24,183 bases of DNA from a virus, in the IMG/VR virus record IMGVR_UViG_3300034073_003551, positions 1 through 24,183 of that record, one strand, 5' to 3'. The notes below the pieces were generated by a model. It did no database searches, had not been told where the DNA came from, and was given only the letters and a program-made list of their open reading frames with translations. A program made the position numbers and the translations under genes. Position 1 is the first letter of the stretch. The number at the start of each line of letters is the position of its first letter. This document shows, piece after piece, positions 1-24,183 of this stretch.

Positions 1-19
1 GTTCGAAATTACCTACGCC

Positions 20-210
20 TTATTGCGAAAAAAGGACCCGCAATTGAGAATCAGGAAGCGCTGCAATTGAGAATCAATACGGGCGAGAGTGATTCTCATT
101 CTCAGGGTATGGCGAGAATGGTTCTCATTTTCACGTGCAATTGCGACTGATTCTCATTTGCAAGGGGGAGTGGCTGCCCCTGTGATCGCTGCAATTGCGA
201 CTCATTCTCA
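20..210. repeat. Left array of Fur-box-like inverted repeats
   Basis: Four 15-bp sites resemble the 7-1-7 palindrome TGAGAATGATTCTCA: 84-98, 113-127, 142-156 and 196-210, with two mismatches each (last one plus the central base). Two half-sites lie at 45-53 and 68-76 inside an exact 14-bp repeat (40-53, 63-76). A 21-bp unit at 136-156 recurs at 190-210 with one mismatch. The first three full sites start 29 bp apart. The array lies 90 bp upstream of the rightward gene at 300. The consensus is close to the classical Fur box GATAATGATAATCATTATC. A Fur-type regulator is an inference; a phage DNA-binding protein is equally possible. Confidence 0.7.
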
Positions 211-299
211 AGTTACAGTATGTTACAGTTTGCCCCTACCGGCAGGATTCTGCGCTATATTTGTAGTGGCAGAAATGCCGCCCAATCGCAACTCGACAA

Positions 300-461
300 A
301 TGAAAATTGCCGATATGTTCGCGGCTCGACTCTCGCAATTGCAGCGGGAATCAGAGATCAGCGAACGCAAAACAACCGCGACAATCGCTCGCGCTCACGC
401 TCTCATCGCCGACCTACAGGAGATGGAAGCACGATGGGCGAGAGAGGATCGCAGCATATGA
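300..461 (+). CDS. Small helical protein, 53 aa, unknown function
   Basis: Read directly from the sequence: ATG at 300, TGA at 459-461, giving a 53-residue product that begins MKIADMFAARL and ends WAREDRSI. It is charged, proline-free and glycine-free, so probably one or two amphipathic helices; no catalytic motif is visible. There is no Shine-Dalgarno sequence; the word CCCAATCGC (281-289) ends 10 nt before the ATG, as it does before several other cassette genes. A strong terminator starts 6 nt after the stop, which supports a real transcript. A TATATT element at 256-261 could be a -10 box, but no good -35 accompanies it. Another + frame covering 89-568 runs through the terminator and is not favoured. 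Confidence 0.6.
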   Translation: MKIADMFAARLSQLQRESEISERKTTATIARAHALIADLQEMEARWAREDRSI

Positions 462-467
462 GAAGGG

Positions 468-490
468 GGGGGCAGATGCCCCCTTTTTTT
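468..490 (+). terminator. Intrinsic terminator, rightward
   Basis: GGGGGC (468-473), loop AGAT, GCCCCC (478-483), then seven T (484-490). It is a perfect 6-bp stem directly behind the 53-aa gene, and faces the leftward terminator at 499-523. Confidence 0.85.
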
Positions 491-498
491 ATGCCCAA

Positions 499-523
499 TA
501 AAAAAGCCCAGCGATTGCCGGGC
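499..523 (-). terminator. Intrinsic terminator, leftward
   Basis: GCCCAGC (506-512), loop GATT, GCCGGGC (517-523): a 7-bp stem with one mismatch, followed on the minus strand by six T (505-500). It ends the leftward cassette operon whose last gene stops at 549. Confidence 0.8.
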
Positions 524-548
524 GATTGGGTGCGGTGTTGTGGTGGCG

Positions 549-1247
549 CTACGTGGTGGCGGCTGTGATCGCCTGTTCCGCTTTGCGTTTGCCGGTTCCG
601 TGAGCGAGGAAAGCGATGATCACGCGGGCGCCTCGCTTGTGGCAGAGTTTGCAATCTGCGCACGTCTTGGTATCGGATCGTTGCGCTGGGCACACGAGAA
701 CCCGATTCCCTGCAGCGGTCGACCATGTGACGCGCTTCTCATCGGATGCCACAGCCATGACGGCAGGCAGACCGGCTGCAATTGCAGAATCAGCAGCGGC
801 TTCGCTTTCAGTGCTGACGTTCACGGTAAACCCGTTGCGATTGGCTGAGCGGATGAGGGAGAGATTCTCCCCGAGCTTCAGATCGTGGTGAGTGTAGGTG
901 TAACCGTTACGCCCGCGATTGGCTGCCACGATCGCCCGAATGAAGCGGCGGCTGATTCTCCCGGCTGTGTGGGGCAGATCGCCCGCCTGATTGTGGCGCC
1001 AGATCTGACCGATAGGCAGGGAGGCTATCGAGGCTAGGAATTCACGGAAGGGCACACCACGCTCACCACGCGTGATCCGTGCCCAGTGAAGGGCAAGTGG
1101 TCCCGATTCGGCATAACAGCCATTACCGGCAAAAGGGCAGGAGGCGGGGCAGGTTGTCTTGCTACTGGTGGAGACAGGGATCGGTCCGGTTTTGATATTT
1201 GAGCTGACGCGGGTGAGATGGAAGAGGAGCTTAGAAAGGTCAGACAT
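549..1247 (-). CDS. DUF7227-like cysteine-cluster phage protein
   Basis: A 232-aa protein that I recognise as the phage family often labelled DUF7227. Near the N terminus it has C33-x3-C37-x6-C44 in the block CPASCPFAGNGCYAESGP. Then come the family blocks QIWRHNQAGDLP (about 81-92) and NGYTYTHHDLK (about 114-124). Near the C terminus is a second cluster, C186, C196-x2-C199-x2-C202, followed by ARVIIAFLAHG. The cysteines suggest bound zinc or an iron-sulphur cluster; the CYAE block resembles the DUF5131 (Gp37/Gp68) family, but homology is not shown and the biochemical role is unknown. ATG at 1247 is preceded by two tandem GCGATTGGGT words and no clear ribosome site. It is last in the leftward cassette operon, before the terminator at 499-523. 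Confidence 0.8.
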   Translation of the reverse strand: MSDLSKLLFHLTRVSSNIKTGPIPVSTSSKTTCPASCPFAGNGCYAESGPLALHWARITRGERGVPFREFLASIASLPIGQIWRHNQAGDLPHTAGRISRRFIRAIVAANRGRNGYTYTHHDLKLGENLSLIRSANRNGFTVNVSTESEAAADSAIAAGLPAVMAVASDEKRVTWSTAAGNRVLVCPAQRSDTKTCADCKLCHKRGARVIIAFLAHGTGKRKAEQAITAATT

Positions 1248-1273
1248 CGTGCGATTGGGTGCGATTGGGTGAT
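1248..1273 (-). promoter_or_regulatory. Tandem ACCCAATCGC leader word
   Basis: The intergenic gap consists mainly of two abutting copies of ACCCAATCGC on the minus strand (plus positions 1251-1260 and 1261-1270), ending 3 nt before the start codon at 1247. The nine-base core CCCAATCGC also lies upstream of the starts at 300 (+), 1932, 2139 and 6751. Its role is unknown; it may be a translational or regulatory element that stands in for a Shine-Dalgarno sequence. Confidence 0.55.
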
Positions 1274-1408
1274 TCAGTCAGGCAGCTGCCACCATGGCGC
1301 CACGTCTTCAGGGTCGGGCTGCCAATCATCAGTCAGATCATGCTCTGCCAAATATTCGGCGCGTTCTTCCTCGCGATCGTGTGAGATCGGCGGTTGAAGG
1401 GGCAGCAT
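1274..1408 (-). CDS. Small acidic protein, 44 aa
   Basis: Read directly: ATG at 1408-1406, TGA at 1276-1274. The product is rich in Asp and Glu (EEERAEYL, TDDWQPDPEDV) with tryptophans near the C terminus (APWWQLPD). The start overlaps the upstream stop as TGATG, a coupling arrangement used throughout this genome, which supports it being a real gene. No family recognised. A small acidic phage protein may be a protein inhibitor or a DNA mimic, but nothing here shows that. Confidence 0.6.
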   Translation of the reverse strand: MLPLQPPISHDREEERAEYLAEHDLTDDWQPDPEDVAPWWQLPD

Positions 1409-1668
1409 CACATCAGATCGAACATATCGGCCATGGCTACGTCCAACAGCAGATCTGCTAGTTCCGCCTCATCGCGCTTCAATTTGCGGATGCGCTCATC
1501 AATGCGATCGCGCTGGGCATCGCTGAGATCAAATGCATCACGCTTGTGACGCTGCAACTCGAGACGGGTTTCTGTGATCTCACGCAAGGCGGCTTGAGCC
1601 TCGCTGGAATCGCTGAAATGAAATTTCGCCCAGGAGAGATCGGCGGCTGAGATTTCGTGGGTCGACAT
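1408..1668 (-). CDS. Hypothetical coiled-coil protein
   Basis: An 86-aa product from ATG 1668, beginning MSTHEISAADLSW. Residues about 20-75 are a charged heptad-like stretch (TRLELQRHKRDAF, RDRIDERIRKLKRDE) that should form a coiled coil or helical hairpin. A longer reading from TTG 1749 would add a proline-rich extension of 27 residues and would start directly after the upstream stop; I prefer the ATG because the extension looks non-coding. It is coupled to the next gene by TGATG. No family recognised. Confidence 0.55.
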   Translation of the reverse strand: MSTHEISAADLSWAKFHFSDSSEAQAALREITETRLELQRHKRDAFDLSDAQRDRIDERIRKLKRDEAELADLLLDVAMADMFDLM

Positions 1669-1749
1669 TAGGAAGCGAAGGGGTGAAGGGGGCGGGTTGG
1701 CGGATTGCGCGGATGAGGGCGGCGCTTTCGCCCGGTAGGAGGGGTCCAA

Positions 1750-1932
1750 TCATGCGAGAGCCTGCCGGACGCGATAGCGAGAGATTTGCAGACGGTCTGC
1801 AATTGCCGCTTGCGTCATACCGGCGCGGCGATGCATGCGGACGCGGCGGGCTTGCGACATCGTGGCCAGATCGATCAAGGCAACGATCAGTAGGAGGGGC
1901 AGCAGTCCCCACCAGATGAGAGAGAGAATCAT
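1750..1932 (-). CDS. Small membrane-anchored helix-turn-helix protein
   Basis: A 60-aa product. Residues 3-23 are strongly hydrophobic (LIWWGLLPLLLIVALIDL), one membrane segment. Residues 25-58 are a basic helix-turn-helix with the pattern GMTQAAIADRLQISRYRVRQ, typical of helix-turn-helix regions of resolvases and small transcription factors. Starting at Met25 would give a soluble 36-residue HTH instead; the ATG at 1932 is preceded by the CCCAATCGC leader word found before other cassette genes, which supports the longer form. Role inferred: a DNA-binding protein held at the membrane, possibly the local regulator of the cassette. Confidence 0.55.
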   Translation of the reverse strand: MILSLIWWGLLPLLLIVALIDLATMSQARRVRMHRRAGMTQAAIADRLQISRYRVRQALA

Positions 1933-1959
1933 GGTTTCGGGTGCGATTGGGTGAGATGG

Positions 1960-2139
1960 TCAGTTGATGCGAGATGCTGCAGCGGCAGGAATCACAGCCG
2001 CATGAGTGAGCAGCAGACCGGCGAGGAGTTGAGATGAGAGGTTCTTATTCGTGCCGATAGGGGGCAGCACTGCAGCGATGAACACAGCCACTCCAGCGGC
2101 GAGGGTCGCATAACTGGCGGCGATGAGAGCGTTCTTCAT
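1960..2139 (-). CDS. Small two-helix membrane protein
   Basis: A 59-aa product from ATG 2139, MKNALIAASYATLAAG. Two hydrophobic segments are visible, about residues 3-26 (to AVFIAAVLPP) and 37-55 (LLAGLLLTHAAVIPAAAA), separated by a polar loop TNKNLSSQ. It is the first gene of the leftward cassette operon. The leader holds CCCAATCGC 21 nt before the start and the promoter at 2227-2255. An upstream in-frame start at 2187 exists but would add a non-hydrophobic basic segment across the leader. Function unknown; the size and topology would fit a holin-like or small toxin-like protein, with no further evidence. Confidence 0.5.
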   Translation of the reverse strand: MKNALIAASYATLAAGVAVFIAAVLPPIGTNKNLSSQLLAGLLLTHAAVIPAAAASRIN

Positions 2140-2191
2140 GATTTCGGGTGCGCGGCGGGTGCGATTGGGAACCGCGCATGCATGCATCTTA

Positions 2192-2203
2192 GCCCCTAGG
2201 GGC
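2192..2203. repeat. Perfect 12-bp palindrome in the operon leader
   Basis: GCCCCTAGGGGC is a perfect palindrome between the candidate promoter (2227-2255) and the first start (2139). A second palindromic run, GCATGCATGC, follows at 2176-2185. Both lie in the transcribed leader, so they could be operators or RNA hairpins. Confidence 0.5.
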
Positions 2204-2226
2204 AGGAGTCGCTAGCAGCGTGCCAA

Positions 2227-2255
2227 ATATTAGGGCAGTTTTGCGATTGTCACAA
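2227..2255 (-). promoter_or_regulatory. Candidate promoter of the leftward cassette operon
   Basis: On the minus strand, TTGTGA (2255-2250), a 17-bp spacer, then TAATAT (2232-2227). Each box matches the sigma-70 consensus at four of six positions. It would start transcription about 80 nt upstream of the first gene at 2139. The Fur-box-like array begins about 125 bp further upstream. Confidence 0.45.
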
Positions 2256-2379
2256 CGTGCAGCACAGTGAGCCGGTTTGATCGCGTGGGGCATTGATGGG
2301 CACGCGGACTAGTTGCGAGCGTATGGACGCACCTAGGCAACGGCTCGCGATTGCGACCCATATATAAGGTCAGATCGTG

Positions 2380-2605
2380 TAAAAACGGTTCTCATTCTCC
2401 TGGGGGCATGCTGCGCCCTTGCTTATTGAAAATGCGTCGCAATTGCAATAGGTACCCGCACCTTTATTGCGAGTGATTCTCAGTTGCAGTATGCGTATTG
2501 CCGCATGCGAGAGCGATTCTCATTCTCATTCTTATTGCGAGTGATTCTCATTATCACCAACTCTGTGTGTGCGATTGAGGACTTGAGAATGATTCTCATT
2601 ATCAC
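2380..2605. repeat. Right array of Fur-box-like inverted repeats
   Basis: A perfect TGAGAATGATTCTCA palindrome lies at 2584-2598. The 19 bp from 2585 to 2603 match the classical Fur box at 16 positions. Weaker sites lie at 2468-2482, 2508-2522 and 2536-2550, with a half-site at about 2387-2394. A 19-bp unit, TTATTGCGAGTGATTCTCA, occurs exactly twice (2464-2482 and 2532-2550). The array contains no plausible gene. It lies upstream of the leftward cassette promoter and immediately before the 31-bp tandem repeats. Seen: the repeats. Inferred: binding of Fur or of a phage regulator. Confidence 0.75.
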
Positions 2606-2606
2606 T

Positions 2607-2730
2607 AAACCGACCTCGATCCGGTACAAATCCCTTTAAACCGACCCCTTGCAAGAACTTGGCACCTTAAACCGACCCCTCGCAAGAACTTTGCCCTTTA
2701 AACCGAATGCTTGCAAGAACTTACCGCAAA
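2607..2730. repeat. Four 31-bp tandem direct repeats (iteron-like)
   Basis: The word AAACCGA recurs at 2607, 2638, 2669 and 2700, exactly 31 bp apart. Copies two to four share most of TTTAAACCGACC, GCAAGAACTT and a trailing CCC; the first copy shares only the left part. The last copy runs over the stop codon of the leftward gene at 2721. No spacers separate the copies, so this is not a CRISPR array. Period and position fit replication iterons, an operator array or a partition site; none is proven. Confidence 0.75.
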
Positions 2731-3518
2731 ACGAGTTGAGAAAAAGTTCGATTGAATTCTTGCGTGGCAGTGTTGCGTGCAATGTCGAGGAAGGGGAATT
2801 TGCCGGTGTAGTTGGGGATTCTGCTTTCCGTCATTACCCGGTAATACCTGTTGCCCGGTTGACGGCGATCAACGAAGTAGATACCGGGCTTGGGTGATTG
2901 CGTGAAGCGACGACGGAAGTATGGCTCGTAGAGGCTCTCCTCATCAAGGTAGATGTAGTTGCTGAGGCTTTGATCATTGACGGGCGCTTCACCGCGTTGG
3001 CGGACCCCGTAGATGTCAGCCGAGCTGATGTTGCCTTTGAGTGCCGACAGGATCTGCGTGTACTGTCCGGGCGTCATGTTGCCGTAACGATTCAGCCGTG
3101 TTTTGGGGCTGCGGAGGTTGGCAATCATGATTTTGCCCCGTTGCCCAACATGCACATTTCTCCCTGTTGCGTTTTGAACGATCGTGTTTAGCAGCGCACC
3201 TTGGAAACGAGTTGGGTAATGCTTGCCGCCATAGATCTGGGGGAGCAAGTATTGAGCAGGAGCATTGCCGTTTGGAGCATCATCACGGATGAAGATCTTT
3301 GCTTCGAGCTGTTCTGTTGAAGATTTTTTGTAGAGGAAAGAGTTGACAGTGAAGGGAACAGGATTGCTGAATATTGATTTTGCTTGTGACTTCAATTCTT
3401 GTGATGCTGCGTAAACAGCTTTGTTGAGGGCAAGGCTGCCTGCTTTAGGAATTTGAACACGTTGCAGTTCGTTGATTTTACCGATCAGCTCTTCAGGCTT
3501 GAATTCGATTTCGATCAT
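2721..3518 (-). CDS. Phage virion structural protein (minor-tail/connector type)
   Basis: A 265-aa product starting at ATG 3518, chosen because AGGAGG lies 4 nt upstream (3523-3528) and the longer frame would run into a terminator. It resembles a common phage structural family found near head-tail connector genes and loosely like prophage minor tail protein Z. Family-like blocks are an N-terminal helix (KAGSLALNKAV), NPVPFTVNSF, an AKIFIRDD strand, PAQYLLPQIYGG, YGNMTPGQYTQILSAL and a C-terminal IARNTATQEFNRTF. It is separated from the early operon by a terminator (3544-3587) and ends inside the 31-bp repeats. Specific role uncertain. Confidence 0.55.
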   Translation of the reverse strand: MIEIEFKPEELIGKINELQRVQIPKAGSLALNKAVYAASQELKSQAKSIFSNPVPFTVNSFLYKKSSTEQLEAKIFIRDDAPNGNAPAQYLLPQIYGGKHYPTRFQGALLNTIVQNATGRNVHVGQRGKIMIANLRSPKTRLNRYGNMTPGQYTQILSALKGNISSADIYGVRQRGEAPVNDQSLSNYIYLDEESLYEPYFRRRFTQSPKPGIYFVDRRQPGNRYYRVMTESRIPNYTGKFPFLDIARNTATQEFNRTFSQLVLR

Positions 3519-3543
3519 GCTGCCTCCTGCGTGATACCAGCAT

Positions 3544-3587
3544 AAAAAAAATCGCCCCGGTGAGACCACTGCCTCAGCTCAGGGCGA
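3544..3587 (-). terminator. Intrinsic terminator before the structural gene
   Basis: On the minus strand TCGCCC (3587-3582) pairs with GGGCGA (3557-3552) across a 24-nt loop that can itself fold, followed by eight T (3551-3544). It lies between the early operon and the gene starting at 3518. A TATACT element at 3608-3603 just upstream could be a -10 box, which would make this a leader attenuator, but its -35 is poor. Confidence 0.7.
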
Positions 3588-3612
3588 CCCAATCGCTTGC
3601 TCAGTATAGCAC

Positions 3613-3849
3613 CTAGTAGTGGACGTGGTGCTTGATGCCTCTGTACGTCAGATCGGCGTCAATGGTCGGCTGATCGTGTTTGGCATCTTGATAGGGCACA
3701 CCTCTGTATGCCTTGGCAAGAAGCAGTTGAGCGTTTTGCAGGCGCTGCTGGCGTTGCTGCTGCTGCTTGATGAGCTGCAGGTGATTGAGGATAGACATGG
3801 CGCTACGGCAGTAGTCGCAACCCCGTTCCCTGATGCGACCGATCTGCAA
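3613..3849 (-). CDS. DUF4278-like YRG-repeat small protein
   Basis: A 78-aa reading from TTG 3849, or 61 aa from ATG 3798 (MSILNHLQLIK). A glutamine-rich helix (KQQQQRQQRLQNAQ) is followed by two YRG units: KAYRGVPYQ and DLTYRGIKHHVHY. Paired YRGxxY units are the mark of DUF4278, a small family I associate with cyanobacteria; the role is unknown. The longer form includes a single CDYC pair. Which start is used is unclear, since neither has a good ribosome site. An overlapping serine-rich frame here is a shadow. Confidence 0.5.
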   Translation of the reverse strand: MQIGRIRERGCDYCRSAMSILNHLQLIKQQQQRQQRLQNAQLLLAKAYRGVPYQDAKHDQPTIDADLTYRGIKHHVHY

Positions 3850-3875
3850 CCCATAGGGTCGAACGTACTTTTACG

Positions 3876-4322
3876 TTAATCCTCAAAAGGTACTTCGTAC
3901 ATATCCATGACGGTGATCAGTACACCGGGAGGCTCTTCACCGATGCAGTAACGCTTTTCTGCGGTGAGGCTATGAACAAGGGAATCGTCTTTGATCAGTT
4001 CTGCAATGGTGAGTGCATCAAGCACAGCACGACAGAGCTTGTCGATATCTGGCTTTGTTATTTTGTGACTTGGTGCTTTGCTTTTCAGTGCGCCTTTAGT
4101 AGTAAAGTGCGACTTGGGACGCGGAAAGCAAAACACCAGAGACACGCTAACTGCGTTCTCGATGGTGCGTGGGAAATCAAGTGATTTGGTGTCGGCAATG
4201 ATTTGTTCACGCCATGGTTTGAGTGCTTTGCATGATTCGATCATGCGACCCATGCCAACGTGACGCTTGCTGCCTTGTGGAGCAGGGATGCCGATTGTTT
4301 TCCACGAAAAGCACCAGTTCAT
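3876..4322 (-). CDS. rusA: RusA-family Holliday junction resolvase
   Basis: A 148-aa product. Start ATG 4322 overlaps the upstream stop as ATGA, which selects it over an in-frame start at 4367. Family signatures are the N-terminal strand IGIPAPQGSKR, the acidic active-site block KPDIDKLCRAVLDALT with conserved aspartates, the following IKDDSLV and the basic KRYCIGE. RusA enzymes cut Holliday junctions as dimers; phage versions resolve recombination and replication intermediates before packaging. It is in one operon with a RecB-like exonuclease and, across the control region, near an annealing protein, so it probably belongs to that recombination system. Confidence 0.88.
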   Translation of the reverse strand: MNWCFSWKTIGIPAPQGSKRHVGMGRMIESCKALKPWREQIIADTKSLDFPRTIENAVSVSLVFCFPRPKSHFTTKGALKSKAPSHKITKPDIDKLCRAVLDALTIAELIKDDSLVHSLTAEKRYCIGEEPPGVLITVMDMYEVPFED

Positions 4323-4519
4323 TGTTGTTTTAGGCGAAGCTTTGTTGTGCTTCCAATGCGTGTCCAAGAGTACTCATCACGCTGCATGATGTATTCATGC
4401 GTGAAGACATTGGCACCGCAGGCGCGGCATTTGAGGTGGCGCAAGGTGTGGTCTTCGCAAGGGTAGGTCTTGATAACACGGAAGTTATCAGAGGAGCAAT
4501 CGGGGCACTTGGTTTTCAT
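4319..4519 (-). CDS. NrdR-like zinc-ribbon protein (short)
   Basis: A 66-aa product from ATG 4519, which overlaps the upstream stop as ATGA. CPDC near residue 5 and CRAC near residue 31 form a four-cysteine zinc ribbon resembling the N-terminal ribbon of NrdR, including a following THEYI. The ATP-cone domain of NrdR is absent, so this is not NrdR. The ribbon is close to that of the next gene upstream, suggesting tandem duplication. Probably a nucleic-acid-binding or protein-contact module; target unknown. Confidence 0.6.
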   Translation of the reverse strand: MKTKCPDCSSDNFRVIKTYPCEDHTLRHLKCRACGANVFTHEYIMQRDEYSWTRIGSTTKLRLKQQ

Positions 4520-4845
4520 GCTTTGTAGAAGTAGGAGCATTCAGTGGCGAAGGTGCCGCCAGCTTCTGGGATGTCGAGTGAGCATTTGCCATCGACGAAT
4601 TGATGACAATCATTGCAGGTTGTTTGTTGTTCATCGCGTAACATAAAACTTTTTATGTAATCGTACTTTTGCTTAATTTCCCTGTAGTAGTCGAGGGTTT
4701 CACGTTCGATTTCATAGATTGTCCAACTGTGATCACAGTTAATGCAACGCCTGCGGATGCGACGTGTTTCGTTTTGATGTGACGGGGAAGATTCAACGAC
4801 ATGAATTTTGGTGTGATTGCATTTGGGGCAACGTCGTCCGCTCAT
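4516..4845 (-). CDS. Zinc-ribbon protein with second cysteine cluster
   Basis: A 109-aa product with ATG at 4845 overlapping the upstream stop as ATGA. The N-terminal ribbon has CPKC (about 6-9) and CINC (about 34-37), followed by WTIYEIE, again like the NrdR zinc ribbon. A helical linker (YYREIKQKYDYIK) leads to a second cluster, CNDC, GKC and ECSYF, in which IPEAGGTFATECSYF resembles small phage zinc-finger proteins. Two metal sites on one short chain suggest nucleic-acid binding. Function unknown. Confidence 0.6.
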   Translation of the reverse strand: MSGRRCPKCNHTKIHVVESSPSHQNETRRIRRRCINCDHSWTIYEIERETLDYYREIKQKYDYIKSFMLRDEQQTTCNDCHQFVDGKCSLDIPEAGGTFATECSYFYKA

Positions 4846-5579
4846 TTGTCAACCAGTTCGAAGTGATAGCCGTTTGCGGCAGAGCCAAATTTGATGGCTT
4901 TGAAGATGCCGCTACGTGTTACAAAGACAGCTTTCCCAGCTTCTCTGTATGAGTTGTAAATGCGCCCTGTCTCAATGCAACGCACTCGATTCGGTGGTTT
5001 TAACGGTTGATTGCGGTTTGGGTAGTTTTCAAGGATAAAGTCAACCAGCTTTTCGTCTTCAAGCGCAATGTAAAGATCCATGCGATTGAGACCGCCGAAT
5101 AGTTCAGGACGCTTGCGAGCAAAACGACGCACAGCAACGTTGGTGATGTAGTGCGGTGAATTTGACATTTCACTTTGCCTTGTTGCTTCAAGACCAAGCT
5201 TTAGCCAATAGCGCACAGCATCACCACTGATGCCAAGTGTGCGTCCGAGAGAGTTGGCGCTGTAAACGTATTGCGGACGCAGGGAAAGACCAAGTTCATG
5301 AATTTTGAGCTTGATCGATTGCGCCGTGCGTTTGGGATGACCAAGCAAAGCATTCTGTCTGTTGAAAACACGAATCATTTGCGCTGTTGGCAACGTTTCA
5401 GCAATCTCACGTAGCAGTTGGATTTCGTCATGTTTCCATTGTCTGCGTTGTTGATGATGCAGTTTGAGACGGCATTCTTGAGAGCAGGTTTTACGTGGTG
5501 AAAGACCTCCTTTGGTGTATTTGATTGGGAAGAACGTGTTGCCACAGATAATGCATTTACGTGAACGTGGAGCGATCAA
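4842..5579 (-). CDS. Multi-domain DNA-binding protein (zinc finger, helical, NUMOD-like)
   Basis: A 245-aa product if it starts at TTG 5579, which overlaps the upstream stop as TTGA; a longer form from TTG 5648 would overlap the previous gene by 73 nt. Order of parts: a zinc finger (CIICGNTFF to CSQECR); a Myb/SANT-like helical region (WKHDEIQLLREIAETLP); a MerR-like turn (SLGRTLGISGDAVRYWLKLG); a C-terminal NUMOD-like segment (VRCIETGRIYNSYREAG, FVTRSGIFKAIKFG). NUMOD segments are DNA-binding pieces of homing endonucleases, but I see no nuclease domain. It may be a degenerate homing protein or a phage regulator. Confidence 0.6.
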   Translation of the reverse strand: MIAPRSRKCIICGNTFFPIKYTKGGLSPRKTCSQECRLKLHHQQRRQWKHDEIQLLREIAETLPTAQMIRVFNRQNALLGHPKRTAQSIKLKIHELGLSLRPQYVYSANSLGRTLGISGDAVRYWLKLGLEATRQSEMSNSPHYITNVAVRRFARKRPELFGGLNRMDLYIALEDEKLVDFILENYPNRNQPLKPPNRVRCIETGRIYNSYREAGKAVFVTRSGIFKAIKFGSAANGYHFELVDK

Positions 5580-5821
5580 ACCGAAAGATAGATTGAAGGT
5601 GTACGAGCGAGGAATTGAATGGCGTTGACGACTGTTTGACCTTTGCAATCATTGAGCTTGCCGTCATCCATTGATTTTTGAAGAAGTGATGAGAGTTCTT
5701 CTAGGACAGCACGCATCTGTTCTTCGTTGACACGTTTGCGTGGTTTACGGAGACGGTTGTTTGTTGTGAGAACAAGAAGTTCAATCGGACCGATGAAATC
5801 GTTGTTGTTGAAATTAATCAT
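5576..5821 (-). CDS. Hypothetical early protein
   Basis: An 81-aa product from ATG 5821, overlapping the upstream stop by 8 nt; a TTG at 5833 would add four residues. The first half holds hydrophobic and basic stretches (IELLVLTTNN, LRKPRKR), the second half is helical (NEEQMRAVLEELSSLLQKSM). No family recognised. Its tight coupling on both sides in the early operon supports it being real. Confidence 0.6.
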   Translation of the reverse strand: MINFNNNDFIGPIELLVLTTNNRLRKPRKRVNEEQMRAVLEELSSLLQKSMDDGKLNDCKGQTVVNAIQFLARTPSIYLSV

Positions 5822-6155
5822 TGAGTTGCTCAAGTGCGCGACGAATCAAATCAAAGTCATCCTGCATTTCATCAGCATTCGTATGAGCATTGGCGTCGAA
5901 TCGAAACAACGCTTGCTTTGCCTGCTCCTTCAAGCTCGGTGGCTTGGGGCGGCGGGCGGCGCGGACACGATCAGCAAGGGCTTGGCCATTCAGGAAGCTA
6001 ACCTCACCAAGGCACGCTTCCAGCTCTTGATCTGCGCCCCATTGAGCAGCGAGGGTGGCGAACTGCATCTTGACTTCAAACATGCCGGAAGCGGCCAACG
6101 CTATATCGGACCACTGCTGTACCAGCTCCGGCGGCGGGGTAATTGGATGAGTCAT
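5814..6155 (-). CDS. PPPELVQQW-family phage protein
   Basis: A 113-aa product. The N terminus PITPPPELVQQWSDIA, the middle ATLAAQWGADQELEACL and the C-terminal ARRPKPPSLKEQAKQAL are marks of a family I associate with picocyanobacterial genomes and their phages; no biochemical role is known to me. The start overlaps the upstream stop as ATGA. A short paralogue lies in the late region at 16304-16483. Confidence 0.7.
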   Translation of the reverse strand: MTHPITPPPELVQQWSDIALAASGMFEVKMQFATLAAQWGADQELEACLGEVSFLNGQALADRVRAARRPKPPSLKEQAKQALFRFDANAHTNADEMQDDFDLIRRALEQLND

Positions 6156-6496
6156 GCTCGTACAGTCCAGAAAGGTGTGCCGACTTTTTGCACAGCAGTG
6201 CCAAGTGCTTTTGCTGTGTCTTCGAGTTCTTTAAGGTTGTCACGAGCGGCAACAACATCAGGGCAATTGTTGTAGTCGTAGGTGACACGACCAGGAGAGA
6301 AGACGAAATTGATCTCGTCGTACTTGTAGGTGTTGTCAGCGTCGGTTTTGAGGTGATCGAGATCGCCTGCTGCAACGTGTGTTGAGAGCTTGTGTTGAAT
6401 CAGCTTGATGTCAGCTTCAAGGGCACGCTGCTGATGTTTTAAATCTGACAGCATTGTCAACAGTTGTTCGGCAGTGCGTTGATAGGAGTCCGTCAT
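6152..6496 (-). CDS. Hypothetical coiled-coil early protein
   Basis: A 114-aa product from ATG 6496 (MTDSYQRTAEQL). Residues 5-40 form a probable coiled coil (LLTMLSDLKHQQRALEADIK). A middle part with YKYDEINFVFSPGRVTYDY is followed by another helix (ARDNLKELEDTAKALG) and a C-terminal tail TPFWTVRA. An in-frame start at 6541 would add 15 residues and approach the upstream gene. The stop overlaps the next start as ATGA. No family recognised. Confidence 0.6.
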   Translation of the reverse strand: MTDSYQRTAEQLLTMLSDLKHQQRALEADIKLIQHKLSTHVAAGDLDHLKTDADNTYKYDEINFVFSPGRVTYDYNNCPDVVAARDNLKELEDTAKALGTAVQKVGTPFWTVRA

Positions 6497-6544
6497 GAGT
6501 CTGTTGATGTAGTTGAAGGAAGGTGGAGGTGACAAGAGCAAGGC

Positions 6545-6751
6545 TTAGAAAAACAAGCGAGCGCATCGTTCCTTGATTTCAGAGGTGTCGACATCAGAGT
6601 TGGGATAAGAGGTGTCTTCCCAGATGATGTCGTTCCACAGCTCGCTGTACTCCTTGTAAGCACGAGCTTTGGCATCAACGTGTGAATACGCCTCGACGTA
6701 GTCCCTGATGTTGTACGACGGGATGGTGAAGTAAAACTTTTTAGTGTTCAT
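6545..6751 (-). CDS. Hypothetical early protein, 68 aa
   Basis: The product starts MNTKKFYFTIPSYNIRDYVEAY and ends CARLFF; it is rich in Tyr and acidic residues. It is the first gene after a candidate promoter (6790-6817), and its leader holds GCGATTGGGT (6766-6775), the reverse complement of the cassette leader word. Function unknown. Confidence 0.55.
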   Translation of the reverse strand: MNTKKFYFTIPSYNIRDYVEAYSHVDAKARAYKEYSELWNDIIWEDTSYPNSDVDTSEIKERCARLFF

Positions 6752-6789
6752 GGTGTTGGGGAGGCGCGATTGGGTGCCTCATGCCAACT

Positions 6790-6817
6790 ACTATACACAC
6801 CTGCCTGCAGGAGTCAA
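6790..6817 (-). promoter_or_regulatory. Candidate sigma-70 promoter inside the early operon
   Basis: On the minus strand, TTGACT (6817-6812), a 16-bp spacer, then TATAGT (6795-6790). Each box matches consensus at five of six positions. It overlaps the end of the exonuclease gene and would give the 6751-to-3613 genes a promoter separate from the one at 9250-9278. Confidence 0.6.
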
Positions 6818-7545
6818 GGGTTCAGCATAGAAAACGCGGTAATTCGTTGAGTCCAATGAGTCTCATGCCGCTCAAGCTCCTTCCCGCCTGATGCCACGGG
6901 GTAAGCCGGTTGATCAGGGAACACGTACAGCGCCAAGAACCGATCCACCTGAATGCCATAGTTCTCAGCGAGACACAAGCGATACGCCTGCATCTGACAC
7001 ATCGCTTCATCACTGATCTGCTTGGTTGGCTTGGCTTTGTTCTCTGCCTTGGTCTTGAGATCCATCAGCACGAACTCACCATTGAGCTTCACAAGCGCAT
7101 CCAAGGTGCCAGCAAACGGCACAATGCCCTCATCGCTGCAAACCTGATGCTCAGTGCAGACGACGTGATCTAAGTGTTTCCAGAGGGGTGCAGCCATGAT
7201 GCGTTCACACCAAGGAGCAATGCCCTCTGGGATCTCAGGGTTCTGCCGCAGCAGAAACGCCTCAAACCAATCATGAATCAAGGAGCCACGACGAGCAGCT
7301 TGATCACGTGTCTCATCAGGATCACCACCTTCTGAAATGATCTTTGCTCGCCAACGCCTCAGTGCCATCTTTGTGGCTTCTGATTGTGTGGCAGACAGGA
7401 TCGAAGTGATGGAGCTGTATTTGAGATCAGGACGCGCCTCGTTCCAGTAGTAGCGCGGTTGCCCTACCGGATTACGTTGTATCAGCGGTAGGCGCTGCAA
7501 GGGCATCAGGTGGCCATTGCTTTCCTCGATGGTAACGAGTCTCAC
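6814..7545 (-). CDS. RecB/Cas4-like PD-(D/E)XK exonuclease
   Basis: A 243-aa product with GTG at 7545 overlapping the upstream stop as GTGA; an internal ATG 13 codons later is possible. Motifs: RRGSLIHDWFEAFL (about 85-98), a conserved helix of the RecB nuclease family; FAGTLDALVKLNGEFVLMDL followed by KTK (about 143-165), holding the metal-binding D, D and K; then QMQAYRLCLAENYGI. Phage enzymes of this type resect double-stranded ends to make single strands for an annealing protein. The Sak3-like annealing protein at 9558-10301 is the likely partner, although it is on the opposite transcript. Confidence 0.82.
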   Translation of the reverse strand: MRLVTIEESNGHLMPLQRLPLIQRNPVGQPRYYWNEARPDLKYSSITSILSATQSEATKMALRRWRAKIISEGGDPDETRDQAARRGSLIHDWFEAFLLRQNPEIPEGIAPWCERIMAAPLWKHLDHVVCTEHQVCSDEGIVPFAGTLDALVKLNGEFVLMDLKTKAENKAKPTKQISDEAMCQMQAYRLCLAENYGIQVDRFLALYVFPDQPAYPVASGGKELERHETHWTQRITAFSMLNP

Positions 7546-7769
7546 AGGATGTAGTCATCCTCTTGATTGTTTTCCAGCTCACGTAACAGATTGCGGTAGA
7601 CGGGGGTTTTGCCGTTGTAGTTCTGAGCGGCGAGAAAGCGCTTGTAATCAGCGAAATTCATCGCTGTACCGGGAGGTGGGTTGTCGAGATCCTCAAGAGT
7701 CCAATACCCTTTCTTGATGCCATCGCGAAGGATTTTGGCTGCTTGAGTGCTGTCAAAAGTGCGTTTCAT
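7542..7769 (-). CDS. Hypothetical early protein, 75 aa
   Basis: The product begins MKRTFDSTQAAKILRDGIKKG and ends ELENNQEDDYIL. It is mostly helical, with a central proline run (DNPPPGTAMNFADYKRFL). It overlaps the previous gene by 17 nt and is coupled to the exonuclease gene by GTGA, so it may serve that enzyme. No family recognised. Confidence 0.6.
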   Translation of the reverse strand: MKRTFDSTQAAKILRDGIKKGYWTLEDLDNPPPGTAMNFADYKRFLAAQNYNGKTPVYRNLLRELENNQEDDYIL

Positions 7770-8310
7770 TTTCTAAGTTGCGATACATCAAGTGGAAGTC
7801 AGTTGCAAGTTTCTGGTCTTGAACAGGATCAGAATGTTTTCGAAGCAATTGATTATCAAGGAAATAAGAACTGCGTTTGCAGTCGTATTGATTGTGGATG
7901 CCATTCATGGCGATTTCATAACCCATTGCCCAGCCGCAAATTGTGCATTGACCAGTTTTTGGATCAACAACAACTTTGCTCCATGCATAAGCAAGTTTGC
8001 TGTGTTTGGTAACTTCATCTGACCAAAGAAAAAGACGATTGCCAAACTTTGACATCGCTCTGACTTCCCAGATGTCGCCAACATCAACGCCACAAAAACC
8101 AAGATCAGTGGAAAGATATTCCCAATTGATGTCAAGGTTGAAATAACGAAGAAGGGCAACTTCACCCAAGACACCCATAAACGACCAAATACTTTTGTCG
8201 TCTGTTCGATCACTGCTGTAATCGATTGACGAGCGACGATTGTGATCACGTTGCAATGCGCAGCGTTTGCAATCATCAATAAGTGATTGTTCAAGTTGAA
8301 TAATTGCCAT
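7753..8310 (-). CDS. Possible restriction-fold nuclease-like phage protein
   Basis: A 185-aa product. The middle carries MGVLGEVALLRYF (about 45-57), then a beta-rich part with CGVDVGDIWEVRAMS (about 73-87), and later LAYAWSKVVVD and CTICGWAMGYE. A glutamate in a helix followed by D-x(n)-ExR recalls the PD-(D/E)XK fold, but arginine replaces the usual lysine and I cannot confirm a nuclease. CTIC could be half a metal site. The start overlaps the upstream stop as TGATG. Confidence 0.5.
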   Translation of the reverse strand: MAIIQLEQSLIDDCKRCALQRDHNRRSSIDYSSDRTDDKSIWSFMGVLGEVALLRYFNLDINWEYLSTDLGFCGVDVGDIWEVRAMSKFGNRLFLWSDEVTKHSKLAYAWSKVVVDPKTGQCTICGWAMGYEIAMNGIHNQYDCKRSSYFLDNQLLRKHSDPVQDQKLATDFHLMYRNLENETHF

Positions 8311-8630
8311 CAGAACTCGGTCTCCTTGTACGAACCCATCGAGTTCAAGCTGCCCCAGACCTTCTCCTTAACAGCAGCGCGGCGTTCATCCTCCGCATGC
8401 GGATGCTTGACGAACCTTGACGAGCGAGGGCTGTTGGGATCCTCCTCCCCCGCATTCGGGCAGAACGTCCAGAACAAGCCGTCTGAGTCATACCGACCAA
8501 TCGGATGGCCATAGACAGCATTGGGGGGCGGTGTCTGCGTCTTGCTGGCGCTGTAGCTGCTCTTGCTGCTTTTGGGATCAGCCACCTGCCAGACGTAGGT
8601 GGTCGCCATCGTGGGATCAAACAGTTTCAT
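8310..8630 (-). CDS. Hypothetical early protein, 106 aa
   Basis: The product begins MKLFDPTMATTYVWQVADP and is rich in Ser, Pro and charged residues, with GLFWTFCPNAGEEDP in the centre and a helical EDERRAAVKEKVW near the end. A second possible start is Met8. No family recognised; position and coupling (TGATG with the next gene) support it. Confidence 0.55.
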   Translation of the reverse strand: MKLFDPTMATTYVWQVADPKSSKSSYSASKTQTPPPNAVYGHPIGRYDSDGLFWTFCPNAGEEDPNSPRSSRFVKHPHAEDERRAAVKEKVWGSLNSMGSYKETEF

Positions 8631-8637
8631 TTGAGAC

Positions 8638-9219
8638 TCAGTCGTAGATCGTGATTCCGTTGATCACCTGGGGACCAGCAGGCACGTGATCCTCGAGCAA
8701 AACGGTGTAGCGCTCATCCCGCAGCCACCTGAAAGCGTCAGGAAGGGGTGCGCACCACTCATCCTGCAACTTGGCTTGCTTGACCTGCTCCACAGCCCTT
8801 GCAGCCGCTTCTACGAGCCTCTGAGGGCTTTCCTCCCTCACAACACGACGCCACTGCTCGTACGCCTTGTTCTTGCTTTGGGAATTCGCCTTGATCGGTG
8901 CCCGCTGGTACTCGTTCCAGAAAATCAAAAACTCCTCGCTGTAGTCGGGCTTAACGCGCTTGTTCTTAGCCGTTTTTTCCGAGCTAACAGCTTTAATTGA
9001 TTGTTTAGAAGAAATATCTTCTTTAATAAAAGAAGAAGAAGAAGTAGAGGCTACGCTCGCTGCCGCTCGCTCCGCCAGCGTAACAGGCGTGTCAACTGCT
9101 TGCTCGAGCAAAAGGGCGCAAAACGCAGTCATAGACAGGCATTCGGGCTTTTTGACGAGCAACTTTTGATGTACGGACTCGGGAATTCGCAGAAAAAGGG
9201 ACTTTGCTGATGCTTGCAT
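8638..9219 (-). CDS. Replication-associated protein with RHH-like N terminus
   Basis: A 193-aa product, first gene of the leftward operon. The N terminus (SLFLRIPESVHQKLL, then a helix MTAFCALLLEQAV) looks like a ribbon-helix-helix fold. A low-complexity Ser/Lys linker (about 55-90) follows. The C-terminal part has FLIFWNEYQRAPIKANSQSK, AYEQWRRVVRE and PLPDAFRWLRDERY. This pattern (FWxxYPRK, WxxV, PxxxWLxxxRY) occurs at the C termini of phage replication initiators and helicase loaders of the O/DnaT type. It may load helicase or bind the origin. The gene lies just downstream of the candidate promoter at 9250-9278. Confidence 0.55.
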   Translation of the reverse strand: MQASAKSLFLRIPESVHQKLLVKKPECLSMTAFCALLLEQAVDTPVTLAERAAASVASTSSSSFIKEDISSKQSIKAVSSEKTAKNKRVKPDYSEEFLIFWNEYQRAPIKANSQSKNKAYEQWRRVVREESPQRLVEAAARAVEQVKQAKLQDEWCAPLPDAFRWLRDERYTVLLEDHVPAGPQVINGITIYD

Positions 9220-9286
9220 AAACTTGCAGTTTGCTAGCGATGCTTGCAGATCGTATCAGCAAGGATTTGCTAGTGCAAGCTAGCAA
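9209..9286. promoter_or_regulatory. Operator-like repeats in the divergent control region
   Basis: TTGCTAG, six bases, CTAGCAA at 9267-9286 is an inverted repeat with perfect 7-bp arms. TTGCTAGC recurs at 9231-9238. GATGCTTGCA occurs at 9209-9218 and 9239-9248, 30 bp apart; the first copy covers the start codon of the leftward gene. The palindrome overlaps the -35 box of the leftward promoter. This fits operators for a repressor or for one of the small ribbon-helix-helix proteins encoded on either side. Confidence 0.6.
9250..9278 (-). promoter_or_regulatory. Candidate early leftward promoter
   Basis: On the minus strand TTGCAC (9278-9273), a 17-bp spacer, TACGAT (9255-9250). Matches to the -35 and -10 consensus are three and four of six. 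It is correctly placed 31 nt upstream of the start at 9219 and overlaps the inverted repeat at 9267-9286. Confidence 0.5.
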
Positions 9287-9301
9287 TGTGCTAAGGAATA
9301 C

Positions 9302-9350
9302 AGTCTCAACAAACTTTTCTGAGACTCAACCCAACCCTGATTTTTGGGTT
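9302..9350 (+). promoter_or_regulatory. Two hairpins in the leader of the rightward operon
   Basis: AGTCTCA (9302-9308) pairs with TGAGACT (9320-9326), a perfect 7-bp stem. AACCC (9333-9337) pairs with GGGTT (9346-9350). Both lie 30 to 75 nt before the first rightward gene. They may be operators or RNA structures; I see no convincing rightward promoter boxes. Confidence 0.4.
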
Positions 9351-9378
9351 ACCATGCTCTGGTACTACACAGGTAGCC

Positions 9379-9555
9379 ATGGCTATCCAACTCACCCCCA
9401 AAGCAGCAACCTCCAAAACCGTCATGCTGCAAATTGACCCTGACCTCTACACCCGCATCAAAGTCGTCGCGAAGCAGCACAACATGCCCGCTTCCGTCGC
9501 CATGCGTCAGATGCTCGAGCAGGCGATTCAAGAGATCGAAGCCAACCTCGGTTGA
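9379..9555 (+). CDS. Small ribbon-helix-helix DNA-binding protein, 58 aa
   Basis: Read directly: ATG 9379, TGA 9553-9555. The product begins MAIQLTPKAATSKTVMLQID. The strand TVMLQIDPDLYTRIKVVAKQ followed by a second helix MPASVAMRQMLEQAIQ matches the CopG/Arc ribbon-helix-helix pattern. Such dimers bind palindromic operators. Being first in the rightward operon, directly downstream of the operator-like repeats at 9209-9286, it is a good candidate for their regulator (inference). Confidence 0.7.
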   Translation: MAIQLTPKAATSKTVMLQIDPDLYTRIKVVAKQHNMPASVAMRQMLEQAIQEIEANLG

Positions 9556-9557
9556 TC

Positions 9558-10301
9558 ATGAGCGCTCCCGTCTTTCCCAATCTGGCGGGAGTCATCACTC
9601 TCTCTGACGTAAAGCAGAAGGGTTCTGGCTCCTACGCCGCTGATTACATCCCTTGGGCAAAGGTCATGCAGCTTCTGAACCAGCACTGCAACGGCTGGGT
9701 GCCAGAACTGCTCAACTCGCACGAAGGTGGTGTCGTTCACAAAGCTCCTAACGGCACCGGTTACCTCTGCATCCAGTTCGTCAACGGCGATTACGCGACA
9801 CCCGTTTGGCCATACGCCATCACGGATAACCGCAACAATCCCATTCCCGTCGAGAAGATCAGCAGCCGCGACATTGCAGACTCACACCGCCGTGGGCTTT
9901 GCAGTGCAGCAGCAGCCTTTTTCTCCCTCGCTTTTGAACTCTGGGCGCGTGAGGAGGTGATGGCAGCCACAGGGCAAGCTGTTGAGGTATTACCTGAACC
10001 GCAACTACAGCAGGATGCCCCAAAAGGCAAACCAGCAGCGGTTTTAAAGAAAAAGGGGCAGTCACCCGAACCGCCCCCCCTCGACTCTCACCCTGAGACA
10101 CTAGTCGTTGATGAGCTGATCGCTAAGTGCATGGATCTCATCCAAGCAAAACTCGATCGCACCGCTCAAGTTGCGTGGATAGCAGACAAGGCAACAAAAT
10201 GGAGCCTTGATGCTGATGGCAGCAAACTCAAGCAAATGAATGCAGACCAACTGCAAGTTTGCGTGGATGAGCTGTCCGCAATGCCGCCCTTGAAATCGTG
10301 A
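9558..10301 (+). CDS. Sak3/DUF1071-like single-strand annealing protein
   Basis: A 247-aa product from ATG 9558, two bases after the previous stop. The N-terminal half follows the DUF1071 (Sak3) pattern: SYAADYIPWAKVMQLL, then GTGYLCIQFVNGDY, the strand PVWPYAITDNRNNPI, then SSRDIADSHRRGLCSAAAAF and FELWAREE. A proline/lysine linker (about 140-175) leads to a helical C terminus that may contact a single-strand-binding protein. Annealing proteins pair resected strands during phage recombination. The expected partners are the exonuclease at 6814-7545 and the resolvase at 3876-4322. Confidence 0.72.
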   Translation: MSAPVFPNLAGVITLSDVKQKGSGSYAADYIPWAKVMQLLNQHCNGWVPELLNSHEGGVVHKAPNGTGYLCIQFVNGDYATPVWPYAITDNRNNPIPVEKISSRDIADSHRRGLCSAAAAFFSLAFELWAREEVMAATGQAVEVLPEPQLQQDAPKGKPAAVLKKKGQSPEPPPLDSHPETLVVDELIAKCMDLIQAKLDRTAQVAWIADKATKWSLDADGSKLKQMNADQLQVCVDELSAMPPLKS

Positions 10302-10480
10302 TGGCTATTCCTGCGGGTAACAAGTTCAAGGTGCAAGTCCTTCTTGACCCGGAGGCATACGAGGCAATGCAGCGTGAAATCATCAAGCGCTACAACACCA
10401 AGCATCGTGTTACCGAGTCATCACTAGCAAACGAGATCATCAAATCTCACTACGCAATTCTGGAACCAACCAATGGCTGA
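10301..10480 (+). CDS. Small RHH-like protein, 59 aa
   Basis: ATG 10301 overlaps the previous stop as TGATG. The product has FKVQVLLDPEAYEAMQREII followed by VTESSLANEIIKSHY, a strand then two helices that fit a ribbon-helix-helix. It could be a second regulator of the operon. The stop overlaps the next start by eight bases. Confidence 0.55.
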   Translation: MAIPAGNKFKVQVLLDPEAYEAMQREIIKRYNTKHRVTESSLANEIIKSHYAILEPTNG

Positions 10481-10766
10481 TTTTGAATCGGCGTTTGACG
10501 CCAAGTTCACCTTGTTCAATGTTCAGGAAAAGAAATCTGAACGTGCTCCTGACAAAACGGGCAGCATTGAAATTGAACTGGGTGAAGCAATGAAGCTTGC
10601 CGAGTATTTGACCGGTCATCCCGGTGAAGAAGGCTACGGCGGCAAGACTGTCATTAAAATCCCCCTGTCGGCATGGGACTCTGAATCCCAAACCGGCAAG
10701 CGTTACATCAACGGCAAGATTTGGGCGAAGAAGCCCGAGCCTTCCACTGCTCAACCCATCTTCTGA
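10473..10766 (+). CDS. Hypothetical phage protein, possibly ssDNA-binding
   Basis: A 97-aa product. A first part with AKFTLFNVQEKKSE leads to a helix ELGEAMKLAEYLTG and a beta-rich C terminus (GKTVIKIPLSAWDSESQTG, YINGKIWAKKPE). It resembles small accessory proteins next to phage annealing proteins; single-strand binding is a guess from that position. The next gene is coupled by TGATG. Confidence 0.5.
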   Translation: MADFESAFDAKFTLFNVQEKKSERAPDKTGSIEIELGEAMKLAEYLTGHPGEEGYGGKTVIKIPLSAWDSESQTGKRYINGKIWAKKPEPSTAQPIF

Positions 10767-10987
10767 TGCAAAGGGAAAAGTTCGTTGCTGCGATGCAGCA
10801 AGAAATGCGCGAAATTGCAGCGCTTCAAACCATGCTCAAAAACCTGCAAAAGGTTGAAGAAAGTGGCTATGAAAACGCTGATGCAAATCGGCTTCATGCC
10901 ATCGCTGATCTGTTTGCAGCCAGCAACGAATCCCTCATCAATACTTACTACAAAGTGAAGGATGAAGCAGACCGTCAACTTCCCTGA
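10766..10987 (+). CDS. Hypothetical coiled-coil protein, 73 aa
   Basis: ATG 10766 overlaps the previous stop as TGATG, which selects it over a longer frame from 10721. The product, MQREKFVAAMQQEMREIAAL onward, is almost all helix with heptad-like hydrophobics. No family recognised. Confidence 0.6.
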   Translation: MQREKFVAAMQQEMREIAALQTMLKNLQKVEESGYENADANRLHAIADLFAASNESLINTYYKVKDEADRQLP

Positions 10988-11225
10988 ATTATTCCCCGAA
11001 TGGAATGAACCCAATCGTGGTCCCGGCATTTCGTATTGCATTTCGCCCAACGCTCGGATGTTTGACTACGAATTGGCTCTTCCCGGTGAGCGCAGCATGC
11101 GGGGTTGCATCCGTGCTGTTGACAAAAAGGATGCTGAACGAATCCTTAAAAATCGTCATCCCGGCGCCACCAAAATTGACATCGGTCAAGGACGCCGAAT
11201 CATTACTGCACCAAAGAAGGCTTGA
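10962..11225 (+). CDS. Hypothetical protein, 87 aa
   Basis: ATG 10962 lies 26 nt inside the previous gene. The product begins MKQTVNFPELFPEWNEPNRG and has a central YELALPGERSMRGCIRAVD followed by a helix KKDAERILKNRHPGA. The fold could be alpha/beta; no family recognised. Confidence 0.6.
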   Translation: MKQTVNFPELFPEWNEPNRGPGISYCISPNARMFDYELALPGERSMRGCIRAVDKKDAERILKNRHPGATKIDIGQGRRIITAPKKA

Positions 11226-11231
11226 CCCATC

Positions 11232-11444
11232 ATGAAACGCAAATTCAAGCTGTCGGCATTGGAAGCCAAGGCACCCAAATTCTTGCGCATTACACCAAGC
11301 AAATTTGGTGCAGAAGATTTTGAGGCGATGCAAAACCGCACCGACCTGCTCGAAGCGCTGTTTGAGATGGATGGCAGGAACGACACCAGCCACCCCTTAC
11401 ACCACACCTACACGGGCTTGTACGCGAAGTACATCAAGAAGTGA
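11232..11444 (+). CDS. Hypothetical basic protein, 70 aa
   Basis: ATG 11232 is 6 nt after the previous stop. The product, MKRKFKLSALEAKAPKFLRI onward, is basic at the N terminus, with a short helix NRTDLLEALFEMDG and HHTYTGLYAKYIKK at the end. It overlaps the next start as TGATG. No family recognised. Confidence 0.55.
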   Translation: MKRKFKLSALEAKAPKFLRITPSKFGAEDFEAMQNRTDLLEALFEMDGRNDTSHPLHHTYTGLYAKYIKK

Positions 11445-11881
11445 TGAAGGCGTTCCGTCGTATGCCTAGCTACCGTTCAGGCAGGTGGCTTCCCGTCATG
11501 GCGCCCAACGCTGATTTCCAATTCACGGAAGGTCACATCCGCATCCTGCTTTGGATGTGCGAATCACATCAAGATTGGATTGATGCAGCCAGCGCTGAAA
11601 TCATGCGCAATGGCGAAATGCCATCTGACAATTTGATGCGTTGTCGTGAAGGGATTGCGGATTTAAAGTGCTGGGCGCTGCGTTTACTTGAAGTCATTGA
11701 GGCAACGCCGGATGATGAAGAGTACGACGACGACGAGGACGACGAAGATGAGTATCTATCGCAACTGGAAGATTTCACAGACAATCTGGAAGTCCAATGG
11801 CGCTTACATCGAAGTGCTGGAGGACGGTCCTTACATCCTCTACAGAAGCTGCGCTCATGGTTACTGTCGATACTCGGATGA
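11444..11881 (+). CDS. Hypothetical protein with acidic tract
   Basis: A 145-aa product from ATG 11444. A helical region (FTEGHIRILLWMCESHQDWI, ADLKCWALRLLEVIEA) is followed by a run of Asp and Glu (PDDEEYDDDEDDEDEY, about 90-105), then a less convincing C terminus ending SWLLSILG. From 11748 a second frame (see the next entry) looks more like protein, so the true C terminus may differ. Function unknown. Confidence 0.5.
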   Translation: MKAFRRMPSYRSGRWLPVMAPNADFQFTEGHIRILLWMCESHQDWIDAASAEIMRNGEMPSDNLMRCREGIADLKCWALRLLEVIEATPDDEEYDDDEDDEDEYLSQLEDFTDNLEVQWRLHRSAGGRSLHPLQKLRSWLLSILG

Positions 11882-11927
11882 TTTATGGCAAGCAGAGATT
11901 TACATCAATCAGTTAACGGCTGAGTGA
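11748..11927 (+). CDS. Overlapping small protein, 59 aa
   Basis: ATG 11748, frame +1 to the host gene that ends at 11881. The product has IWKSNGAYIEVLEDGPYIL and CAHGYCRYSDDLWQAEIYIN, with strand-like composition and no low complexity, unlike the overlapped tail of the upstream gene. It is either an overlapping gene or the true C terminus reached by a frameshift. The stop lies 23 nt inside the converging gene at 11905. Confidence 0.5.
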   Translation: MSIYRNWKISQTIWKSNGAYIEVLEDGPYILYRSCAHGYCRYSDDLWQAEIYINQLTAE

Positions 11928-12159
11928 GTGCTTGCTGCAGGATTTCATCCTGTAATTGAGGGCGTCCCAGATTGCGAGCGGCTTCACCTGCTAACCATTT
12001 CGCAATAATGCGCTGTTGATGCATTGATGTATTGAGCAACAACGCAGCGTTATAGATTGCCTTGATGTCACCCTGCTTAAGCCATTCCTCAAGCATTTTT
12101 GCAGTCGCTGCTTCTGAGAACATGCTTTCAGTGGTGCGTTGGATCGGATGCCATTCCAT
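11905..12159 (-). CDS. Hypothetical helical protein, 84 aa
   Basis: The product from ATG 12159 has FSEAATAKMLEEWLKQGDI, IYNAALLLNTSMHQQRI and LAGEAARNLGRPQLQDEI, all helical. An alternative ATG at 12123 would avoid the 32-nt overlap with the upstream gene. It converges with the rightward operon, overlapping its last gene by 23 nt. No family recognised. Confidence 0.55.
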   Translation of the reverse strand: MEWHPIQRTTESMFSEAATAKMLEEWLKQGDIKAIYNAALLLNTSMHQQRIIAKWLAGEAARNLGRPQLQDEILQQALTQPLTD

Positions 12160-12322
12160 AAGCTTTGGTGGCAGCGTTTACCGCCTCACTTTCGCTATCA
12201 AAGCACGTTGGTAGGTAAAAAACAGTATTTTGTTTTATAAACCACGCACGATACCAGCCGGAGACGCCGAAGCGAACCCACGCGGCACCGTAGCCGTCAC
12301 GAGCAAATTGATTGGGAGTCAC
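12128..12322 (-). CDS. Hypothetical protein, 64 aa
   Basis: The product from GTG 12322 begins MTPNQFARDGYGAAWVRF and has WYRAWFIKQNTVFYLPTCF and SESEAVNAATKAYG. It is aromatic-rich and probably compact alpha/beta. GTG is the only reasonable start. It diverges from the HNH gene starting 62 nt away. Confidence 0.5.
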   Translation of the reverse strand: MTPNQFARDGYGAAWVRFGVSGWYRAWFIKQNTVFYLPTCFDSESEAVNAATKAYGMASDPTHH

Positions 12323-12383
12323 CGAATTTCTTCTTCCTTTACGTCGATACCTTGCCTACGATTGATGCAACCGGAGCGGCGCC

Positions 12384-12737
12384 ATGCACTCTTGGATCGA
12401 CGAGACCAGTCTGATCCCCAAAAGAGAAACAAGGGCGCGATTTAGATTAAAAATCTTTGATGCTTTCGACGGCAAATGCGCGTATTGCGATGAGCCTGCC
12501 AAATCACTCGATCACGTTATTCCACGCCATCGTGGTGGACAAACTGTAATAGAAAACTTAGTGCCAGCATGCTTGCGCTGCAATGGATCCAAAGGATCAA
12601 CAGAATGGACGCTTTGGTACAGAGAACAAGATTTCTATACACGAGAGCGTGAAATCATCATTTGGGAATGGCTTTATCAGTTCAGAAACGAACTTTACAA
12701 CCCGCAACTGTTAAGTCGTTGTTGTAATGACCAGTGA
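12384..12737 (+). CDS. HNH endonuclease
   Basis: A 117-aa product. CAYC (about 33-36), then the HNH core SLDHVIPRHRGGQTVIENLV with the catalytic His, and CLRCNGSKG, a second zinc-binding pair. It is the standard free-standing phage HNH nuclease. Such genes act in packaging next to terminase or as homing genes; no terminase is nearby here, so homing or an accessory role is more likely. It is the only rightward gene in this part and overlaps the end of the converging dCTP deaminase gene by 56 nt. Confidence 0.85.
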   Translation: MHSWIDETSLIPKRETRARFRLKIFDAFDGKCAYCDEPAKSLDHVIPRHRGGQTVIENLVPACLRCNGSKGSTEWTLWYREQDFYTREREIIIWEWLYQFRNELYNPQLLSRCCNDQ

Positions 12738-13206
12738 CTGCGTAACTTTTGAGTGGTTTAGCACTCATTTCAAAGAAAATAATCTGTCCAATTTTTAGTC
12801 CCGGATACAACGGTAATGAATGCATGCGCCGTGCATTTTGCAATTCGAGCGTCAGCTTTGATCCATGCCATCCCGGATCACACCATCCGGCCAACATGTG
12901 GGAATATCCCTGTCTTGCGCGACTGCTTTTCAAAGCAAACTGCCCTGAAATATGTTCGGGCAAATCAAACGTTTCGCGTGTTTCGGCTAGGACAAATTCA
13001 CCAGGACGCAACCAGTACGGACTCTCTTCCGTGCAACCTTTAATTGATATTCTTTGTAAATCCTCAATATTAGGATCCTCAATCATCAAGTGATCGCCAA
13101 GCAACACATCAATTGATGCTGGATTCAAAAGCTCTTCGTCAAATGGCACTACCATGCCATGACCTTCGCACAAGCTGCGAATTTGCCAATCACAAAGAAC
13201 AGACAC
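12682..13206 (-). CDS. dcd: dCTP deaminase
   Basis: A 174-aa product. Family motifs in order: ASIDVLLGDH; PGEFVLAETRETFDLPEHI; ALKSSRARQGY, the substrate-binding Ser/Arg block; AGWCDPGWHGSKLTLELQN, with the catalytic Glu of LTLEL; and LPLYPGLKIGQIIFFE. The enzyme converts dCTP to dUTP on the route to dTMP. Phages carry it to shift nucleotide pools. GTG 13206 overlaps the TAG of the endolysin gene by one base. The C terminus is shorter than in bacterial enzymes, as often in phages. Confidence 0.88.
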   Translation of the reverse strand: MSVLCDWQIRSLCEGHGMVVPFDEELLNPASIDVLLGDHLMIEDPNIEDLQRISIKGCTEESPYWLRPGEFVLAETRETFDLPEHISGQFALKSSRARQGYSHMLAGWCDPGWHGSKLTLELQNARRMHSLPLYPGLKIGQIIFFEMSAKPLKSYAVTGHYNNDLTVAGCKVRF

Positions 13207-14279
13207 TAATAGTCCCAGCGAACACGTGGTCTACCTGACCGAATCCCAAGATGCACGAAACCCTTGAGTGCGCCATAGCCGACGCTATATGGCCAAGTCC
13301 GATCACAATACTCCTGTACTCTCTTGATGTCCACGTCTTTGACGTAGAAGTCAACAGCACCTTCTCCCGGCTTGTACAGGTGCTCGCTGCTGCTTGCGCC
13401 ACCAACCATTCGATTGATAGATGGTGGGCGATAGCCGCTAGTAATCACAACAGGTTTTCCGCCGTACGTTGTACGTACACGCTCTAGAAACGCCGCCAAC
13501 TCTGCAGCAATCTGCAGTTGATCTTCACGATCAAAACGACGTTCCTCCTTGTACAACGCAAATTCACCCAACGTAATGTGCGGTGTCAGGCGTGCAGTGA
13601 ATGGTGCATTAACGCTCAGCTTTGCTGTTGCAGGTTCATACTGCGGTCGATGATCGCCCCACAACGCACCTTCTGCTCTACGGCGGCGCAGCAATCCAGC
13701 CTCAACATTGGTGCCGGGATTCCTGTACAACTCCAACGCAGCAGGCACAGCAGCCCAATCACGCTCACGCAGGCACTTGCTGATGGTCTCAAAACCAGCC
13801 GAACCGTAAAAGCCAGCACCAAGGTTGTAGGCAAAGCTGACAAGCGCAGAACGCTGCTCATCAGTCATTCCATTCCAATGCGGAATACTTGCATGCAGTT
13901 TTGCTGCAATACGATCAATCTCAAGCCGCAGCAACATATCGGCTTCAATCACCGTAATTTTGTCACCACGTTTGACAGGCACACCTCCGCTATATCGCGT
14001 CGTGCCATAACCAATCGTCCACGGATCACCACCACTAAGCGGATCAGGATAAGCGCTCAAATGGCATCCTTCGAACTCCTTGATCAACCTGATTGCTGCT
14101 GATAAATCACTTTGCTTGCCGTCTTGGCTCCATGTTTGAAACCAAGCTTGATCGCGCCCAAGAATATGCGGATTGGCTTTATTAATCGCAGCCTCAAGCT
14201 CAGTAAGCGCTGCCATCTGATGTGGCAATGCCTTGTAATACTTGAACAGATCAAGCAGGCGGATCTTGTTTTGCGTCAT
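13206..14279 (-). CDS. Two-domain endolysin: GH24 lysozyme plus M15 peptidase
   Basis: A 357-aa product. Residues about 60-210 are a T4-type lysozyme: IKEFEGCHLSAYPDP holds the catalytic Glu70 and Asp79, and WTIGYGTT the Thr88, with the same spacing as E11, D20 and T26 of T4 lysozyme. Residues about 235-357 are an M15-type peptidase: VITSGYRPPSINR, then SSEHLYKPGEGAVDF with zinc-binding His and Asp, and FVHLGI with the third ligand. The two domains would cut glycan and peptide bonds of peptidoglycan. No signal peptide, so it needs the holin-like proteins encoded just upstream. The first about 55 residues are of unknown role. Confidence 0.9.
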   Translation of the reverse strand: MTQNKIRLLDLFKYYKALPHQMAALTELEAAINKANPHILGRDQAWFQTWSQDGKQSDLSAAIRLIKEFEGCHLSAYPDPLSGGDPWTIGYGTTRYSGGVPVKRGDKITVIEADMLLRLEIDRIAAKLHASIPHWNGMTDEQRSALVSFAYNLGAGFYGSAGFETISKCLRERDWAAVPAALELYRNPGTNVEAGLLRRRRAEGALWGDHRPQYEPATAKLSVNAPFTARLTPHITLGEFALYKEERRFDREDQLQIAAELAAFLERVRTTYGGKPVVITSGYRPPSINRMVGGASSSEHLYKPGEGAVDFYVKDVDIKRVQEYCDRTWPYSVGYGALKGFVHLGIRSGRPRVRWDY

Positions 14280-14574
14280 TGCTCCAAGGTGCGTGAATGC
14301 TTATTGCCCCACCAAGGAGGCGACTGTCACCAGTTTGTAGCTCAGGATTGATTGGATGCTCAACAACAACCGGTGGTGCCGTCATGGGCGGTTGTGTTGC
14401 GTGCCATTCTTTCTCAGCTTGATCCAGCTTGCTAGGGAGCAGCAGTTGAAACCACCACTCCCGTGCAGCTTGCTCCCAAGTTTTGCCTAAATCTTTTTTC
14501 CCTTGATTGCACGCAGCGCATGAAACACAAGCTGAATGATGCTGTTGTCCTTCAGGGGGGACAGAGCGATCAGC
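14251..14574 (-). other. Open frame without start, -1 to the holin-like gene
   Basis: Open for 107 codons from the TGA at 14577-14575 to the TGA at 14253-14251, with no ATG, GTG or TTG in its first half. The translation looks protein-like: HHSACVSCAACNQGKKDLGK, then TWEQAAREWWFQLLLPSKLD. The first ATG is at 14385 and would give only 44 aa. It is in the -1 frame of the holin-like gene (14487-14627), and the overlap holds a C6 tract (14560-14555). It overlaps the endolysin start. It could be a lysis accessory gene expressed by frameshift, or a gene broken by an indel. Confidence 0.4.
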
Positions 14575-14627
14575 TCAGAAGCTGCAGCCACGCAAATCCA
14601 AAATGCTGGATGGTGAAGAAAGTCCAT
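14487..14627 (-). CDS. Small holin-like membrane protein, 46 aa
   Basis: Read directly: ATG 14627, TAG 14489-14487. The N terminus MDFLHHPAFWICVAAASELI is one hydrophobic segment, followed by ALSPLKDNSIIQLVFHAL and a basic tail AIKGKKI. I recall similar proteins next to lysis genes in cyanobacterial phages. With one membrane helix, a basic tail and a position upstream of the endolysin, holin is the likely role, unproven. Confidence 0.65.
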   Translation of the reverse strand: MDFLHHPAFWICVAAASELIALSPLKDNSIIQLVFHALRAIKGKKI

Positions 14628-14629
14628 GG

Positions 14630-14881
14630 TTAACAGGATGGTGGACGTGCTTCCAGCTTAGATACACGCTGCTCCACGGTCGATAACCTAGTGAAAGTCT
14701 CCTTGCGATCATCCTTAATATCCGCGTGCAAAACCTCGAGTTGTGTCGCAATATGCTCTACTGCACTTGTAAGGCGAATAACAGCATCACGCGCTTCATC
14801 ATTCCGCCTGCTGAATCCTGCAGCACCCATAGCCGCTACTGATATTGAGGCTCCCGCCACTGCGGCAACGATTTCAATCAT
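14630..14881 (-). CDS. Membrane protein with coiled coil (holin/lysis type)
   Basis: An 83-aa product from ATG 14881. Residues 3-24 (IVAAVAGASISVAAMGAAGF) form a membrane helix; a polar hinge FSRRNDEARD precedes a long coiled coil (VEHIATQLEVLHADIKDDRK, TFTRLSTVEQRVSKLEA). The design, a membrane helix plus periplasmic or cytoplasmic coil, is common among phage holins and spanin-like proteins. It lies just upstream of the holin-like gene. Confidence 0.6.
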   Translation of the reverse strand: MIEIVAAVAGASISVAAMGAAGFSRRNDEARDAVIRLTSAVEHIATQLEVLHADIKDDRKETFTRLSTVEQRVSKLEARPPSC

Positions 14882-14906
14882 GGCGGCAACGGGCTACCCA
14901 GTCAGA

Positions 14907-15047
14907 TTAGCGGTTGAGGGCGATAAACCTACCGCTCTGCGTCATCAGTCTCACGCCAGCTTGAGTCAAAAGAATTTTAAGAAATGCCAAACTACCCAAT
15001 TGGCTGCTGCGAATGCCGGTGTTGATACTGGTTCTCAGATTTTTCAT
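14907..15047 (-). CDS. Small phage protein, 46 aa
   Basis: Read directly: ATG 15047 overlaps the upstream stop as TGATG; TAA 14909-14907. The product starts MKNLRTSINTGIRSS and has LAFLKILLTQAGVRLMTQSG. The LLTQxGxxLxTQSG pattern resembles small proteins common near phage tail genes; no role is known to me. Confidence 0.6.
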   Translation of the reverse strand: MKNLRTSINTGIRSSQLGSLAFLKILLTQAGVRLMTQSGRFIALNR

Positions 15048-15379
15048 CACATCGAACCGATCTTGGCCGCAATGCTTGGCGAACCACCATCAATGCTCAC
15101 AAGACGAAGGCGAGCATATTGAATCGGGCAACCACTCAATGCATAACCATAGGTGCCATTAGCCGTCAGAACGGTATCAGTCTCGCTTTCGTCAAGGTTG
15201 AAGTAATCATCACCATCAATGCTGCCTTCCAGTCTGATCGTGACGCTGGTGCCGATGGAACTAACAGTAACTTGAAAAGCCAGATCCAAGCCTGTGGTCA
15301 ATTCACTGCTGGTCACGCCAGGAGCTGAAATGCTGCCTAGGTCAGCCAACTCATAGCCAGCCTTCAATCCCAAAGTCAT
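15047..15379 (-). CDS. Beta-rich virion-associated protein
   Basis: A 110-aa product. Strands such as DLAFQVTVSSIGTSVTIRLE, GSIDGDDYFNLDE, TANGTYGYALSGCPIQYARL and VSIDGGSPSIAAKIG follow the small all-beta modules that occur in phage decoration and tail proteins. It lies in the late operon between fibre and lysis genes. Structural role inferred from composition and position. Confidence 0.55.
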   Translation of the reverse strand: MTLGLKAGYELADLGSISAPGVTSSELTTGLDLAFQVTVSSIGTSVTIRLEGSIDGDDYFNLDESETDTVLTANGTYGYALSGCPIQYARLRLVSIDGGSPSIAAKIGSM

Positions 15380-15409
15380 GGCATCATTTATCTGATCTAT
15401 GGCTACAGA

Positions 15410-15547
15410 TTAGCGCCCCTGTCCACGTAGAGGCTTCTTACCGCGACGGCGTGGTCGGCTGTTTTGGCCGTAACCATCACGAGTGGTTTTGGGGCGACCA
15501 GCTTGGTGTTCCAGCCGCCCGGTGCCGGTTTTGCTTTTTACTGCCAC
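15410..15547 (-). CDS. Small basic phage protein, 45 aa
   Basis: Read directly: GTG 15547, TAA 15412-15410. The product, KTGTGRLEHQAGRPKTTRDG onward to RRRGKKPLRGQGR, is highly basic and rich in Gly, Arg and Lys. I recall similar short proteins in other phages, usually near tail genes; they may bind nucleic acid or pack into the virion. It starts 10 nt inside the upstream gene. Confidence 0.6.
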   Translation of the reverse strand: MAVKSKTGTGRLEHQAGRPKTTRDGYGQNSRPRRRGKKPLRGQGR

Positions 15548-15861
15548 GGCACACCAGCAGCCTTGGACGGCGCACGCTGCTCGTCAATTTGAGCCTGCAG
15601 TGCAGCTTCAATTCCAGCGACCTTTTCGTCACCGCCGAGGGCTTCCTTCACCCAGCCGACCACCAGCTCCTCGGTGAGATCAGCGAAGGGGATTAGGTTC
15701 TCGGGGCGTTGGAACCCGATGCTGCCGTAAGCACCGCTGGAATAGGTGCCATCGTTGGCGTTCACGGTGTAGTGGGCTGTAAACACGAAACCATCAGCAG
15801 TTTCCCGCTCAAGGTTGGCGATCGCCCAAGTGAACTCAGTTACAGGTGTGGATGCAGGCAT
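15538..15861 (-). CDS. DUF7936-like phage protein
   Basis: A 107-aa product. TPVTEFTWAIANLERETADG, VFTAHYTVNANDGTY, then AYGSIGFQRPENLIPFADLT and WVKEALGGDEKVAGIEAAL, ending IDEQRAPSKAAGVPW. I recognise this arrangement from cyanophages and other phages, where it lies among structural genes and is labelled DUF7936; role unknown. The stop overlaps the next, basic, gene. Confidence 0.65.
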   Translation of the reverse strand: MPASTPVTEFTWAIANLERETADGFVFTAHYTVNANDGTYSSGAYGSIGFQRPENLIPFADLTEELVVGWVKEALGGDEKVAGIEAALQAQIDEQRAPSKAAGVPWQ

Positions 15862-15914
15862 TGGACTAATGGTGATGTGGACAGTTTAAGCGTGGGGTCA
15901 ACTAGGGAAGGTGA

Positions 15915-16055
15915 CTACGACTGCTCACGTAGAAGCTGCTCGAAGAACTCGCAAACAACCCGAGCAGATAGATAGAACTCTCGATTGTTCTGCCCACTCG
16001 CAAGGATTGCCCGGAATTCCTCGTAGGCGGTTTTGATGGTTTCTGTGTCAGGCAT
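15915..16055 (-). CDS. Hypothetical helical protein, 46 aa
   Basis: Read directly: ATG 16055, TAG 15917-15915. The product begins MPDTETIKTAYEEFRAILAS and ends FFEQLLREQS. All helix, no family recognised. The spacing to its neighbours is regular, which supports it. Confidence 0.5.
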   Translation of the reverse strand: MPDTETIKTAYEEFRAILASGQNNREFYLSARVVCEFFEQLLREQS

Positions 16056-16069
16056 AGAAGTGGAAGCGG

Positions 16070-16285
16070 CTAAGAGGGCGGATAAAGCTGATTGATTGCA
16101 TCACGAATGAGAAGAGCGTCTTCCTTGCTAAGGCTTAGCTTTGTCTCACCCACTTGATCATTGTCGTCGTGATACTTGATGGTGAGGCCAGATCCAGGCT
16201 CTACGTCGTACTCGGCGGCGCAGTCTTCAACTGTCCACCACCACTCGGATTCAGATTGACAGCGTTTGATTGTTGTTACGGGCAT
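16070..16285 (-). CDS. Hypothetical protein, 71 aa
   Basis: The product begins MPVTTIKRCQSESEWWWTVE and has GSGLTIKYHDDNDQVGETKL and a helix KEDALLIRDAINQLYPP. Acidic and compact. No family recognised. It lies in the run of very small genes between HNH/AP2 and lysis. Confidence 0.6.
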   Translation of the reverse strand: MPVTTIKRCQSESEWWWTVEDCAAEYDVEPGSGLTIKYHDDNDQVGETKLSLSKEDALLIRDAINQLYPPS

Positions 16286-16303
16286 GGGTGTTAGTGGTAA
16301 TGG

Positions 16304-16483
16304 TTACGAGGCAGTGGAGACTTGCATTTCTTGTCCCAGCTCGCTGAGTTCTTCCAAGCAGCGTTGCCGGTATCCCCACTCAGCAGCTTTGATGATTATT
16401 TCGAGATGATCACCACGGGCTGCCTTGCACCATTTCTGGATCAGCTCAGGCGGTGGGATCTTCTTGTAGTCTTTCTTGGTCAT
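16304..16483 (-). CDS. Short PPPELxQxW-family paralogue, 59 aa
   Basis: Read directly: ATG 16483, TAA 16306-16304. The product has KKIPPPELIQKWCKAARGD and IKAAEWGYRQRCLEELSEL, matching the N-terminal half of the early gene 5814-6155 (PPPELVQQW, AAQWGADQELEA). The second half of the longer protein is missing. The leader contains a perfect 7-bp stem (16506-16533). Confidence 0.65.
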   Translation of the reverse strand: MTKKDYKKIPPPELIQKWCKAARGDHLEIIIKAAEWGYRQRCLEELSELGQEMQVSTAS

Positions 16484-16505
16484 GGTTTCTAGGGAACTGT
16501 GGCCA

Positions 16506-16533
16506 GGGGCAGGAGGTGCAAACTCGCTGCCCC
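16506..16533. repeat. Inverted repeat in a gene leader
   Basis: GGGGCAG (16506-16512) and CTGCCCC (16527-16533) form a perfect 7-bp stem with a 14-nt loop, 23 nt before the start at 16483. There is no T-run, so a terminator is unlikely. It may mask the ribosome site of the 59-aa gene. Confidence 0.5.
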
Positions 16534-16560
16534 ACCACTATACGCTTGACGCGAGTGATC

Positions 16561-16592
16561 AGACCATATTGGTGATATCAACAAAATGGTCT
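16561..16592. repeat. 32-bp near-perfect palindrome at the end of the HNH/AP2 gene
   Basis: AGACCAT arms (16561-16567, 16586-16592) enclose TTG, TGATATCA and CAA, giving 28 symmetric positions of 32. The right end lies in the stop codon of the HNH/AP2 gene. Possible roles are an operator, the end of a mobile unit or a nuclease target. Confidence 0.6.
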
Positions 16593-17082
16593 AGTGACGA
16601 GCAAACTCGCCATGGAGCGACTCTCGCAATTCTCGAACAGCGGCAGCGCACTCGTCTTTGTCTTTGAAGTCGCCAGCGTGATACAGCTTGCCTAGATGCC
16701 AAACCTGACCGGACCAGCGTTTTTTGGTACTGATCCAGCTCACGCCTTTAATACCTGAAGTGCTGTCCTTCCGCAACTTGGTGTTGCGCTGGTTTTGCGA
16801 CACCGTAATCGGGCGCAAATTTTCAATGCGGTTGTTGAGCTGGTTTCCGTCGATGTGATCCAGCATTGGCACGGGTTCTTTGCCGTGCATAATCCAGATC
16901 AAACGATGAGCCATGCGCTGCTTGCCGTTAATGACAATCAGCACATAGCCGCGATTGCCAATGCAGCCAGCCTCTTCACCGGCGCGTGCTTTGCCACGGT
17001 TAACTTTCCAGAACAGCTTGCCGTCCCGGTAATCAAGCAGTGCGTGGAGAAACTCGCTCGTTAGTTCAGCGTCGCTAGGCAC
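16591..17082 (-). CDS. HNH homing endonuclease with AP2 domain
   Basis: A 163-aa product from GTG 17082, with GGAGG 3 nt upstream. Residues about 15-95 hold the HNH core: MAHRLIWIMHGKEPVP, then LDHIDGNQLNNRIENLRPIT and SQNQRN. Residues about 105-160 form an AP2-like DNA-binding domain (GIKGVSWISTKKRWSGQVWH, then a helix DECAAAVRELRESLHGEFAR). This is the usual plan of free-standing phage homing nucleases. It interrupts the tail-to-lysis order, fits a mobile insertion, and is flanked by the palindromes at 16561-16592 and 17116-17147. Confidence 0.88.
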   Translation of the reverse strand: MPSDAELTSEFLHALLDYRDGKLFWKVNRGKARAGEEAGCIGNRGYVLIVINGKQRMAHRLIWIMHGKEPVPMLDHIDGNQLNNRIENLRPITVSQNQRNTKLRKDSTSGIKGVSWISTKKRWSGQVWHLGKLYHAGDFKDKDECAAAVRELRESLHGEFARH

Positions 17083-17115
17083 AAGCCTCCGTTCGTGTGA
17101 CGGGACTAGTATAGC

Positions 17116-17147
17116 TCCCCAGCCCGGTTAATACCGAGCCAGGGGGA
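17116..17147. repeat. Imperfect hairpin between fibre and HNH genes
   Basis: CCCC-A-GC-C-CGG, loop TTAATA, CCG-A-GC-CA-GGGG. There is no T-run on either strand, so it is not a typical terminator; it may slow transcription or protect mRNA ends behind the fibre gene. Confidence 0.4.
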
Positions 17148-17169
17148 CTTTCGAGTAGGGCTAAGAGGT

Positions 17170-18810
17170 TTAGGCGATACCAGCATCCGTGAGACGCTGT
17201 TCCAGAACTTCGATGCGCTCCATTGCTTCCTGCAGCGCCTTGACTGCCTTCATGTAGAGCACCGAATAGTTGACGCTCTTGGTGGATTCGCCAGTTTCTT
17301 CGTCGATGGATTCACCAACCAAGCCAGGAGAGATAAGCTCAACCTCTTGGGCGATTAGACCGATTTGAGTGTGAGTGTTGTAGCCAGTTTCGGCTTTGAA
17401 ATTGTATTTACGGACTTGTATAGCCTTAAGATCGTCCCATTGAGAGTTGGCATCAACAATGTTCTCCTTCAACTTGACATCAGAAATGCCTGTATAACTG
17501 TTATTTGTATTTTCTAAATCGCCATCTCCCATCACCCTTGCGTAGCCTGCAGTTCCGCCAACGTTTAGTACTGACGAGGTTCCGTCGACATTTCTATAGC
17601 TCTCTACAAGGCCAGGGGCAATTCTTCCGATAGAAGTACCAAAGCTCGCTGCTCCTGGTGTTGCAGAGCTGAGGTACATCTGTCCTGTACTCGTAATCTT
17701 CATCCGCTCCGTCGGGCTGCTCGCTCCGTCGGCGGTAGTGGAGAACACTAATCGTCCCGGCATGTCGTTAGCGCCGGGGGTGCCGTCTACCTCGCCGCGA
17801 ATAGTTGCGGCAACAACCAGCTCTGTTCCATCAGACGCATGGAATCCAATTTGTCCAATCTGATCATTGGAATTTACGATTGTGTTTCCACCTACACTTG
17901 CGCTTCTGGTTTTGCCTAGAACAATGTTTGAAGCGTCTGCATCGGCTGAGCAACGCACTACCGAAGCCATTGCCGTAGCAGCAGTTGCGCCTTCAACCTG
18001 AAACTGAGATGCAACTGTTGCATTAAAGAAATTGCTACGCGCAGTAGACGTGCCAACTAAGAGCCTGCCAGAGTTGTCAATTCTTACGGACTCAGAAGAT
18101 AGCCCAGACTTCCAAAATGATGTACCGCTAGTGCCACCCTGAAAGCGCAGTTCATTTGCTACATCAGTTCTAATGTAACCATTGTCACCAAAGCTTACAT
18201 AACCATTTCCGCCGCTAAATCTTCCGACACCAACCACATCTAACGGAGCAGCAGGACTCGTAGTGCCAATCCCTACTTTCCCGTCAGCTTTAATAGTTAC
18301 CTTGGTGCTAGCCGAGCCACTTATACCAGTGGCGAAGTTCATATCAAACGCGGTTCCAAAGTTGTTGGAATCATTAACGTCAATGTAGCCGATAACACCT
18401 GGCGCACTGGCATCTCTGGTTTCCCATTCGATTTTGCCCATTGACGTACCAGTCGTGCTGGCCGTGGTGGGGTTTTCAAACCTAAATACAGGACTTGTGC
18501 TGGCTAAATGAAAAGCCGTGTCAGGGCTACTAGTCCCCAGACCTAAGCGGCCACTGGAGTCGATAAACAACCGCCCAACCCCGTTAGTCGAGATGGCTAC
18601 TTGGTCTGCGCCGGGGGAGTACACCCCAGAATTTGGGTCGCCATCAAACGCCAGTCCAGGCAGCGCTGCCGTACCCAGCGGCACAGCTTTGACGACATTA
18701 CCAATCGTGATCTTTTTAGTAACATCAGCGCCTACATCAACGATCGGCAGAACGTCAGTGCTTGCCGCGTCTGTGTAAGCCGTCAGATCGGTGATCTTGA
18801 TGTTGGCCAT
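17170..18810 (-). CDS. Tail fibre with S74 intramolecular chaperone
   Basis: A 546-aa product. The N terminus (MANIKITDLTAYTDAASTDV) is a virion-attachment pattern. The middle repeats short units such as SGRLGLGTSSPDTAF and DGKVGIGTTSPAAPLDV, a beta-helical shaft. The C terminus is a Peptidase S74 chaperone: SDVKLKENIVD, IGLIAQEVE, SVNYSVLYMKAVKALQEAM and a final coiled coil. S74 domains fold the trimer and then cut themselves off, usually at a serine before the KENI block. Probably a receptor-binding or side fibre. Confidence 0.85.
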   Translation of the reverse strand: MANIKITDLTAYTDAASTDVLPIVDVGADVTKKITIGNVVKAVPLGTAALPGLAFDGDPNSGVYSPGADQVAISTNGVGRLFIDSSGRLGLGTSSPDTAFHLASTSPVFRFENPTTASTTGTSMGKIEWETRDASAPGVIGYIDVNDSNNFGTAFDMNFATGISGSASTKVTIKADGKVGIGTTSPAAPLDVVGVGRFSGGNGYVSFGDNGYIRTDVANELRFQGGTSGTSFWKSGLSSESVRIDNSGRLLVGTSTARSNFFNATVASQFQVEGATAATAMASVVRCSADADASNIVLGKTRSASVGGNTIVNSNDQIGQIGFHASDGTELVVAATIRGEVDGTPGANDMPGRLVFSTTADGASSPTERMKITSTGQMYLSSATPGAASFGTSIGRIAPGLVESYRNVDGTSSVLNVGGTAGYARVMGDGDLENTNNSYTGISDVKLKENIVDANSQWDDLKAIQVRKYNFKAETGYNTHTQIGLIAQEVELISPGLVGESIDEETGESTKSVNYSVLYMKAVKALQEAMERIEVLEQRLTDAGIA

Positions 18811-18831
18811 GATGGACTCCTAGGTGAAAAG

Positions 18832-19080
18832 TCAGTTGTTGGTGGGATCAGTCAAGCCAAACAGCTCGCGCAGTTCAGCTACCGTCAAGCCAGCGGCTTC
18901 TAGCTTTTGCTCAGTGGTAAGCATTAAAGCGGGTTTGGGTTTAGGGGCAGGTTCGGGCGTGTTGCCTTCAGCCATCCAAGCGAGGTACGCCTGGTAGTCA
19001 ATGTTGGCTGTGTCGGGTGGGATAAAGGCGTTATCCGCGAGGCGGAGAATGGTGTCGTCTTCGGTCAGTTGGTATGTCAT
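18832..19080 (-). CDS. Tail fibre assembly-type protein
   Basis: An 82-aa product. The beginning, [20 protein letters not shown], then [20 protein letters not shown], is the well-known N-terminal module of tail fibre assembly and XkdW-like proteins. A proline linker and a helix ([20 protein letters not shown]) follow. Its position between two fibre genes supports a role in fibre folding or attachment. Confidence 0.7.
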
Positions 19081-19083
19081 GGG

Positions 19084-20277
19084 TTACAGCTCGGCGGAGG
19101 CCAGCCAAACGCGGCCAAAAACGTAGGCATCAGTGTCAGCAGTTGTTGGAGCCACGTCATATCTAAATCCTTGAGTCGTAATCTCTCCCGTGGTTTCACT
19201 TGTTACTTGCAATGTAGAAACCGTACCTCCTGCGACTAGTGTCGGCGCAGTACGCATGGTAGTTTTATAATAAGCGTGATTGGCCAATCTGCCATTAGAG
19301 GCAACTGTTCCTCTAATAGAAACCGGAACCTGCGTGTAATACCTCTGACACAAACTTAGCTCCTGCCCGTAACTCCTACGCTCAAACGGTGTGACGACCG
19401 AGCCGACCTCAAGCTGCGCCAAGGCAAATGTGCCGCTGCTAAATTTTACGGCTGCATTAGTTCCGCCAGTTAGCGTTACTGTGCCGCCCTTGCTGATTGA
19501 ATTGCCGTCAACCGTTGCACTGGCCGTGCCAGTCCAGCTCAACGTATAAGTGCCACTAATAATGCTCAGCCCTTCAATCACCTGCTCAACACCACCGGCC
19601 GGTGCTGTCACTGTCCGGACGTTTTCGCTATCAGTCCAGGAGATTGACTGCCCAGATGTCACGACACGCCATCTATCAAGCGTGTATTCATTGGCGCCAC
19701 TGGTAGCAGTGCCAGACACATAGCCGCGTTGGTTAATAATTGGATTTCCATTAATCAGCAGGTTACGAAAACCCGAAAGCGGTCCGCCGTTCAGGTTGGC
19801 AACCTGCACTTGATCGGTGCCAGCGTCAATCTTGAACAGATTTGGCTCTGTGTCACCCTCAATCCTGAAGTCAACATCAGCGCCTCCATCATTGAATACC
19901 ACCTCAGTGGCGCCGTTGAAGTTGACGCGCTGCACACCGCCAGTAGCGATGCCAACCTGATTGGCACCAGGGCTGTAAACGCCAGTATCAGTACCGCTGT
20001 CTTTGAAATACAGGGATGGGGTAGCAGCAGTGCCGTCTTCTAGTGCGATCGTGCTCCATTCACCGTCAAGCTGATACAGCGTGATCCAGCCGCTGTTGGC
20101 AGCATTGCGGATTTTGAATAGCCCGTTCGTCGTATCCGCCCAAGGCTGGTAGGCAAACGTCGTGCTGGGTTCTGATGTGCCGCTGTTTTGACTGACAATC
20201 GCCGCCAAGGCATTGTTCAGGTCAGCACGGAACGCAGCGCCTGACTGGTTCGCAATGACGTAATCGTGTTGTGCCAT
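19084..20277 (-). CDS. Tail fibre / receptor-binding protein
   Basis: A 397-aa product. The N terminus (MAQHDYVIANQSGAAFRADL, NNALAAIVSQNSG) is a frequent fibre attachment module. A middle part with GTDTGVYSPGANQVGIATGG repeats the unit GVYSPGANQV seen in the S74 fibre (GVYSPGADQV), showing shared origin. From about residue 165 (GFRNLLINGNPIINQRG, then YTLDRWRV) it matches a jelly-roll type common in phage fibres, ending in a beta-rich tip. The start overlaps the tail-tip stop as TGATG. Confidence 0.8.
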   Translation of the reverse strand: MAQHDYVIANQSGAAFRADLNNALAAIVSQNSGTSEPSTTFAYQPWADTTNGLFKIRNAANSGWITLYQLDGEWSTIALEDGTAATPSLYFKDSGTDTGVYSPGANQVGIATGGVQRVNFNGATEVVFNDGGADVDFRIEGDTEPNLFKIDAGTDQVQVANLNGGPLSGFRNLLINGNPIINQRGYVSGTATSGANEYTLDRWRVVTSGQSISWTDSENVRTVTAPAGGVEQVIEGLSIISGTYTLSWTGTASATVDGNSISKGGTVTLTGGTNAAVKFSSGTFALAQLEVGSVVTPFERRSYGQELSLCQRYYTQVPVSIRGTVASNGRLANHAYYKTTMRTAPTLVAGGTVSTLQVTSETTGEITTQGFRYDVAPTTADTDAYVFGRVWLASAEL

Positions 20278-23200
20278 CAGATTTCCCTGCCGTACCCAGT
20301 GGCGATGTAGGTGAAGTCTCGACTGATCACGTTCGCTCCGCTGTCGTAGAAGGTGATGGTGAAACCAGTGCGAGTCTGGCTGGTAACCGTGTAATAGTTA
20401 CCTGTTGCCATATTGTAAGCCGTGATGCCAATAGCAGGTGCTTGGTAAAAGGCTTCATCAAAAGTCACGGCATACGATCCGGCACCACTGGTCAAATCGC
20501 CGACCGATTCGGTGCGTTGCTGGAGCTCCAACTCAGCGCCAAGCTCGCTGATGATGATGTTCTGCGACTCAGCTTCGCTGGTAGCGATGGTCTTGAACTG
20601 GAAGGCGCGGCCACGGGTAATGCCATTAACAAGCTCATGCCAATCGCTCCAAGTGGGCGAGCTGCCAGGATCGTCTGGGGTGGAGCGGACGTAAAGCACA
20701 GCGTTGACCTGATCCAGCACATCGCCGTCGATGTCAGTCCACGCATCAATCAAATCAGTCTGATCGTCCCAGAGATCGCCAATTTGATAGGGTGCCGTGA
20801 CAAAATACCTGCGCAGGTTTAGATCGAAAACAGCGCCTAAATCGTAAGTGCTGCCAAACTCATATTCGCCGCTGCCCTTGTTGCTGCTAGTGCCATCAAT
20901 CAGCCCTAAAGCGTCCCAATCGCCGTCTGCAGCCAAATCATCAACGAACACACCAAGAGCGAGGATCAGTCCGCTCAATGATGCGTTGTAAACCATGTTG
21001 GTGACGTTGCCATTGAATGGCGGTGACTCCAGCTCTTCCCTGTAGCTCTTGACCAGCAGGCGAGGTTGTGGTGTTGGGAGATCAACGATGGCAGTAGCGG
21101 GCGCAGTGGATCGCCTGCCACCATCGTCTTCAAACTTGATTAGATAGGTGCCCTCCAGCAGCGGCACTTGCTTTTGCGTTTGGCTACCTGCCGCGGCGCT
21201 CACAATATCCTGACTTTCTTGCCATACAGCGCCAGCAGACAACGTGCTGTGGCGGATCAATACTTTGCCGCCAAGCAGCACGTCTAGCTCAGTGGCACGG
21301 TCCCAACTGAGGATCGCTGTTGTCTCGCTGTTTGGAATAATGCTGATTCCTGTAGGCGTGGCAGGCCGCGCTGTTTTGCCGAATGTTGTTTTGGTCAGCA
21401 GCGCGGGCTGTATCGATGAGCGCAGGTTTGCACCAATGCTGTAAACCTTTATTTCGTAAACGCCTTCTATAGTGTCAAGAATTTCGTAATCTGTTCTCTT
21501 AACTGTTTGAATAGTCCAGTTGTCGCTGTCCCTACGCCATTCGACGCGGTAGAAAGGTGCATTTGCTGCTAGCTGCCAACTAACAATTAGCTTGGATTTA
21601 GCGATACCGCCTGCGTCATATAGCACTTCTTGTGCGCTTAGATTTGTTGGCGGCTCTGGAATGATGTTCAGGTCTGTAATATCACGCTGTTCCAGCGCAG
21701 TACCACGCTCGATGTAATCGTATTTGCTGGCGTTGTAAGCAATAGCGCTGATGGAGTATCGCAGCCCATCTTGCTCGCTAACGGTAAGCACCCGCCACGT
21801 TGAGGTTTGGATATTGCTTGTCTGGTAAATCCAAACACTATTGGCATTGGGTGCCACGCTGAACGCAGTGGATACCGTGATCACATCGCCAGCAATGGAT
21901 GCAATGCTGCGAGTCTCGACTGTGCCATCAGGCATGATCGCTGACAGTTCAGCGCCAGCAGCAGTCAAGCCAGTGGCATCGTCCACCGTGATTGCAGTCG
22001 TTGTTGCGCTTGCAATGCGACCACCACGCCGTGAGCCAGTGCGTACTGGATCTGCTACTTCAATAATCTGCCCTGGGCGTACAACCACACCAGCATCAAT
22101 CGAAGCAGTAAAGCTGATAATTTCGCTCTCGTAGCGTTCGGAATACAGCAGCCATTCACCGATCCGATATGCCTGCCCGCGACTTGTGCAAGCGAAAGCG
22201 CTGATTTCAGTCTTGACGACGCCGTACTTTTGAATGCCTTCGGCATCCTCAACAACCTCATATGCAATATCTCTGGTCTCGAGATCTAGGTAGCTGACAA
22301 CGCAAACGGTAGGGCGTGTTTTGCGGCTGCCGCCTTGATAGCTGAAACCTTCTTCAGTAATGTTTGCCAGTGTGAATAGATACGCTGTATCTGCTGGTTT
22401 GTCTTGACTGATCGTTAGCGCACCAGTGCTCCAATACGGCATCACCCGCATCACGGAGCACATATCATTGATCAGTTTGTACGCATCTTCTGCTGTCTGA
22501 ATGTTGACGTTGCAGGAGAAACGCGGCTCTATACCACCGAATCCATCAGGCACCAGCTCAGAGCAATACTGACTGGCGCTATAGAAGGCAAATTTGTCAA
22601 GCTGAGCTGCTTGGATGTGATCACCAAAGCCGTAACGAGTGCTTGTTAGCAGATCCCACAGGATCCACGCAGGATCGCTGCACCATTGAGCAGCGCCAAA
22701 CGTACCATTCCAGATGCCGCTGTAAATCAGCCTGCCGGTTGTGCTGTCGACTGTGGCATTGCTTGGAATCTGAACCTTGATGCCACGGATTAAATAGGAG
22801 CGTTGCGGGATGGCATTGAATTGTTCTGCATCAACGCGCAGTGCCACCAATGCGCTGTTGGGATATCGCAATTTGGCGTAAATAATTTCGGTGTAACTGG
22901 TCCAGTTGAATTTGCTGCTGATAGCAATGATTCCTGGAAGCTGTCGGTCCTCATCTGCCAGAGTTAAGCGTGTTACACGAATATCCGCCGTCGTAAAGCC
23001 AGAGGCGAGATTGATTAGATAATCACGCTGATATAGGTCCGCTGTCCTGCCGTATATGGTGTCTGTGATTACAGTTTGAAACCCGCCACTGTCATACTGA
23101 ACGGCAATAGCCAAGCTGACATCCACGCCCCATATGTCGCCTTTTTCATCGTTTGCTTGAAGTTGCGGAATTGAGATCGTGACGCGAACTGCGTTGATAT

Positions 23201-23585
23201 TGGAATCGGCGACTTGATAAGTTATTGGGCTGCCATATTGAACTTCAACCCCTACGGGCTTTTCATCTTCAATATCAGTAGCTACATAAAGCGGCGCTTG
23301 CGCTTGCGTGCCATTCCGCGTATTGACAACAACGCTTTGAAAATTGTAAGAGCCATCTGCGTTTTGAAGCGGTGTGTTATTAAGGAAAATGCTTTTCAAG
23401 CCATTCTTTAATCCCTCTATTTCGCCTTCACTAATCAAGTCAACAACAGTTGCATACTGCTTTGAATCAAGGCTATCTGGTGTGATTGTTGGCGTATAGG
23501 CGGTTTGCTGGGAACCACCGCCACCACCGCCGCCACCACCCTTACCACCACCACCGCCGCCGCCAGCACCGTAGATCCGTGTCAT
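20277..23585 (-). CDS. Tail tip attachment protein, lambda J type
   Basis: A 1102-aa product from ATG 23585, overlapping the upstream stop as TGATG; a GTG one codon earlier is less likely. A glycine-rich N terminus (about 8-30) leads to the J core: VVDLISEGEIEGLKNGLKSI, GDIWGVDVSLAIAVQYD, then CSDPAWILWDLLTSTRYGFG and AYKLINDMCSVMRVMPYW. Fibronectin-III-like segments follow (from about 640, PPTNLSAQEVLYDAGG; and about 755, TPTGISIIPNSETTAILSWD). The last 200 residues carry the outer beta region, probably contacting the receptor or fibres. Length is close to lambda J. It forms the tail tip and starts host recognition. Confidence 0.9.
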   Translation of the reverse strand: MTRIYGAGGGGGGGKGGGGGGGGGSQQTAYTPTITPDSLDSKQYATVVDLISEGEIEGLKNGLKSIFLNNTPLQNADGSYNFQSVVVNTRNGTQAQAPLYVATDIEDEKPVGVEVQYGSPITYQVADSNINAVRVTISIPQLQANDEKGDIWGVDVSLAIAVQYDSGGFQTVITDTIYGRTADLYQRDYLINLASGFTTADIRVTRLTLADEDRQLPGIIAISSKFNWTSYTEIIYAKLRYPNSALVALRVDAEQFNAIPQRSYLIRGIKVQIPSNATVDSTTGRLIYSGIWNGTFGAAQWCSDPAWILWDLLTSTRYGFGDHIQAAQLDKFAFYSASQYCSELVPDGFGGIEPRFSCNVNIQTAEDAYKLINDMCSVMRVMPYWSTGALTISQDKPADTAYLFTLANITEEGFSYQGGSRKTRPTVCVVSYLDLETRDIAYEVVEDAEGIQKYGVVKTEISAFACTSRGQAYRIGEWLLYSERYESEIISFTASIDAGVVVRPGQIIEVADPVRTGSRRGGRIASATTTAITVDDATGLTAAGAELSAIMPDGTVETRSIASIAGDVITVSTAFSVAPNANSVWIYQTSNIQTSTWRVLTVSEQDGLRYSISAIAYNASKYDYIERGTALEQRDITDLNIIPEPPTNLSAQEVLYDAGGIAKSKLIVSWQLAANAPFYRVEWRRDSDNWTIQTVKRTDYEILDTIEGVYEIKVYSIGANLRSSIQPALLTKTTFGKTARPATPTGISIIPNSETTAILSWDRATELDVLLGGKVLIRHSTLSAGAVWQESQDIVSAAAGSQTQKQVPLLEGTYLIKFEDDGGRRSTAPATAIVDLPTPQPRLLVKSYREELESPPFNGNVTNMVYNASLSGLILALGVFVDDLAADGDWDALGLIDGTSSNKGSGEYEFGSTYDLGAVFDLNLRRYFVTAPYQIGDLWDDQTDLIDAWTDIDGDVLDQVNAVLYVRSTPDDPGSSPTWSDWHELVNGITRGRAFQFKTIATSEAESQNIIISELGAELELQQRTESVGDLTSGAGSYAVTFDEAFYQAPAIGITAYNMATGNYYTVTSQTRTGFTITFYDSGANVISRDFTYIATGYGREI

Positions 23586-24183
23586 CACGCCACCACCTGC
23601 ACGGTGTCAATACCGGCGCTGATCACGACACTGCCGACGACAGTCTCGCCGTAAACAATCGGCACTGGTACGCCTTGTCTACTGGTTTGCTGGATGCCGC
23701 TGAAGCTATAGCTCTTGCGTGGGTCATTATTGTCTTGCGGTGTTCCAGGGGCGTTGATTTTGGGCGTTGGAGTTAGGAGCTGGGCGACGCCGCCAAGAAC
23801 CAGTGTTGCGCCAATGCCTACCAAGACGGTGCTAACAGCGACGGGAGCCGCTAGCCCCAAAAGCCCAATAGTTGCTCCTCCCGTAAAAAATGCTCCTGCA
23901 ATTAACAGTGCCCCTACGATGATTCGACCGGCTCCACCACCCGCACCAGCCAACACCGGAACAATCTTGATTTCCTGCTGTCCCGCAGGATCTTGAAGCT
24001 CTTTTGCAGTTAAGGCATATTTCCCCACACTCACGCGGTAATGCTGATCCGCCATGTGCTTTTCAAGCTGCGGGAAGTTCACCAGCAAAAAGCGCACTGC
24101 CTCGGCCGCACTAGCAACATCCGCCTCGAACACGCGCTGTCCCAGAAACTTGGCAAGGCGTCCGTACAGCTTGATCTTGCGCA
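23585..24183 (-). CDS. Tail assembly protein, lambda I type (5' end at window edge)
   Basis: The frame is open to the window edge: upstream of the GTG at 24133 it continues KLYGRLAKFLGQRVFEADVA, the typical family N terminus, so the true start is probably an ATG straddling position 24184. About 199 codons are visible. SVGKYALTAKEL is followed by two to three hydrophobic glycine-rich segments (GAGGGAGRIIVGALLIAGAF, GLLGLAAPVAVSTVLVGIGA) and LTPTPKINAPGTP, then YSFSGIQQTSRQGVPVPIVY. Lambda I helps form the tail tip with J and K. It directly precedes J, as in lambda. Confidence 0.85.
   Translation of the reverse strand, partial: RKIKLYGRLAKFLGQRVFEADVASAAEAVRFLLVNFPQLEKHMADQHYRVSVGKYALTAKELQDPAGQQEIKIVPVLAGAGGGAGRIIVGALLIAGAFFTGGATIGLLGLAAPVAVSTVLVGIGATLVLGGVAQLLTPTPKINAPGTPQDNNDPRKSYSFSGIQQTSRQGVPVPIVYGETVVGSVVISAGIDTVQVVA

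Follow-up and report, generated by a model that had tools for sequence, protein, structure and literature searches.

The viral DNA analysed here (24,183 nucleotides, "the window") carries two arrays of Fur-type sites, which are probably operators for a Fur-family repressor of the host, located in the cos-proximal right end of a siphovirus whose hosts are probably picocyanobacteria. Fur is the most likely member of the family, with Zur or PerR as alternatives. The arrays occur where a preliminary description of this DNA had placed them (array A, 20-210; array B, 2380-2605). Their members were scored with a position weight matrix (PWM, in bits) built from relatives only, the window being left out of training, and by matches to the 19 positions of the classical Fur box:

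84-104, minus strand: array A Fur-type site 1, TGAGAATGAGAATCACTCTCG, 29.2 bits, 15/19
113-133, minus strand: array A Fur-type site 2, TGAAAATGAGAACCATTCTCG, 27.5 bits, 15/19
142-162, minus strand: array A Fur-type site 3, TGCAAATGAGAATCAGTCGCA, 26.9 bits, 13/19
190-210, plus strand: array A Fur-type site 4, TGCAATTGCGACTCATTCTCA, oriented towards the small plus-strand gene, 23.3 bits
2380-2400, minus strand: array B degenerate Fur-type site, closest to the operon, 11.4 bits
2427-2447, minus strand: array B degenerate Fur-type site, 12.1 bits
2468-2488, minus strand: array B Fur-type site, 26.1 bits
2508-2528, minus strand: array B Fur-type site, 26.5 bits, 14/19
2536-2556, minus strand: array B Fur-type site, 30.5 bits, 15/19
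2584-2604, minus strand: array B top Fur-type site, TGATAATGAGAATCATTCTCA, 36.3 bits, 17/19

The nine top matches of this matrix in the window all fall inside the arrays, as do all nine strand-matches to the classical Fur box at 14 or more of 19 positions, for which shuffled sequences give 0.23. At 15 or more positions the window has five matches and the shuffles none, and the TGAGAATNATTCTCA consensus with up to two mismatches has seven occurrences, none of them outside the arrays (0.25 in shuffles). The segment 2584-2598 is a perfect 7-1-7 palindrome, as previously described, and 2585-2603 agrees with the classical box at the 16 of 19 positions claimed on the plus strand and at 17 of 19 on the minus strand. 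The 7-1-7 inverted repeat of Fur operators, tGATAATNATTATCa with its variants, is represented by the perfect palindrome TGAGAATGATTCTCA, which holds 12 of the 14 fixed positions. Nearly all sites are on the minus strand, the orientation of the four-gene operon, which corrects the earlier account. Array A possesses additional TTGAGAATCA half-sites at about 41-54 and 62-76.

The array B unit of 14 relatives reads TGA[A/T]AATGAGAATCATTCTCA and has a conserved length of 21 bp. It consists of three hexamers with a 6-bp overlap, an arrangement that is a hallmark of Fur-family boxes. Of 19 offsets between half-sites on the same strand (GAKAAT to GAKAAT) in 15 phages, 17 equal 6 bp, i.e. the units overlap in the manner of Fur operators. 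About 20 related contigs retain array B and about 12 retain both arrays; the last site is 305-313 nt away from the start of the operon in the main subgroup and 258-269 nt in another. INPHARED contains no near phage DNA for the window, and a prophage search of genome contigs for the host returned two distant MAG contigs only. The DNA between the arrays, and between array B and the operon, contains the following features:

300-461, plus strand: small ORF of 53 aa, 3' of array A (ORF listing)
457-523: back-to-back terminators, plus stem 457-493 and minus stem 506-523
549-1247, minus strand: DUF7227 protein (PF23872, E 2.9e-85)
1408-1749, minus strand: small ORF, first ATG about 1668, with weak, sub-cut-off profile matches only
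1750-1932, minus strand: 60-aa protein with a predicted membrane segment and a sigma70-r4/resolvase-like HTH (PF04545, E 1.9e-5)
1960-2139, minus strand: 59-aa membrane-type ORF, first of the minus-strand operon (ORF listing)
2137-2372, minus strand: conserved non-coding stretch from array B to the operon (alignments A1 and A5, 15 phages)

The back-to-back terminators of the preliminary description are present. Its self-contained cassette under shared control holds in part: the genes between the arrays vary among relatives, array B stands alone in some of them, and array A adjoins the cos end and terS. The 60-aa HTH protein occurs in most relatives at 40-81% identity. For the 59-aa ORF tblastn detected no relative in the related loci, where the small plus-strand gene has a detectable relative in L009 only (49%). 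The non-coding stretch 2137-2372 has 76% mean column identity in alignment A5 and includes a TTATATATGGG element and a gene-proximal CCTACCGGTAGG-like element.

The arrays most likely bind a Fur-family protein of the host and not the encoded membrane-HTH protein. Host control through Fur-type operators, one of the two readings in the preliminary description, has the best support, from the sites, their grammar and their conservation, binding itself being predicted. No PF01475 (Fur) protein is encoded in ten phage records. That the arrays serve a phage regulator instead, either the 60-aa membrane-HTH protein proposed earlier or an unrecognised protein, after the manner of CI-type immunity or a stoperator system, appears unlikely. 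The HTH gene is indeed one of the first downstream of array B, persists in most array-bearing relatives and also adjoins arrays in L121, L208, L213, L225 and L227. However, L092 and L032/L039 have arrays but lack the gene, and L097 has the gene but lacks arrays, which disfavours the HTH protein as the binder; this sole candidate for a cognate repressor is thus uncoupled from the operators. Moreover, the motif is that of a Fur box even to the 6-bp overlap, and recurs in an unrelated podovirus and in viral contigs lacking detectable homologues of the HTH, terL or tail genes. The Fur-type sites are missing in the relatives L035, L037, L069 and L097. In the first three, which are more distant, the repeats are lost while the genes persist, an outcome that the preliminary description had named as a refutation, and a different array of ~33-nt repeats occupies the position of array B, as in heteroimmune phages; this swap would also fit exchangeable phage-specific operators.

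The cohesive end of the phage genome is at position 1 of the window, so that array A is cos-proximal, another correction to the earlier account. Three features belong to this side:

1-13: cohesive (cos) end of the virion DNA, GTTCGAAATTACC, with ends common to several relatives
212-229, plus strand: HLR1-like (RpaB) repeat GTTACAGTATGTTACAGT, two mismatches to KTTACAWWNNKTTACAWW
235-261, plus strand: candidate promoter, CCTACCGGCAGG (235-246) and a -10-like TATATT (256-261)

The sequence GGTAATTTCGAAC forms both the start and the end of G001 and G002, the termini of L010, L013, L015, L017 and the window coincide, and terS/terL follow directly beyond the cos end in relatives. In most of these, array A has the DUF7227 terminator on one side and cos/terS on the other. 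The HLR1 consensus KTTACAWWNNKTTACAWW is quoted in PMC13421787; its match in the window has a background expectation of 0.13 per window and an identical copy in L009. The candidate promoter gave no match in a promoter scan of 235-261, and its arrangement is repeated in L009, L024 and L025.

The location of array A near the cos end and upstream of terS, the strongly conserved non-coding DNA behind array B and the terminase genes near sites in several other viral contigs would accord with replication iterons or cosQ/cosB-like packaging elements. We regard this explanation as quite improbable. Array A is weak or absent in L013, L017, L024 and L092, although cos and terS are unchanged and array B is kept; array B is 2 kb from cos; and the co-clustering with LexA boxes described below is unexpected for iterons. 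Terminase genes are near about 19 of 118 surveyed loci (counted by eye), close to the expectation from genome size, and no enrichment is claimed. A function as TerS or cos elements was rejected as the main reading.

Fur-type sites in array B of most relatives adjoin exact cyanobacterial LexA boxes. Among the relatives, 25 LexA boxes lie within 150 bp of a Fur-type site and one elsewhere (144 kb). The pairing recurs in 19 of 118 loci of an independent viral scan, in which 57 LexA boxes are near Fur sites, against a mean of 5.5 and a maximum of 23 after rotation. A pairing of LexA and Fur boxes like that of colicin Ib is seen in array B of most relatives and in these 19 loci; in the window, nothing matches the LexA consensus.

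The isolated podovirus P-RSP2 (host Prochlorococcus MIT9302) has five similar sites, with 0.3 expected, flanking its DUF7227 gene on both sides. The cyanosiphoviruses S-CBS1, S-CBS3, P-HS2 and MED4-117 have none. In a scan of viral contigs the Fur pattern was present in at least 119 stretches, compared with 10 for the reversed pattern, and 98 of 118 independent loci lie outside any ORF of at least 100 aa. The contigs include some without a detectable HTH, terL or tail homologue, at 36-61% GC. Iron-uptake genes are not among the commonest Pfam and PHROG families of 150 neighbouring ORFs (first 25 PHROG families). As a positive control, 50 kb of the Picosynechococcus plasmid pAQ7, from a cyanobacterium more distant than the likely host family Cyanobiaceae, has five imperfect matches (up to three mismatches), three of them 22-35 bp upstream of a TonB receptor, the adjoining AraC-type regulator and a siderophore operon.

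Array B precedes a small operon of variable content (among others the membrane-HTH protein and DUF7227), and array A, between this operon and cos/terS, precedes the small opposite gene. In the proposed mechanism, dimers of metal-loaded Fur would bind across the overlapping boxes and hold down the promoters nearby, and iron (or redox) stress would open them. Where LexA boxes are present, as in array B for most relatives, they may add a second, DNA-damage lock, and the region would form an operator hub that senses host stress with the regulators of the host. The sites suggest that these viruses may read the stress state of the host through its Fur and LexA. Acting mainly as a decoy, the sites in the many copies of a replicating phage genome could instead draw Fur away and so induce iron uptake by the host. 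About ten arrayed sites per genome exceed the need of a single promoter, and in the laboratory Fur is commonly titrated with multicopy boxes. The conserved spacing from sites to operon, the mixing with LexA boxes and the promoter-like elements beside the arrays nevertheless point to local control, and a decoy seems very unlikely. More tentatively than for the host-Fur operators themselves, it is conceivable that diverse cyanophages share a hub built of host sites only (Fur-family, LexA, perhaps the light regulator RpaB), reading iron, DNA damage and light without a repressor of their own. Such a hub would be a lock with several inputs that controls either a variable cargo operon or late/lytic genes at the cos side.

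Iron limits marine picocyanobacteria, and much of their mortality is phage-driven. Titles and abstracts of the open-licence literature yielded no earlier report of cyanophage Fur boxes. Fur control of phage genes, called unexpected in the preliminary description, has a precedent in Stx1 prophages, whose stx1 promoter is repressed by host Fur (PMC10042803). There, too, a host Fur-type site lies at a phage-borne gene, binding being predicted in the present case, but stx1 has one site in the core promoter of a cargo gene, whereas here about ten sites form two arrays, with no toxin gene and in other hosts. The colicin Ib (cib) promoter of enterobacterial plasmids is "double-locked" by LexA and Fur, the two stresses together giving full expression (PMC4675545), and likewise combines host LexA and Fur boxes on a mobile-element gene. 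It differs in having single sites at a plasmid toxin gene of enterobacteria, in contrast to multi-site arrays at two positions in cyanophages, the window holding the Fur-type part only. Phage CTX has a promoter repressed directly by host LexA (PMC9502458). It differs in also using its own repressor, RstR. We know of no Fur array in CTX. For the control of cyanophage genes, the nutrient with an established role is phosphate, with PhoB boxes in P-SSM2 and S-PM2, whose prediction in cyanophages is unreliable without an assay (PMC10976474). These likewise place a host nutrient regulator over cyanophage genes, as predicted here, but they concern phosphate via PhoB and not arrayed Fur-family and LexA-type sites. 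Should the arrays bind host Fur and LexA, phage gene expression in these hosts would depend both on iron and on DNA damage. This dependence is testable with the isolate P-RSP2 on Prochlorococcus MIT9302 and would explain in concrete mechanistic terms how infection or induction comes to depend on stress.

A general link between DUF7227 and Fur-type sites (iron) was rejected, as none of these sites is near DUF7227 in the loci of other phages (39-56% identity). The AF2 model of the DUF7227 protein (pLDDT 94.9) has no fold match in the PDB at E<=0.001 and no convincing structural relative. Seven cysteines are invariant in alignment A4, and the protein is probably metal- or Fe-S-binding.

The two repeat clusters of Fur-box-like sites proposed in the preliminary description are present in the window, and the back-to-back terminators it described in the cassette between them are confirmed.

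Features of the window
~20-210: array A, cluster of Fur-type sites (predicted operators of a Fur-family regulator)
212-229: HLR1-like direct repeat
549-1247, minus strand: DUF7227 gene
1750-1932, minus strand: gene of a 60-aa membrane-HTH protein
2380-2604: array B, cluster of Fur-type sites
2606-2722: second repeat array, 31-nt units
3815-3868, minus strand: Glutamine-II riboswitch
20277-23588: lambda-like tail tip gene

The window contains nine matches to the textbook 19-bp Fur box with at least 14 agreeing positions, versus 0.23 expected from a shuffled background. All nine fall inside the arrays; the best of them (minus strand, 2585-2603) reaches 17/19. TGAGAATNATTCTCA occurs seven times with up to two mismatches, versus 0.25 in window shuffles. 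A Fur-type matrix trained on relatives only places its nine top window matches in the arrays. The motif is found in 11 of the 12 relatives' records searched, and the matches of close relatives fall in the array regions. In the window and 14 relatives the array-B unit is TGA[A/T]AATGAGAATCATTCTCA, i.e. three hexamers, two on the same strand and one inverted. Same-strand half-sites are spaced by 6 bp in 17 of 19 cases, inverted ones by 7 or 13 bp; half-sites overlapping at 6 bp in a three-hexamer arrangement are the grammar of Fur-family operators. Both arms are altered together in some sites, e.g. TGCGAATCATTCGCA and TGAGAACCGTTCTCA; one-sided changes are commoner than two-sided ones (34 versus 4). 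Array B is directly adjoined by the second array, whose units are TAAACCGACCCCTTGCAAGAACTT and which lies where the tail gene ends; it has counterparts of the same period in the related loci L035, L037 and L069, and similar units in L092. The motif TGCGATTGGGTG (CACCCAATCGCA on the minus strand) recurs at 1250-1263, 1942-1955, 2159-2172 and ~6765, near the starts of several minus-strand genes, and is possibly a translation or leader element.

Among 80 loci retrieved by a DUF7227 search, array B is kept in the nearest ~20 and both arrays in about a dozen. The membrane-HTH gene usually comes next in relatives with array B, which makes its product, the regulator considered as an alternative in the preliminary description, the natural rival of a host protein as binder. 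Gene and sites are, however, uncoupled in three instances: L092 has four good sites with neither the HTH gene nor DUF7227, L032/L039 has two sites without the HTH gene, and L097 has the HTH gene without sites. Moreover, no Fur-family protein is encoded in the ten phage records examined, including that of the isolated Prochlorococcus podovirus P-RSP2. On these grounds a host protein is the more likely binder. At the array-B position of L035 (4572-4700), L037 (1058-1181) and L069 (4753-4882), four units of ~33 nt (CAAATAACAATTAACCGCAAATA...) are found without Fur-type sites. They are possibly operators of another regulator. With a different array in this place, the position may be a point of exchange of operator sets.

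Array B of most relatives contains exact boxes of the cyanobacterial LexA consensus RGTACNNNDGTWCB (PMC3091678), and one in L021, AGTACAGATGTACT, equals the recA box published for Prochlorococcus AS9601 (PMC3091678). Of the LexA boxes in these loci, 25 lie no farther than 150 bp from a Fur-type site and one lies in the remaining 144 kb. In an independent set of 118 loci, picked by the Fur pattern alone, 19 carry LexA boxes no more than 300 bp from that pattern, 57 boxes in all; after rotation of the Fur positions the mean is 5.5 boxes and the maximum 23. For the genes tested, several of these loci show no resemblance to the phage of the window; predicted Fur-type and LexA-type sites are thus recurrently paired in viral DNA. 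In the window, array B lacks a box of this consensus, which was either lost or never present.

The arrays are most likely operators of host regulators. When metal is plentiful, Fur-family dimers would sit on the overlapping boxes and keep expression of the variable right-end operon low; occupation of array A would do the same for a small gene and perhaps the region toward terS, and LexA would act as a second lock in relatives. We infer binding, repression, the choice among Fur, Zur and PerR, and the identity of the host. A check for Fur-type sites on plasmid pAQ7 of Picosynechococcus, a cyanobacterium distant from the family to which the host probably belongs, is supportive. Functionally, the arrangement comes nearest to the promoter of colicin Ib, on which LexA and Fur both act as repressors (PMC4675545); parts of the scheme have precedents in Fur control of stx1 (PMC10042803), LexA control of phage CTX (PMC9502458) and PhoB boxes in cyanophages (PMC10976474). 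Predicted sites can mislead: a Pho box was predicted for one cyanophage gene that showed neither PhoB binding nor a response (PMC10976474).

The last array-A site is adjoined by GTTACAGTATGTTACAGT, which is identical in L009 and differs at two positions from the consensus of HLR1 (PMC13421787), the element of the light regulator RpaB. Beyond it come CCTACCGGCAGG and TATATT, together a candidate promoter for the small gene. Such HLR1-like repeats also adjoin the last array-A site in L009 (1386-1403) and L025 (2466-2483); repeat and promoter are suggestive only.

In viral contigs, the pattern GAKAATGAKAATCATTMTC occurs in at least 119 stretches, versus 10 for the backward-read pattern. In the survey loci (L110-L227) it lies mostly outside ORFs, and the families frequent among neighbouring ORFs include none for iron uptake. 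L183, L184, L193 and L222 form one lineage grouped with P-RSP2 (terminase 92% identical). Five sites with no more than one mismatch occur in P-RSP2 (0.3 expected); three of them lie to either side of a DUF7227 gene that is only a distant relative of the window's copy, a striking parallel to the window's layout. This gene (1514-2208, minus strand) is split into two reading frames and only partly annotated, owing either to a frameshift or to a sequencing error. A general link of DUF7227 to Fur-type sites was rejected, so no iron role can be deduced for it. DUF7227, widespread in Pseudomonas and cyanobacterial phages, has seven invariant cysteines, which suggest a metal centre; its predicted structure is confident (pLDDT 94.9), and no relative of the fold was found in the PDB.

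The window, a complete IMG/VR virus record of 24,183 bp, also encodes an exonuclease, a RusA-type resolvase and a replication protein; the best named relatives of its tail tip protein are Prochlorococcus siphoviruses (~37%). The Glutamine-II riboswitch (RF01704, 37.8 bits), a type known in cyanobacteria and their phages, has next to it on the minus strand, in the downstream direction, a short ORF rich in tyrosine (within 3613-3849), the usual downstream-peptide arrangement. Riboswitch, siphovirus relatives and the cyanobacterial type of LexA box in relatives point to picocyanobacterial hosts. The relatives G001 (38.9 kb) and G002 (38.8 kb) carry GGTAATTTCGAAC at both start and end; it also ends L010, L013, L015 and L017, and its reverse complement starts the window. 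Recurrence of this exact end across records, adjoining terS and terL, identifies position 1 as the cohesive end of virion DNA. One of four near-complete relatives (G001) carries an integrase, so at least one of them may be capable of lysogeny. The N-terminus of the G001 tail tip protein (L101, 16270-20000) resembles an intein/Hint domain (GGGCFLGHTLVAVPNG...), missing from the window's copy.

Follow-up and report, generated by a model that had tools for sequence, protein, structure and literature searches.

An ordered array of conserved two-part sites behind a tail-like gene in uncultured cyanophage-like genomes, with a possible role in transcription control

The stretch of viral DNA analysed here (the window; 24,183 nucleotides, positions 1 to 24,183 of IMG/VR virus record IMGVR_UViG_3300034073_003551) contains a short array of direct repeats which, judging from its retention in related genomes, is a real, conserved cis-element. 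The array is tentatively annotated, at somewhat less than an even chance, as an ordered cis-regulatory site of fixed number, consisting of a first site (R0) and three bipartite asymmetric sites (R1 to R3) at a junction of transcription units, where a protein would bind and control transcription. The sites, their conservation, their order and orientation, their attachment to a stop codon and their independence from the replication module were observed directly. In a group of siphophages that is uncultured and probably picocyanobacterial, the array defines a conserved, putative control locus, and its position beside boxes that resemble sites for the Fur (iron) and LexA (DNA damage) proteins of the host means that infection could be tied to the state of the host.

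In an exact-match scan of the window, AAACCGA was found on the + strand at 2607, 2638, 2669 and 2700, and GCAAGAACTT at 2651, 2682 and 2713 and nowhere else in the window, exactly as reported in the preliminary description, which had noted a second block in the last three copies. The array is the top tandem repeat of the window (TRF score 125, period 31), and its composite two-block pattern was matched 0 times in 100 shuffles of the sequence. The last GCAAGAACTT shares bases with the stop codon (TTA at 2721-2723) of the gene on the minus strand, which bears out the proposed overlap with the end of a structural gene; that gene is minor tail protein-like. Of the four 31-bp tandem repeats first described, three are like units, but the second half is missing from the first AAACCGA copy: R0 and R1-R3 have AAACCGACC in common, after which R0 runs on as CGATCCGGTACA. 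When relatives are compared, R0 is a distinct conserved site (AAACC-N9-CCGGTAC) and not a degenerate fourth copy. The coordinates are collected in Table 1.

Table 1. The array and neighbouring features of the window.
Feature	Position	Strand	Remarks
R0, divergent first site AAACCGACCTCGATCCGGTACA	2607..2628	+	left half like R1-R3; right half CCGGTAC
R1, AAACCGACCCCTTGCAAGAACTT	2638..2660	+	repeat finding, exact matches, alignment of relatives
R2, AAACCGACCCCTCGCAAGAACTT	2669..2691	+	repeat finding, exact matches, alignment of relatives
R3, AAACCGAATGCTTGCAAGAACTT	2700..2722	+	final bases overlap stop codon of minus-strand gene
Minor tail protein-like gene (phrog_1924)	2721..3518	-	ORF opens 3569, likely start ATG at 3518
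Four Fur-box-like palindromes	2468-2482, 2508-2522, 2536-2550, 2584-2598	+	best copy TGAGAATGATTCTCATTATCA
Inverted repeat GCGAGC...GCTCGC	2315..2348	.	beside CCATATATAAGG; sequence compared with relatives
cos end GGTAATTTCGAAC, right end of genome	1..13	-	contig ends of relatives

About 40 IMG/VR contigs were found to carry this array, always in one orientation, a finding that lends support to the general idea, put forward in the preliminary description, of a functional cis-acting array (an origin, operator or partition site). The exact 23-mer is present in 15 IMG/VR stretches and the degenerate unit in 38. When the inner gap was made one base shorter as a spacing control, two wider pattern scans gave one and twelve unrelated matches; the inner distance is strict, because the shortened pattern found just one unrelated match against 38 stretches. 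A variable-gap scan without preset spacing returned four new arrays (L116-L119), one chance match (L120) and otherwise arrays that were already known; the apparent match in L120 is a single hit, and the array is absent from it. Across 74 units of 25 representative arrays, the unit core reads AAACCGa-N4-YY-GCARGAACt; A-CC, GC and GAAC do not vary, and no purine occurs at the YY positions, the search pattern itself having demanded YY for one or more units of each contig. R0 reads AAACC-N9-CCGGTAC or CCGTAAC in most relatives, with constant inner spacing.

Across deep divergence, nearly every complete array consists of R0 and three units in one orientation; the array of genome G026 has one extra unit ahead of R0. 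In 32 arrays, the GAAC of the last unit is separated from the stop codon by 1-9 nt, mostly 1-2 nt, and the upstream gene is a homologue of phrog_1924 nearly everywhere. Genome G026 differs: its five-unit array follows a Mom-family DNA-modification gene instead of a tail gene (L093-L095), and two more units, 39 bp apart, form a second copy directly ahead of the start of the tail-like gene; apart from this second copy, exact copies are confined to the array locus in the genomes scanned. No nucleotide match to the 1.4-kb array region was found in the cultured phage collection. The array is without description in the accessible literature, and the group that carries it is uncultured and cyanophage-like.

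As a control site, the array would sit at a junction, with the upstream (replication/recombination) transcription unit ending on one side and, on the other, the region rich in Fur and LexA boxes, followed by the right-end genes and cos. The protein involved would be sequence-specific and encoded either by the host or in the conserved late module; it probably contacts AAACCG and GCAAGAAC of every unit, may assemble across three or four sites and, once assembled, could control transcription through or away from the junction as an operator or a roadblock. No DNA-binding regulator was found to be common to all eight near-complete array genomes. In intergenic location, fixed orientation and two-part asymmetric sites, the array resembles the stoperators of cluster A mycobacteriophages, which are intergenic and of fixed orientation. 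Stoperators are scattered through the genome and bound by an immunity repressor that the phage encodes, whereas the exact copies of the array occupy one locus (with a second two-unit copy in G026) and no repressor was found. The stoperator sites are asymmetric, and a phage repressor, which also blocks elongating transcription, recognises each as two parts (PMC9283540).

Several observations speak against a control site of this kind. The genes shared by all eight near-complete array genomes are limited to an HNH gene, the tail-like gene and structural/packaging genes, and a convincing promoter was not found. The spacing of the sites extends over all helical phases, which is unusual for cooperative DNA binding, and the adjacency to a stop codon together with the self-complementary core CTTGCAAG would fit an RNA element too. 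Such an element, possible but rather improbable, would reside at the 3′ end of the mRNA from the tail gene, where adjacent copies would pair through UCUUGCRRGGG/UUCUUGCRRGG into alternative hairpins, with switching between hairpins possibly controlled by ribosomes at the abutting stop codon. It would account for the array beginning at a stop codon nearly everywhere, for the sense-strand hairpin that nearly all adjacent copies can form through the self-complementary core, and for the variation of YY between C and T only, by which A-U or G-U pairs are kept on the sense RNA. However, the sense-strand hairpins, which seemed strong at first, are modest after correction by dinucleotide shuffles and are not sense-specific (mean z -1.1 sense, -1.85 antisense), A-to-G changes in GCARG occur without compensation in partner copies (L014, L116), and the invariant AAACCG is outside the stem. 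Because the shuffle-corrected stability is modest and the GCARG changes are uncompensated, a protein-bound DNA site is ranked first and an RNA element second.

The exact 31-bp step of the preliminary description holds in the window but is not general: unit spacings range over 17-63 bp among relatives, with values of 17, 23, 27, 29, 31, 33, 35, 37, 43, 47 or 63 bp. The spacing is odd in all of the distinct unit pairs (68/68), so that the linkers, which span -4 to 42 bases, have even lengths only. R0-R1 spacings run from 11 to 39 and are odd wherever R0 can be placed, R0 having been set by eye in a few arrays (L071, L116, L117 and L119) where the automatic R0 search is loose (26 for L116, 9 for L117). 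One array, L117, was considered as a breaker of the parity and was resolved, its 46 being 29 + 17. Mapped onto a tree of the tail-like proteins, the arrays require at least 37 length changes (10 + 15 + 12; 27 without R0), none of which altered the parity; the chance of this is about 2^-27 to 2^-37, assuming that odd and even indels are equally likely. The neighbouring Fur-like boxes show both parities, 14 of their 35 distinct spacings being odd.

The even-linker rule is simple and statistically strong, and ordinary models of protein-DNA spacing give no explanation for it; it is not a helical-face rule, because the spacings cover all helical phases. A new type of cis-element, the function of which is set by the parity of site spacing and not by length or helical phase, is an unlikely reading of the array. 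If it were true, dependence on parity would suggest recognition or mutation in two-base steps, or strictly symmetric pairing of strands.

It is distinctly unlikely that the array is an iteron-type origin of replication to which the phage initiator binds; the preliminary description offered the O/DnaT-like protein of 8638-9219 as a partner. The units are direct repeats of iteron-like size, and the GC content right beside the array is lower (0.32-0.48) in some genomes: 0.44-0.47 in the window and 0.32-0.41 in G007, with higher values in others. However, the array persists with three unrelated replication modules, namely an O-like initiator (phrog_270), a prim-pol/VapE protein with a helicase (G029 type) and an AAA_25 RepA-like protein (G016), the same tail-like gene and array standing behind each; the suggested partner can thus be replaced while the array remains. 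Every one of the eight near-complete array genomes has an HNH gene, the tail-like gene, terL and the portal, capsid and tail genes, and no other gene was found in all of them; terS was found in seven, the exception being G027, where the contig end may have cut it off.

The array of the window is also 5.9 kb from the O-like gene, whereas iterons are expected in or beside the initiator gene; those of lambda sit inside the O gene (PMC7466680). Like the O-bound lambda iterons, the array comprises about four direct repeats and belongs to a lambda-like phage, but it differs in its distance, its independence from the type of initiator and its variable, not iteron-like, spacing. No iterons were found inside the O-like gene. 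Cumulative GC skew, proposed earlier as a check for an origin at about 2.6 kb, has no turning point at the array; it turns at about 7900 (near the O-like gene) and at 420 (near cos). The independence of the array from the replication module and the turning of the skew elsewhere therefore argue against an origin at this site. The turn at about 7900 could mark the real origin.

Comparison of contig ends and gene families indicates that the window covers the right-hand part of the genome of an uncultured siphophage that is lambda-like and of cos type. Ten related contigs (G007, G010 and G028 among them) end at GGTAATTTCGAAC, two of them with small variations, and two near-complete relatives also start with it, terS following after about 172 bp. 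Window bases 1-13 are the complement of GGTAATTTCGAAC, and the left end of the window is taken to be the right cos end because ten contigs stop and two start at this sequence. A terminase search with PF03237 gave no match; PHROGs then gave terS and terL, the terminase genes of a near-complete relative matching the lambda-type families phrog_57 and phrog_15. Between cos and terS are short repeats, CTATTTcGCyTTAAA, as expected for cosB. A second cluster of Fur-like palindromes was observed near cos at window 83-158, between a DUF7227 gene and the genome end. The cos-side contig end of G027 (L096/L097) reads CCCTACACGACGCTCT, which resembles an Illumina adapter left in the assembly.

The cosB of lambda, R3-R2-R1, has three ordered direct sites in a cos phage, and the three sites of the array, fixed in number, are reminiscent of it. 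An accessory packaging site for terminase would also fit the presence of terS and terL among the few genes common to array genomes, but it is highly unlikely: the array is far from cos and terS (2.6 kb from cos in the window and about 1.5-3 kb in contigs showing the cos end) and does not lie between cosN and terS, where the interval of roughly 170 bp has short repeats of its own. Moreover, the Synechococcus phages S-CBS1 and S-CBS3, which are the nearest cultured cyanophages found (terL about 46%), have related terminases and, in the same place before the terminase genes, a gene distantly homologous to the tail-like gene, but no array after it. S-LBS1 is a freshwater relative (PMC6157547).

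It is scarcely probable that the array is an attachment or recombination site with R0 as the core (ACCGG-N7-CCGGT in some genomes) and R1-R3 as arm sites. The combination of an inverted repeat in R0 with direct repeats is what such a site would have, but several relatives have lost the inverted repeat, and none of the array-bearing records searched has a tyrosine integrase of family PF00589; only G014 and G015, which are without the array, carry PF00589. As for a plasmid-type partition site, the annotated genes include none that is ParA- or ParB-like.

The other side of the array is a non-coding stretch that in many relatives is rich in palindromes, both Fur-like TGAGAATGATTCTCA and LexA-like AGTACATTTGTACT. 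The latter fits the cyanobacterial LexA consensus AGTACWNWTGTACT (PMC3091678) and recurs in 16-bp steps in several relatives. The mix of palindromes varies between relatives and the array stays. No intrinsic terminator (a GC-rich hairpin followed by a T run) was found in the array region, where 0.8 would be expected by chance, and a promoter search of the region gave one weak match, equal to the chance number. In L008, L010, L085 and others, up to about six tandem 16-bp LexA-like boxes (AGTACATTTGTACYAT) are found upstream of the array, in the place where other relatives have Fur-like boxes.

The inverted repeat of the window (Table 1) reads GCGACCGT...ACGGTCGC in relatives and, together with CCATATATAAGG, is a possible promoter or leader of the leftward small genes. 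On the minus strand at window 3815-3868, a glutamine-II riboswitch (RF01704, over the gathering score) precedes a small DUF4278-like gene. In L028, a different repeat array (AAAAATCGCCATTCA / AAAAAATGGGCAT) occupies the same place, just past the stop near 540 of a distant tail-gene homologue.
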